Source: Clostridia bacterium
Lineage (GTDB): Bacteria; Bacillota; Clostridia; TANB77; UBA1234
Reading direction: 5' to 3'
NCBI GenBank assembly: GCA_016291695.1
Contig: JAEEYG010000084.1
Location: 1 to 50,765, forward strand
Length of the DNA stretch: 50,765 bases
The number at the start of each line of letters is the position of its first letter. Positions within the stretch are counted from its first letter, which is position 1. This document shows positions 1 through 50,765 of this stretch, one piece after another. The notes under the pieces are model-generated. The model saw only the letters and a program-made list of their open reading frames with translations, was not told the DNA's origin and did no database searches. A program made the position numbers and the translations under genes.

Positions 1-1859
1 ATCCCATTATCATCAATTCTTTGAATTATTCCCATGTCGCCATTATAAATTCCGCTTCCAAAACTTTTACCATCTAGGCTTTCCCAATATAAATCGTAAT
101 TATTTTTAGTCTGCATTACTTTGTCGCCTTCTCTAAACGTGACACCACCAATAGTCTTTTCAACTTTATTAGGAAATTTAGGGTTTAAAATATTTTGAAG
201 TTCTTTATTTAACAATCTTGTACCCGAATCACCTTTCTTTGTTGGTGTAAGTACTTGTATATCTTTTAGTTTGTCATAATTTCCGAATTTTTGGAGTCTA
301 GTTTGAATTAGCTCTGCAATTTGAATATGTATGTTTTTACCTTGAATAAAGTAAAAATCTCCATCTGTTTTTGCCAAATCAATTGTTTCTCCGTCATTTA
401 TTTTGTGTGCATTTGTGACTATGTTGCTTTCTTGTGCTTGCCTATAAATTTGCGTTAGTTTTGTTACTGGAACTATGTCACAATCTATTAAATCTTTAAG
501 TACATTTCCAGGTCCTACCGAAGGAAGCTGATCGCTATCTCCTATTAGTACTAATCTTGTGTTTTCTTTAAGTGCTCTTAATAAAAAATGCATAAGTATT
601 GTATCGACCATTGATAACTCGTCAACAATTACAAAGTCTTGCTTAATCTTAGGAACTTCATAATTTAAAGCAATTCCTTCTTCCTCGGTTTTTCCAAGTG
701 TCAAAAGTCTATGAAGAGTTTTTGCTTCCTCTCCAGTAGTTTCTGTAATTCTCTTAGCAGCTCTTCCAGTAGGTGCGCAAAGTGCGAACTCTAATTTTTC
801 GACTTCAATGAGCTTTAAAATTGCCTTTATTATTGTGGTTTTTCCTGTACCAGGCCCACCTGTAACAATAGAGATTTTGTTATTGAAAATCATTTTTATA
901 GCTTTCTTTTGCTCATCAGATAATTCAATATTTAAGATTTGCTCAATATCTCGTATTTTTAAATCTAAATTAACACATTTTTTTACTTTATCGTTGCACA
1001 TCATCATTACTCTTCTAGCAATACTATCTTCTGCATCATGATAATTTCCGAGTGCAACAAAGCCTTCTTCTACGTAAATATCTTTTTTATAGCTAAGTTC
1101 TGTTAGGCTCTTCTCAACAAGTTCAGAAGGAACTGCAAGTAATGATGACACAAATGAAATAAGCTCATTTTCTTTTGAACAAGTATTTCCATTTCTAGCC
1201 GATATTGAAAGAGCATATGTAATTCCACTTTCAATCCTAGAAGAAGAGTCCCTATCAATTCCAAGCGACATTGCCATTTTGTCAATTGTTTCAAATCCAA
1301 TATTGTACGAATTTGAAAGTAAAATATAAGGGTTCTCCGTAATCTTGTCTATTGCACCTATACCAAGTTCTTTGTATATTTTCGTAGCGTTCGTAGCTCC
1401 AATATTGTACTTTTGAAGAAAAATAACAATTTGCCACAATTGCCATTCTTTAATAAACTCGTCTGAAATTTGAGTTGCCTTTAAATTAGTTATTCCAGAA
1501 ATGTTAGAAAGCTTATATGGCTCAAATCTTAAAATGTTGATTGTATCTTCGCCAAATCTATCAACTATCTTCTTTGCTGTGGCAGGTCCAACTCCTTTTA
1601 TAATTCCGCTTCCAAGATATTTCTCAACTTCTCCAACAGTAGATGGCATAAGCTTTTCATAAGTAGTCAGTTTAAATTGTTCACCATAAACCGCGTGATT
1701 AATAACGCTACCTTCCGCTTTTATAATGTCACCAATAGAAGCAAAGGGCATGTAGCCAACAGTTGTTATGAGCTCATTATTAACATCTAAATTGCACACT
1801 GTATAACCATTTTCTTCGTTGTGGTATACAATGCTTTCAATCTGCCCTTTGATTTCCAC
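1..1859 (-). CDS. recD2: RecD2-type DNA helicase (5' part, runs off the window)
   Basis: ATP-dependent 5'-3' DNA helicase of the RecD2 family, the stand-alone RecD relatives found in bacteria without RecBC. My translation gives about 619 residues; family members are usually around 740, so roughly the last 120 are outside the window. In order: an N-terminal OB-like part, a helix-hairpin-helix stretch near residues 75-130 (GIIKGVGPATAKKIV), Walker A GGPGTGKTT near 334-342, Walker B with IVDEL near 411-415, and motif III GDSDQLPSVGPG near 440-451. The last visible part has GDKVMQ and YNGDMG, typical of the C-terminal helicase domain. The start is GTG at 1859 behind GGAGG; an in-frame TTG at 1871 overlaps that ribosome binding site. 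It is the last visible gene of a minus-strand run behind the pilin-like genes, separated from them by a hairpin. Its role in repair or recombination is inferred from the family. Confidence 0.93.
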   Translation of the reverse strand, partial: MEIKGQIESIVYHNEENGYTVCNLDVNNELITTVGYMPFASIGDIIKAEGSVINHAVYGEQFKLTTYEKLMPSTVGEVEKYLGSGIIKGVGPATAKKIVDRFGEDTINILRFEPYKLSNISGITNLKATQISDEFIKEWQLWQIVIFLQKYNIGATNATKIYKELGIGAIDKITENPYILLSNSYNIGFETIDKMAMSLGIDRDSSSRIESGITYALSISARNGNTCSKENELISFVSSLLAVPSELVEKSLTELSYKKDIYVEEGFVALGNYHDAEDSIARRVMMMCNDKVKKCVNLDLKIRDIEQILNIELSDEQKKAIKMIFNNKISIVTGGPGTGKTTIIKAILKLIEVEKLEFALCAPTGRAAKRITETTGEEAKTLHRLLTLGKTEEEGIALNYEVPKIKQDFVIVDELSMVDTILMHFLLRALKENTRLVLIGDSDQLPSVGPGNVLKDLIDCDIVPVTKLTQIYRQAQESNIVTNAHKINDGETIDLAKTDGDFYFIQGKNIHIQIAELIQTRLQKFGNYDKLKDIQVLTPTKKGDSGTRLLNKELQNILNPKFPNKVEKTIGGVTFREGDKVMQTKNNYDLYWESLDGKSFGSGIYNGDMGIIQRIDDNG

Positions 1860-1884
1860 AAGTTCCTCCAATTAAATATAAATA

Positions 1885-1917
1885 GAAACTGTCCTTTAAA
1901 ATATCATGGACAGTTTC
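1885..1917 (-). terminator. Hairpin between pilin-like gene and recD2
   Basis: Inverted repeat GAAACTGTCC / GGACAGTTTC with a 13-base loop, just after the stop of the upstream gene. The sequence after it on the minus strand is only moderately T-rich (TATTTATATTT), so it is probably a weak or partial terminator that lowers read-through into recD2. Confidence 0.5.
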
Positions 1918-1924
1918 TGATAAA

Positions 1925-2794
1925 TTATTTCTTAATCTCATCTACATCAAGGTCAAATGTTGGTTCTTCATTGTCTATATAAAATGCTTCGCTCTTATAA
2001 AAACCAACTCTATCTTTGCCGTCATCTTTGTACTCAACCATTACCCACAAATACCAGTTATTTCCAGTTACATCGTTTTTACTAACTAGTTGATCGTTTT
2101 CAACATCATCTTCGAAATCTTCTTTTGATGGTTGTACTGATCCTTGAACCCACTTGTATTTTTTTACACTAGGTTCCGTGGTGCCCTCATACCTAATAAA
2201 GACTTTAGCAGATTGTTGCCTTCCCCATTCTGAATTACCATTAGGTTCGAACTCGACATATACCTTGCCTCTGGTAATATCATCTTCTGGAGAAATACTT
2301 CCTTCGTTGCCATTAGACACTTTTCTGCCACCAACATTGACAACAACAATACCATTCATGTAATTGATTAAAAACTCTCTTTCTTCTCTACCGCCATTAA
2401 TGTTAATTCCGCTTCCGAATACATCATAAAAGTCACTTTCTTTCATAAGATAGTACTTATATGGTGCTTTGATTTCGTCACTACTATTAACACTTTCTAT
2501 TTTTTCCATTTCAAAAGTATCTAAAGCTTTAGCAAACTTTGATTCAAGCTGATATTCGGTAATAAGATACTTAGTATCAAACATCCTTTTTAACAACTGT
2601 GGATCATCGTCTTTAAGTATTTGAGTCTTAGCATATCCGATAACTGTTTCAACATTTTTGATTTCGACTTTAACATCTTCTATTAAACTGTCACTAATAA
2701 CATTAGATAGTAGTGGAGCAGTAATAGACGCTAAAATAACTATCAAAATAATAGTAATAACAAGTGTTATTATACTAATACCCTTACTATTCAT
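1925..2794 (-). CDS. Pilin-like envelope protein with prepilin-type N-terminus
   Basis: A 289-residue secreted or membrane-tethered protein. Starting at the ATG at 2794 (AAGGAGG 8 bases upstream), it begins MNSKG followed by one long hydrophobic segment, ISIITLVITIILIVILASI. This resembles a type IV prepilin leader cut after the Gly, with the hydrophobic helix kept. The residue five positions after the predicted cut is Thr, not the Glu nearly universal in true pilins. The rest is hydrophilic, with a Cys-free domain ending in an acidic tail. A longer frame reaches upstream to 2848 but would overlap the preceding gene's end and lacks a ribosome binding site. It follows another pilin-like gene by 31 bases, so the two are probably co-transcribed. 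No pilus assembly ATPase, platform protein or prepilin peptidase is in the window. Function unknown; the pilin-like class is inferred from the N-terminus only. Confidence 0.8.
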   Translation of the reverse strand: MNSKGISIITLVITIILIVILASITAPLLSNVISDSLIEDVKVEIKNVETVIGYAKTQILKDDDPQLLKRMFDTKYLITEYQLESKFAKALDTFEMEKIESVNSSDEIKAPYKYYLMKESDFYDVFGSGININGGREEREFLINYMNGIVVVNVGGRKVSNGNEGSISPEDDITRGKVYVEFEPNGNSEWGRQQSAKVFIRYEGTTEPSVKKYKWVQGSVQPSKEDFEDDVENDQLVSKNDVTGNNWYLWVMVEYKDDGKDRVGFYKSEAFYIDNEEPTFDLDVDEIKK

Positions 2795-2825
2795 GAGCTT
2801 CCTCCTTGGTACAAATTCGTACGTT

Positions 2826-3317
2826 CTAAATAGGTCCAACAACATCAACGCTGTAATAATTTACTAGAAATACTCTGTCTTTTGAAATACTATTTATTCC
2901 GATTTCTATTACATTGTTATGTCTAAGAATTCTTGTATACTCCATATTGTCTATATTTCTTCTAACAAAAGATTCTATATCTTTGCTAATTCCGTCAATG
3001 TCACGCGTCATTCTTCCTTCAGAAAGAAATAATTGGACTAAATATTCTTTGACGTCATTTATTCTAGTCTCTCCGCTCTCTTCACTATAATCAGGTACTA
3101 CCTCACCAACAATAGGATTTAATGTCTTGTTACGTTGATAATCACCAAATCTATTGTTTATTGCATTCATTACCTGATTTCTTTCTTCTTTATCCTTGGC
3201 TTCAAGTGCTTTGTCGTATCCTCCAATGCCAGAGGTTAATGCTATACCTGCTAGAATGATTATAACTATCATTGTTATGACAAGAGCTACCAAGCTTACA
3301 CCTTTTTTATTGGTCAT
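2826..3317 (-). CDS. Small pilin-like protein with prepilin-type N-terminus
   Basis: 163 residues starting MTNKKG, then the hydrophobic run VSLVALVITMIVIIILAGI, then a charged alpha-helical stretch (residues about 32-60). This layout matches type IV pilins and pseudopilins: short basic leader, Gly at the cut site, one long helix, soluble head. The +5 position is Ala rather than Glu. The C-terminal half, rich in Ile, Asp and Arg, has no motif I recognise. The start has GAGGTG upstream. It lies 10 bases after the GLUG protein gene and 31 bases before the larger pilin-like gene, so the three look like one operon. It could be a minor pilin or an unrelated surface protein that uses the same export signal. 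Confidence 0.8.
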   Translation of the reverse strand: MTNKKGVSLVALVITMIVIIILAGIALTSGIGGYDKALEAKDKEERNQVMNAINNRFGDYQRNKTLNPIVGEVVPDYSEESGETRINDVKEYLVQLFLSEGRMTRDIDGISKDIESFVRRNIDNMEYTRILRHNNVIEIGINSISKDRVFLVNYYSVDVVGPI

Positions 3318-3327
3318 AATGCACCTC

Positions 3328-4989
3328 TTATCTTTCCCAATTTAGAGTAGGTGGATTTCTTCCGTCAAAGTTCCATAATACAAAATCAGCTTGAGTCCAA
3401 CCTTTGTACTCAGATACGGTTCTTAGCTGTTCAGCACTATATGCATAGAAAGCACTTTGAAGAGAAAAGCCTTCATCAAAGCTTCCAACTGACTCTAGGG
3501 CCTCTAGGCTTCCTTTTAGCCAATAACAGTATCTAATAGTAGCTGCATCTGTTTTTCCAGCAAATTTTCCAATAAATCCGCCTTTATTTTCGATTGCACT
3601 TGGATTAACTAACGATGCAGCAGAATACACTCTTGTTATCTTTATAGTAGATCTTCCCGTTGTGTCTATCATACCAGCAAAGCCACCTACGTTCTCTGCA
3701 GATCCTTGGTTAACATTTGGAGTAAGATTTGTTCTATTAACGTATGAATCTGTAACAGATAGCCCTTTTGCACTTTCTATACCTGCAAAGTTTCCAATGA
3801 AACCTCCAATATTTTTTATTGCCCTAATATTTGTATCTTTAACTAAGCATTGTGCCATAGATATGTCACTATGAGGAGTAATATATCCTGCTATTCCTCC
3901 AACATTGCTAGCTGTGCTTAATAATGTTGTGCTCTTGACCGCAACTTGTTTTAAGTCTCCAGTAGTAATATAACCCGCAAAACCACCAACATTATCTCCC
4001 ATTCCATTAACAGTAACACTGCAAACCATTTTTTCTGCTTTACCAGTGAAACTTCCAAAAGCACCACCTACGTAGCCAGTTCCATTAATTGTACCCGACA
4101 CACTACAATTAAAAGCTTCTCCAGCGAATGTTCCTGCAATTGCACCAACATAATTACCACCAGATATTGAAACCTCTTTTAAAACAAGGTTTCTAACTTT
4201 TGCTCCTGATTCAACTTCTTTAAATAATCCGCAGTTGCCATATGATGTTTGTCTATTAATGTACAAGTTTGATATTGTATATCCTCTACCATCTAGTACT
4301 CCACCATATTTAAGAGTAGTAAGCGGTTCCCAGCCATCTCCCGTATCACCAAGTACTGCTTTCATATCAATGTCTTGAGTAAGCTTATAAATATAATCTG
4401 GATGAGAGTTAATTTTAAGTAAATCAGCTGCCTCTCGAATATACACGGTATAACTAGATGGCGTAACGCTTTTGCTCTTTGGGTTACTCATTTTTTCTTG
4501 AATAACAAGAAAATCATCAAGATCATGATATAGCTTGCCATTATATTGAATTCCATCAACATTAACTACCTCACCAGTAGTGTAATTGATGATATAGTTT
4601 TGCTTTTTATTAAATAACGTCGGCACTAATTTGTTGGCTTCATCAGCAGAAACATAGTAGTATCCATATTTATACTCAACAACCTGACCATTATTATTTA
4701 AAGTGATTGGAGTTTTAACATCTTTTGAATCTTGGCGTTCACCTAAGTATTCAGAAGGTTCAAGACTTTTTACAGCCTCTCCAATTGCAACAGCATCCGC
4801 AATTTTTTCTTTAATTTCCCTTAACTTTTTAGTAGAATCGTTTTTCTTAATAATCATAAAAGCAACTATAACAATCATTATAACTACTACAGAAATTAAA
4901 GCCATTAGTATGTTAACTGTTCTCTTTGATTTATCAACCAAAATATCCTGTTTGTTATTGCCAAGAATATCATCTAATTTAACACCCAT
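3328..4989 (-). CDS. Membrane-anchored GLUG-repeat surface protein
   Basis: 553 residues. A short cytoplasmic N-terminus is followed by one membrane helix near residues 25-47, so most of the protein should face outward. The part from about 180 onward scans as parallel beta repeats of the GLUG type: a recurrent V/IGGF/IAG unit (NVGGFAGYI, NVGGIAGYI, NIGGFIGNF, NVGGFAGMI, NKGGFIGKF) spaced about 35-50 residues apart. GLUG repeats are known from bacterial adhesins and some metallopeptidase-linked surface proteins. The final part (CYWLKGS... ending in NWER) resembles the closing segment seen after such repeats. ATG at 4989 with GGAGG seven bases upstream. It is the first gene of the set with the two pilin-like genes, suggesting a common surface structure. 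No catalytic motif was found; adhesion is the likely role but unproven. Confidence 0.85.
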   Translation of the reverse strand: MGVKLDDILGNNKQDILVDKSKRTVNILMALISVVVIMIVIVAFMIIKKNDSTKKLREIKEKIADAVAIGEAVKSLEPSEYLGERQDSKDVKTPITLNNNGQVVEYKYGYYYVSADEANKLVPTLFNKKQNYIINYTTGEVVNVDGIQYNGKLYHDLDDFLVIQEKMSNPKSKSVTPSSYTVYIREAADLLKINSHPDYIYKLTQDIDMKAVLGDTGDGWEPLTTLKYGGVLDGRGYTISNLYINRQTSYGNCGLFKEVESGAKVRNLVLKEVSISGGNYVGAIAGTFAGEAFNCSVSGTINGTGYVGGAFGSFTGKAEKMVCSVTVNGMGDNVGGFAGYITTGDLKQVAVKSTTLLSTASNVGGIAGYITPHSDISMAQCLVKDTNIRAIKNIGGFIGNFAGIESAKGLSVTDSYVNRTNLTPNVNQGSAENVGGFAGMIDTTGRSTIKITRVYSAASLVNPSAIENKGGFIGKFAGKTDAATIRYCYWLKGSLEALESVGSFDEGFSLQSAFYAYSAEQLRTVSEYKGWTQADFVLWNFDGRNPPTLNWER

Positions 4990-5037
4990 GTTCTCTCCTC
5001 CAAAATGAAACCTTAATAATATCCTACTTCAACCTTT

Positions 5038-5066
5038 AGATTACTATTATATCGAGCTTTTGTCAA
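5038..5066 (-). promoter_or_regulatory. Candidate promoter of the GLUG/pilin-like operon
   Basis: On the minus strand TTGACA (5061-5066) is followed after 17 bases by TAATCT (5038-5043). A perfect TATAAT also lies at 5046-5051 but only 9 bases after TTGACA; with the weaker upstream TTAATT it too would have a 17-base spacer. Either gives a start about 40-50 bases before the ATG at 4989. Confidence 0.55.
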
Positions 5067-5105
5067 TTAATTAAGTGTTAAGTTTTTCTTACGGAAATGA
5101 GCAGT

Positions 5106-5546
5106 TTAAGATAATTTTGCCTTAACAATTTCGTTTATAGTTTTACCGTCTGCTCTCCCTGCAACTTTAGATTTTACAGCTTGCATTACCTTTCCCATGT
5201 CCTTCATAGTTTCAGCACCAACTTCAGCAATTGTATCAACTATAATTCTCTCTAATTCCTCTCCTGATAGTTCCTCTGGAAGATAGCCTTTAATAATTGC
5301 AAGTTCTTCATTTGTTTGATTTATTAAATCTTCTCTTCCTGCCTTCTCAAATTCAGTAAGTGCGTCCTTTCTTTTCTTTGCTTCTTTAGAAATAATTTCA
5401 ATTATTTCGTTATCTTCAAGAACAACCTTTTTATCAACCTCAATTTGCTTTATTGATGCACGAATCATAGTAACTGTGTTCTTTTTTATTTCGTCATGAT
5501 TTTTCATAGCGTCTTTTAAATCTTCCATTAATTTTTCTTTTAACAT
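5106..5546 (-). CDS. yqeY: GatB/YqeY family protein
   Basis: A 146-residue protein of the YqeY family, related to the C-terminal tRNA-binding domain of the GatB subunit of the tRNA-dependent amidotransferase. Recognisable features are the early LKEKLMEDLKDAMKNHD helix, the VTMIRASIKQIEVDK stretch near residue 25, YLPEELSGEELE near 90, and the MGKVMQAVKSKVAGRADGKTIN segment near 117 that typifies the family. Full length for the family. ATG at 5546 with GGAGG eight bases upstream. In many Firmicutes yqeY lies directly after rpsU; here the same order holds, but a terminator and a 211-base palindrome separate them. Its cellular role is not firmly established; involvement in tRNA-dependent amidation is inferred from homology. 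Confidence 0.93.
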   Translation of the reverse strand: MLKEKLMEDLKDAMKNHDEIKKNTVTMIRASIKQIEVDKKVVLEDNEIIEIISKEAKKRKDALTEFEKAGREDLINQTNEELAIIKGYLPEELSGEELERIIVDTIAEVGAETMKDMGKVMQAVKSKVAGRADGKTINEIVKAKLS

Positions 5547-5636
5547 AATATATTCCTCCCATCATTGTTTGATATTATTTTATAAGAAAAAGCTCAATCT
5601 ATCAATGGATATACAAATATTCAAAGAGAAAAGAAC

Positions 5637-5847
5637 GAGCTTGATCATATTTTTTGTCTTAGTATGTGCTTTTTGGAAGAGCACGTGCATAATTATATTT
5701 TTTAAAAAGTTGTCGCCCGCCTAGAAGTTGGAAATTTTGATAAATCAAAATTTCCTTCCACAAGCTCCATCAAACTCTTAAACTTTTCAAAAAATATAAT
5801 TATCACAGCTCTTCCCCAAATGCCTTACAAAAAATATGCTCAAGCTC
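5637..5847. repeat. 211-bp imperfect palindrome between rpsU and yqeY
   Basis: The two arms read towards a centre near 5742. The centre is GAAATTTTGA-TAAA-TCAAAATTTC. Further matches are CATAATTATATTTTTT (5688-5703) against AAAAAATATAATTAT (5789-5803), and the ends GAGCTTG against CAAGCTC. The arms differ in places but pair along most of their length, so this is one large hairpin rather than several small ones. No coding frame was found inside it. It resembles a miniature inverted-repeat element, but no target duplication was confirmed. Together with the terminator beside it, it fills the 370-base gap between the two genes. Confidence 0.75.
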
Positions 5848-5855
5848 TTCCTCAC

Positions 5856-5892
5856 AAAAAAAGTTGTTATGAAGACTCTTCATAACAACTTT
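5856..5892 (-). terminator. Rho-independent terminator of rpsT-rpsU
   Basis: A 14-bp perfect stem (AAGTTGTTATGAAG with its complement) around the 3-base loop 5875-5877, followed on the minus strand by a run of seven or more T. It starts about 25 bases after the rpsU stop codon. Confidence 0.9.
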
Positions 5893-5916
5893 AAAAATCA
5901 GAATTTATATAAAATA

Positions 5917-6087
5917 TTAGAATTTTCTCTTTCTTGCAGCCTCTGACTTCTTCTTTCTTTTAACGCTAGGCTTTTCATAGTGCTCTCTTTTCCTAACTTC
6001 TTGAAGAACTCCAGAACGCGCACAATCTCTCTTAAATCTCTTTAGAGCATTCTCTAAAGATTCATTTTCTCTGACTTTAACTCCCAT
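5917..6087 (-). CDS. rpsU: 30S ribosomal protein bS21
   Basis: A 56-residue, very basic protein that I translated directly: [18 protein letters not shown] near the start and a C-terminus rich in Lys and Arg ([14 protein letters not shown]). This matches bS21 in length and in the conserved N-terminal pattern VRENES.E.ALKRFKR. bS21 sits on the small subunit platform near the anti-Shine-Dalgarno end of 16S rRNA and helps initiation. The ATG at 6087 is preceded by AAGGAGGG. It follows rpsT by 45 bases and is followed by a strong terminator, so rpsT and rpsU look like a two-gene operon. Confidence 0.97.
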
Positions 6088-6132
6088 TAAAATATCCCTC
6101 CTTCCAAATTATAACAGTTTAGAAGAATTAAG

Positions 6133-6396
6133 TTATTTCATTGAGTTAAGAGCTCTGTCAAGACTAGACTTCTTTCTAGAAGCAGTGTTGTCTTTAATAA
6201 CTCCCTTTTTAGCAGCCTTTTCAACTTCTTTTAGGGCTACTTTGTATAATTCAGTAGCTTTCTTTTTGTCTCCAGCTTCAACTTGAGCAAGGAAATTCTT
6301 AACTGCAGTCTTGTATCCTGATTTAACCATAGAATTCTCTAAAGTCTTAGATTTGTTAGTTCTAACTCTTTTAATTGCTGACTTTATATTTGGCAT
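6133..6396 (-). CDS. rpsT: 30S ribosomal protein bS20
   Basis: 87 residues from the ATG at 6396 (MPNIKSAIKRVRTNKSK), the standard bS20 opening. bS20 binds 16S rRNA early in 30S assembly. The second half, with KKGVIKDNTASRKKSSL, is the conserved C-terminal helix pair of the family, and total length is normal. A longer in-frame ATG at 6423 would add nine residues not found in the family, and the AAGGAGG lies between the two ATGs, which supports 6396. The spacing of about 11 bases is somewhat long. rpsU follows; tyrS lies upstream with no terminator seen between them, but rpsT has its own candidate promoter. Confidence 0.97.
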   Translation of the reverse strand: MPNIKSAIKRVRTNKSKTLENSMVKSGYKTAVKNFLAQVEAGDKKKATELYKVALKEVEKAAKKGVIKDNTASRKKSSLDRALNSMK

Positions 6397-6441
6397 CTTA
6401 AAATGCACCTCCTTCTTGCTCACTTTAAATCTACGTCAAAA

Positions 6442-6470
6442 AGTTTAGCACATAAATTGTCAAAAATCAA
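6442..6470 (-). promoter_or_regulatory. Candidate rpsT promoter
   Basis: On the minus strand TTGATT (6465-6470), a 17-base spacer and TAAACT (6442-6447), just downstream of the tyrS stop codon. The spacer itself contains TTGACA, which has no -10 at the right distance. Confidence 0.5.
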
Positions 6471-6473
6471 GCA

Positions 6474-7661
6474 CTATTTCATCTCAATTTTAACGATTTT
6501 CTTTTTACCTTTAGCTACCACAAAAGAGTCCTTTTCAACCGCCATATTAATATCCTCAACCTTTTGCCCGTCTAACGTAATTCCACCTTGCGTAATTAGT
6601 CTTCTGGCTTCTGATTTTGAAGGAGCAATTTCAGAAGCAACCAAAATATCCATGATGTTACGGCTTTCTTTGCTTATTTCAACCGTTGGCATGTTTTCAG
6701 CTAAAAGTTCCCCTGAAAATAGCTTTTCTGATGTTTCCTTAGCCTTTATAGCCTCTTCTTCGCCATGAAGGTATTTTACTACTTCAAAAGCAAGTCTTTT
6801 ACCAGCCTCTCTCTTTTCTGGTTCTGTTTTAACACTTTCTTCTAATTTATCTATTTCCTCTTTAGAAAGGAATGTAAACCTCTTTAAATATGGAATAACC
6901 ATCTCATCTTCAGAATTTAACAAATATTGATACATTTGATATGGACTTGTTTTCTCTTTATCAAGCCATAATGCATTTCCCTCTGATTTTCCAAATTTAA
7001 CACCAGACTTAGTTGTAACTAGTGGCATTGTGAATGCATACGCTTCTTTGCCAGTCACCTTTTTGATTAACTCTACTCCTGAAGTAATGTTTCCCCATTG
7101 ATCTTGGCCAGCAACCTGCATAATACAGTTTTTGTTGTTAAATAACCATAAAAAGTCGTTTGCTTGAAGTAATTGATATGAAAACTCTGCATAAGAAATG
7201 CCTTCTTCTAGTCTTCTCTTAATAATATCTTTGCTTAGCATATATGGAACATTAAAGTACTTTCCTACATCTCTTAAAAAGTCTATCAATGTAATGTTTT
7301 CTGTCCAATCCAAGTTATTTACCATTTCACAATTAGGAAAATACTTTGCAAGCTGGTTCTTAATTCCTTCAACATTCTTAAAAATAGTCTCTTTCTGACT
7401 TGCATCTCTTTCTGTGGTCTCCCTAGGATCCCCAATTAGACCTGTAGCTCCTCCAACTAGTACTATTGGATGGTGTCCATATCTAGCTAGTCTTTCACAA
7501 ATTAAGAAACTAGAAAGATGCCCTAAATGCAAAGAATCTGCAGTCGGGTCAGTTCCAATATAAAAAGTCATTCCACCTTTATTAAGCTTTTCAACAAAAT
7601 CAGGACTATTAGTTTGATCCTTAATTAATTCTCTGTAAATTAAATCTTCATAACAAGTCAT
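6474..7661 (-). CDS. tyrS: Tyrosine--tRNA ligase
   Basis: 395 residues from the ATG at 7661 (MTCYEDLIYREL), behind AGGAGAG. Class I aminoacyl-tRNA synthetase that charges tRNA-Tyr. The HIGH signature is HLGH in DSLHLGHLSSFL, and the KMSKS signature is KFGKS in GVKFGKSEGNALW, which marks the TyrS rather than the TyrZ branch. The Tyr-site region AGQDQWGNI is present. The last 65 or so residues form an S4 RNA-binding domain (SKSEARRLITQGGI). The open frame extends upstream to 7796, but that stretch is the T-box leader: its apparent residues are the antiterminator and terminator sequence, so it should not be included. Expression is expected to rise when tRNA-Tyr is uncharged. Confidence 0.97.
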   Translation of the reverse strand: MTCYEDLIYRELIKDQTNSPDFVEKLNKGGMTFYIGTDPTADSLHLGHLSSFLICERLARYGHHPIVLVGGATGLIGDPRETTERDASQKETIFKNVEGIKNQLAKYFPNCEMVNNLDWTENITLIDFLRDVGKYFNVPYMLSKDIIKRRLEEGISYAEFSYQLLQANDFLWLFNNKNCIMQVAGQDQWGNITSGVELIKKVTGKEAYAFTMPLVTTKSGVKFGKSEGNALWLDKEKTSPYQMYQYLLNSEDEMVIPYLKRFTFLSKEEIDKLEESVKTEPEKREAGKRLAFEVVKYLHGEEEAIKAKETSEKLFSGELLAENMPTVEISKESRNIMDILVASEIAPSKSEARRLITQGGITLDGQKVEDINMAVEKDSFVVAKGKKKIVKIEMK

Positions 7662-7680
7662 AATATTCTCTCCTTCTTCT

Positions 7681-7713
7681 TTTTTCTGCCAAATCGGGGC
7701 AGCCTTTTTTGGC
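7681..7713 (+). repeat. Left arm of 33-bp inverted repeat around the tyrS leader
   Basis: This stretch (start TTTTTCTGCC, end CTTTTTTGGC) matches the reverse complement of 7915-7947 at 29 of 33 positions by eye. It lies in the untranslated leader, between the T-box terminator and the tyrS ribosome binding site. On the minus strand it also takes part in a small local hairpin, GGGG..CGCC / GGC.GCCCC. Confidence 0.85.
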
Positions 7714-7727
7714 GGTCCCCATTTAAC

Positions 7728-7876
7728 AAAAAAAGAGCCATCAAACTCTAGGGACGAAAGCTTTTCGCGGTACCACCCTAGTTTATGATTGCTCATACAC
7801 TCTAATCTAATAGCCTTAACGCGGTTATCAAACGGAGCAAACTCCAGGGGTCGTAAATCCCTATCAACGCTTGTCT
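7728..7876 (-). ncRNA. T-box riboswitch upstream of tyrS
   Basis: Minus-strand leader with the T-box sequence TGGTACCGCG at 7766-7775 inside GGGTGGTACCGCG...CGTCCC, the invariant core that pairs with the tRNA acceptor end. The competing terminator has a long stem from GAGC..ATC...CTAGGG to CCCTAG...GATGGCTC, followed by seven T at 7728-7734. Only about 100 bases separate the predicted start point from the T-box core, so the specifier stem looks short. A TAC triplet (tyrosine) lies in the loop of a small hairpin at 7846-7862, but I cannot prove it is the specifier. Confidence 0.9.
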
Positions 7877-7882
7877 TAGGTG

Positions 7883-7911
7883 ATTATACTAAACCATTGT
7901 TTTTTTGTCAA
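7883..7911 (-). promoter_or_regulatory. tyrS promoter
   Basis: Perfect TTGACA (7906-7911), 17-base spacer and perfect TATAAT (7883-7888) on the minus strand, directly upstream of the T-box leader and directly beside the right arm of the inverted repeat. Confidence 0.92.
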
Positions 7912-7914
7912 ATT

Positions 7915-7947
7915 GCCAAAAAAGGTTGTCCCGATTTGACCGAAAAA
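7915..7947 (-). repeat. Right arm of 33-bp inverted repeat around the tyrS leader
   Basis: Reverse-complement partner of 7681-7713 with four mismatches. It lies just upstream of the tyrS promoter and overlaps the T-run of the terminator of the neighbouring 90-residue gene. The two arms bracket the whole promoter and T-box. Confidence 0.85.
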
Positions 7948-7978
7948 GAGCTCCCCTTCCCGTGCGGAAAGAGGAGCC
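7943..7978 (-). terminator. Terminator of the 90-residue orphan gene
   Basis: Minus-strand stem GCTCCTCTTTCC / GGGAAGGGGAGC with loop GCAC, followed by TTTTT. It starts a few bases after the stop codon at 7985. Confidence 0.9.
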
Positions 7979-7984
7979 TTGTGC

Positions 7985-8257
7985 TCAGCCGATGTAGCGT
8001 TCCCAGCTACACCCGCTTTCTGTCAGCATCAGAACCATTGTGTAGATGCCAGACGCTGTGTTGTGCTTGTTGGTAAACACGCCCTTCTCATAGTACCAAC
8101 CCTTGGGGTGCCTAAGGGCAATGGGTGGATACGCTGTAAAGATGGCAAGATTGCCATCTTCGTCCTTTCGAACCCGGATTTTACCCGGGTTGAGAACACG
8201 GAAAAGCCACAGAACGGCCTTAACAGGCCAGTCAGCTACGCCAACAGACTTTGCCAT
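7985..8257 (-). CDS. Orphan 90-residue protein in a high-GC single-gene unit
   Basis: I do not recognise this protein. It starts MAKSVGVADWPVKAVLWLF, has a mixed basic core (NPGKIRVRKDEDGNLAIF) and ends CSWERYIG. No signal peptide or clear membrane segment; it looks like a small soluble protein, perhaps a single beta-rich domain. It is probably a real gene because it has AAGGAGG six bases before the ATG at 8257, its own 17-spaced promoter and a strong terminator. Base use differs from neighbours: 8041-8100 counts 29 G/C in 60, against 19 in 60 for 9841-9900 in the response regulator. Three other genes here (12023-12499, 31600-32145, 34436-35440) have the same unit structure and composition. 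Acquisition by transfer is inferred. Confidence 0.75.
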   Translation of the reverse strand: MAKSVGVADWPVKAVLWLFRVLNPGKIRVRKDEDGNLAIFTAYPPIALRHPKGWYYEKGVFTNKHNTASGIYTMVLMLTESGCSWERYIG

Positions 8258-8301
8258 GGAATACCTCCTTTTGCATGTCCTTCAGAAACATCGTCAGGGA
8301 G

Positions 8302-8330
8302 ATTATATCACGTTTGACATAATATTACAA
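8302..8330 (-). promoter_or_regulatory. Promoter of the 90-residue orphan gene
   Basis: Minus strand TTGTAA (8325-8330), 17-base spacer, TATAAT (8302-8307) with an extended -10 TGA. The block AACGTGATATAATCTCC around the -10 is nearly identical to the one before the orphan gene at 34436-35440. Confidence 0.8.
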
Positions 8331-8414
8331 TATTTTTTGGTCTCAAAGTGCCTATTTCCGTAAGTAAATAGTCTCAAAAAGCTTGGTATCATGGCATTTT
8401 CAGCCATTTTTTAT

Positions 8415-8443
8415 TTGATTTTACCGCAATTATGTAGTATAAT
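8415..8443 (+). promoter_or_regulatory. Promoter of the 85-residue membrane protein
   Basis: TTGATT (8415-8420), 17-base spacer, TATAAT (8438-8443), about 75 bases before the ATG at 8519. Confidence 0.75.
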
Positions 8444-8518
8444 TATGTTATCCACTAGTAAAACATCTATAATTAACACTTTTACAAAAGATGAATTGAA
8501 AGCCAAGGGGATGATTAT

Positions 8519-8776
8519 ATGAATAATTTAATCAAGTCTTTGAACTCAATAAACAAATTTTCTAAAAAAATAATTGTTTATTCATCTATTGCTGTGCTAA
8601 TTGCTTGTGTTGTAAGTATAGGAATAATAATGTACAACACAATGTTTACTAGTGAGATGGCTCTATATAGCATAGGAACAGAACTTCTTAAAAAGTCACT
8701 AGTTGTGCTAGCAGAGTTTTGTATTGCAGCTTTAGTATTTGATCTAATATACAGAATCTTAAGTAATTTAGAATAA
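8519..8776 (+). CDS. Small two-helix membrane protein
   Basis: 85 residues with two hydrophobic segments, about 19-40 (IVYSSIAVLIACVVSIGIIM) and 60-78 (SLVVLAEFCIAALVFDLIY). This suggests a small integral membrane protein with both ends on the same side. Start ATG at 8519 behind AAGGGG, eight bases away. It has its own promoter and is convergent with the OGG gene, with only three bases between the stop codons. No catalytic motif. Function unknown. AT content and codon use match the host genes, unlike the adjacent orphan unit. Confidence 0.8.
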   Translation: MNNLIKSLNSINKFSKKIIVYSSIAVLIACVVSIGIIMYNTMFTSEMALYSIGTELLKKSLVVLAEFCIAALVFDLIYRILSNLE

Positions 8777-8779
8777 ATA

Positions 8780-9652
8780 CTAATCTGCATCTTCCCTTTT
8801 ATAATAGAATAAGTATTGTTGAGCTATTCCGGAGAATTTACCAAAACGACTTTTGGCAAATTCTTCTATTTTTTTTGCGCTTTTACTCTCTATGTATTCT
8901 TCATTCATTATTTTCTTTATCCACGTATCTACAGGAAAGGCTTCTTTTTTTTGCATAGAAAAAAGGAGTATGCAGTCTGCCACCTTCCCACCAATGCCGG
9001 GAAGCCTCATAAGCTCTTTCCTAGCAACTTCATAGTCTAGTTCTCTTATAGTGTCTAAAGAAACTTTGCTAGAATTAATACTCTCAGTTGCATTATACAC
9101 AAACTTATCCCTAAAACCCAAATTGCACTCTCTCAAGTCCGCCATACTTGCTCTTGAAAGTTCACTAGGTGTTGGAAAAATATAATATGTCCTTTTTTCT
9201 CCAATTAAGTCGGTTTCAACTCTTCTTCCAAACATTTCTGAGATATTATTTATTGTTTTAGTTATTCTAGGAATATTATTAGCTGCAGAAATAATAAAGC
9301 TAATCATTGTTTCCCAAGGATCCTGGTTTAATATCCTTATTCCATTTCCATAAGCGATAGCTTTCTTCATTACTAAATCGTTGTTTTTAAGCAGCTGTTT
9401 TTGTATATATTCATAGTCTTCTTTAAGGTCAAAATAGCATTCACAGAATGCTTCAAAGTCCACATCATCATCAATAAAGCCCAAAAAGATAATATCCTCA
9501 TTACATTTTTGAACATTAACTACACCTACGTTTAAAACACCCGTATAGCTACCATTTTCTTCTTTTTTCCATCTAAAGCACTGTCCACATTCAAAAGTTT
9601 GCTTTAAGTCAAAGCAAGTGGCGTTTTTGTACACATATTCGGCTTTTTTCAC
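8780..9652 (-). CDS. ogg: 8-oxoguanine DNA glycosylase, OGG1 type
   Basis: A 290-residue base-excision repair enzyme that removes 8-oxoguanine and nicks the DNA. The N-terminal OGG domain (residues about 10-100, with FECGQCFRWKK) is followed by the HhH-GPD fold. The hairpin LPGIGGKVADC carries the expected catalytic Lys at 223, and FPVDTW supplies the catalytic Asp at 242; both match human OGG1 Lys249 and Asp268 in context. The PWE.MISFIISAANNI stretch at 112-126 is also typical. The start is a GTG at 9652 behind AAGGGGATATAAA. Length is normal for bacterial members. It is divergent from the response regulator. Confidence 0.94.
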   Translation of the reverse strand: MKKAEYVYKNATCFDLKQTFECGQCFRWKKEENGSYTGVLNVGVVNVQKCNEDIIFLGFIDDDVDFEAFCECYFDLKEDYEYIQKQLLKNNDLVMKKAIAYGNGIRILNQDPWETMISFIISAANNIPRITKTINNISEMFGRRVETDLIGEKRTYYIFPTPSELSRASMADLRECNLGFRDKFVYNATESINSSKVSLDTIRELDYEVARKELMRLPGIGGKVADCILLFSMQKKEAFPVDTWIKKIMNEEYIESKSAKKIEEFAKSRFGKFSGIAQQYLFYYKREDAD

Positions 9653-9736
9653 TTTATATCCCCTTATTTATTTTTTTATATCTTTATGATATTATACAAT
9701 TGCATTATGAAAAAACAAACAAAAGTTTTAATATGT

Positions 9737-9764
9737 ATCACACTTAATTCACAATTATTTCACA
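9737..9764 (+). promoter_or_regulatory. Three direct repeats, probable OmpR-family operator
   Basis: ATCACA (9737), TTCACA (9748) and TTCACA (9759) recur with an exact 11-base period and 5-base spacers. Tandem hexamers on one face of the helix are what PhoB/PhoP/OmpR-type regulators bind. They sit 48 bases before the start of a response regulator of that family. TTCACA at 9759 is also 17 bases before TATTTG, a possible -10, and TACAAT lies at 9774. Autoregulation is inferred. Confidence 0.55.
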
Positions 9765-9811
9765 ATCGGGAACTACAATAATATTTGAAAAACAGTATAG
9801 GAGTGAATAAA

Positions 9812-10480
9812 ATGGCTTATAAAATATTAGTAGTAGATGATGAAGCTAGAATGAGAAAGCTAATTAAAGATTTCCTTTCTGCCAAAGAATTTGTAGTTGA
9901 AGAAGCATCAAACGGTCAGGAAGCTTTAGACAAGTTTTCTTCTGACTCAGCAATTAATCTAATTATATTGGATGTTATGATGCCAGTTTTGGATGGCTGG
10001 TCTACATTAAGAGAGATTAGAAAAAGCTCTCAGGTTCCAGTAATAATGCTTACGGCTAGAGGCGAAGAAAGAGATGAACTTTTTGGATTCGAACTTGGTG
10101 TTGATGAATACATTTCAAAACCTTTTAGTCCAAAAATATTAGTAGCTAGAGTTGAAGCTCTTTTAAAGCGCTCATTCCCTAGCCAAGATGATGTTAAAAA
10201 CTTTGATGGCATCATTATAGATAAGGTTGCTCATAGAGTCCTAGTTGATGGAAAAGAAATAGATTTAAGCTTAAAGGAATTTGAGCTTCTTGAATATCTT
10301 ACAGATAATGCTGGAATAGCTTTATCTAGAGAAAAGATTTTAAATAGCGTTTGGAATTATGATTATTATGGCGATTCTAGAACAATTGATAGTCATATCA
10401 AAAAAGTTAGGAAAAAGCTTGGAAAAAAGAGCTCTCATATAGAAACCGTTAGAGGTTTAGGATATAAGTTTAGAATATAA
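9812..10480 (+). CDS. OmpR-family response regulator
   Basis: 222 residues from the ATG at 9812, with AGGAG eight bases upstream (an in-frame TTG nine codons earlier has no ribosome binding site). Receiver domain: acidic pair D9-D10, phospho-acceptor D54 in IILDVMMP, conserved Thr in MLTARG and Lys in YISKPF. A C-terminal winged-helix DNA-binding domain follows (LSLKEFELLEYLTDNAG ... SRTIDSHIKKVRKKLG ... ETVRGLGYKF), the OmpR/PhoB arrangement. The histidine kinase gene starts 14 bases downstream. Its regulon is unknown; the tandem repeats upstream suggest that it controls its own transcription. Confidence 0.97.
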   Translation: MAYKILVVDDEARMRKLIKDFLSAKEFVVEEASNGQEALDKFSSDSAINLIILDVMMPVLDGWSTLREIRKSSQVPVIMLTARGEERDELFGFELGVDEYISKPFSPKILVARVEALLKRSFPSQDDVKNFDGIIIDKVAHRVLVDGKEIDLSLKEFELLEYLTDNAGIALSREKILNSVWNYDYYGDSRTIDSHIKKVRKKLGKKSSHIETVRGLGYKFRI

Positions 10481-10494
10481 ATTAGGAGGAACTA

Positions 10495-11979
10495 GTGAAA
10501 CATTCAATTGAATTAAAATTATTTTTTAGTGTAATACTAATATTCATAGTTTTAATTCTAACCGTACTTTTATTAAATAGTACGGTCTTAGAGCAGTTCT
10601 ACAGAAATCAAAAAGAGCACATGCTTGTTAATCTATATAAGCAATCTGTTACGTACTATATGGAAATGACGGATGAATCAACAGACTTAATAACAGAATT
10701 CCAAAAAATAGATTCAACTAAGAATGTAGAAATATCTGTATGTGATTTAGATAATAACATCATTTTCTCAAGCTCAAACAATTTTTTAAAAAATGGATTT
10801 TTTGTTCCTAGGCTTGCGCCAGGTGATAACAGTGGATATACATTGAAGGATATATACAATTCTTTGTCTCAAGAAGCTCCATACTTAATCAACTCTTTTA
10901 ATGATAGAAGAATGGGCTCTGACTTTATCACCCTATACGGAATACTAGATGAAGGACAATTAATATTCTTTAGAACACCTCTAGAATCAATTAGAGAAAG
11001 TGTTTCAATTTCTAATAAATTCCTACTAATTGTTGGAGGAATTTGTATTATAATCAGTAGCATTATAGTGTTTGCAGTATCTAAAGCATTTACAAAGCCT
11101 ATAGCTGAACTAAACGATATCGCTACTAGTATGGCCCACCTAGACTTTTCAAAAAAATATGTTTCAAAGTCTGATGATGAAATTGGAAATCTAGGAAAAA
11201 GCATTAATACTCTTTCCGAAAGTCTTGAAAAAACTATTCAAGATTTAAAGACAACAAACATGGAATTGGAAAAAGATGTTGAAGAAACCTCAAAGATTTC
11301 TGAAATGAGAAGTCAATTTATTTCTGATGTTTCCCATGAATTAAAAACCCCTATCGCCCTTATACAAGGTTATGCTGAGGGTTTAAATGATAATATAGTG
11401 ACAGACGAAGAAAGTAGAAAATATTACATCGAAGTCATTTTAGATGAAGCAAATAAAATGAGCGAGTTAACTAAGGATTTATTAGACCTTTCTCGACTAG
11501 AGTATGGAAAAGTTGAGCTAAACCTTGAAAGTTTTTCAATTAATGATTTAGTTGGTTCAATACTTAAGAAAAATGAAGTACTATTTAATGAAAAAAATAT
11601 AAATTATAAAATTGAAGCTGATGTACAATACAATGTTAAAGCAGACCATGCAAGGATTGAACAAGTCTTAACTAACTACATTTCAAATGCAATAAAGAAT
11701 GTAAATGATAAAAAAGAAATAATTTGCACTATTAAAGAGACTGAAGAAAATAAAATTAAAGTCAGTGTTTATAATTCAGGCAAACCTATACCAGATGAAG
11801 AACTTGCTAGAATTTGGACAAGATTTTATAAAGTTGATTCATCACGTAATAGAAGCGCTGGTGGAAGTGGAATTGGTCTTTCACTAGTTAAAGCAATTAT
11901 GACTCAACACCATAATAGATATGGAGTGGCTAATAAAGCCGATGGTGTTGAATTTTGGATAGAACTTGATAAAGCATAA
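10495..11979 (+). CDS. Membrane sensor histidine kinase
   Basis: 494 residues, GTG start at 10495 behind AGGAGG. First membrane helix about 9-28, an extracellular sensor region of about 145 residues, and a second helix about 177-197. A HAMP linker follows (198-250), then a coiled region. HisKA carries the phosphorylated His281 in DVSHELKTPIALIQGYAEG. HATPase has an N box near 389-400 (EQVLTNYISNAI), an F box WTRFYKVD and a G2 box GGSGIGL at 456-462. No PAS domain. Partner of the adjacent response regulator, probably one operon ended by the hairpin at 11986. The signal sensed cannot be read from the sequence; the sensor region has few Cys and no family that I recognise. Confidence 0.96.
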   Translation: MKHSIELKLFFSVILIFIVLILTVLLLNSTVLEQFYRNQKEHMLVNLYKQSVTYYMEMTDESTDLITEFQKIDSTKNVEISVCDLDNNIIFSSSNNFLKNGFFVPRLAPGDNSGYTLKDIYNSLSQEAPYLINSFNDRRMGSDFITLYGILDEGQLIFFRTPLESIRESVSISNKFLLIVGGICIIISSIIVFAVSKAFTKPIAELNDIATSMAHLDFSKKYVSKSDDEIGNLGKSINTLSESLEKTIQDLKTTNMELEKDVEETSKISEMRSQFISDVSHELKTPIALIQGYAEGLNDNIVTDEESRKYYIEVILDEANKMSELTKDLLDLSRLEYGKVELNLESFSINDLVGSILKKNEVLFNEKNINYKIEADVQYNVKADHARIEQVLTNYISNAIKNVNDKKEIICTIKETEENKIKVSVYNSGKPIPDEELARIWTRFYKVDSSRNRSAGGSGIGLSLVKAIMTQHHNRYGVANKADGVEFWIELDKA

Positions 11980-11985
11980 AACAAA

Positions 11986-12017
11986 ACCCGCCAGGATTTC
12001 TCCTAGCGGGTCTTTTT
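11986..12017. terminator. Bidirectional terminator between kinase gene and orphan gene
   Basis: Stem ACCCGCCAGGA / TCCTAGCGGGT with one mismatched position and loop TTTC. T-runs follow on the plus strand (TCTTTTTT) and on the minus strand (TTTTGTTTT), so it can end both the kinase operon and the convergent orphan gene. Confidence 0.9.
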
Positions 12018-12022
12018 TGGGA

Positions 12023-12499
12023 TTACCCCTCAATCTCCTGAAGCATTCGTGTCAGGATCATATAAGGGTTACTCCAGAAGGGGTGCAACCCCTTCATGAC
12101 TTCCATATTCAGTTTCTCCAAGCTGAACGCGGAAATCCAGAGGTCGAGCGCATCCTTAGCAATCTGAGGAAATACATCCATGCGCTCTTTCAGTGTCAGT
12201 CCTGCGCATGAGACATGGCGGCCATAGTTGGCCTCCCTTTCCTTGAAAAAGAAGAACTCCTCCTCAAAGATCATTCGGAAGATTTCCCTCATCTTCCACT
12301 GTTTCTGGGATAGCCCCTTCCTCTTCGCGGACTCCTGTTCGGAATCCGTCATCTGGTAGAAGCGCTCCGCACGAAGTTGGGAAAGAGTCAGGTAAGGATT
12401 CTCCCGCAGGATCTGAGCCTCTGATGGCATCATGTCCATCGAGTCCGAGAACCGGATGAATACCTTCTTCACGGTGGTTTCCGAAATCACTGTGCCCAT
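12023..12499 (-). CDS. Orphan 158-residue protein in a high-GC single-gene unit
   Basis: Not recognised. The protein is rich in Glu, Arg, Phe and Met and mostly helical by eye, with runs such as EIFRMIFEEEFFFFKEREA near residues 90-108. No signal peptide and no transmembrane segment that I trust. The ATG at 12499 has AGGAGG with the same following TATnCCATGG context as the 90-residue orphan gene, and the unit has a promoter and a terminator. G/C is 33 of 60 for 12301-12360, far above neighbouring host genes. A hairpin (CCGCTTT/AAAGCGG) sits in the leader at 12518-12534. Probably expressed. Function unknown; foreign origin is inferred from composition. Confidence 0.72.
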   Translation of the reverse strand: MGTVISETTVKKVFIRFSDSMDMMPSEAQILRENPYLTLSQLRAERFYQMTDSEQESAKRKGLSQKQWKMREIFRMIFEEEFFFFKEREANYGRHVSCAGLTLKERMDVFPQIAKDALDLWISAFSLEKLNMEVMKGLHPFWSNPYMILTRMLQEIEG

Positions 12500-12562
12500 G
12501 GGATACCTCCTGTGTTTCCGCTTTGAAAGCGGATTTTTTGCAAGCTATGCTTACAATTTAAA

Positions 12563-12591
12563 AGTTTACCAACATTATGTAAATTTGTCAA
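12563..12591 (-). promoter_or_regulatory. Promoter of the 158-residue orphan gene
   Basis: Minus strand TTGACA (12586-12591), 17-base spacer containing TTTACATAAT, then TAAACT (12563-12568). The decanucleotide TTTACATAAT also forms the -35 region of the orphan gene at 34436-35440. Confidence 0.7.
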
Positions 12592-12620
12592 TATATTTGG
12601 CTTATTTTACTCATATTTCT

Positions 12621-13355
12621 CTAGTCTACACTATCTTTGACTAAATAAGTCTTATATTTTCTTCTTCCAATCTGCTTAGCGTAATCTACATCAAAAACGG
12701 CATAATCAAACCTATTTCTGCCTTTTACTGCAGAGCCAGTATCCATAGCCACAACATAGCCTAAACCTTCAATATAGAACTTTGTGCCCATTTTCCAGTA
12801 CTTATTATCTACTGCAATTGAAACACCAGCAATAATTGGCTTTCCAGAAGCCGTATATCCCAAGTTATTACCACACTCTTCTGCCGAAGGTGTATATGCC
12901 GTCCCTTCAAATTCTCCCAAATACTCCAATTTTGAAAAATCAACCGCCTCTGTCATTATTTCCGCTTCATTGTAGTTTTTAGGTTTTATTCCAACATAAG
13001 CCGCTTCCTTTAATGCATTCTGAAGTTTAATATTTTGCTCTACTAAATACAGATTGTTTTGAATAACAAGTTCCGCATCTTGAAGAGTCTTTTGAAGCTT
13101 GTCATTCTCTGCTTCTTGACTTTGCACTAACTGTGCCATTTGCTCTTTTATGGCAATTTGTTGCTCTTCTAAATCGGCTTTTTGCTGTACTAGCTCTAAT
13201 TGCTTTTCCAAAAATTCGTTTTTAATAATAACACTTCTAACATAAAAAATGCCTGCCAATACTGCTGCAAATAAAGCACATGCTATAAATATATTCTTTT
13301 TCTTTTTTTCTTTTAAAATATCTGCTCTTCTCTGAATCATAGCCTTAATTTGCAT
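12621..13355 (-). CDS. 3D-domain cell-wall protein with coiled coil
   Basis: 244 residues from the ATG at 13355, behind AGGAG. A TTG nine codons earlier (13382) behind GAGGTG is an alternative start; residues below are counted from that TTG. A basic N-terminus, one membrane helix at about 30-47 and a long coiled coil at about 55-125, rich in Glu, Gln and Lys, lead to a 3D domain at about 155-235. It shows GTAYTPS..ECGNNLGYTASG and the aspartates D214, D226 and D231 in AMDTGSAVKGRNRFDYAVFD. The 3D fold is the double-psi barrel shared with MltA-type lytic transglycosylases and with YabE, YuiC and YocH, so peptidoglycan cleavage outside the membrane is likely. It lies downstream of the two large surface protein genes, after a palindrome, and ends before the orphan unit. 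Confidence 0.88.
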   Translation of the reverse strand: MQIKAMIQRRADILKEKKKKNIFIACALFAAVLAGIFYVRSVIIKNEFLEKQLELVQQKADLEEQQIAIKEQMAQLVQSQEAENDKLQKTLQDAELVIQNNLYLVEQNIKLQNALKEAAYVGIKPKNYNEAEIMTEAVDFSKLEYLGEFEGTAYTPSAEECGNNLGYTASGKPIIAGVSIAVDNKYWKMGTKFYIEGLGYVVAMDTGSAVKGRNRFDYAVFDVDYAKQIGRRKYKTYLVKDSVD

Positions 13356-13402
13356 GGCTATGTCTCCTGTAGAATTACTCAATTACAACACCTCAATAGC
13401 AA

Positions 13403-13439
13403 TTTATGGGTGACCTATTAATTAGATCACCCATAAATA
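13403..13439. terminator. Palindrome after the 1202-residue surface protein gene
   Basis: Perfect arms ATTTATGGGTGA and TCACCCATAAAT around 13 bases, 18 bases after the stop codon. No strong T-run follows on the minus strand, so it may only partly stop transcription or may protect the mRNA end. Confidence 0.5.
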
Positions 13440-13457
13440 ATTTTAGAATAGATTTTT

Positions 13458-16400
13458 TTACCAGTCAACTACCGGCATATTTCCAGTACCATTTTTAGCT
13501 TGATATTCGTTTTCCATTAAAACTACTCTCCAGCTAGAATTTCTGTCATTGTAATATGATGTTGTAGTTTTTAGTTTTCCACCGGTTTCATGAACTACAT
13601 ATATTTTTTCATCATCTGCATCAACAACAAATCCAATATGTGCATATTCCCTTGTCGACCTATTAAATCCACAAACAATATCTCCAGCTTGAACTATACC
13701 CTTGCTATCTTTCAATTCCATTACTTTACCTGTCTTTGTGTAGTAACCAGGAGATACAAGGCCTTGGAATCCTGGTTCTCTTATTCCTCCATTTACCATT
13801 ACCCAGCTAACAAAAGCGCAACAGTCAAATCCATTAAGCACTCTATAGTTAGCATCATAGTCTTTGCCAGTTGAATTAGAATGATAACTTCTTCCCAATC
13901 TAACGTATCTTCCCCAGGTCTTGTTAAAGCCTCTTCTAGGATAAGCAGCAATTCCCGCAGCGTAATTAGATGGAACACCTAGATATGGTACTGCGTAATC
14001 CATACTAGCTAAGTACAATGCCGCCTCTACACATGCCGCTCTTGTACCAAATCCTGCTTCTTCTATTCTTGCAAAGAATTCTTGCTCCATAATATCCCAA
14101 TCAGCGTCTGAATAAGTATTTGAATCTATCTTTGGCTTTGAAGCACTAAACTGCGAACCAGTATAATGTGAATTCTGATACGTTCCTTTTATAACTGTAA
14201 CTGGCATAGATGCGGATACCCCATTATCTGTAGAAGTAACTTTAACTACGCAAGTTCCTTCCTTAAGTGCGTTTAGCATTCCGTTTCCATCTACCATAGC
14301 TACTTTAGGATCAGTAGATTCCCAAATAAGCTTACTCATATCAGCCGAACTTGGATAAACGATTACTCTAATATTTTGAGACTTTCTCTTTTCTATAGTT
14401 AATGAGCTTGGTTCTAAAGTGATTCTAGTAATTAAGCTAGATACATTAATCTTAATTTCACCAGTTGCAACTACAGAATTATTATAAACTGCTTCTATCT
14501 TTACAGTTGCATCTCCTTCTGCTCTTGCAACAGCAACTCCCTCTTGGCTAACAGTAATTACTCTACTATCCTCTTGAGAAACAATCCAATTGTATCTAAC
14601 TGCATTCTTATCTACAGAAGGGTCTATTGTTAACTCTGGTTTTAATTGTCTAACCTCTCCAACACTAAGTGTCATTCTTCCCATCATTTCATCAGTAATA
14701 GTATCATGAACTACTACTTGTGGCTCTGAAATCTGAACAATTATTGACTTCTTAGCCCAGTCTGTACTTGGATCGTTTTCTCTATAGTAATCTGTAGCAA
14801 CAACATCTACAGCAACATTTCCAGCAGATACAGCTGTTAATGTCTTTCTTCCAGAATCTGCTCTTAGTTTCACTTCATTCAAAGACTTAATTTCGAACTT
14901 AGCATTTTGAACATTTTGATTATTGTATTTAAGTACCATTGAAAGAGCTTTACTTTCATTTACAGTTAGCTTTAAAACATTATTAATAGTTCCTGTAACA
15001 ACAATTTCATTATTAGCAGGTGCCGTAGTAGGATTTGGTCTTTGCGTTGCAGGGTGCTGAGTAGCAGGCCTTTGCGTTGCAGGCCTTTGCGTTGTCTGGC
15101 TTGAAGGCGTCGTCCTTACTACAGGTTGTGATGTTCTTGCAGGTTGCGGTGTTATAGAACCTGGATTTGTTCTAGCTGGTTGAACAGTCGAAGTTCTTAC
15201 CGGCTGAGTCGTTCTAACAGGTTGTGTTGTTCTTGCCGGTTGAGGTGTTATAGAACCCGGATTTGTTCTAACTGGTTGAACCGTCGAAGTTCTGACAGGT
15301 TGTTGGGTTCTAACAGGTTGTGGAGTTCTATTTGAACCAGTATAATTGTTTCCAACAATATCAGTAATAACACTACCATTTCCGCCAGCACGTCCATGGC
15401 TTTCATTAAGCAAGTCATAATGAACATTATCATTATTATTTGCTAATATTGTACCTTCTGCTCTTGTTCTTTCACTGATGTCACGTTGGTCTGATGTTCC
15501 ATAAATATAAACTGGAATATCAATGTTATCTATAAAACTCATAAAACCATTTTGAAGTGGTACCGCATCAACTATTACTATTCCTGTGACATTAACTCCG
15601 TTACTCACCATCTGATTATACATTTCTCTTGTCTGATAACCACCAGCTGAATGAGCATATAGAATAACATCTTTGCCACCATAATTATTTACAGCATAAT
15701 TAACTGCACTTCCAATTAGATTACCATCTGCCCTGTAGTTTCCGCCTCCAGGATCTACTAAATACATATTAACTCCTGAAGACTCACTTGATTGGTCAAG
15801 TGTCGGCCCTGAAAAGCCACCATCTCCAACTACACCAACAATTGCTACGTCTGACCAGTCGGCCTCTCTTGTTAAAACAAGGTGCCCAGCTGAATCGTGT
15901 CTATTTGATGTAACTGCTGTTTTTTTCTGCACTGTAACAGAAAGGGTAAATGACCTTTTCTTTCCAGGAATTCTATTTATATCTGCTTGTCTAGTTAGTA
16001 ATGCTGTAATAGTATATGTGCCTCCGGTACTATCTAAAGCAGAATCATTCACTGTCGCTACATTTCTTGAAGAACTTATTCTCACTCTATTATCACTAAC
16101 TGACCATATTATTTGAAGTTGTTCAGCATTATTCAATGTCACTACATTTCCTTGTTTAGTTAATCCAACGCCTGTTAAATAGCTAGCAGGCATGCCAGTA
16201 GCGGTAGCTGTTGGAGGGGTAGTCATTACTGGTGTTCCGGAAGTTGTTCTAGGAGTTCCAGTTCCTCTAGGAGACATTGTAGAGCCAGTAGGTGCACTAG
16301 TAGGTTGACCTATATCTCCTCTTGTGCCACCTCCATACGCACCGCAGACTTTACATTGATGAGTATATACTCCACGTGAACTATCATATACCCATACGGA

Positions 16401-17066
16401 ATCATTATACTCATGTTTCATTTTAGAAATTGTATGTATTGTACATCCAGCAACTTTACAGCCTCTCCAATGGTATTCACTATCTGTTCTCCAAGACGAA
16501 TAGTCTATAGAAAAAGTATGAGTTCCAGCACCTGTAGCAGCTGGCCTTGTCGTCGATACCGGTCTTGTTGTAGATGCAGGTCTTGTTGTGGCTTGCCCTG
16601 TAGTAGACGAAGGCCTTACTGTCGCATTACCTGGCGTAGCAGTAGCCGATTGCTCAACTGTTATTGTTTTTGAAACTGTTTCAGCACCATTATAAACTGT
16701 AATAGTAACTGTTCCCGCCTTTATACCTGTTAGAATTACTCTTTTACCTGTTGTGCTACTAAGAGTAACGTTTCCATTGGACTTAGCCCACTGAACATCG
16801 GCACTCGCAGATAATATTATTGTTTTACTAGTCTTAACTCTATTCAATCCATAAAGAGCCAGTTTTGTTGTTGACTGAGTTGTTGATGTTGGTCTCGTAG
16901 TCACTGCAGGCGGAGCACCTGACGGAGATGCTCCTGCCGGCATAAGTCCCTGAAACAATTCAGATATCTCAGTAAACGAAAATGCAAATGCAAGTGTACT
17001 GACTGCTATCATCAGTACTCCAATCATTAAAATGATTTTTGCAGGCTTTTTTGAAAAACTATCCAT
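13458..17066 (-). CDS. Multidomain surface protein: Ig-like, alpha/beta hydrolase, NlpC/P60
   Basis: 1202 residues. N-terminal membrane anchor near 10-30; a Thr/Pro linker; a BIG2-like Ig domain at about 68-137; and a Cys/His module at about 185-245 (EYHWRGC, then CKVCG). Residues about 385-575 look like an alpha/beta hydrolase: AHSAGG gives Ser473, IVDAVP gives Asp500 and NESHGRAGG gives His557. A Pro/Arg/Thr repeat linker (TQPVRT, TQRPA) covers 580-685. Two or more Ig-like domains at about 690-960 include a BIG2 with STDPKVAMVD. An NlpC/P60-like domain closes the protein: Cys1082 in GFDCCAFVSW, His1143 in EYAHIGFVV and His1159 in VVHETGG. Start ATG 17066 behind GGAGG. The gene follows the larger surface protein gene by 41 bases, so they are probably co-transcribed. 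Peptidoglycan endopeptidase activity is likely; the hydrolase substrate is unknown. Confidence 0.88.
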   Translation of the reverse strand: MDSFSKKPAKIILMIGVLMIAVSTLAFAFSFTEISELFQGLMPAGASPSGAPPAVTTRPTSTTQSTTKLALYGLNRVKTSKTIILSASADVQWAKSNGNVTLSSTTGKRVILTGIKAGTVTITVYNGAETVSKTITVEQSATATPGNATVRPSSTTGQATTRPASTTRPVSTTRPAATGAGTHTFSIDYSSWRTDSEYHWRGCKVAGCTIHTISKMKHEYNDSVWVYDSSRGVYTHQCKVCGAYGGGTRGDIGQPTSAPTGSTMSPRGTGTPRTTSGTPVMTTPPTATATGMPASYLTGVGLTKQGNVVTLNNAEQLQIIWSVSDNRVRISSSRNVATVNDSALDSTGGTYTITALLTRQADINRIPGKKRSFTLSVTVQKKTAVTSNRHDSAGHLVLTREADWSDVAIVGVVGDGGFSGPTLDQSSESSGVNMYLVDPGGGNYRADGNLIGSAVNYAVNNYGGKDVILYAHSAGGYQTREMYNQMVSNGVNVTGIVIVDAVPLQNGFMSFIDNIDIPVYIYGTSDQRDISERTRAEGTILANNNDNVHYDLLNESHGRAGGNGSVITDIVGNNYTGSNRTPQPVRTQQPVRTSTVQPVRTNPGSITPQPARTTQPVRTTQPVRTSTVQPARTNPGSITPQPARTSQPVVRTTPSSQTTQRPATQRPATQHPATQRPNPTTAPANNEIVVTGTINNVLKLTVNESKALSMVLKYNNQNVQNAKFEIKSLNEVKLRADSGRKTLTAVSAGNVAVDVVATDYYRENDPSTDWAKKSIIVQISEPQVVVHDTITDEMMGRMTLSVGEVRQLKPELTIDPSVDKNAVRYNWIVSQEDSRVITVSQEGVAVARAEGDATVKIEAVYNNSVVATGEIKINVSSLITRITLEPSSLTIEKRKSQNIRVIVYPSSADMSKLIWESTDPKVAMVDGNGMLNALKEGTCVVKVTSTDNGVSASMPVTVIKGTYQNSHYTGSQFSASKPKIDSNTYSDADWDIMEQEFFARIEEAGFGTRAACVEAALYLASMDYAVPYLGVPSNYAAGIAAYPRRGFNKTWGRYVRLGRSYHSNSTGKDYDANYRVLNGFDCCAFVSWVMVNGGIREPGFQGLVSPGYYTKTGKVMELKDSKGIVQAGDIVCGFNRSTREYAHIGFVVDADDEKIYVVHETGGKLKTTTSYYNDRNSSWRVVLMENEYQAKNGTGNMPVVDW

Positions 17067-17107
17067 AAGCCAAAATCCTCCTTTTTATTGCTTTAGTTCT
17101 TTGCGAA

Positions 17108-20100
17108 CTAATATACACTAACTTTAACTTTGTTTGACCATATATTATCACTAATAGAATATATCTCGCAATTTCCATATCCTACCGAAATAATCTCACC
17201 GTCTCCGGTGCACATTGCAACCCTTGGGTTAGTTGAATAAAAAATCTTTCTAAGTGTCGTAGGATTGTCTCGTACATTTATAGCTATGTAATCATACAAT
17301 CCCATTTCTACTCTATCAGGAGTTAGTGTAATTGACTTAGCTTCCTCAGTACATATTATTGTATACTTAGCAGATTTAATTACTTTACCATTCTGTGAAG
17401 CAGAAATTGAAAGTGTAGTTCTTCCAACAGATTTTCCTGTTATTTTTCCACTAGCATCTACTGAAGCAATCTTACTATCACTGATACTATAACTATATGT
17501 AACATTATCGGTAATCTGGTTTCTAATTCTTATATTCGTTTCTGTATTCTTCTCAATGAATACTCTTCCTATAAGGTTTCCATTCCTATCTTCTAGTTGA
17601 ATAGTATCTATAGTTTTTCCAGGTTCTGGTGTTGTTGCAGGCTCAGTACTTGTAGGTGTTGTATGATAAACTACAACATTTAATTCCGTAATTCCAGATA
17701 CTCTTTCAGCTAGATTATTAATAGTTACAAATGGACGATTTAATACAATTTCTATGAAGAAATTATCAATCTCCTTATATAATAGTGAATCTGCCATGTT
17801 GCTATTACATATCTCTAATAATTCGTTATATGAATTGTTGGTTAAATACTCAATTAGATAATAAGATTCGTTATTCTCATTTACTCTAATTGCATTCAAT
17901 TTGCCTTCATCTAAAATGCTTTCAATTGCACCGTATCCTGTAGTATTAGATCTTAGTACAGAACTTGTAAGTATTCTATTTATAGCTTTTACTTTTGAAT
18001 TTTTCTCACTAGGAGATGAAATGATGTTTAACACATTTCTTATTTCTGATTCTCTTAGTAATCCATATCCACTTGTAGGAATCGAGATATTATACCAGAT
18101 ATCATTTACTGTTAAATACTGACCTATGCTTCCTGGTTTTATTCCCTTTTGGTTAGCAGTATTTACAATCTTGTAAATTGTGTTAGAACTTAAGAATTCA
18201 TCTTTTTGTAGTTCTTTTATGATATCCACCATTGAAATTCCTATGTAATCTGTAGCTCCAACAAATAGTTTTGTCTGTCCTTCTACCTTACCTTGAAGTG
18301 TATCATTACTTATGCTTGCATATTCTTCATTTAAAACACAAGCACTAATATTTGCCAAATAAACTGGATTTGCATTTAAAAGAACACTTGCTTCTAATCT
18401 CTTGGTTTCTCCCTCATTAACAGCAATGATTCCTTCCGTTGCATTTAATATCCCAACACTTAGTATTCCAGTTGCGACTGGCGTAGCAGGAGTAACTATA
18501 GGTGTTACAGTTGGAGTACTTGTCGGTGGAGTTGCTGTAATTACTGCCGTAACAACTGGCGTAGACGTTGGACTTACAGTCTCCACTGGAACGTCTGGGC
18601 CAGGTTGTGGTTGGCTCGTTTGTGTCGTTGATGATGGAACTGGTGTAGCTGATGCAGAAGTCGAAGGTGAAGGTCCAATTATTGGTCCCACAGTTGGAGT
18701 TGCTGTCGGTGTAGCAGATGGTTGTGGTTCAGGTGTTGGCGTTGGAGTTGGAGTCGCAGTAGGAACAACATACGCACAAATTAAACATAATCTATTTTCC
18801 ATTGTATGCCTTGCATCCATTGATTCACTCGGTAAATTACCAACTTGTTTATGTGCTGTCATACAGCAATTAGGATATACACATGCTCTCCAGTGTCTTT
18901 CCGAATTCTTTGACCAAACACTAGAAGGTCTATAAGCATGATTAGCTATAGTCTCTCTAATTGATGGTGTTGAAGTCGGACCGTCATCCAATGGAGGAAC
19001 CGGAGTCCTCGTAGGCTCTGGTGTGAGTGTTCTAGGTGGCGTTGGAGTCCTCGTTGGAGGCGGAGTTGGCGTATTAGTCGGTACCGGCGTCCTTGTAGGT
19101 GTTGGTGCCGGTGTAGGAGTAGCAGGTGTGTTATCTACTACAATTACTAACATTGATGTTGTAAGTCCATTGTATGTAATTGTTATAGTTCCTCTTCCCG
19201 CTTTCTTTCCAACCACATTATTTCCTAACCTATCGACAGTAGAGATATTATTTGAGCTATACGTGCATAGACTCTTATCAAATTCCTGTCCATTTAAGTA
19301 TACATGCCAATCAGATGAATAAACTCTTGCACGTCCTGTAATATCTAGTGTAATTGATTGTGTACATGTTAGCCTATTATCTGTTCTTGTGTAATCACAA
19401 TCTAGGCACTTTGTAGAAGTACCAAATCTATGCGGTCTTGACTCAAAGTGAGTATTATCATCTAAGCAATATCTTCTATGTTCACTGCTGTTAAAGCTAA
19501 TCCAATTTCCCCATCTATGAACGTGAACATTAGGAGATGGCTCTGGAGTATTTTGAATAGTTGTTGTAGGAACTGGTGAAGGACCAGGTGTGATTACAAC
19601 AGTTCCTGGAGTACCAACAACATTTACTTCCATAGTTGTTTCTAATCCATTGTAACGAATTGTAATTACTGCTCTTCCTGTGTTCCTGCCGACTATAGTG
19701 TTGCCACTTCTATATGCTACCGATTGCATAGATGAATTATATGTACATAAATTCTTATCTATCACAGCTCCGTTTAAGTATACATTCCAGTTTGTACTTG
19801 AAACAATTGTTTTACCACTAATGTCTAGTTGAATGCTTGATGTGCAAGTTAAACGGTCATTAACATTTGGCGGAGTTGTTCGTGGTGTCGAAGTAGGAGT
19901 ATTTGAAGGTTTTAGTGTATATGTTGGTCTCGGTGTATTCGTCGGTCTTGGCACTGACGTATTCGTTGGTCTTAGTGTGTTCGTCGGTCTTGGTGTGTTT
20001 GTTGGTCTTGGTGTTGTATTTAATACAGTAATATCATTTACATATACTCTAAGCTCAGCTTCTATTCCGTTATAGCTAATCGTAATAATTGCGGTTCCTG

Positions 20101-23100
20101 CTTTTCGTCCTACAATCAGATTGCCGCTTCTGTATGCGACAGACGAATCAGAAGAAGTAAATGAGCACAAACTCTTATCAATTTCGTTTCCATTAAAGTA
20201 AATACTCCATTGTGAACTTGAAACAAGGCCATTGTTCAAGTTTAATTGAAGACTTTCTGTACAAGTCAATCTATTTGCTTGAACGCTTATTGTTTTTGTC
20301 ACATTAACAGAACCGATAGTAGCAGTAACAATAACGCTTCCTGCGCTTGTTCCCTTTAATGTAGTGCTGCTTCCAGTCGTACTTCCTAACGTTGCTCTAC
20401 CATTGCCACCCACTATTCTCCATTGCGCAACTGCATTAGTTGAAATAGATAGCCTAATTGTCTCATTGACATTTACGGAATTTTGATTATTTGGTGTCCT
20501 AATCTCAAATGGCGTTGGCGTTCCATAATTATATGTTGGAGCCGGAGTTGGTGTCGTAGGCTGAGCAGAAGGAGTTGTCTGTGTTACTGGAGTTTGCGTC
20601 TTTGGAGTTCCGTTTACAGTTACAGTAAGTTGCGTTTCTAATCCATTATATCTAATTGTAATTATTGCAGTACCTGGGTTTCTTCCCACTATTAGATTTC
20701 CGTTTCTGTATGCAACTGATTCGTTTGAAGACGTGCATGTGCATAGGTTCTTATCTATCGTTGCTCCATTATAGTATACAGTCCAATTAGCACTTGATAC
20801 GATTGTTTTTCCTGTTATATCTAGGTCCAGCTTTCCTGAGCAAGTAAGTCTATTAATTGATGATTGGGTTGGAACAGCGGTTGTAGACATTCTTGTTCTT
20901 CTGTAAGCACATTCTTGACATACATCATTTACAAAATAATGTGTTGCCTTTTTTGTATACACTCCAGCATTGTTATGTGATGCTATGTTACATCCCGGTA
21001 CAGCACAATTAAACCAGTGGTATGATTCATCATATGTTCTGTTTGAATATTGATTTGTTAGCTTTCCTGCTATATATGTATGACTACCTGTTGTACCAGG
21101 TGTTGGTTCTGCTGTTGGAGTCTGCGTCTTTGGAGTTCCATTTACAGTTACAGTAAGTTGCGTTTCCAATCCATTATATCTAATTGTAATTATTGCAGTA
21201 CCTGGGTTTCTTCCAACTATTAGATTTCCGTTTCTGTATGCAACTGATTCATCTGAAGACGTGCATGTGCATAGGCTCTTATCTATCGTTGTTCCATCAT
21301 AGTATACCGTCCAGCTGGTACTTGAAACAATTGTTTTTCCTGTTATATCTAGGTTCAGCTTTCCTGAGCAAGTAAGCCTATTAATTGCTGACTGAGTTGG
21401 AACGGTGGTTGTAGATGTTCTGGTTCTTCTGTAAGCACACTCTTGACATACATCATTTACAAAGTAGTGTGCCGCTTTTTTTGTATATATATTGCCATTA
21501 TTATGAGAAGCTATATTACATCCTGGTACAGCACAATTAAACCAGTGGTATGATTCATCATATGTTCTGTTTGAATATTGATTTGTTAGCTTTCCTGCTA
21601 TATATGTATGACTACCTGTTGTATATGGTGTTGGCGCTGGAGTTGGCGTTGAAGTTGGTCTTGGCGTAGCACGCTCAGTTGGTCCCGGTGTACCCATAAT
21701 AGCATCATTCTTTCCACATATACTACAAAATCTCTCATATATATTTCCATAATCAAGTTGCCAACCACTCCAATTATGGGCACAAACTTTATTACACCTT
21801 CTACATATACCAGTATTTTTGTTCCATGTATGATCAGCTACAGAAATGGTAATAGAAGCTAGAGCATTTCTTATATCTCTATTGGTGTCTGTTGAATATA
21901 AAACATATCGGGTAGAACTCTTTCCAATACCTTGCTGCCCACCAGTAACATTCATCTTGATAGCATTACCTACTACTTCCCTGTGCTCAGTAACACAAGT
22001 TATTGCATTTAAGAGGCTATCCGTATTTTCATTAACAATGTTATTTGGATTATAGGACATGCTACTATTTCTTAAATAATAAGATATGGTTTGGCCTGGG
22101 CATATTGTTATAGCACTAGTACGAGTGCCATTATATTCAAAGTAAAATCCAGTTCTAGGAAGATTCTCTTCTAAAGGCGTGTCATCTGCAGAAACTACTA
22201 TTGAGCATTCTGCTCTTCCTCTAGGGTTTACTTTTTTTGTTGCTCGAATAAATAAGTTTGACTTTCCTACAGCCCCCTGCTTGATTGTAAGCTTAATCAT
22301 ATTGTTTGCGTCAAATTCATACGTAATATCATTTCCAACACTACTAGGCAACGCAAAGTTAAAATCATTTGGATTCTGTCTTTGTTTAGTATTCTTGTCT
22401 CTAAGGTAGATTGTTTTCTCTACACTTGACGTCCCCTGTAAATTCACATTAATACTAGCCGGATAGAACTCATATTCTGGAGCCCCAGTTGCTACTAGCC
22501 TTACGATTCCAGCTCTCTCACCTTTATACAAAACAACAATGCTGTTGATACCATTTAATGCTGGAACATCAGAATTAACTGTAACTATTAGCTGATTAGA
22601 TCCATTTTTTCCTACCAAGATATAATTACTTGCTTCCCCGTCTACTCTGAATGAAATATCATTCATACTAAATGCTTGATTACATCCTATCGCAATAACA
22701 TTCTGCTTCCTTTTACTCAAATCTATACTAGGAGGGTTAAATGTAAATACCTGATTCTCAATTACATTAATTGTTATTCTTCCTATTTGTCTGCCATTTG
22801 TAACTGTTATTACAACTTCCCCGGCTCTTACACCAGATAAAGTTACTCTGCTCCCCGTGCTAGCACTTAAAGTAGCATTATTGTTGCTTTTAGCCCATTG
22901 AACGTTTACGTTATTTTCTGTCCATAACTCAATACTTTTTCCTACAAAGACTTCACCTGAAACAGAAGCTGCGCCAGAACCTGACCAGGCAATACGTAGT
23001 TGAGATGGAGTTTCCGTCGGACGCAACGTAACGATTGGCGTCGGAGTTGCGCCTGAAGTAATCATAATAGTCTTTGTTAATGTTATGTTGCCAACTGTGG

Positions 23101-24343
23101 CTGTTAAAACAATACTTCCCTGAGACACTGCAGTTATTTTGGTGCTCACTCCAGTTTCAGTAGACAAAGTTGCTCTTCCATTTCCGCCTGCAATTCTCCA
23201 GGTCACAGTTTGACCATTTGAAGTACTATAAGTTTTTTGCTCACCGATAGCAATGTCATCTGATCCTCTAATAGCTAACCTTTTGTGATTGCAGCCATCC
23301 TGACTGCAAATATCATCACTTCCATAAGTATGAGTTGCACGCGAAGATCCTTGTCCACAACGGGTACAACGACTCCAATGATAATTATCATTCCAATACC
23401 AAGCAATGGTACAGTTTTCCTCTACTTCACTTGGCTCTGTTTGCCTATTAGCTGATATTCTTTCAACTATATGTTTATTATTCCCAGTCGGAATATAGTG
23501 AATCCATTCACCAACATTTGAATTTCCATATCCATCTGTAACTGTTATATCACAGTACAGCACATTTCCTTTCTTCGTTCGGCATGAAACCGTACAACAC
23601 CCCAATTTACCTTGAGCAGTAACATAGCCGGTTGCTGTAACACGAACTAGGCTTGTATCTGTTGAACTCCATGTTCCTGTTTCTATCTCATCACCAGATG
23701 CTGTTTCAAACACATTAATTCTTTTATTCTTATCACTAATATTTAGTCTTTTGGTAGGTTCAATTCTCGTTCGAGGTTGCCCAATTCTCCCCCCACCATC
23801 TACTATATGAATCACAATTCTTCCAATTTCTCTGGTGTTATCTTCAGCATTTCTGTCGTAAGTAGAAATAATTAATTCAACTTGGCTTATAAGCGGAAGC
23901 ATACTTTCCATATCAATTTCAGACTCGTCTGCGACATATTCTTCACCGTCAATACGCACGCCTTGCTGATTTTCTCCAAGTAATGTAATCGTTCCATTAA
24001 TAAAACAAGCTTTTCGAATAACAATATAATCTCCAACCACTTCTACCATGGCGTTTGCATCATATGTATTTGTTGTCTCACTATCTTCATCACTATTGAT
24101 ATATACAGCATTATATATAAAAGTGTCTTTGGGGATTTCTCTTCCTTCACCATTTCTGATTGTCCAATCACCATATTCAATAGATGTAAAGCCATCTAAA
24201 TCAACTTCTATTGACGGCGTAAATTGAAATTCAAAGCTACCATCGGCCCACAAGCTAGAATTAGCAATGATTCCAAGACTTATAATGACAAAGAGTAGTA
24301 AGACTCTTTTTATCAAATATTGTTTTTCAAGCCTATTATTCAT
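17108..24343 (-). CDS. Giant secreted surface protein with Ig-like and Cys/His-rich modules
   Basis: 2411 residues from the ATG at 24343 (GGAGG eight bases upstream); an earlier ATG at 24385 would add 14 residues before the signal peptide. Signal peptide at about 10-35 (RVLLLFVIISLGIIANSSLWA). Several BIG2-type Ig-like domains (for example VQWAKSNNNATLSASTG, and the C-terminal STNPRVAMCTGDGEI) alternate with Thr/Pro linkers (TPRPTNTPRPT, TPTPTPTPEP) and at least five Cys/His modules of the form HW..C..C or C..C.H (NYHWSRCTRCG, SYHWFNCAVPGC, RHWRACVYPNC). A unit of 176 residues is tandemly duplicated (20596-21651). No SLH, LPXTG or enzyme motif was seen, so attachment is unclear. Probably in one operon with the 1202-residue protein, which shares the same modules. 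Adhesion or a structural wall role is inferred. Confidence 0.87.
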   Translation of the reverse strand: MNNRLEKQYLIKRVLLLFVIISLGIIANSSLWADGSFEFQFTPSIEVDLDGFTSIEYGDWTIRNGEGREIPKDTFIYNAVYINSDEDSETTNTYDANAMVEVVGDYIVIRKACFINGTITLLGENQQGVRIDGEEYVADESEIDMESMLPLISQVELIISTYDRNAEDNTREIGRIVIHIVDGGGRIGQPRTRIEPTKRLNISDKNKRINVFETASGDEIETGTWSSTDTSLVRVTATGYVTAQGKLGCCTVSCRTKKGNVLYCDITVTDGYGNSNVGEWIHYIPTGNNKHIVERISANRQTEPSEVEENCTIAWYWNDNYHWSRCTRCGQGSSRATHTYGSDDICSQDGCNHKRLAIRGSDDIAIGEQKTYSTSNGQTVTWRIAGGNGRATLSTETGVSTKITAVSQGSIVLTATVGNITLTKTIMITSGATPTPIVTLRPTETPSQLRIAWSGSGAASVSGEVFVGKSIELWTENNVNVQWAKSNNNATLSASTGSRVTLSGVRAGEVVITVTNGRQIGRITINVIENQVFTFNPPSIDLSKRKQNVIAIGCNQAFSMNDISFRVDGEASNYILVGKNGSNQLIVTVNSDVPALNGINSIVVLYKGERAGIVRLVATGAPEYEFYPASINVNLQGTSSVEKTIYLRDKNTKQRQNPNDFNFALPSSVGNDITYEFDANNMIKLTIKQGAVGKSNLFIRATKKVNPRGRAECSIVVSADDTPLEENLPRTGFYFEYNGTRTSAITICPGQTISYYLRNSSMSYNPNNIVNENTDSLLNAITCVTEHREVVGNAIKMNVTGGQQGIGKSSTRYVLYSTDTNRDIRNALASITISVADHTWNKNTGICRRCNKVCAHNWSGWQLDYGNIYERFCSICGKNDAIMGTPGPTERATPRPTSTPTPAPTPYTTGSHTYIAGKLTNQYSNRTYDESYHWFNCAVPGCNIASHNNGNIYTKKAAHYFVNDVCQECAYRRTRTSTTTVPTQSAINRLTCSGKLNLDITGKTIVSSTSWTVYYDGTTIDKSLCTCTSSDESVAYRNGNLIVGRNPGTAIITIRYNGLETQLTVTVNGTPKTQTPTAEPTPGTTGSHTYIAGKLTNQYSNRTYDESYHWFNCAVPGCNIASHNNAGVYTKKATHYFVNDVCQECAYRRTRMSTTAVPTQSSINRLTCSGKLDLDITGKTIVSSANWTVYYNGATIDKNLCTCTSSNESVAYRNGNLIVGRNPGTAIITIRYNGLETQLTVTVNGTPKTQTPVTQTTPSAQPTTPTPAPTYNYGTPTPFEIRTPNNQNSVNVNETIRLSISTNAVAQWRIVGGNGRATLGSTTGSSTTLKGTSAGSVIVTATIGSVNVTKTISVQANRLTCTESLQLNLNNGLVSSSQWSIYFNGNEIDKSLCSFTSSDSSVAYRSGNLIVGRKAGTAIITISYNGIEAELRVYVNDITVLNTTPRPTNTPRPTNTLRPTNTSVPRPTNTPRPTYTLKPSNTPTSTPRTTPPNVNDRLTCTSSIQLDISGKTIVSSTNWNVYLNGAVIDKNLCTYNSSMQSVAYRSGNTIVGRNTGRAVITIRYNGLETTMEVNVVGTPGTVVITPGPSPVPTTTIQNTPEPSPNVHVHRWGNWISFNSSEHRRYCLDDNTHFESRPHRFGTSTKCLDCDYTRTDNRLTCTQSITLDITGRARVYSSDWHVYLNGQEFDKSLCTYSSNNISTVDRLGNNVVGKKAGRGTITITYNGLTTSMLVIVVDNTPATPTPAPTPTRTPVPTNTPTPPPTRTPTPPRTLTPEPTRTPVPPLDDGPTSTPSIRETIANHAYRPSSVWSKNSERHWRACVYPNCCMTAHKQVGNLPSESMDARHTMENRLCLICAYVVPTATPTPTPTPEPQPSATPTATPTVGPIIGPSPSTSASATPVPSSTTQTSQPQPGPDVPVETVSPTSTPVVTAVITATPPTSTPTVTPIVTPATPVATGILSVGILNATEGIIAVNEGETKRLEASVLLNANPVYLANISACVLNEEYASISNDTLQGKVEGQTKLFVGATDYIGISMVDIIKELQKDEFLSSNTIYKIVNTANQKGIKPGSIGQYLTVNDIWYNISIPTSGYGLLRESEIRNVLNIISSPSEKNSKVKAINRILTSSVLRSNTTGYGAIESILDEGKLNAIRVNENNESYYLIEYLTNNSYNELLEICNSNMADSLLYKEIDNFFIEIVLNRPFVTINNLAERVSGITELNVVVYHTTPTSTEPATTPEPGKTIDTIQLEDRNGNLIGRVFIEKNTETNIRIRNQITDNVTYSYSISDSKIASVDASGKITGKSVGRTTLSISASQNGKVIKSAKYTIICTEEAKSITLTPDRVEMGLYDYIAINVRDNPTTLRKIFYSTNPRVAMCTGDGEIISVGYGNCEIYSISDNIWSNKVKVSVY
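20596..21651 (-). repeat. Tandem duplication of a 528-bp unit inside the giant gene
   Basis: Two adjacent near-identical units (20596-21123 and about 21124-21651) are offset by exactly 528 bases, 176 codons, so the frame is kept. Each encodes a Cys/His module (YHWFNCAVPGC ... CQECAYRR) plus an Ig-like domain ending VTVNGTPKTQTP. The DNA identity is high enough that recombination could change copy number. Confidence 0.85.
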
Positions 24344-24527
24344 AAAATTATCCTCCAAATATCTATAAAAAGCTATTATAAGCACATAATAATCCTTTCT
24401 AATTATAACATATAAGAAGGAAATAATTGGAATTTAACATATTCTTAACACATATGAAATAAGTTTAAAATAGGAGTTCCGTAATGTTTTTGCACATTTT
24501 GGGCTTTAAAAAACGCCAAATTTTTGC

Positions 24528-24557
24528 AATAAAAAAAGCGTCTAAAAAAGACGCTTT
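24528..24557 (-). terminator. Terminator of the FAD dehydrogenase gene
   Basis: Minus-strand stem AAAGCGTCT / AGACGCTTT with a T-rich loop, followed by TTTTATTG. It overlaps the stop codon of the dehydrogenase gene. The remaining bases 24344-24527 are AT-rich leader of the giant protein gene; TATAAT-like boxes occur there but no clear -35 partner. Confidence 0.85.
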
Positions 24558-26079
24558 ATAATTCAATAATCGCTTTTGCAACTCTTATTCCGTCAATGCT
24601 TGCCGTCATTATGCCTCCAGCATATCCCGCTCCTTCTCCGCAAGGATATAGCCCCATAATATTTGAACTCATTTTTTCATCTCTAATTATTCTGACAGGT
24701 GAAGAACTTCTAGTCTCTGGTCCCGTAAGCATTGCGTTGTTAATAAAACCTTTGATTTTATTATTAAAATAGATTAATCCTTGTTCCATTGTGTCATTTA
24801 CAAAGCCTGGGAAAAGCTCGTGCAAATCGCATTTTTTCGTGCCAGGCAAATATGTAGGCATAATAGTTGCTTCTTCGCTTTCCATACGAAGATAGTCACT
24901 TACTTGCTGTGCAGGAGCACTATAGTCACTGCCTCCAAGCATAAATGCTTTTTCCTCAATCTTTTTTTGAAATTCTAGTCCACTTAATGGATTGTTTCCA
25001 ATCATATAATCTTCTGGATTAACATTTACTAGAATTGCACTATTTGCGTTTTTGCCATCTCTTTTATGATTACTCATACCGTTTGTAACTATGGTACCTT
25101 CCGAAGATGATGAAGCTATAACTTCTCCTCCTGGGCACATGCAAAATGTGTAACAAGTTCTATTTGTTTTTTCATCATGATAAACAAGTTTATACTCTGC
25201 AGGTGGGAGTTTTAGCTTTGTAACCTCTCCATATTGTGCTTTATTTATAAAATCTTGAGAATGCTCAATTCTAGCACCAACAGAAAAAGGCTTAGGTTCC
25301 ATTTTTATTTCAAGTTGATATAATCTTTCAAATGTGCTCCTTGCACTATGTCCAATAGCAAGTACAACATCATTTGTTTTAATTTTGCTTCCATCTTGCA
25401 AAATCACACCAGTGATTTTGTTATTATTTATCTCAAAATCAACAACTTTAGTGTTAAATCTAACATCTGTTCCTAGCCTAATAAGCTCATTTCTAATGTT
25501 TTTAATAACTTCTCTTAATATGTCTGTCCCTATATGTGGCTTTGATAAATACATTATCTCTTCAGGCGCACCAAACTTAACAAATGTTTCTAAAACGCAT
25601 TTATTATATGCGGAATTAACATTTGTAGTAAGTTTTCCATCAGAAAAAGTTCCGGCTCCGCCTTCACCAAATTGAACATTAGATAGCGGATTAAGTTTAC
25701 GATTATTGATAAATTCTTCTACGTCTTTTACCCTTTCATCAATAGAAGCTCCTTGTTCTAGTAAAATCGGATTATAGCCATTCAAAGCTAAAACATACGT
25801 GGCAAATAGTCCTGCCGGGCCTGCTCCAACAATAACAGGACGCAAAGTCAAATTCTTTTTTCCCTCAACTATTAGTTCATTTAGTTTGCTTTCTTCCTTT
25901 TCGTTTATGCTAATTGAATAGTTGTAATGAACATTAGTCTTATCCCTTGCATCTATTGATTTTTTAATTATTTTCCAGCATTTAACTTTTGAAATATCGA
26001 TTTTGTTCTTCTTGCAGGCAATTTCTAAAACCATATTATTAGGAATATCATCGTATATTTTAATGTTAGATAATAACAT
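24556..26079 (-). CDS. FAD-dependent dehydrogenase of the COG2509 type
   Basis: 507 residues. Rossmann FAD-binding motif VIVGAGPAGLFATYVLALNG at about 82-101, preceded by an 80-residue N-terminal domain typical of this family. Other signatures are FGEGGAGTFSDGKLTT near 142-157, CMCPGGEVIASSSSEGTIVTNGMS near 312-335, and the C-terminal YPCGEGAGYAGGIMTASIDG that closes the FAD site. The family is widespread in Firmicutes and described as uncharacterised NAD(FAD)-utilising dehydrogenases; the substrate is unknown. ATG at 26079 behind AGAGGTG. It follows cysS but a hairpin separates them, and it ends in its own terminator, so it may be a separate unit. Length is normal for the family. Confidence 0.9.
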   Translation of the reverse strand: MLLSNIKIYDDIPNNMVLEIACKKNKIDISKVKCWKIIKKSIDARDKTNVHYNYSISINEKEESKLNELIVEGKKNLTLRPVIVGAGPAGLFATYVLALNGYNPILLEQGASIDERVKDVEEFINNRKLNPLSNVQFGEGGAGTFSDGKLTTNVNSAYNKCVLETFVKFGAPEEIMYLSKPHIGTDILREVIKNIRNELIRLGTDVRFNTKVVDFEINNNKITGVILQDGSKIKTNDVVLAIGHSARSTFERLYQLEIKMEPKPFSVGARIEHSQDFINKAQYGEVTKLKLPPAEYKLVYHDEKTNRTCYTFCMCPGGEVIASSSSEGTIVTNGMSNHKRDGKNANSAILVNVNPEDYMIGNNPLSGLEFQKKIEEKAFMLGGSDYSAPAQQVSDYLRMESEEATIMPTYLPGTKKCDLHELFPGFVNDTMEQGLIYFNNKIKGFINNAMLTGPETRSSSPVRIIRDEKMSSNIMGLYPCGEGAGYAGGIMTASIDGIRVAKAIIEL

Positions 26080-26099
26080 CTTTCACCTCTGCACTAATT

Positions 26100-26126
26100 A
26101 AAGAGGTTGTCTTTTGGCAACCTCTT
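26100..26126 (-). terminator. Hairpin after cysS
   Basis: Inverted repeat AAGAGGTTG / CAACCTCTT with a short loop just after the cysS stop codon. The minus-strand sequence after it (TTTAATTAG) is only weakly T-rich, so termination may be partial and the dehydrogenase gene could be partly read through. Confidence 0.6.
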
Positions 26127-26132
26127 AATCTT

Positions 26133-27587
26133 TTATAATAAATCTTTAATCTCCCATGTTGTTCCTTCTTTTGAATCAAGAAGTGCAATTCCAGCTTCGT
26201 CAAGTTCTTTTCGAACTCTATCAGCCGTTTCATAGTCTTTCTGCTCTTTGGCTAGTTTTCTTTCCTCAATCTTTGCCATAATTTCATCAGGTTTTATAGA
26301 TAATCTATTTAAGTATTTATTCTTTAAGTCACTCATAAACTCTTCTGGAGTTTCTTCAAAAACAGAAAGAATATTGTATAGTTTAATAATCCTATCTGCT
26401 AGCGGAGCTAACACTGCATATTTCTCCTCTGTGCTCTTCTTTTTGTCTGAAAGAATTAAGTTTACATTTCTCATTGTGACAAATAAGTTAGCGTATGCTT
26501 CAGCAGTATTAAAGTCATCATCCATAGCCTCAGCAAAACTCTTTTCTAATTCGTCAGCAAGTGAATTATCTAGCTTTGTATTTTCACTTAAGCCCATGCT
26601 CTCAAGTTTTTTAATCTCTGCAAGCGTCTTATAGAAGTAATACATGTGCTTTTCTGCTTGCAAAAACTCTTCGTCGTTACAGTCAACTGTACTTGAATAA
26701 TGTTTTTGCATAAGCATATATTTAATTACTTCCTTGTTATACTTAGCCAAAGCGTCTTTTACAGTAAGAGAATTACCTAATGACTTGCTCATCTTTTGAC
26801 CATTTATTGTGATTAAACCATTGTGAATCCAATACTTTGCGAACCTTTTTCCCGTAAGTGCTTCTGTTTGAGCAATTTCATTTTCATGGTGAGGGAATAT
26901 TAAATCTTTCCCGCCTCCATGAATATCTATTTGCTCTCCTAAATATCTTAAGTTCATCGCAGAGCACTCAATATGCCAGCCTGGTCTACCCTTTCCCCAA
27001 GGAGAATCCCAAGAAATCTCTCCTTCTTTTGCTGACTTCCAAAGTGCAAAGTCTAAAGGATCTCTTTTGCCTTCTTCGACTTCTTTTCTTACACCATTTA
27101 GCATGTCGTCAGGATTTCTCTTAGAAAGCTTTCCATATTCTGGAAAACTCTTAACACTAAAATAAACGTCACCCCTAGGCGAAGGATAAGCGTAACCTTT
27201 TTCTATTAGTTTGCTAACGAATTCAATAATGTTTTCAATGTTCTCAGATGCCTTTGGTTCAACATCTGGTCTTTTAACGCCTAAAAGATCTAGAACTCTA
27301 TCTACTTCCATTATTCTGTCTTGTGAATACTCAAGTGCGTTAATTCCTAGTTGATTTGCACGAGCAATAATTTTGTCATCAACATCAGTAAAATTGCGAA
27401 CATACTTAACATTATAGCCCTTGTATATTAAATAACGTCTAATAATATCAAATGTAACTGCTTGCTTTGCGTGGCCCATATGACAATCATCATACACCGT
27501 AATTCCGCATGCATACATTTTAACGTCTTTCGCATTCATTGGCTCAAATTCTTCTTTTGTTTTGGACATAGAATTGTGTATCTTCAT
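26133..27587 (-). CDS. cysS: Cysteine--tRNA ligase
   Basis: 484 residues, full length. Class I synthetase that charges tRNA-Cys. HIGH-type signature HMGHA in DDCHMGHAKQAV near residues 36-40. KMSKS is present as QKMSKSLGNSL near 265. Zinc ligands: the CGIT Cys near residue 28, then Cys in WHIECSAM and HHE in FPHHENEIAQ. A C-terminal helical anticodon-binding part contains the usual KEQKDYETADRVRKELDEAGI. ATG at 27587 with GGAGG six bases upstream. It is the third gene of a run with gtrA-like and SLH genes, with gaps of 26 bases, suggesting co-transcription. No T-box was seen upstream of this run. Confidence 0.97.
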   Translation of the reverse strand: MKIHNSMSKTKEEFEPMNAKDVKMYACGITVYDDCHMGHAKQAVTFDIIRRYLIYKGYNVKYVRNFTDVDDKIIARANQLGINALEYSQDRIMEVDRVLDLLGVKRPDVEPKASENIENIIEFVSKLIEKGYAYPSPRGDVYFSVKSFPEYGKLSKRNPDDMLNGVRKEVEEGKRDPLDFALWKSAKEGEISWDSPWGKGRPGWHIECSAMNLRYLGEQIDIHGGGKDLIFPHHENEIAQTEALTGKRFAKYWIHNGLITINGQKMSKSLGNSLTVKDALAKYNKEVIKYMLMQKHYSSTVDCNDEEFLQAEKHMYYFYKTLAEIKKLESMGLSENTKLDNSLADELEKSFAEAMDDDFNTAEAYANLFVTMRNVNLILSDKKKSTEEKYAVLAPLADRIIKLYNILSVFEETPEEFMSDLKNKYLNRLSIKPDEIMAKIEERKLAKEQKDYETADRVRKELDEAGIALLDSKEGTTWEIKDLL

Positions 27588-27613
27588 GTCATACCTCCTT
27601 AAAAAAATATATT

Positions 27614-28342
27614 TTAGTACACTCTCATAAGAGCGCGTGCTACCTCGGCTCTAGTCATATTACTGTATGGTTTTAAATCAATTTTGTCTGTTGTATTGTC
27701 CATATTTTCAAGTAATCTATATTTTGCTGCATGCAAAACATATTCTTTTTGTTCTTCGGTTAACGTACTAATATCCGAATAGTTAGGCATTTTACCATCA
27801 GTAAACTTTTCCTTTCCTTTCATGTTAATGTGAATTTTTGATAAAATCGTTATAACTTCAATTCGAGTAATAGGGTCTTCAACGTTGTCAACATTTATTT
27901 CACCATGATTCAAAACCCCTTGCATCTCAGCAATAGCGATATATTTAGCAGTATAATGATTAAATGGAGTCGGGATATTATATGAGTCTATTCTGTTAAA
28001 ACCTTCTTTATTGTTAATTCCTAATGCTAGGCTAATAGCAAGTTTAATAAAGTCTCCTTTAGCAATTGAATCATTTGGTCTAAAGGTTCCGTCGCTATAT
28101 CCTTCTATTATTCCGATTTCGCTACCTTTTAAAATCTCATTAATGGCAAAATTGTTATAATATCCAGGTATTTTGTTCCTAACATATAACTGCTTGCCAT
28201 CTTTTGACTTTGCTAAAGTTTGAAGGTCTGAAAATCTATATTCGTCAGTCTTATCTACTACACTTTTTGTAGAATAAATCTTTCCAAATGCAAAGCTACA
28301 AATAATTGCAATAGCAAAAATAAATACTATTATTTTTTTCAT
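27614..28342 (-). CDS. Secreted SLH-domain protein
   Basis: 242 residues with a signal peptide (MKKIIVFIFAIAIICSFAFG). S-layer homology repeats follow: one at about 70-115 (EIGIIEGYSDGTFRPNDSIAKGDFIKLAISLAL), a second at about 130-175 (AIAEMQGVLNH ... DPITRIEVITILSKI), and a third near the C-terminus (KYRLLENMDN ... LKPYSNMTRAEVARALMRVY). SLH repeats bind pyruvylated secondary cell-wall polymer, so the protein is probably wall-attached. It carries little besides the SLH repeats, so it may act as an anchor or wall-polymer binder. The gene lies 26 bases after the gtrA-like gene and 26 before cysS. Confidence 0.92.
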   Translation of the reverse strand: MKKIIVFIFAIAIICSFAFGKIYSTKSVVDKTDEYRFSDLQTLAKSKDGKQLYVRNKIPGYYNNFAINEILKGSEIGIIEGYSDGTFRPNDSIAKGDFIKLAISLALGINNKEGFNRIDSYNIPTPFNHYTAKYIAIAEMQGVLNHGEINVDNVEDPITRIEVITILSKIHINMKGKEKFTDGKMPNYSDISTLTEEQKEYVLHAAKYRLLENMDNTTDKIDLKPYSNMTRAEVARALMRVY

Positions 28343-28368
28343 AATACCACTCCTAAATAATTCTTTTG

Positions 28369-28887
28369 TTATTTTGTATTTTTTCCATCCTTAGCTTTAA
28401 AAACAAATAGCTTGCTGAAAACATAGTTCAAAATAATTACGACTATCTGTATAATCGTTTTAACAAGCATTTCATTAAATCCTAGCAATGAAGCAAATAT
28501 GAAAAACACTACCATGTCAAACACGAAAGTGCTTGCCCTTGCTGCTGAAAATTTAAGGAATTCTTTGAACTTGTTCTTTTCATCACTAACAAAAACGTAC
28601 TCGCTATTTAAAAAATAAGCTACTACTATGCTAAGAACTATAGAAATAAAATTTGATACGTTCTCATTAAGTGGAGTTTGAAGCAATAAGTAGAATAAAG
28701 CAAGGCAAAAAATCGTTGTAAGAACTCCACAAATTAAGTACTTAGTTAAATGAACTATCTTTTCTTTATCTTTAAAAAGCCCTGTTATTTTTTGAAAAGG
28801 CTCTTTTTCATCAAAAAATTTAAAAATGCTTAAATTAGTGATAAATTCGAAGAATTTACCTAAAACACTATCCATTGTTATTTTCAT
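28369..28887 (-). CDS. GtrA-family membrane protein
   Basis: 172 residues from the ATG at 28887; a GTG three codons upstream (28896) is an alternative start. After a 45-residue cytoplasmic N-terminus come four hydrophobic helices: YLICGVLTTIFCLALFYLLL, NFISIVLSIVVAYFLNSEYVF, ASTFVFDMVVFFIFASLLGF and LVKTIIQIVVIILNYVFSKLFVF. The N....SK..VF ending after the last helix is the classic GtrA/DPMS pattern. GtrA-like proteins help move lipid-linked sugars across the membrane for wall or surface polymer glycosylation. The adjacent SLH protein fits a surface-polymer role. First gene of the gtrA-SLH-cysS run. Confidence 0.9.
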   Translation of the reverse strand: MKITMDSVLGKFFEFITNLSIFKFFDEKEPFQKITGLFKDKEKIVHLTKYLICGVLTTIFCLALFYLLLQTPLNENVSNFISIVLSIVVAYFLNSEYVFVSDEKNKFKEFLKFSAARASTFVFDMVVFFIFASLLGFNEMLVKTIIQIVVIILNYVFSKLFVFKAKDGKNTK

Positions 28888-28948
28888 ACACTTCACCCAA
28901 ATACCATTTTACATATAGGATTTATAGACCATATTTTACCATAAATAA

Positions 28949-28977
28949 TTGCTAAATTAAACAAGAAATAGTAAAAT
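28949..28977 (+). promoter_or_regulatory. Candidate promoter of the HD-domain gene
   Basis: TTGCTA (28949-28954), 17-base spacer, TAAAAT (28972-28977), about 40 bases before the ATG at 29019. Confidence 0.6.
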
Positions 28978-29018
28978 AGTACGAAATCCGCCAGATTAAG
29001 GAAGAAAAGGGGGCTAAT

Positions 29019-29492
29019 ATGGCTTCAGGAACAATTGCAAGCATTGCAATAAAAAGGACATTTTTCGATTATATTGTCAAAAAAGACTTTTTTCCCGAAC
29101 TAAAAAAAGAGCTTATGAAGTATAATCAACATGGCTCTACAAGCATATATAAGCATTCTAGAAATGTCGCATACAATGCATTTTTATTTGCAAAGAAGCA
29201 TAAATTAAATATAAACTATGATGAATTAATAGAAGCTATTTTTTGCCATGACTTTTTTATGTATGATTGGCATGAAGGAGGTTCAGATCACAGGTTGCAT
29301 GGTTTCACGCATGCCCACACTGCAGCTTTAAATGCAAAAAAATACTGTAATCTAAATGAACATGAACTCTCTATTATAGAATCTCACATGTGGCCTTTAA
29401 ATATCACTAAAGTGCCAAAAAGCAAAGAGGCTTGGCTTCTTTGCCTAGCAGATAAGAAAGTTGCATTAGCAGAAACTTTACACAGAAGATAG
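29019..29492 (+). CDS. HD-domain hydrolase
   Basis: 157 residues. The metal-binding HD motif is in IFCHDFFMYDWHE near residues 72-84, with an upstream His in IYKHSRNVAYNAF near residue 45 and further His in GFTHAHTAA and ESHMWP. This order (H...HD...H..H...D) is the HD superfamily phosphohydrolase layout. The late Asp is in LCLADKKVALAE. Related small HD proteins are common in Clostridia; their substrate is unknown. ATG at 29019 behind AAGGGGG. It stands alone on the plus strand, with its own promoter, upstream of tRNA-Gln. A short AGTATAAAT/ATTTATACT hairpin follows at 29491-29513. Confidence 0.88.
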   Translation: MASGTIASIAIKRTFFDYIVKKDFFPELKKELMKYNQHGSTSIYKHSRNVAYNAFLFAKKHKLNINYDELIEAIFCHDFFMYDWHEGGSDHRLHGFTHAHTAALNAKKYCNLNEHELSIIESHMWPLNITKVPKSKEAWLLCLADKKVALAETLHRR

Positions 29493-29500
29493 TATAAATC

Positions 29501-29529
29501 TTGTATTTATACTATTTTCGTGCTAAAAT
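29501..29529 (+). promoter_or_regulatory. Candidate tRNA-Gln promoter
   Basis: TTGTAT (29501-29506), 17-base spacer, TAAAAT (29524-29529), 19 bases before the first base of the tRNA. Confidence 0.65.
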
Positions 29530-29548
29530 TTACTCTGCAAGTATAAAT

Positions 29549-29624
29549 TCGGGTGTCGCCAAGTGGTAAGGCAATCGGCTCTGACCCGATCAGTACGTGG
29601 GTTCGAATCCTACCACCCGAGCCA
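29549..29624 (+). tRNA. tRNA-Gln (anticodon CTG)
   Basis: Full cloverleaf by eye: acceptor TCGGGTG / CACCCGA (7 bp), D arm GCC-AAGTGGTAA-GGC, anticodon arm ATCGG-CTCTGAC-CCGAT with anticodon CTG, T arm GTGGG-TTCGAAT-CCTAC, discriminator G and encoded CCA. The variable loop is 6 bases, one more than usual for Gln. A terminator hairpin follows directly. Copies of the 3' end recur at 29867-29883 and, inverted, at 31325-31342. Confidence 0.95.
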
Positions 29625-29630
29625 TCGAGA

Positions 29631-29656
29631 AACTCCCCTTTTAAGGGGAGTTTTTT
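29631..29656 (+). terminator. Terminator after tRNA-Gln
   Basis: Perfect 10-bp stem AACTCCCCTT / AAGGGGAGTT with a 2-base loop and six T, seven bases after the tRNA CCA end. Confidence 0.92.
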
Positions 29657-29717
29657 GATGGCATGATTGAAAGAATTCGAACACAAAGAAGACCTAGCAC
29701 GAAGTGCGACGGGCTTC

Positions 29718-29771
29718 GGGTTCGCATTGCGAAGCAATCTGCGAGCCTTTGGCGAGCATATCCTACCACCC
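29718..29771 (+). repeat. tRNA-Gln-derived repeat, copy 1
   Basis: Starts with the T-arm sequence GGGTTCG, continues with the small hairpin ATTGCGAAGCAAT and about 20 more bases, and ends with the tRNA 3' part ATCCTACCACCC. The acceptor end after CACCC is lost. No coding function; apparent frames here are by-products of the repeat. Confidence 0.75.
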
Positions 29772-29796
29772 TACCTTATTTTTTGAACCCACGTAC

Positions 29797-29883
29797 AAGA
29801 CAACGAGCAAAGCGACGTTGGCTTCGGGTTCGCATTGCGAAGCAATCTGCGACCAAAGGGAGCATATCCTACCACCCGAGCCA
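29797..29883 (+). repeat. tRNA-Gln-derived repeat, copy 2
   Basis: Same unit as copy 1 but with the complete 3' end ATCCTACCACCCGAGCCA. It is preceded by GAACCCACGTAC, the reverse complement of part of the tRNA T arm, and by CGAGCAAAGCGA, which is shared with copy 3. Confidence 0.8.
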
Positions 29884-29929
29884 CAATAAAAAACCAGTAG
29901 CAATGCTACTGGTTTTTTATTGTGGCTCG
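29877..29929. terminator. Perfect 26-bp inverted repeat overlapping the duplicated tRNA end
   Basis: Arms 29877-29902 and 29904-29929 are exact reverse complements with a 1-base loop. The inner part (CCAGTAGCA / TGCTACTGG flanked by A6 and T6) is a bidirectional terminator. The outer part is CGAGCCA, the tRNA acceptor end. The stretch from 29930 to 30040 is AT-rich and holds nothing that I recognise. Confidence 0.9.
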
Positions 29930-30040
29930 ATTTATACATCCGTTTACGAAAAATCGAGGGTATATCAAAAATTTAGTTATATAATTTAATCTCTATAAAT
30001 TAATATTAGCTTTAAAATATTTTTTACAATAAAGCTGATC

Positions 30041-30919
30041 TTATTTTTTTAGACGTGATATTGTTAACCAATCATCAACGCTTCTTTCAATCGATTTAGG
30101 TATACCAGCAAACATTATTTTTCCATCTAATTTGTATTCGTATCGGATGTTATCAATATCAACTTCTTTTGAGAAGTCTGATATTCCAACATATTCTATT
30201 GAATGCTCAATTGTATTATCTACATTCCTATTAGTAACAGTATAATCAACCAATACCGTGTCATCGCCAAGCATTGGATCATCTTTAACCTCTATTATTT
30301 TTCCTCCATCAAGATAAGTTTCTTCTTGTTCATGCAAAATCAATTTATTATTTTCGATTTCCCAAGTTCCTTTTTTAGCAATAACCCTTTCATTCATAGT
30401 ATAATCAGATATAACCCAAAAATAAGTATTATCAGATGAAAAATAGTACATATCCGGCATACCACCACCAAAACCGCCTGGGGTATCACAGTGATAGGAG
30501 TCTGTTACAAACCAATAATTATCATTTAATATAAATGTTAAATCAATATCTTTATCTAATACATTTTTACCTTTACCCGTATTACGATCTATAGCATACC
30601 AATCGGAGGTTAAAGTTCCATCTATTCCAATATCATACAAGTGAATATTAACAATGTTACCATTTTCACTGTCTATTTCGACATACTCAGGAATGTACTC
30701 TCCTCGTGCTTCACGATATTTTTTCACCATTTCAATTAATTGTTCATTAGTATAAGAGTCTTTTACCGTATTCGTATTAGGCTCTTTTTGTTGCTGATTA
30801 TCCGCAACAACCTCTGGTACATTATTAACGTTATTGTGTACATCTTCATTCTTACCACAACCGGCTAATATCAATACAGATATTAAAGATACTATTAATA
30901 ATACTTTTTTCATATACAT
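30041..30919 (-). CDS. Lipoprotein of unknown function
   Basis: 292 residues with a lipoprotein signal: hydrophobic VLLIVSLISVLILAGC, with lipobox LAGC and Cys at 21. An Asn/Asp-rich linker (NEDVHNNVNNV) follows, then a mature domain with several Trp, Tyr and Asp residues (TSDWYAIDRNTG, NDNYWFVTDSYHCDTPGGFGGGMPDMYYF, ISDYTMNERVIAKKGTWEIENNKLILHEQEET). The TWEIENNKLIL pattern resembles the beta strands of lipocalin-like lipoproteins. Start ATG 30919 with GGAGG only four bases upstream; a second ATG two codons on (30913) has a ten-base spacing and may be used instead. It lies alone between the two clusters of tRNA-derived repeats, so it may be cargo of a decayed insertion. No defined function. 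Confidence 0.83.
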   Translation of the reverse strand: MYMKKVLLIVSLISVLILAGCGKNEDVHNNVNNVPEVVADNQQQKEPNTNTVKDSYTNEQLIEMVKKYREARGEYIPEYVEIDSENGNIVNIHLYDIGIDGTLTSDWYAIDRNTGKGKNVLDKDIDLTFILNDNYWFVTDSYHCDTPGGFGGGMPDMYYFSSDNTYFWVISDYTMNERVIAKKGTWEIENNKLILHEQEETYLDGGKIIEVKDDPMLGDDTVLVDYTVTNRNVDNTIEHSIEYVGISDFSKEVDIDNIRYEYKLDGKIMFAGIPKSIERSVDDWLTISRLKK

Positions 30920-30963
30920 TAATCCTCCAATTATTATTTTTACATTTCTATTAATATTAAAAT

Positions 30964-31071
30964 TTACATTGCAACTCTTTTTACTCTTATGGCCTCAATT
31001 TTTCTTTCAACTTCATCAGCACTAACATTAATCTCTTTAATTCTTTCTTCGATGGTCATATCTTTTGCCAT
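30964..31071 (-). CDS. Short 35-residue frame, possible gene fragment
   Basis: Minus-strand frame MAKDMTIEERIKEINVSADE... ending VKRVAM, charged and helical. No convincing ribosome binding site. It is probably a remnant, or a very small gene; it lies in an accessory patch with other broken frames. Low confidence. Confidence 0.3.
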   Translation of the reverse strand: MAKDMTIEERIKEINVSADEVERKIEAIRVKRVAM

Positions 31072-31088
31072 TTCATAATGACATTATC

Positions 31089-31206
31089 TTAATTTATGAT
31101 TGGATACTTATTGGCTAAATTTCCAACATAGAAGTACTCATGCCCATTTAATCTTTGAACGTAATTCATCTGTCATATTGATTTCTTTAATTATTATGGC
31201 TATCAT
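31089..31206 (-). pseudogene. Frameshifted short gene
   Basis: ATG at 31206 has a strong AAAGGAGG ahead of it. The frame reads MIAIIIKEINMTDELR and then stops at 31138. Another frame takes over and reads VQRLNGHEYFYVGNLANKYP before stopping at 31089. A strong start followed by a shift suggests a decayed small gene of about 38 residues. The parent is not recognised. Confidence 0.4.
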
Positions 31207-31257
31207 ATCACCACAACCTCCTTTTTTCAAGATTTATAGAGGTTTAAGCTATAAACA

Positions 31258-31291
31258 CAAAAAAGATAGTCTAGATTAAACTAAACTATCT
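31258..31291 (-). terminator. Terminator-like hairpin downstream of repeat copy 3
   Basis: Minus-strand AGATAGT / ACTATCT around a 14-base loop, followed by TTTTTTG. It would end a minus-strand transcript coming through repeat copy 3, although no gene is visible there. Confidence 0.6.
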
Positions 31292-31324
31292 CGTTTGTAA
31301 TTTCTGTTCGACGAAATCACCTTA

Positions 31325-31412
31325 TGGCTCGGGTAGTAGGATATGCTCGTTTCACTCGCAGATTGCTTCGCAATGCGAACCCCAATCCAACTCGCTTTGC
31401 TCGTTGTCTTGT
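31325..31412 (-). repeat. tRNA-Gln-derived repeat, copy 3 (inverted)
   Basis: Reverse-strand copy of the unit at 29797-29883. It shares CGAGCAAAGCGA, GGGTTCGCATTGCGAAGCAA and the end ATCCTACTACCCGAGCCA, with one change in the tRNA part. Farther upstream on the same strand (31420-31440) is another T-arm-like stretch, TACGTGGGTTCGAATC. Confidence 0.8.
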
Positions 31413-31495
31413 GCTTGTGTGATTCGAACCCACGTACAAGACAAGTTGCAATAATGGGACTTTCAATGGACGTCCCCAAGTCCAATTGAAAACGC

Positions 31496-31524
31496 TTGAA
31501 TTTATGTCAACTTTTTGATATAAT
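31496..31524 (+). promoter_or_regulatory. Promoter of the P-loop gene
   Basis: TTGAAT (31496-31501), 17-base spacer, TATAAT (31519-31524) with an extended TGA before it. A 32-base imperfect hairpin (31460-31491) lies just upstream. Confidence 0.75.
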
Positions 31525-31599
31525 TCTTGTGTAATTATCTTTCTACTCTTCTTCTACTCTCGCAACTCGCTAATACATACATTAAGGAGGAGAAAATTC

Positions 31600-32145
31600 A
31601 TGAAACACATCATAGTAGCTGGCGCTCCTCGGTCTGGAAAAACTACTATCTCTCGAGAGATGACCTATCTGGGATATGTCCACTATCGGCTTGATAGCAT
31701 CAAGAGGGCTGTTTTCTCTATCTTTTGCCCTGACATTCATGATTGGCACAAGGCCAGTAAAGTTACCGTGCAAATCATTGAAAAGTTGGTAGACGACAAT
31801 GACCAAGAGTCTTCGAGGATGGAATACTTCATCTTTGATACCCCGCATATTTATCCAGAAGATGTTAAGCACTTGGACAGAAACAAGTACCTTATCATTT
31901 TCCTTGGATACACTGACGTGGGTGTTGAAGAAAAAGTAGAGCACATCTTAAGTCACGATGCAGCTTCCTGCTGGACTCAAAAGCTTCCGCGAGAAAAGCT
32001 TGTCTCTCTTGTGGAAGGGAACATTGAGTTTAGTAAGGAAATCGCTGAGCAATGTTCAGAATATGACATTCCCTACTTTGACGTGAGTCATAACATTTCG
32101 CTACAGTTAGCCAGGGTTAAGCGGTACATTGAAGTTAATTCATAA
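31600..32145 (+). CDS. P-loop NTPase/kinase-like protein in a single-gene unit
   Basis: 181 residues. Walker A GAPRSGKTT at residues 8-16, at the very start after one beta strand (MKHIIVA), is the layout of small nucleotide or nucleoside kinases and zeta-toxin-like phosphotransferases. YFIFDTPHIYP near 85-95 may be the Walker B strand. The LID-like part (VEEKVEHILSH ... WTQKLPREKL) is charged. The substrate cannot be named. ATG at 31600 with AAGGAGGAG upstream; promoter and terminator of its own. Base use is richer in G/C (25 of 60 at 31801-31860) than in most neighbours, like the three other orphan units but less extreme. No antitoxin-like partner gene is next to it. Confidence 0.8.
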   Translation: MKHIIVAGAPRSGKTTISREMTYLGYVHYRLDSIKRAVFSIFCPDIHDWHKASKVTVQIIEKLVDDNDQESSRMEYFIFDTPHIYPEDVKHLDRNKYLIIFLGYTDVGVEEKVEHILSHDAASCWTQKLPREKLVSLVEGNIEFSKEIAEQCSEYDIPYFDVSHNISLQLARVKRYIEVNS

Positions 32146-32156
32146 CTTTATTCATA

Positions 32157-32192
32157 AAAGCCACTAGTTCATAAACGAGCTGGTGGTTTTTT
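32157..32192 (+). terminator. Terminator of the P-loop gene
   Basis: GCCACTAG...CTGGTGG stem with an AT-rich loop, followed by six T, 12 bases after the stop codon. Confidence 0.85.
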
Positions 32193-32293
32193 GCATGTCT
32201 TATTTCCTTTATTATTATTTTTAATTATGATAAAAATATATGGAAAGGTTTTAATTATATTGAACTAATGATTTTTAATAATACGTATGATAG

Positions 32294-32395
32294 GGAGATT
32301 ATAATACTGGTTGGTGGGGAGATCTTGAAAAAATATCGAACATCTCTAGATATATGGTCACAGAAGAATTCAAAAGAGAATTTGATAAAGCATAA
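32294..32395 (+). pseudogene. C-terminal remnant of an unknown gene
   Basis: An open plus-strand frame without a start reads GDYNTGWWGDLEKISN, then SRYMVTEEFKREFDKA, and stops at 32395, right before a terminator. It looks like the 33-residue tail of a lost protein. The rest of 32193-32293 is AT-rich with stops in the relevant frames. Confidence 0.45.
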
Positions 32396-32430
32396 AAAAG
32401 TGTGGGCAGAAATGTCCACACCTTTTTTTA
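32396..32430. terminator. Bidirectional terminator after fhs and the remnant
   Basis: GTGTGG / CCACAC stem, flanked by A-runs on one side and seven T on the other, so it works on both strands. It lies 29 bases after the fhs stop codon. Confidence 0.85.
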
Positions 32431-32458
32431 TTAACTAAATCTTACTCTACCTTTTTAG

Positions 32459-34129
32459 TTAAAACAATCCTACTATTGTTTCTCCATCTTCTGCCATGTG
32501 AATGCTTTCTGCAGCAGGAACTTTTGGAAGTCCTGGCATTGTCATAATTGAGCCCGCAATACATACAATAAAGCCAGCACCATTTTTAAGAATAACTTCT
32601 CTTGCCTTTATCTTAAATCCAGTTGGTCTTCCTAATAGCTTAGGATCATCTGAAAGTGAATATTGAGTTTTTGCAATACAAACTGGCATATTAGATTTTC
32701 CAAGTTCTTCGATTTTCTTAAGTGCTTTTTCAGCTTTAGGAGAATACTCAATTCCATCTGCACCATAAATTTCTTTTGCAATTGTTTCTAGTTTTTCTTT
32801 GATGCTCATGTTGTCATTATATAAGAATCTAAACTCATTTTCTTCGTTTGTCTTCTCAACAATTTTATTTGCTAAATCAATTGCCCCTTCTCCACCTTTG
32901 GCAAATACGTCTGTGCAAACTACTTCAGCATCGATTCCACTGCATAATTCTTTTAGAAGGTTAATTTCTGCATCTGTATCAAAGTTGTATTTATTTAACG
33001 CAACGACTGGTTTTATTCCATACTTTTCCACATTTTCAACATGCTTTTGTAGATTAACAAAACCTTTTTTGATTGCTTCTAGATTTTCTTCTTTAACGTT
33101 TTCTTTTGAAACTCCACCATTATATTTTAAAGCTTTTAAAGTTGTAACTAAAACTACTGCATTTGGCTTAAGTCCTGCTACTCTACACTTAATGTCTAGG
33201 AACTTTTCAGCTCCCAAATCTGCACCGAATCCAGCTTCTGTAACAACATAGTCTGCTAATTTTAAAGCGGTTTTTGTTGCAACTATACTATTGCAGCCAT
33301 GTGCAATATTTGCAAAAGGCCCACCATGAATAATTGCGGGAGTATTTTCAATTGTTTGAACCAAGTTTGGTTTTAATGCATCTCTTAAAAGAGCTGTAAC
33401 TGCTCCTTGAATCTTTAGGTCAGATACTTTTAATGCTTTTCCATCAACATCATATCCGAAAATAATATTTGCAATTCTGCTTTCCAAATCTTTAATATCT
33501 TTTGAAAGACATACAATCGCCATTATTTCAGATGCAACTGTGATATCAAATCCATCGTTTCTGATATATGTTCTATCTTTAAAGCTATAGTCTAATGTCA
33601 CAGTACGAAGTGCTCTGTCATTCATGTCCATGCATCTTCTCCAAGTAACATTTTCAGGATCTATCTTTAATTCATTTCCTTGGAAAATATGATTATCTAT
33701 ACAAGCAGCAATTAAATTGTTTGCGGCAGTCATAGCATGAATGTCACCAGTAAAATGAAGATTTATATCATCCATTGGTGCTACTTGTGCATAACCTCCA
33801 CCCGTCGCTCCGCCTTTAATGCCAAACACAGGTCCTAACGAAGGTTCTCTTAAAGCAAGACAAACTTTTTTACCTAATCTATTAAGTCCATCTGCAAGCC
33901 CAATCGAAATTGTAGTTTTTCCTTCTCCAAGAGGAGTTGGATTAACAGCTGTAACTAGAATTAGTTTTCCATCTTTTTTATCCTTATTTTTTTCAAAAAC
34001 TTCTTTAGATAGCTTTGCTTTATATTTTCCATAAAGTTCGATATCTTCTTCATCTATTCCAAGTTTATTTGCAATTTTAGATATATGTTCTAACTTTGCA
34101 CTCTTATTTATCTCAACATCGGTCAACAT
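32459..34129 (-). CDS. fhs: Formate--tetrahydrofolate ligase
   Basis: 556 residues, full length. Joins formate to tetrahydrofolate using ATP, giving 10-formyl-THF for one-carbon metabolism and, in acetogens, the Wood-Ljungdahl pathway. The P-loop is NPTPLGEGKTT near residues 63-73. Other conserved stretches are REPSLGPVFGIKGGATGGGYAQV near 94-116, DIHAMTAANNL, the RTVTLDYSF region, EAGFGADLGAEKFLDIKCR near 297-315 and the C-terminal MPGLPKVPAAE. ATG at 34129 with GGGGG nine bases upstream. It appears to be a single-gene unit ending in the terminator at 32396. No other Wood-Ljungdahl gene is in the window. Confidence 0.97.
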   Translation of the reverse strand: MLTDVEINKSAKLEHISKIANKLGIDEEDIELYGKYKAKLSKEVFEKNKDKKDGKLILVTAVNPTPLGEGKTTISIGLADGLNRLGKKVCLALREPSLGPVFGIKGGATGGGYAQVAPMDDINLHFTGDIHAMTAANNLIAACIDNHIFQGNELKIDPENVTWRRCMDMNDRALRTVTLDYSFKDRTYIRNDGFDITVASEIMAIVCLSKDIKDLESRIANIIFGYDVDGKALKVSDLKIQGAVTALLRDALKPNLVQTIENTPAIIHGGPFANIAHGCNSIVATKTALKLADYVVTEAGFGADLGAEKFLDIKCRVAGLKPNAVVLVTTLKALKYNGGVSKENVKEENLEAIKKGFVNLQKHVENVEKYGIKPVVALNKYNFDTDAEINLLKELCSGIDAEVVCTDVFAKGGEGAIDLANKIVEKTNEENEFRFLYNDNMSIKEKLETIAKEIYGADGIEYSPKAEKALKKIEELGKSNMPVCIAKTQYSLSDDPKLLGRPTGFKIKAREVILKNGAGFIVCIAGSIMTMPGLPKVPAAESIHMAEDGETIVGLF

Positions 34130-34201
34130 AATTTCATTCCCCCTTTGTTCTAGGGAATTATACCATTAAATAATAGTGTATTCAATAGAGATGAAACTGC
34201 G

Positions 34202-34333
34202 TTTGTAGCGGAGCGCTGTGTGCTCCATTGTATGATAATCAATTTATACTGGCATAACATATATTAAATTTTGATTTGCCAGTACATTTTTCGTTTTCAT
34301 AATTATGGAGCACGTGAGTAGCGCCGCTACGAA
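34202..34333 (+). repeat. Three-way-junction repeat, copy A (split by an insertion)
   Basis: Begins TTTGTAGCGGAGC, with hairpin GGAGC/GCTCC, and ends GAGTAGCGCCGCTACGAA like the other copies. About 80 unrelated AT-rich bases sit between the two halves. Another half unit, ATGGCGCTACGAA, lies at 34380-34392. No gene is visible in 34130-34435. Confidence 0.7.
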
Positions 34334-34403
34334 ATTATTCAATATTTTTGCATGCCAGTATAGTTTTCATTTTCATAGCTATGGCGCTACGAATAGTAAA
34401 CGC

Positions 34404-34432
34404 AAAAAAGGTGGGTAAATACCCACCTTTTT
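34404..34432. terminator. Bidirectional terminator of the 334-residue orphan gene
   Basis: Perfect palindrome AAAAAGGTGGGTA / TACCCACCTTTTT immediately after the orphan gene's stop codon. Confidence 0.92.
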
Positions 34433-34435
34433 CAA

Positions 34436-35440
34436 TCATTCGATGTACAGAGAACTGAAAAGATCTGCTTCTAAGAGTCCCTGACCGAACCTATATAAAC
34501 TGTACGATTTCTCAAACTCCCGCTTCATATCAGAGAGGAAAGAAATTTCCTGATCATACAATACAAGGACATCCCTAATTCCTTCTCTAGTGTCGTCGGG
34601 AATTTTCTTTGTCTTTGCTGCCTTAAGGTACGACTTAAAAAGAGTAATCCTGCCAGAAATCCAATCTACAATGGCCTTAGTCATCTCGAGGTCGATACTC
34701 AAAGTCTTCATAAGTTCCCTAACCTCAAGGGACAGATACCGCTTCAGCCTGAAATACTTAAGGCTCAGAAGCCCCTTGAGGAGTTCAATCGACACCCCAA
34801 CAAGCTTACCATCAACACTGTTGGAATCCTCTCCGCAAATAGAAGCAGAAATTTCTTCCTTAAGCGTCGACACTTTCCAAGCACGCTTAGTCCCCAGATA
34901 ACTCATGAGTTCTTCATTAAGGAGCACCTCAAGAAGCGCCATAAGCGTCGCCTGGTCAGCGAAGAAAGAATCATACCTTTCCTGAAGAAATGCAATCTCG
35001 GATTGAAATGCCCTCACAGGCTCACGAAGGAGAAAACTCCTCTTACGCAGGCTCATCTCTTGATTCCATGGTGTTGCCTGCCTGGCAAACTCAAGCTTCA
35101 TAGCCCGGAGCTTTTCCATCCAGAGGTCAATAATGCTCATGATTTCCTTGAGACTGCCTACCTGAATCTTTAAATCGTCCTTAATTGCAGAAACGCTTTT
35201 CCCCTTATATTTCTTATCGGTAAAATAAGGGAGGGCAAGAAACCTCTCGCACTTTTTAGCGTAGTTTTCTGCTTTCTGGGGGTCATTCAAAGTTGCATTC
35301 TGGTAGCCAAGCTGGATACAATCAATCTGTTCCTGAATTCGTTTTCTAAAGGTCTCGATTTTCTCTTCCGTGCTGGGATTCTGATAGGCCAATACTCTTG
35401 CCCGGAAAATGTCGGTCCTGCACACACTGGTTCTTTCCAT
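34436..35440 (-). CDS. Orphan 334-residue helical protein in a high-GC single-gene unit
   Basis: Not recognised. From the ATG at 35440 (AAGGAGGG eight bases upstream) it begins MERTSVCRTDIFRARVLAY. It is strongly charged and helical throughout, with heptad-like stretches (SVSAIKDDLKIQVGSLKEIMSIIDLWMEKL, shown here only by its key parts: KDDLKIQVGSL, IIDLWMEKL). No signal peptide and no membrane segment. It might be a coiled-coil or helical-bundle cytoplasmic protein. Thirty of 60 bases are G/C at 34741-34800, well above the flanking fhs and pgeF genes. The unit has its own promoter and a perfect terminator. Codon use, isolation and shared promoter sequence group it with the 90-, 158- and 181-residue orphan genes. 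Function unknown. Confidence 0.75.
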   Translation of the reverse strand: MERTSVCRTDIFRARVLAYQNPSTEEKIETFRKRIQEQIDCIQLGYQNATLNDPQKAENYAKKCERFLALPYFTDKKYKGKSVSAIKDDLKIQVGSLKEIMSIIDLWMEKLRAMKLEFARQATPWNQEMSLRKRSFLLREPVRAFQSEIAFLQERYDSFFADQATLMALLEVLLNEELMSYLGTKRAWKVSTLKEEISASICGEDSNSVDGKLVGVSIELLKGLLSLKYFRLKRYLSLEVRELMKTLSIDLEMTKAIVDWISGRITLFKSYLKAAKTKKIPDDTREGIRDVLVLYDQEISFLSDMKREFEKSYSLYRFGQGLLEADLFSSLYIE

Positions 35441-35475
35441 AGCTTGAACCCTCCTTGATATAGATTTGTGAGGAG

Positions 35476-35504
35476 ATAATATCACGTTTTTAAGATTATG
35501 TAAA
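35476..35504 (-). promoter_or_regulatory. Promoter of the 334-residue orphan gene
   Basis: Minus strand TTTACA (35499-35504), 17-base spacer, TATTAT (35476-35481) with extended TGA. AACGTGATATTATCTCC around the -10 differs by one base from the block before the 90-residue orphan gene. Confidence 0.78.
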
Positions 35505-35532
35505 GCGAAATAGCAAAAAAACCATAATATGA

Positions 35533-35577
35533 AAACCGGGGACGCCCCTTTTCTCTGAAAAGGGACATCCCCGGTTT
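35533..35577. repeat. GC-rich hairpin (ACCGGGGAC type)
   Basis: Arms AAACCGGGGACGCCCCTTTT and AAAAGGGACATCCCCGGTTT with loop CTCTG. It is long, nearly perfect and much richer in G/C than its surroundings. No T-run is adjacent, so it is better read as a dispersed palindromic repeat than as a terminator. Confidence 0.7.
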
Positions 35578-35623
35578 ATGGCACACATAAGAAAAAACAT
35601 GGTGACCAAATTGTTAATGTTTT

Positions 35624-35674
35624 CATAGCGGACAGCATTGCTGTCCATGGCGCACGTAAGTAGCGCCGCTACAA
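35624..35674 (+). repeat. Three-way-junction repeat, copy B (intact)
   Basis: Outer stem ATAGCG...CGCTAC, hairpin 1 GACAGC-ATT-GCTGTC, joint CAT, hairpin 2 GGCGC...GCGCC. It lies just after the pgeF stop codon. Confidence 0.85.
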
Positions 35675-35680
35675 ATTGAT

Positions 35681-36514
35681 TTACATCTTTGTTATAAATG
35701 CTGCACCTAGTTCAAATAAATTACCTTCAGCTCTTTTTGAATGGACATACTCACTCTGACATACACTACAGATTCCACAATCGTAAATGTTCAAAGGTAA
35801 AACGCCCTCTTCTTCAATCAGAATCTTGTTAATCAAAACTGTATCTATTAAATACTTTTGCTTTCCTTCTTTTACTTCACCTTTAGATATAATTTCATCT
35901 AATCTATCAGTATAATTAAAAGCTTCTTCGCAAAGTTCTTTAACATCAACGTCTACTTCAAAATGACATTTTCTAATGCTTGGACATAAGTATGCTTCAA
36001 TATCTTCAGCATTACAATCATATTCTTCTTTCATTTTTATAATTGCACTTTTAGCAATCTTATCAAATGTACTTCTCCATCCTGCATGAATATTTCCAAT
36101 TATTTTTTTCACTGGATCATATAGAAGAATTAAATTACAATCAGCATTCGTTGTCATTAATGTGATACCACTTTTATCTGTGATTAATCCGTCAATGTCT
36201 TTAAACCTTTTCCCACGAAGTTCAGGACCATCATCTTCACTTTCCACAAAATTAACAACTTGAACGTTAGCAGTATGTTCAATATCTGGTCTTATTATAG
36301 ATTTATAATCAAAGCCACATTCTTCTGATACAACCTTTAGATTTTTTCTAACTGCTTCAATGTTATGAAAGTCTTTACCTGGTCTAAAACTCATATCGTG
36401 TACTTTTAAAATATATGCATGATTTACTTCTGGATGCTGCAACAAGTTCTTAAATTGTAAGTACTCTATATTATCTTTTACTACATGGGTTATAACTTCA
36501 TTACTTAAGTCCAT
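35681..36514 (-). CDS. pgeF: Multicopper-oxidase-fold purine nucleoside phosphorylase, YfiH/PgeF family
   Basis: 277 residues. The family (formerly called laccase-domain or polyphenol oxidase) cleaves adenosine and inosine with phosphate, and PgeF also edits peptidoglycan precursors that carry the wrong amino acid. Metal and active-site pattern: His in RPDIEHTANV, Asp-Cys in TTNADCNLILLYDP, His in IGNIHAGWR, and Cys and His in YLCPSIRKCHFEV. The C-terminal CGICSVCQSEYVHSKR is also family-typical, although the usual CTxC...FYSYR is altered to CSVCQSEYVHSKR. ATG at 36514 behind GGAG. It follows pheT by nine bases, so it is probably co-transcribed with pheST. Confidence 0.9.
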   Translation of the reverse strand: MDLSNEVITHVVKDNIEYLQFKNLLQHPEVNHAYILKVHDMSFRPGKDFHNIEAVRKNLKVVSEECGFDYKSIIRPDIEHTANVQVVNFVESEDDGPELRGKRFKDIDGLITDKSGITLMTTNADCNLILLYDPVKKIIGNIHAGWRSTFDKIAKSAIIKMKEEYDCNAEDIEAYLCPSIRKCHFEVDVDVKELCEEAFNYTDRLDEIISKGEVKEGKQKYLIDTVLINKILIEEEGVLPLNIYDCGICSVCQSEYVHSKRAEGNLFELGAAFITKM

Positions 36515-36523
36515 TTTTTCTCC

Positions 36524-38896
36524 TTATTGCTTTCTAATTTCTGCACCAATAGTACTGCATACTTTATCCATTATCTTTTCAAAAACAGCTGTAACTTCCT
36601 CATCAGAAAGCGTTCTTTCAGGGTCTTCAAATTTTAGATTGTATGCATAAGATTTCTTACCTGCACCTAAATTTTCTCCTGTATAAACATCAAACATTTC
36701 AATTTGTTTAAGTAGTTTTCCACCAGAAGATAAAATTACCTTTTCGATTTCTTCAGACTTAACATCTTTAGAAACAACGAATGCAACGTCTTTTTCAATA
36801 CCAGGGAATTTTGAAAATTCCTTGTATTTTGTGACGTCATGATTATATTGTGATAATTTTTCTAAGTTCAATTCTAAAACATAAATGCTATCTTTTGAAA
36901 CTAGTGGATGTAGTTTACCAATATATCCAACTCTGTTATCATCAACATAGATACTTGCTGCCTGGCCTGGATGAAGCTCTTTTGGAAGTTCGTCAACTCT
37001 ATATGTATATCTTCCTTTAAATCCAAGATAATCTAGTAAATCCTCAAGTACACCTTTAATAACATAGAAATCTACATTAGATTTATTTAATCCTCTCTTG
37101 TAGTTTCCTGTCATTAAACATGCAAGTGATAGATGCTCACCATATTTACCATCAATCTTGTGGAAACTCTTTCCAATTTCGAAGATTGAAACATCTTTTA
37201 TTCCTCTGTTTTTGTTATAATCGTATACCATTAATAACGAAGGAATAAGGCTGTTTCTTAAAGCATTTCTTTCTTCTGTCATAGGATCTAAAATCTTAAC
37301 AGTTTCAAATTCTTCAGTAGAAAACTTTTGAACTTCAGATTCTGGAATTAGCGCATAACTTAATGTTTCATTAAGTCCTAATGATACCATCTTATTTCTA
37401 GCGTTTCTCTTGAATTTATCATAATGGCCAGGAATAACTGGAAGAACCATCTTCTTTCCTTCCATGTTATCCATTCCATAAAATCTTCCGATATCATGAA
37501 TAATATCTTCTTTGATTTGTAGATCAAGTCTTCTAGTTGGAACAGTAACTTTTAATGTGTCTCCTTCTTCGGTAAATTCTAATGCTTCTCTCGAAAGGAT
37601 ATCTTTAATCTTATCATTTGAAATATCCATTCCTAATACTTGTTTAACTTTAGCATAAGGCACATCAATTACTCTATCTTGTTTATCATTTTTATCATAA
37701 ACGCATATTCCGCCAACAACTGTTGCATCAGCATATTTTTCAAGCAAATTGCAAGAACGTTCAATTGCCATTAAAGTGCGTTTAGGGTCCAAGCCTTTTT
37801 CAAATCTATTTGAAGCTTCAGAACGCAAAATCTTCTTAGATGTTAATCGTACTTTAACATTATTAAAAATTGCTGACTCTATTACTATGTTCTTTGTGTC
37901 TTGTTCAACTTCTGTAGAAAGTCCACCCATAACACCGGCAAGTCCAATTGCCTTTTCATTGTCTGCAATTACAATATCATTAGATGAAAGTATTCTTTCT
38001 TGTTCATCTAACGTCGTTAATCTTTCGCCTTCTTCAGCCATTCTAACTACAAGCTTGTTTCCTAGTCTATCTGCGTCATAGTAATGAAGTGGTTGGCCAA
38101 CTTCAAGCATAACGTAGTTTGAAATATCTACAACGTTATTGATTGGTCTAATTCCAGATGCAATTAGTCTCTTTTTAATAAAATCTGGGCTTTCTTTAAT
38201 TACAACATTAGTAACTTTTTTAGCATAGAATAGTGAACAATTTTCTGTTTGGATGTCTAGTGTAAAATCTTTTGAGAAGTCATCACTAGTGTCTTTGTGA
38301 GATAAATCAATATCTTTTACTTTGTTGCCATATAAAGCACCTACTTCATACGCCATTCCAAGAATAGAAAGAAGGTCTCCTCTATTTGCAGTAAGTTCAA
38401 AGTCTACAACTTCATCGTCTAAGCCAAGATACTTAATTGGATCTTCTCCAACGACTGCATCTTCACCTAGTTCAGCAATTCCTTCTATATCCTCAGGTTT
38501 TAAGAATTTATGCTCTAATCCAAGTTCTTCAATTGAACACATCATTCCACAAGAATCAACGCCACGAAGTTTTCCTTTTTTGATTTCTCCTCCTGGAAGT
38601 TTTGCACCAATTAAAGCAACTATTACTTTAATACCCGCTCTTGCATTTGGTGCACCACATACTATTTGAAGTGGTTCACCTTGTCCAACGTCTACCATGC
38701 ATATATGCAAGTGGTCTGAGTTAGGGTGCATTTCACAGCTTAAAATTTTTCCTATTGTTAGGCCAGAAACTTTTATTAGTTTTCCAGCTTCATCATATTC
38801 ATTTCCAATATTTGTCATGTCTTCACCAAGTTTTACACTATCCACATCACTTGGCAAATCTACATAGTCACGCAAGAAATTTAAACTTAATTTCAT
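36524..38896 (-). CDS. pheT: Phenylalanine--tRNA ligase beta subunit
   Basis: 790 residues, full length. Forms the alpha2-beta2 enzyme with PheS. N-terminal tRNA-binding OB domain at about 40-150 (GKILSCEMHPNSDHLHICMVD, CGAPNARAGIKV). A B3/B4 editing domain follows, with RPINNVVDISNYVMLEVGQPLH near 240-262 and GLAGVMGGLSTEV near 315-330. Next are a B5 domain, a catalytic-like domain near 480-680, and a C-terminal anticodon-binding FDX-ACB domain (KFPGIEKDVAFVV ... GENLGAGKKSYAYNLKF) to the end. ATG at 38896 behind AAGGAG. It is separated from pheS by 217 bases that contain repeat copy C and a long palindrome, an unusually long gap for this gene pair. Confidence 0.97.
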   Translation of the reverse strand: MKLSLNFLRDYVDLPSDVDSVKLGEDMTNIGNEYDEAGKLIKVSGLTIGKILSCEMHPNSDHLHICMVDVGQGEPLQIVCGAPNARAGIKVIVALIGAKLPGGEIKKGKLRGVDSCGMMCSIEELGLEHKFLKPEDIEGIAELGEDAVVGEDPIKYLGLDDEVVDFELTANRGDLLSILGMAYEVGALYGNKVKDIDLSHKDTSDDFSKDFTLDIQTENCSLFYAKKVTNVVIKESPDFIKKRLIASGIRPINNVVDISNYVMLEVGQPLHYYDADRLGNKLVVRMAEEGERLTTLDEQERILSSNDIVIADNEKAIGLAGVMGGLSTEVEQDTKNIVIESAIFNNVKVRLTSKKILRSEASNRFEKGLDPKRTLMAIERSCNLLEKYADATVVGGICVYDKNDKQDRVIDVPYAKVKQVLGMDISNDKIKDILSREALEFTEEGDTLKVTVPTRRLDLQIKEDIIHDIGRFYGMDNMEGKKMVLPVIPGHYDKFKRNARNKMVSLGLNETLSYALIPESEVQKFSTEEFETVKILDPMTEERNALRNSLIPSLLMVYDYNKNRGIKDVSIFEIGKSFHKIDGKYGEHLSLACLMTGNYKRGLNKSNVDFYVIKGVLEDLLDYLGFKGRYTYRVDELPKELHPGQAASIYVDDNRVGYIGKLHPLVSKDSIYVLELNLEKLSQYNHDVTKYKEFSKFPGIEKDVAFVVSKDVKSEEIEKVILSSGGKLLKQIEMFDVYTGENLGAGKKSYAYNLKFEDPERTLSDEEVTAVFEKIMDKVCSTIGAEIRKQ

Positions 38897-38929
38897 GTTT
38901 ATTCTCCTTTATTGAATTCAATTTTTACT

Positions 38930-38979
38930 TTGTAGCGGACGGCAGTGCCGTCCATGGCAAGCAATGCTCGTCGCTACGG
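38930..38979 (+). repeat. Three-way-junction repeat, copy C, in the pheS-pheT spacer
   Basis: TTGTAGCG...CGCTACGGA outer stem. Hairpin 1 is GACGGC-AGT-GCCGTC: it differs from copy B on both arms yet still pairs. Hairpin 2 is rearranged (GGCAAGCAATGCTCGT). Confidence 0.85.
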
Positions 38980-38993
38980 AATACAATTATCTA

Positions 38994-39115
38994 ATTCGTG
39001 TCAAAATTGCTGTATTGCTAGGAGCATAGATTGTGAGAACCGGAGGCGTGCTTAGTGCACGTTGAGGATTCGAACAATCGTAGCGACAACGCAAGACAGT
39101 GATTTTCACACGAAT
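38994..39115. repeat. 122-bp imperfect palindrome in the pheS-pheT spacer
   Basis: The arm from 38994 (ATTCGTGTCAAAATTGCTGT) matches the reverse complement of the stretch ending at 39115 (start ATTCGTGTGAAAATCACTGT). The centre is GTGC-TTAGT-GCAC near 39054. One arm contains GATTCGAAC, the reverse of a tRNA T-loop motif. It begins at the pheS stop codon. Confidence 0.78.
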
Positions 39116-40149
39116 CACTCTGCTTCGTCGAATTGTTTTAAAAACCTTATATCATTTCCATACATTAATCGAATATCAGGTATGTTATATCTAAACATTG
39201 CAAGTCTATCAAGACCTGTTCCAAATGCAAAACCTGTGAATTTATCTGGATCATATCCACCCATGCGAAGAACATTTGGATGTACCATTCCAGCACCTAG
39301 AAGCTCTATCCAGCCTGTACCCTTACAAAGTGAGCAACCTTTTCCACCGCACTTGAAGCAACTTACATCAACTTCACATGATGGAGATGTAAACGGGAAG
39401 TAGCTTGGTCTAAATCTAACTTTTGTATCGTCCCCTAATAATCTTCTAGCAAATATCTCAAGCGTTCCTTTTAAATCTGCAAGAGAAATATCCTTATCTA
39501 TTACAAGTCCTTCAACTTGTCCAAATTGATGTGAATGAGTTGCATCTTCATCTCTTCTATATGTTTTACCTGGACATATTATTCTTATTGGTGACTTTTC
39601 AGTATTAGCTTGCATTACTCTTGATTGAGTACTAGACGTTTGTGTACGAAGCAAGTATTCTTCATCAATATAGAACGTATCTTGTGCATCTCTTGCAGGG
39701 TGACCAACATAATAGTTTAATAATCTAAAGCAATGTTCATCATCTTCTAGCTCTGGGCCATCTACCACGTCATAGCCCATAGATACGAATAAATCCTCTA
39801 CTTCTTCTATTATTCTGTTGAATGGATGCTTTGAGCCTGACTGAATTTTGTCAGCTGGAAGTGAAATATCAATCGTATCTTCTTTTAGTTTTTGATTAAT
39901 TCTTTCTTCCTCAAACTTTGCTCTTGCTTGCTCAAACTTCTCATTAAACTCGTTTTTAAGTTCATTCATTTGCATGCCAAATTCTTTTTTGTGCTCAACT
40001 GCAACATCTTTGATGCCCGCGGCAAGTTCGGTAATGATTCCTTTCTTTCCTTGGTAAGCAACTTTTAAGTCATTTAGTTCTTGCATGTTTTTAATTTCAT
40101 TAAAACTTTTTGCAAGTGCTTCTCGAATTTGTTTTAGTTTTTCTTCCAT
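39115..40149 (-). CDS. pheS: Phenylalanine--tRNA ligase alpha subunit
   Basis: 344 residues, full length. Catalytic subunit of the enzyme that charges tRNA-Phe. An N-terminal coiled coil at about 1-95 precedes the class II catalytic core. Motif 2 region: RTQTSSTQSRVMQ and GKTYRRDEDATHSHQFGQVEG. The stretch RFRPSYFPFTSPSCEVDVSC and the C-terminal GAGMVHPNVLRMGGYDPDKF with motif 3 GFAFGTGLDRLAMFRY are all present. A Cys pair region (CFKCGGKGCSLCKG) resembles the zinc-like insert found in several Firmicutes PheS. The ATG at 40149 has AAGGAG a rather long 12 bases upstream. The gene is read from a T-box leader; repeat copy D lies between the T-box and the start. Confidence 0.97.
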   Translation of the reverse strand: MEEKLKQIREALAKSFNEIKNMQELNDLKVAYQGKKGIITELAAGIKDVAVEHKKEFGMQMNELKNEFNEKFEQARAKFEEERINQKLKEDTIDISLPADKIQSGSKHPFNRIIEEVEDLFVSMGYDVVDGPELEDDEHCFRLLNYYVGHPARDAQDTFYIDEEYLLRTQTSSTQSRVMQANTEKSPIRIICPGKTYRRDEDATHSHQFGQVEGLVIDKDISLADLKGTLEIFARRLLGDDTKVRFRPSYFPFTSPSCEVDVSCFKCGGKGCSLCKGTGWIELLGAGMVHPNVLRMGGYDPDKFTGFAFGTGLDRLAMFRYNIPDIRLMYGNDIRFLKQFDEAE

Positions 40150-40180
40150 TACTTTTTACAACTCCTTTTATTATGATTCT

Positions 40181-40235
40181 TTTGTAGCGGACAACTATAG
40201 TTGTCCATGGTGCACGTAAGTAGCGCCGCTACAAA
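40181..40235 (+). repeat. Three-way-junction repeat, copy D, in the pheS leader
   Basis: TTTGTAGCG...CGCTACAAA outer stem (9 bp). Hairpin 1 is GACAACT-AT-AGTTGTC, again changed on both arms. Hairpin 2 is GGTGC...GCGCC. A half copy follows at 40246-40277. Confidence 0.85.
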
Positions 40236-40245
40236 CAATTTACAC

Positions 40246-40334
40246 TTTATGGCACACCAAGTAGCTCCTCTACGAATTTATAATTCAAAAAAGTCCCAAG
40301 TATGTAAAAACACACTTGGGACGAATTATTAATC
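40246..40334 (-). repeat. Block duplicated at 41227-41316 (pheST copy)
   Basis: About 89 bases holding a half three-way-junction repeat and the T-box terminator hairpin. It matches 41227-41316 closely, including the flanking TAATTCAA and GAATTATTAATC. Confidence 0.8.
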
Positions 40335-40530
40335 GCGGTACCACCCAAATTCCAAAATCAACCTTTAGTTTCATTTGGCTCTCGTAGTGTGATTTAACGC
40401 ATCACTTACGTTTTGCTCCAATACCCGAAATTCACCATTTAACTAACTTTAGAAGGCTCTCAATCGGTGACCTCCCTCCCTGTAAAGGTTTTTAAACTAG
40501 CTACTAAATGTATCATCATCGCAATTACTG
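40286..40530 (-). ncRNA. T-box riboswitch upstream of pheST
   Basis: T-box core TGGTACCGCG at 40334-40343 in GGGTGGTACCGCG. The terminator hairpin is GTCCCAAGTGTG..CATACTTGGGAC (40293-40322) followed by six T. About 190 bases of leader precede the core, enough for a full specifier stem. A TTC triplet (phenylalanine) at 40427-40429 sits in GTGAATTTCGGG on the 3' side of the predicted first stem and is the likely specifier. Low tRNA-Phe charging should allow read-through. Confidence 0.92.
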
Positions 40531-40535
40531 GTGAC

Positions 40536-40564
40536 ATTTTAGCACAAAAATGGCAATATGTCAA
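40536..40564 (-). promoter_or_regulatory. pheST promoter
   Basis: Minus strand TTGACA (40559-40564), 17-base spacer, TAAAAT (40536-40541), just upstream of the T-box leader and 31 bases after the previous gene. Confidence 0.88.
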
Positions 40565-40595
40565 CTTTTATTCTGTCATATAGCAGAGCATTATA

Positions 40596-41117
40596 TTAAA
40601 TCTCCGACCTGTCGTCATCATCAACAAAAAAGTCTTTTTCTCTATCGCGTGGAATCTCGCTTTCTAGCTTTTTACGGTATTCTTTTATAACTCTAGCATT
40701 TTCTCTTTTATCTGGAATTATCTCGCTTCCAAACATAGCAACAGCTCCCTTGCCTTCTATCGCTTTTTCATTTGAAAGAAGTATTAAATACGCAGTTTCT
40801 ATAATCCTTCCATTCATATCAGGGGTTATTACTATTGGTATTTCTATCGGCTCAATGCTTTTATCTTCTGCTCTAGATACTATAACAAACTTTCCTGCGT
40901 CAGTTAAGTCTATATAAAAAGGGCTTCCTTTAACGTGTCTGCTTCTAGCTTGTTTTACTATTTCCCTACGTATTTCAGGCGTAAAAAGATGTTTGAAATA
41001 TTTTGACCTAATTCTAGCAGAGGTTACAGTTAGCATTCCCAAAGCCTTTCTGCAATCGGTAATTGGATAATGCCTGTCTATATACTTTAATATTTCGAGT
41101 TTCTTTTCTTTAGTCAT
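40596..41117 (-). CDS. Conserved-looking protein of unknown function
   Basis: 173 residues, not recognised. The N-terminal 60 residues are basic and helical (EKKLEILKYIDRHYPITDCRKALGM ...), which could be a small DNA- or RNA-binding helical domain; this is speculative. The middle (PFYIDLTDAGKFVIVSRAED, then EPIEIPIVITPDMNGRIIETAYLILLSN) reads as alternating beta strands. The C-terminus is acidic (FFVDDDDRSEI). No signal peptide or membrane segment. Host-like AT-rich codon use. The start is ATG at 41117 with GAGGTGG upstream. It ends 31 bases before the pheST promoter and is transcribed in the same direction. Confidence 0.75.
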   Translation of the reverse strand: MTKEKKLEILKYIDRHYPITDCRKALGMLTVTSARIRSKYFKHLFTPEIRREIVKQARSRHVKGSPFYIDLTDAGKFVIVSRAEDKSIEPIEIPIVITPDMNGRIIETAYLILLSNEKAIEGKGAVAMFGSEIIPDKRENARVIKEYRKKLESEIPRDREKDFFVDDDDRSEI

Positions 41118-41190
41118 AAAACCACCTCAAGTATTATTATACAGAATATTTCATAGTATATCAACTTAAAATGGTGAGCTCTATTTCACT

Positions 41191-41259
41191 ATGGACAGCA
41201 ATGCTGTCCGCTACAGACAATTTGCCTTTATGGCGCACGTGAGTCGCGCCACTACAAAT
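41191..41259 (+). repeat. Three-way-junction repeat, copy E (half inverted)
   Basis: The first half (41191-41215) is the reverse complement of the GTAGCGGACAGCATTGCTGT half. The second half (41230-41258) is a normal ATGGCGCACGTGAGT...CTACAAA half. The two halves can therefore be rearranged independently. Confidence 0.75.
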
Positions 41260-41316
41260 TTGTAATTCAAATAAGTCCCAAGTATGTCAAAGCATACTTG
41301 GGACGAATTATTAATC
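41227..41316 (-). repeat. Duplicate of the pheST T-box terminator block
   Basis: Matches 40246-40334, including the hairpin GTCCCAAGTATG / CATACTTGGGAC and GAATTATTAATC, but lacks the T-box core TGGTACCGCG. It lies just downstream of the next gene's stop codon, where the hairpin might act as a terminator, though its T-run is degraded (TTATTTGAATT). Confidence 0.8.
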
Positions 41317-41335
41317 AATATTACTGAATATGCAT

Positions 41336-42868
41336 TTATAAATTATCTAAAATATCATGTCCAGGAAAATAAATAGATCCATCTTCTATAATTATTTTAT
41401 CAGTATTATTACTTAATCCACCGAAATTTGAATTATCGAATTCATACAACTCATTTCCTTCGATTTCTATGCTTTTATGCTCCATAGCATTTTTATAATA
41501 TTCTTCAACTGTGTACTCAGTGTCTGAAAAACCCATCTTAATAATATCGTTAGCAAGTAAAGCAATATACACTTTTTCATCATCTATCTTATTAAAAACA
41601 ATATGATTTGGCAGACTAATTTGTGCAGCAATATATGATTCCTTTTCTTTAGGAGTAGGTTCAAAGAAGGATACACCAGACTTCTCAGAATTAACGAAAA
41701 TTCTTCCACTAACATTATCGTTTATGGCTTCATCCAATAGTTGAAAATCTTTGTCATTATAGCCTATAGCCTTTTTAAAAGAATCTAAATTTGCATAAAG
41801 ATAGAATTTATTATCCAAATAATCATACTCAGAAACACCTTGTTTGGTTGCTTCTTCCATATCTCTATCAATAAAGAGTTTATGCAACAATATAGGTGAT
41901 GTAAAACTAAGTTCCAAAACGTAGAAATCTTTAGATTTACTAAGTATTGCACCCGATACTCTCCTGTCTCCATCAATATAATTAATCTCACCATATGTGT
42001 TAGTAAACTCATTTTTAAACTTGTATAAGTCTTTCGCTCTCTCATCTAGAGATTTATTCTTTAAATCTAATGACATAAAATTATATTCTAAAATGCATTC
42101 CTGCAAATTTTTACTACCATCTTGTGGCAAATCATTCGTAATAACGCTTAAATACTTATACTTTGAGTATTTATAGTCTTCATTTGGAATAACTCTGTAC
42201 TCAAAACTCCACATAGGTTTTACAAGTTCGTTTGATATGCAAAAGTCGTAAAAATCAACGCCATCTTTATAAACAATCCCTTCTTCTGTATACGCAGCTC
42301 CAAAGGAAAATTCAGAATCATAGCTGACACCAGATACCAAATATGAGTCACCCTCTTTTACTACCTTTAAATCACGTATATGATAATTTGGTATCGTAAT
42401 TATACCATCCCCGTAAAAACCCCCCATCGTATTTGATTCGGAGTCATACCAGCAACTACCATTATCTTTTTCTGCTGAAAACTTTGAAGTGTCGTTTAAA
42501 TCCTTGTACACTTTTTCTTCAGTAATGCCAATTTCCTTAGCAGCTTCCACTAATTTATTTACTTCAAAGCCACCTAATTCTTGATTATACATCTTTTCAG
42601 AATTAGCATATGCTAGCTCACCTAAATCTACAATACAATTCTCTGAATCGCTTTGAAAGAATAGTGTTAATACTCCACCTAGTACATCCTTCTTAATCTC
42701 ATCTTCCACGCTATTTGTTGTATTATTGTCTTCTGCTTCAACATCTACTTTCGTTTCTTCTATTACAGGCTTTTGAACAACATTACTCGTGTTTGTATTT
42801 CTCATAACTAAAACAAAAGATCCAATTAGTAAAAGAATAATAACTAAAACGCCAACAAAATATTTCAT
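41336..42868 (-). CDS. Membrane-anchored extracytoplasmic protein of unknown function
   Basis: 510 residues from the ATG at 42868 (AAGGAGG upstream). A longer frame to 42925 has no ribosome binding site. The N-terminal helix YFVGVLVIILLLIGSFVLVM acts as an anchor. It lacks a lipobox Cys. An acidic linker follows (VEAEDNNTTNSVEDE), then about 440 residues of mixed alpha/beta with many Asp, Tyr and Lys (YWSFEYRV-like strands, NDKDFQLLDEAINDN). No enzyme motif was recognised. It lies directly downstream of the membrane-fused Mur ligase gene, with 59 bases between, so it may belong to the same envelope unit. Host-like base use. Confidence 0.8.
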   Translation of the reverse strand: MKYFVGVLVIILLLIGSFVLVMRNTNTSNVVQKPVIEETKVDVEAEDNNTTNSVEDEIKKDVLGGVLTLFFQSDSENCIVDLGELAYANSEKMYNQELGGFEVNKLVEAAKEIGITEEKVYKDLNDTSKFSAEKDNGSCWYDSESNTMGGFYGDGIITIPNYHIRDLKVVKEGDSYLVSGVSYDSEFSFGAAYTEEGIVYKDGVDFYDFCISNELVKPMWSFEYRVIPNEDYKYSKYKYLSVITNDLPQDGSKNLQECILEYNFMSLDLKNKSLDERAKDLYKFKNEFTNTYGEINYIDGDRRVSGAILSKSKDFYVLELSFTSPILLHKLFIDRDMEEATKQGVSEYDYLDNKFYLYANLDSFKKAIGYNDKDFQLLDEAINDNVSGRIFVNSEKSGVSFFEPTPKEKESYIAAQISLPNHIVFNKIDDEKVYIALLANDIIKMGFSDTEYTVEEYYKNAMEHKSIEIEGNELYEFDNSNFGGLSNNTDKIIIEDGSIYFPGHDILDNL

Positions 42869-42927
42869 AATATCCTCCTTAATTAATATATTTATCATAG
42901 TGCTGCAATTTGAGCGGCAACACAATA

Positions 42928-44709
42928 TTACTCATTATATGCATCTGGTAAATCATTCTCAAACATTATTACGTCGCCAGTCTTTGTGAGTTTAGAAAGC
43001 CTCTCTGTTGCTTCATTTAAACTACTAACAACATATATGTTCATGTCGTTAAAGTTTTCCTCTTTCAAACCTTCTTCAATCGGTTTGGCGCGATTATATC
43101 CGATAAGTATAGCTATATCAGCAACTTTGGCCATATACTTTCCGAACTCTTTGTTTAAGTTGTACTCCTCTTTTCCAAGCTCAACCATACCTGGCGTAAT
43201 AATAATCTTTCTACCATCAAATGTACCCAATACATCAAGTGCGTATTTACTTCCAACAGGATTTGAGTTGAATGCATCATCAATTACTATAGTTCCATTG
43301 GTAGATGGCAACAACTGTAGTCTATGTTCAACAGGTTCTAATTTCTTTATTCCTTCAATTATCTGTTCTTTCGAAAGGTCTAGATACTCAGCTACTGTAA
43401 TAGCACACAAAATGTTTTGAACATTATGCATTCCAAGTAGTATAGTTTTGCAATTATATGTACCATATTTTTTACTATGAACTATAAATTCGCTTCCGTC
43501 TTTTGAAGTTTTAATATCCGAAGCATATACGTCACTTTCAATGTCTTTCAAAGAATAAATAAACTTATTCTCTCTCTTGTCATCTTTATAAAGTTCAAAA
43601 CATCTTTCATCATCTTTTGGCAAGAAAATTGCTCCATCAAACCTAGTTCCGCCAAGCATTTCAGCCTTGGTTTTTGCAACGTTTTCGATTGTTTTAAATG
43701 TTTCTAAATGCTGCTCTCCTATAGAAGTAATGATACCTATATCTGGATGAACAAAATCGCATATTTCTCTAATGTCGTGTTTCTTTCTAGCTCCCATTTC
43801 TGATATAAACACTTCATGTTCCGGCTTAAGCTGCTCTCTAATAACCTTAACATTACCCATTGTTGTATTGTAGCTTCCTGGAGTGAAAAGCACATTATAC
43901 TTTTCCTTCAAAATGGTCCCCAATATATATTTGGTACTTGTCTTACCATAACTTCCTGTGATTCCGATTTTAATTAAGTTTTCGTATTCCTTCTTTCTCA
44001 ACTTTCTTGCAGCCATATTAATAAACTTGTCTTTAATATAGTTTTCTATAGGTGATGCGAACCAGTTTGAAATAATCATATTAAGAGGAATTCCAAAAAT
44101 AACGAAAGCATAAATCAAAACACCATATTTTATTTTTGCATCTAAGTCATAATTATAAGCTGTTTGAATAAGGTCATACTCGTCCTGAGGAACCATAGCT
44201 TCATCTTGATATTGAAGTCGATATGCACTATACAAACTAAGTCCATCTTTTATTTCTGCTGGATAAAAGAGTGTAATGTTTTCCAAAATAAAAACATCTA
44301 AAATTGCTGCAACAAAGAAATTATAAACCATAAGCCTAATGGCTCTTGCAGTATACTTTAAAGGCTTTTTTGCATTTTTTCTTTCTTTTTTGTTTTTAAT
44401 AGCAAAAATCAGATTAATTACTACAAGAAAGAAAAGTGATATAAACGTTGGGAGATAAAGAGTTAATCCTTTTAACGAATTTAGCCAGTCTGTATTTTTA
44501 ATCATAAATATGACTGCAATTTCACTTAGAAGAAAAACTATAATCGTTCCTAAAAATTGAATTAATCCTTCTTTAAAAGCTTTTCTAGGGTTATTATAAA
44601 TCCATCTGAACATTCCATCATTTTGATAACTCTCTTGCTGCATAACGTGTAAAAACTTTGGTACAACAAGCATATATACTACTAAAAATATAATGTCAAA
44701 AAAGAACAT
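42928..44709 (-). CDS. MurF-like Mur ligase with N-terminal membrane domain
   Basis: 593 residues. The first 245 residues hold about five membrane helices (about 3-20, 52-72, 83-105, 127-147, 195-215) with basic loops. A Mur ligase follows: ATP loop GITGSYGKTSTK at 249-260, then GSYNTTMGNVKVIREQL, EMGARKKHDIREICDFVHPDIGIITSIGEQHLETF and central DDAFNSNPVGSKYALDVL. These match the MurF family, which adds D-Ala-D-Ala to UDP-MurNAc-tripeptide. The fusion to a membrane domain is not part of classical soluble MurF. It might act on lipid-linked or other wall precursors, or be a second MurF-like enzyme. ATG at 44709. The alpha/beta hydrolase gene ends eight bases upstream, suggesting translational coupling. 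Confidence 0.88.
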   Translation of the reverse strand: MFFFDIIFLVVYMLVVPKFLHVMQQESYQNDGMFRWIYNNPRKAFKEGLIQFLGTIIVFLLSEIAVIFMIKNTDWLNSLKGLTLYLPTFISLFFLVVINLIFAIKNKKERKNAKKPLKYTARAIRLMVYNFFVAAILDVFILENITLFYPAEIKDGLSLYSAYRLQYQDEAMVPQDEYDLIQTAYNYDLDAKIKYGVLIYAFVIFGIPLNMIISNWFASPIENYIKDKFINMAARKLRKKEYENLIKIGITGSYGKTSTKYILGTILKEKYNVLFTPGSYNTTMGNVKVIREQLKPEHEVFISEMGARKKHDIREICDFVHPDIGIITSIGEQHLETFKTIENVAKTKAEMLGGTRFDGAIFLPKDDERCFELYKDDKRENKFIYSLKDIESDVYASDIKTSKDGSEFIVHSKKYGTYNCKTILLGMHNVQNILCAITVAEYLDLSKEQIIEGIKKLEPVEHRLQLLPSTNGTIVIDDAFNSNPVGSKYALDVLGTFDGRKIIITPGMVELGKEEYNLNKEFGKYMAKVADIAILIGYNRAKPIEEGLKEENFNDMNIYVVSSLNEATERLSKLTKTGDVIMFENDLPDAYNE

Positions 44710-44717
44710 ATCATCAC

Positions 44718-45503
44718 CTATTTCAAAAATTCATTTGTAACTACTAAAAACTTTTTTGGATTATCTAGATAAGAAAAATGTCCAGCGCTTTCTATAATAA
44801 CTAGTCCACTATCTGGTATCAACTTATCCATCTTGTGTGCCATGTATAGCGGGGTATCTTGATCGTTTTCTCCCCATATAAGAAGTGTAGGGTTTTTAAT
44901 GCCTTTTAGGCAAGACGTTAAATCAAGATTAACAATTTTCTTAAATGTTTCCCTTTTAATATCTGTATCGAGCATCACATAATCTTTTGAAGCTCGTTTT
45001 TCTCTTGCTTTAGCAATTTTTGCCTCATATTTTTCTTTTGACAGAAATAACTTGTAGATATTTTTAACTATCTTATAACTATATATTCTAAAGAACTTTT
45101 TGATAGTCATCTTAGGTTTTATGCCTGCGGAATCACTAAGTACAATTCTAGAGAAAAGGCTCTCATATCTCGATGCTAAGTAAATAATAACTCTTCCACC
45201 GAACGAATGGCCAATTACGTCACACCCTTCAATCTTCTGCTCAGAAATAAAGCTCTTGGTCATTTCAGAATACTCAGGTACTCCCCACGCTTCTTTTAAT
45301 TCATCAGACTTTCCAGATTGTCCAGGAAAATCAATTACATAAACTTTTCTTGTCTTCATAAAATTAAGGTAGACCGGAGCCCATGACTCAATCTTTCCCA
45401 TCCATCCATGAAGAAGTAAAAGTGGTTTAGAATTATTATCCTTATTCTCTCGTTCGTCAAATACTTCGTAATTTATATCTAGATCTTTATACTTAAAAAT
45501 CAA
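44718..45503 (-). CDS. Alpha/beta hydrolase
   Basis: 261 residues with the canonical fold: oxyanion region LLLLHGWMGKIESW near 28-41, nucleophile Ser in VIGHSFGGR near 98, acid Asp in LLIWGENDQDTP near 215, and His in ESAGHFSYLDNP near 243. It looks like a cytoplasmic esterase, lipase or C-C hydrolase; the substrate is unknown. The start codon is TTG at 45503 behind AAGGTGATTTAAA. It lies 28 bases after the ankyrin gene and eight before the Mur ligase gene, all on the minus strand. The pairing with a membrane-fused Mur ligase suggests a wall-precursor or lipid role, but this is inference. Confidence 0.88.
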   Translation of the reverse strand: MIFKYKDLDINYEVFDERENKDNNSKPLLLLHGWMGKIESWAPVYLNFMKTRKVYVIDFPGQSGKSDELKEAWGVPEYSEMTKSFISEQKIEGCDVIGHSFGGRVIIYLASRYESLFSRIVLSDSAGIKPKMTIKKFFRIYSYKIVKNIYKLFLSKEKYEAKIAKAREKRASKDYVMLDTDIKRETFKKIVNLDLTSCLKGIKNPTLLIWGENDQDTPLYMAHKMDKLIPDSGLVIIESAGHFSYLDNPKKFLVVTNEFLK

Positions 45504-45530
45504 TTTAAATCACCTTTTATTATAGAATAC

Positions 45531-46595
45531 TTATCTTTCATACTCTGCCTTAACAAGAGGTAGTGGTTCAGAATTTGCCACAATCCATTTTACTGCAATT
45601 TCTGTTAAACGGTCCAAATCCTCCGCTTTAGACTTCTTACCAAGTTTACCTGCTAGTGATACTGCTTCTTTAGCTAATCCTGGTGCTTTGTCATTTGGAA
45701 TAGAAAAGTAATCTTGTAAAGCCCACACCATTTTCTGGAAATCTTTATCCCAATTTTCTCCTCCATTGTCTAGTATTTCATAGCTAAGCTTTCCAATTAT
45801 TCTAAGAATTTCACCTTGTAAAGTATCAGCTGGTCCTCTACGTGGAACAAGCGAATTCCATAATTCATTAAACTGCTCCCACCAGTTTTCCTTGGTTACA
45901 ACTATTTTTTTATCTGGCTCATTTACTTCTGGGGTTTTTGGAGCTACTTCAACGCCAAAAATGCCAGCTAATTCTTTATTAGATTTGTTATACTTGTTTA
46001 GTTCATCTTTATTGATTTCCTCACGATAGTTCTCAAAGTTTTCAACAATAGCAGAAGCATACTGTTTAGTTTCTTTAGTTGGTACTGCACCAGCTCCAAG
46101 CAATAACTTAGTAACAACAAGTCTATCAACAATTTGAGAATTACTACAAGTTGAAAGCAACTTATCTAACAAGCTTGATTTCGAGTACTTCTTGGTTGGA
46201 GTAATACTCGCTCCAAAATCTAACAAGTTTTTAACTGCCCTTGCGTCGTTATTCATTGCAGCATAGAACAAGGCACTGCCATTATTTTCATCTAAAACGC
46301 AGTTAATGTTTGCGCCACTTTGAACCATATACTTTAAGACGGCTCTATTTCCAGCTTGAAATGCAATTGCAGGATACCCATATCCACAATCTGAATTTAA
46401 GTCAAAACCACTCTCAACTAAAAATCTTACATGCTTTACAGATAAGCCGTCCATTGAAAGAATATTTGTGGTTTCCTTTCCCCTCTCAGTTTTGGCATCT
46501 AACTCGCAATCCTCAAACACTTCTTCAAAAGCTTCCATGTCTCCGCTTTCAATAATCTCACTCATGTTTTCTGGCAAAGTCTTTCTTTTAGCCAT
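45531..46595 (-). CDS. Ankyrin-repeat protein
   Basis: 354 residues from the ATG at 46595 (AGGAGTG upstream; a farther ATG at 46613 overlaps the previous gene). At least three ankyrin-type repeats are visible near 50-180: SVKHVRFLVESGFDLNSDCGYGYPAIAFQ, then AVLKYMVQSGANINC, then GSALFYAAMNNDARAVKNLLDFGASI. A linker and a helical C-terminus follow (NWDKDFQKMVWALQDYF, KAPGLAKEAVSLAGKLG) without a known motif. No signal peptide. Probably a cytoplasmic protein-binding module. It sits ten bases after the ABC-F gene, so they are likely co-transcribed. The partner is unknown. Confidence 0.86.
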   Translation of the reverse strand: MAKRKTLPENMSEIIESGDMEAFEEVFEDCELDAKTERGKETTNILSMDGLSVKHVRFLVESGFDLNSDCGYGYPAIAFQAGNRAVLKYMVQSGANINCVLDENNGSALFYAAMNNDARAVKNLLDFGASITPTKKYSKSSLLDKLLSTCSNSQIVDRLVVTKLLLGAGAVPTKETKQYASAIVENFENYREEINKDELNKYNKSNKELAGIFGVEVAPKTPEVNEPDKKIVVTKENWWEQFNELWNSLVPRRGPADTLQGEILRIIGKLSYEILDNGGENWDKDFQKMVWALQDYFSIPNDKAPGLAKEAVSLAGKLGKKSKAEDLDRLTEIAVKWIVANSEPLPLVKAEYER

Positions 46596-46605
46596 ATTAT
46601 CACTC

Positions 46606-48237
46606 CTAATCATCTTCCTCTACGGAATAAATTTGTGCTCTCTTCTTTGCTTCTTCATCACTTGCTAAATATTCATCATATGTCATTTCTTTATCAATTA
46701 TCCCATTAGGGGTAATCTCGATTACTCTGTTTGCAACTGTTTGAACAAATTGGTGGTCGTGAGATGTAAATAGTATTACTCCTTTAAAAGCGATTAGTCC
46801 ATTGTTCAATGCTTGAATAGATTCCAAATCAAGATGGTTAGTAGGTTCATCAAATATTAATAAGTTGGCACCTGATAGCATCATTTTTGAAAGCATGCAC
46901 CTAACTTTTTCTCCACCTGATAACACATTGACCTTCTTCAATGCCTCATCACCTGAAAATAGCATTCTTCCCAAAAAGCCTCTAACATAAGTATCTTCTT
47001 TAATTGGAGAATATTGTCTTAACCAATCAACAATTGTGAGGTCACTATTAAATTCATCCGAATTGTCTTTTTTAAAGTATGACCATGTGATTGTAATTCC
47101 AAATTTGTAGTCGCCCTCTTGTGGAGCACTATTTTCTGTAATTATATTAAATAGCTCTGATTTAGACGCTCCCATAGGCCCAACAAAAGCTATTTTATCG
47201 CCATTTTTAACGTTTATTGATACATTATTAAGAAGCATTTTGCCATTTTCATCTTTTGATGTAATGTTATTAATAAATAGAATCTCTTTACCCGGCTCTC
47301 TATCCATTTTAAAATCAATATATGGATATTTTCTATTAGATGGCTTAATCTCATCAAGTTCTATCTTTTCTAGCAATTTTTTCCTAGAGGTTGCTTGCTT
47401 TGACTTTGAAGCATTTGCACTAAACCTACTAATGAATTCTTGAAGTTCTTTAATCTTTTCTTCTTTCTTTTTGTTGGCATCTTTCATTTGCTTAAGTGCA
47501 AGTTGTGATGACTCATACCAGAAGTCATAGTTACCAGTATATAATTGGATTTTTCCATAATCTATGTCTGCAATATGAGTACAAATCGTATTCAAAAAGT
47601 ATCTATCGTGGGATACGACAATAACAGTATTTTCAAAATTAATTAAAAACTCTTCTAGCCATTCTATTGCTTCCATGTCCAAATAGTTTGTAGGCTCGTC
47701 TAATAGCAATACATCCGGATTTCCAAAAAGTGCCGAAGCAAGCAGAACCTTAACTTTTTGAACTTCGGTTAAGTCTTTCATAAGTGTATAATGATGCTCA
47801 GACTCAACGCCAAGTCCGTTTAATAAAATACCGGCATCACTTTCTGCATTCCAACCGTCCATTTCAGCAAACTTTGCTTCTAGCTCTGCAGCCTTAATTC
47901 CATCTTCATCACTAAAATCTGGCTTGGCATATATAGCATCTTTTTCTTTCATAATGCTAAATAGTTTTTCATTTCCACGTATTACAACATTGATTGCTGT
48001 TTCTTCCTCAAACTCGTGGTGGTTCTGTTTTAATACGGATAGCCTCTCACCTGGATTCATAGTAACGTCGCCTTGAGACGGTTCAATTTCTCCAGATAGT
48101 ATTTTCAAAAAAGTAGTCTTTCCTGCACCATTGGCGCCTATTAAACCATAGCAATTGCCTGGTGTGAATTTAATATTTACGTCTTCAAAAAGTGTTCTCT
48201 TTCCAAAACGTAAAGTAACATTATTTGCACTAATCAT
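46606..48237 (-). CDS. ABC-F family ATPase (YbiT-like)
   Basis: 543 residues with two ATPase domains and no membrane part, the ABC-F layout of ribosome-associated proteins. NBD1: Walker A GLIGANGAGKTT near 31-42 and LLLDEPTNYLD. A linker arm with many Lys follows (ALKQMKDANKKKEEKIKEL), the P-site tRNA interaction motif region. NBD2: VGPMGASKSELF, where the usual GK of Walker A is SK, then signature LSGGEKVRC and LLIFDEPTNHLDLES. The degenerate second Walker A is, to my knowledge, common in the YbiT-like branch. Its function may be translation regulation rather than drug resistance; no resistance gene context is seen. The ATG at 48237 immediately follows the preceding gene's stop codon, implying coupling. 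Confidence 0.92.
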   Translation of the reverse strand: MISANNVTLRFGKRTLFEDVNIKFTPGNCYGLIGANGAGKTTFLKILSGEIEPSQGDVTMNPGERLSVLKQNHHEFEEETAINVVIRGNEKLFSIMKEKDAIYAKPDFSDEDGIKAAELEAKFAEMDGWNAESDAGILLNGLGVESEHHYTLMKDLTEVQKVKVLLASALFGNPDVLLLDEPTNYLDMEAIEWLEEFLINFENTVIVVSHDRYFLNTICTHIADIDYGKIQLYTGNYDFWYESSQLALKQMKDANKKKEEKIKELQEFISRFSANASKSKQATSRKKLLEKIELDEIKPSNRKYPYIDFKMDREPGKEILFINNITSKDENGKMLLNNVSINVKNGDKIAFVGPMGASKSELFNIITENSAPQEGDYKFGITITWSYFKKDNSDEFNSDLTIVDWLRQYSPIKEDTYVRGFLGRMLFSGDEALKKVNVLSGGEKVRCMLSKMMLSGANLLIFDEPTNHLDLESIQALNNGLIAFKGVILFTSHDHQFVQTVANRVIEITPNGIIDKEMTYDEYLASDEEAKKRAQIYSVEEDD

Positions 48238-49411
48238 TTACTGTTCCTCTTTCTGTTTAGTTTCGTATTTTGTTGGTATAAAACCATTTTCAAACTGTTC
48301 TATGAAGAAATTATCTGTCATTCCTGCTATAAAGTCGACTGCTATCTTTCCATAAGAATTATTCTCTATATATTCTTTAGGCATATCTTTTAGAAATTCC
48401 TCATATATATATCCAGTCTTATTCTCCAAATCTTTTACATATCTATCGTACAGCATCTCAAAAATCTTAATTGATCTCTCTTCTGTTTCTGACTTAATTG
48501 GATTGTGATATATATTTTTGTAATTAAACTCCATTAGCTTTTTTAGAGCCTCAAACACACTGTCCGAAAATTCCAAGTATGGCTTATCGTAACTATGTTC
48601 AAGCAAGTCCATAACTAAGTGGTCAATTATTTGTGCGTTTGTATTTCCAAGAACACTCGTTATTTCTTCTGGAATGTCTTCTCTTTTTAAAACGCCAAGT
48701 ATAATCGCGTCTTCTATGTCTCTTCCAATGTAAGCAATTACATCAGAAATTCTAACTACACAGCCTTCCAAAGTCATTGCTCTGATTGTTTTATCAAAGC
48801 CTTTTTCTTGCCAACATCTTTTATACTCTTCATTGAATTTCTCGATTGTTTTCCCATAATCTGGAACGTATTTTTTCTCAAGCATCTCGCCATTATGGCA
48901 AAGAATTCCGTCTAGAACTTGTACTGTTATATTTAAACCTTGCCCGTTATTTTCAAGTGTTTGTAATACTCTTACGCTCTGCGCATTATGAATAAAAACG
49001 CCAAGATTATTTCTCATACAAATATCATTTAAAACTCTCTCTCCAAAATGTCCAAAAGGTACATGTCCGCAAATCATGTCCAAGGCTAATTGCCTCTATC
49101 AGGTCTTCATTTAGAGATAAAACTCTTCCAATTGTTCTGGCAATCTTTGCAACAAACTGAACATGAAGACCACGATGAGTAATCAAGTCATTAGATACCA
49201 TTGGAAAAACTTGCGTTTTATCCATATATCTTGTATACGCCATAGAATGCAAAATTCTGTCTGCATCTCTAAAGAAAGCTGGTCTTACATTGAACTCACT
49301 TTTTCTATTTTCTTCTTTTAACCTAACTGCTTTTACAGTTGGACAAGCGAATTCACTTAAAGCACTCTCTCTTCGCAAGTTACTTTGGCTGGCTATTTCA
49401 TTAAAATCCAT
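48238..49411 (-). pseudogene. dgt: dGTP triphosphohydrolase, frameshifted in the HD motif
   Basis: Two overlapping frames together make one HD-superfamily dGTPase of about 390 residues. The first (from the ATG at 49411 behind AGGAAG) runs MDFNEIASQSNLRRES ... RKSEFNVRPAFFRDADRILHSMAYTRYMDKTQVFP to ISLGHD. The second continues GHVPFGHFGERVL to the stop codon at 48238. The expected join is GHD-x-GHVPFGH; between GAT and GGA there are four bases (TTGC at 49069-49072) instead of three. The shift falls right on the metal-binding His-Asp. Either the gene is broken or the base is a sequencing or assembly error. No homopolymer is at the site, which argues against simple slippage. If read through, it would hydrolyse dGTP to deoxyguanosine and triphosphate. 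Confidence 0.9.
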
Positions 49412-49435
49412 AGGAATCTTCCTTTCAATTACTAC

Positions 49436-50161
49436 TTATATATCTTTAAATCGACTCTTATCCTTCCGTTTTTTCGTTTCTCCTACTATTCTTTCTATTA
49501 TAAATCTCCCAAAGCCTCTAACTGAAACCAGGTCATTCTCGTGAATTGTCTTTGAGCTAGATTTACAATCTAAGTAATTTAGCTTAACTCTATCAGCTTC
49601 GACAAGCTCAAGTGCCTGTGCTCTAGAAAGCCCATAACAAGCAGATATAAGACTATCTATTCTAAGTGAAGCTACTGTTGTTCTTAACGAATTTGAATTA
49701 TCTTCTGGTTCAATCACATCAGCATAATTAATCTCTCTAAGCGAAACACTATCTTTCCCAATCTTATCGACATTTTGTATGATATATTTGCAGATAGTAC
49801 TTAGAACAAATACATTGGCAATATTATCTGAAACAATGATATCTCCAACAACTTCTCTTTTTATTCCAAGTCCTAAAAGACTACCAAGTATGCTTCTATG
49901 AGTTAGTTTGTTTCTAGAAGTAATCTGTATGATATTTATTTGCGCTCTTGCCTCTTCAACATCATCAGAGCCAATCAAAAGAATACATCTTTCAGCATTC
50001 TCTACTCCACCAAAAACAGTATGTGGAATTTTAGAATAAAGATTTTTATTTTGAATAATCTCCGAAGGGTCAAGAAAAGTCGTTGATTGAATAGCACCTG
50101 TTTTTTCATATAGTCTAATCTTATCTAATATCTTTATTTTTGATAATTCGTTTTTTTCCAT
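49436..50161 (-). CDS. ylmH: RNA-binding S4 protein, YlmH family
   Basis: 241 residues. Full-length YlmH-like protein: an N-terminal helical part, then the conserved LLIGSDDVEEARAQINIIQITSRNKLTHRSILGSLLGLGIKREVVGDI segment (given here by its ends, RAQINII and REVVGDI), then an S4 domain near residues 168-225 (LRIDSLISACYGLSRAQALELV, EADRVKLNYL). YlmH is known from Firmicutes near cell-division genes. A role in ribosome quality control, adding to stalled 50S-peptidyl-tRNA, has been reported for the family. Here it sits between a transketolase subunit and dgt rather than beside ftsZ-linked genes. ATG at 50161; its ribosome binding site GGAAGGG is about 13 bases away, a weak arrangement. Confidence 0.9.
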   Translation of the reverse strand: MEKNELSKIKILDKIRLYEKTGAIQSTTFLDPSEIIQNKNLYSKIPHTVFGGVENAERCILLIGSDDVEEARAQINIIQITSRNKLTHRSILGSLLGLGIKREVVGDIIVSDNIANVFVLSTICKYIIQNVDKIGKDSVSLREINYADVIEPEDNSNSLRTTVASLRIDSLISACYGLSRAQALELVEADRVKLNYLDCKSSSKTIHENDLVSVRGFGRFIIERIVGETKKRKDKSRFKDI

Positions 50162-50186
50162 TAATAACTATATGCCCTTCCAAAAT

Positions 50187-50765
50187 CTAAACCGATTTAA
50201 CCTTTTTTACAATATCTTCTGCTGAGATTTCATACTTAGATAAAAGTTCTTTCCATTTTCCGGAACCGCCAAACGTATCATTGATTCCCATGCGATAAAC
50301 CTTTGTTGGAAACTCCTCCGAAAGTACTTCGCAGATTGATGTTCCTAAACCACCTACAATACTATGGTCTTCCACAGTAATAATCATTTTAGTTTCTTTT
50401 GCACATTTAACGATAGTATCTTTATCTATTGGCTTTATTGTATGAACATCAACAACTCTAACATTGATTCCTTCTTTTGAGAGTATATTCTGAGCTTTGA
50501 TTGCCTCTTGAACCGTGACCCCAGTTGCAAAGATACTAGCATCAGTTCCACAACCATGAACAACCATTTTGCCTAATTCAAACTTTGGTTTTAGGCTAAG
50601 CTTTTGCTCTTTGCTAGCTTCTTTTTCGTTTTCTAAAGACATGTTTAATTCTGGTTCTTCTCCATAAATACTTTCAACCTTTGGTCTCGTTAATCTAATA
50701 TAAACCGGTCCATTAATTTTTGATGCTTCTTCTATAGCCCATTTAGTTTCAATATCATCACAAGG
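50187..50765 (-). CDS. Transketolase C-terminal subunit (5' end outside window)
   Basis: The visible 193 codons are in frame to the window edge (PCDDIETKWAIEEASK ... VYIRLTRPKV), so an ATG at 50642 is only an internal Met, not the start. The part matches the second half of transketolase or DXS-type enzymes: the end of the Pyr domain (GPVYIRLTRPK) and the transketolase C-terminal domain (DASIFATGVTVQEAIKAQNILSKEG, VVDVHTIKPIDKDTI, VEDHSIVGGLGTSI). Firmicutes often encode transketolase as two proteins, an N half and a C half. The N half should lie upstream, off the window. Role: two-carbon transfer in the pentose phosphate pathway. ylmH follows after 25 bases. Whether it is transketolase or a related acetoin/pyruvate-type subunit cannot be settled from this part. 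Confidence 0.88.
   Translation of the reverse strand, partial: PCDDIETKWAIEEASKINGPVYIRLTRPKVESIYGEEPELNMSLENEKEASKEQKLSLKPKFELGKMVVHGCGTDASIFATGVTVQEAIKAQNILSKEGINVRVVDVHTIKPIDKDTIVKCAKETKMIITVEDHSIVGGLGTSICEVLSEEFPTKVYRMGINDTFGGSGKWKELLSKYEISAEDIVKKVKSV

Follow-up and report, generated by a model that had tools for sequence, protein, structure and literature searches.

The two arms of the inverted repeat that brackets the tyrS promoter and T-box leader in the window analyzed here (the whole stretch of 50,765 nucleotides from a Clostridia bacterium) are, with high probability, two inserted copies from a single family of short nonautonomous REP/TIR-like mobile hairpins around an ancestral promoter and T-box, most likely propagated by a RAYT/TIRYT transposase. 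Two separate hairpin insertions had been one of the options put forward in a sequence-only reading of this DNA, and this option is upheld by dispersed copies in the own genome, by the lack of the arms in congeners and by the association of such repeats with transposase genes elsewhere.

The inverted repeat at tyrS is made of two hairpin units of different form

A repeat search of the window returned two arms of 33 nt at 7681-7713 and 7915-7947, which are 88% complementary (29/33) and separated by 201 nt. The 33-bp inverted repeat noticed by the sequence-only reading is thus real, and the promoter and the T-box are located between its arms as had been stated, together with the U-tract of the T-box terminator. 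The locus is organized as follows:

6474..7661, minus strand: tyrS, tyrosyl-tRNA synthetase, 395 aa (PF00579 with E 2.7e-77, PF22421, PF01479)
7679..7734, minus strand: palindromic (dimeric) hairpin copy, located after the T-box terminator and ahead of the tyrS Shine-Dalgarno site
7688..7713, plus strand: hairpin unit A (left arm), stem GCCAAA/TTTGGC, loop TCGGGGCAGCCTTT, 6/6 stem pairs
7728..7734, minus strand: U-tract of the T-box terminator, read from the sequence, conserved in the congeners
7747..7876, minus strand: tyrS T-box leader (RF00230) with UAC specifier and reduced Stem I, conserved in congeners G001 and G002
7883..7911, minus strand: tyrS promoter TTGACA-17-TATAAT (TTGACA 7906-7911, TATAAT 7883-7888), read from the sequence, conserved in G001 and G002
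7915..7940, minus strand: hairpin unit B (right arm), single copy, stem GTCAAA/TTTGGC, loop TCGGGACAACCTTT, 6/6 stem pairs including one G-U
7943..7982, minus strand: intrinsic terminator of the upstream orphan gene, read from the sequence and from a terminator scan; its U-tract adjoins unit B
7985..8257, minus strand: orphan gene, 90 aa, no Pfam match

The leader matches RF00230 with 61.6 bits (E 3.6e-13), under the gathering score of 93, and has a short Stem I; it contains the T-box sequence AGGGUGGUACCGCG, an antiterminator and, by eye, a UAC specifier fitting tyrS. Stem I is much reduced, 7 bases replacing 74 model positions in the Rfam alignment while the UAC specifier is kept, and the same form is present in both congeners. 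The T-box terminator (7735-7795, minus strand) seemingly consists of a long stem, GAGCAATCATAAACT/AGAGTTTGATGGCTC, around the antiterminator region, without competing for its 3' strand, and this stem is nearly invariant in the two congeners. On the other side of the locus, the orphan gene is apparently richer in G+C than its surroundings, and G001 alone has a homolog (56%) at this position.

The core common to both arms occurs exactly twice in the window, against 0.01 times in shuffles. The left arm is one half of the longer palindrome 7679-7734, which accounts for the extra repeats returned by the repeat search (direct repeat 7715-7738 / 7928-7951). At its outer end the right arm takes in AAAAA (7943-7947), which serves the upstream gene as terminator U-tract, and the unit common to both arms is therefore about 26 nt long (7688-7713 and 7915-7940). 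Units A and B have AAATCGGG and TTTTTTGGC in common, a combination absent from the other copies of the own genome. Unit B is placed upstream of the tyrS -35 box, after the terminator of the upstream gene. The palindrome reuses the U-tract of the T-box terminator in its 5' half and is predicted to fold into a long hairpin in the tyrS leader RNA (86-nt piece, centroid -22.4 kcal/mol, MFE z -3.8), which ends a few nt before the Shine-Dalgarno site and in which the terminator U-tract is paired. Neither a target-site duplication nor a precise boundary can be defined for the tyrS copies.

The promoter and T-box leader occur without the arms in relatives

The two congeners, G001 and G002, whose tyrS genes are 92% and 87% identical to that of the window, have neither arm. 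Their promoter, T-box, terminator and U-tract can be aligned to those of the window, with order and orientation unchanged. The downstream site is empty in both: the Shine-Dalgarno site follows the U-tract at almost no distance, and the roughly 45 nt that the window has in addition at this point correspond to the palindrome. The unit upstream of the -35 box is likewise absent, the spacer having diverged there, so that only the downstream copy has a clean empty site. The T-box core and the ATG are separated by 116 nt in the window, as against 69-72 nt in the four closest T-box-bearing relatives, and 80 other tyrS loci, a few of them with little upstream sequence, show no repeat in the 450 bp preceding the gene. 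Since the congeners and other tyrS loci carry the leader without the arms, the alignments indicate that the leader is ancestral and that the arms are later additions.

The arms belong to a dispersed family of hairpins with covarying stems

The sequence-only reading had proposed to search for the arm elsewhere in the genome and had named a common dispersed hairpin as the outcome that would speak against its cassette. Such is the outcome. In the draft assembly to which the window belongs (1.45 Mb, 145 contigs), the arm sequence has 6 matches at ≤3 mismatches, and the relaxed core CAAAWNGGGACARCCTTTTTNG has 19 matches on eight contigs at the same threshold, against 0 for a reversed-pattern control. 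Many of these copies occur as inverted pairs (C119, C48, C69, and C110), similar in layout to REPIN and TIR dimers. A search of 13 genomes of the family at ≤2 mismatches gave matches in 7 of them (1 to 51 each, the highest counts being 51 in G010 and 27 in G009) and none in the other six, all controls being 0. The dispersal expected of a REP/TIR repeat family is therefore observed, with units found as single copies and as head-to-head dimers. A preference for insertion after intrinsic terminators, which visual inspection of both tyrS sites and of several more had suggested, was rejected: a scan that misses long terminators placed one beside 6 of 52 units, without clear excess over the 6.7% of random intergenic positions.

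The unit is an imperfect hairpin of about 26 nt, with GGGACARCC as loop motif and GNCAAA/TTTGNC as stem. Compensated stem types comprise GCCAAA/TTTGGC, GTCAAA/TTTGAC, GACAAA/TTTGTC, AACAAA/TTTGTT and CACAAA/TTTGTG. Over 62 core matches collected in the own genome and the family, and ignoring kinship among copies, the six flanking bases per side form a mean of 4.10/6 Watson-Crick pairs vs 3.54 (sd 0.10) when re-paired at random, a value reached in 0 of 2000 shuffles; chance core matches in this set weaken rather than create the signal. The stems thus covary, as expected of hairpin-forming repeats of the REP/TIR type.

Related hairpins flank Y1 transposase genes

Y1_Tnp (PF01797) genes of RAYT size are present in 12 of the 13 family genomes. 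Six of them, distributed over four genomes, have inverted GGGACA[A/T]CC hairpins on both sides (G009:C10, G009:C43, G010:C23, G007:C12, G007:C9 and G004:C14), the arrangement of REP/TIR repeats with RAYT/TIRYT transposases. Of the 27 copies in G009, 7 are found no farther than about 0.5 kb from one of the two Y1_Tnp genes of this genome, whereas a few hundredths of one copy would be predicted there from the density. Other Y1_Tnp genes have inverted repeats with GGGGACA[CG] or GGGGACG; the former is found at L133, L134, L136-L139 and L149, and the tyrS variant reads GGGACAACC. No full transposase gene flanked by the exact tyrS variant was found in the own draft assembly, whose two Y1_Tnp genes carry other GGGGAC repeats, and a search of this assembly for a remnant of the cognate transposase with the G009:C43 protein retrieved these two known genes only. 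Among the motif instances beside Y1_Tnp genes, 24 of 63 have an enclosing stem stronger than shuffles at p ≤ 0.05 (about 3 expected); they are spread over 10 genes with different stems, instances within one array not being independent.

The Y1 proteins have an invariant HxH and Tyr and, except for the shortened L151 frame, match PF01797 above the cut-off, so that the HUH motif, the catalytic Tyr and the IS200-like domain of RAYT/TnpA-REP proteins are all found. Their C-terminal matches to HTH_8, HTH_23, HTH_24 and HTH_28 are weak and below cut-offs. A profile built from these proteins had a single match in the PDB, TnpA-REP 4er8 (E 0.0011).

At L136 and L139 (Y1_Tnp of G000:C66 and G001:C74, G000 being the own genome), tandem arrays of repeats of about 35-37 bp with GGGGACACGACA are inverted between the two sides of the gene. 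At G010:C23, the sequence on either side of the Y1_Tnp gene forms a complex array (L144, 903-1100 and 1919-2150) of hairpin units interspersed with CGTCCGTCAAAACG-type repeats.

Discussion

Our preferred scenario is that the hairpin would have been copied or moved in single-stranded form by an HUH-Y1 transposase of the RAYT/TIRYT type (IS200-like), the same hairpins being found on both sides of genes for such enzymes in related genomes. One copy would have landed in the spacer that separates the upstream terminator from the -35 box, the other downstream of the T-box terminator, ahead of the Shine-Dalgarno site. Such an enzyme is the putative agent for the two tyrS copies themselves; the own assembly does have Y1_Tnp genes, but these are associated with other repeat types. 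Because both sites lie in spacers that tolerate insertion, the events were presumably near neutral, and because the units are in opposite orientation they look like the ends of a cassette.

Whether the two copies arose independently deserves consideration. The combination that units A and B share and that is unseen in the other own-genome copies would fit one copy having been derived from the other by a local event, such as short-range transposition or conversion, rather than by two unrelated insertions. However, the nearest other copies differ by a few bases only, and the two tyrS copies differ in form (single versus palindromic) and have opposite orientations; we regard a local copy event as a possibility with some weight, albeit rather unlikely. 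A function of the downstream palindrome is less probable still. Its position just before the Shine-Dalgarno site and its pairing with the terminator U-tract would suit a stabilizer of the tyrS mRNA or a translational modulator recruited from the repeat family, but it is seen in one species only, so there is no conservation to show selection. Irrespective of recruitment, the downstream copy is predicted to fold as a hairpin in the read-through mRNA, immediately before the Shine-Dalgarno site, with a possible small effect on stability or translation.

The long complementarity of the arms, together with the stable leader fold of the downstream copy, could also evoke a cis-acting pair selected to fold together in RNA or DNA, for instance in the regulation of tyrS. 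We consider this very improbable: the right arm is upstream of the -35 box and hence outside the tyrS transcript from that promoter, each arm folds alone, and relatives with the same T-box lack both. Finally, the invertible or mobile regulatory cassette proposed by the sequence-only reading, here a phase switch with the promoter and riboswitch flipped by a recombinase, has a true 29/33 inverted repeat around the promoter and T-box in its favor but can be set aside almost entirely, as the enclosed segment is ancestral and occupies the same place and orientation in arm-less congeners, the arms have many copies elsewhere instead of specifically bounding a switched segment and belong to elements with other boundaries (the palindrome), and a flip would separate the essential gene tyrS from its promoter. 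Nor would inversion point this promoter at the orphan gene as suggested, since this gene is on the minus strand: transcription from the flipped promoter would enter it in antisense at the 3' end, not at its start. A false invertible riboswitch is thereby removed and replaced by REP/TIR-like hairpins landing beside a T-box leader.

Comparison with known systems

Literature searches for T-box leaders interrupted by REP-like repeats and for RAYT in Firmicutes or Clostridia retrieved nothing relevant. The REP/REPIN repeats associated with RAYT (TnpA-REP) resemble the present ones in being short intergenic hairpins, often head-to-head, that flank an HUH-Y1 gene, and the profile match to 4er8 goes in the same direction. 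Nevertheless, the stem is A+T-rich here, and no GTAG/GGAG-type tetranucleotide is found at the stem foot in the listed units. Some family members read CGTCAAAA...TTTTGACG, which recalls the CGTC-tagged REPs (PMC3733652), but CGTC lies within the paired stem instead of forming an unpaired tag, and the repeats flank transposase genes.

A closer parallel is provided by TIRs and TIRtrons with their TIRYT transposases (Di Nocera 2013, PMC3733652), whose genes are associated with the motif GGGGWSAS, and by TnpA-Y1 subclass 2.1, for which a 2018 survey described no REP-like sequences beside the genes and left open the role of their inverted repeats (PMC6006769). With both, the present system shares IS200-like Y1 genes of about 250-290 aa flanked by inverted repeats that are also dispersed singly, as dimers and in clusters. 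The motif of these repeats (here GGGACA or GGGGACA[CG], with GGGGACG at some genes) resembles GGGGWSAS, and the weak C-terminal helix-turn-helix matches below cut-offs may be a further similarity. In contrast to what the survey described for subclass 2.1, each repeat here is a hairpin that carries the motif in its loop, and the stems covary. The tyrS copies, reading GGGACAACC, also depart from the GGGGWSAS motif of TIRYT genes, and the host belongs to a rumen Bacillota lineage. The hairpin form of the repeats may be new for subclass 2.1, if these Y1 proteins belong there. What appears mildly new is that the GGGGACA repeats of these transposases are hairpins whose loop bears the conserved motif and whose stems are specific to the gene. 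It is conceivable, at odds that we place slightly short of even, that in rumen Bacillota every TIRYT (subclass 2.1-like) transposase sustains a family of mobile hairpins of its own, with a common GGGGACA-type loop motif and differing stems; recognition would then read the loop motif and a co-evolving stem, not a tetranucleotide at the stem foot. The present case also points to a Bacillota lineage in which the repeats of TIRYT-type genes resemble true hairpins.
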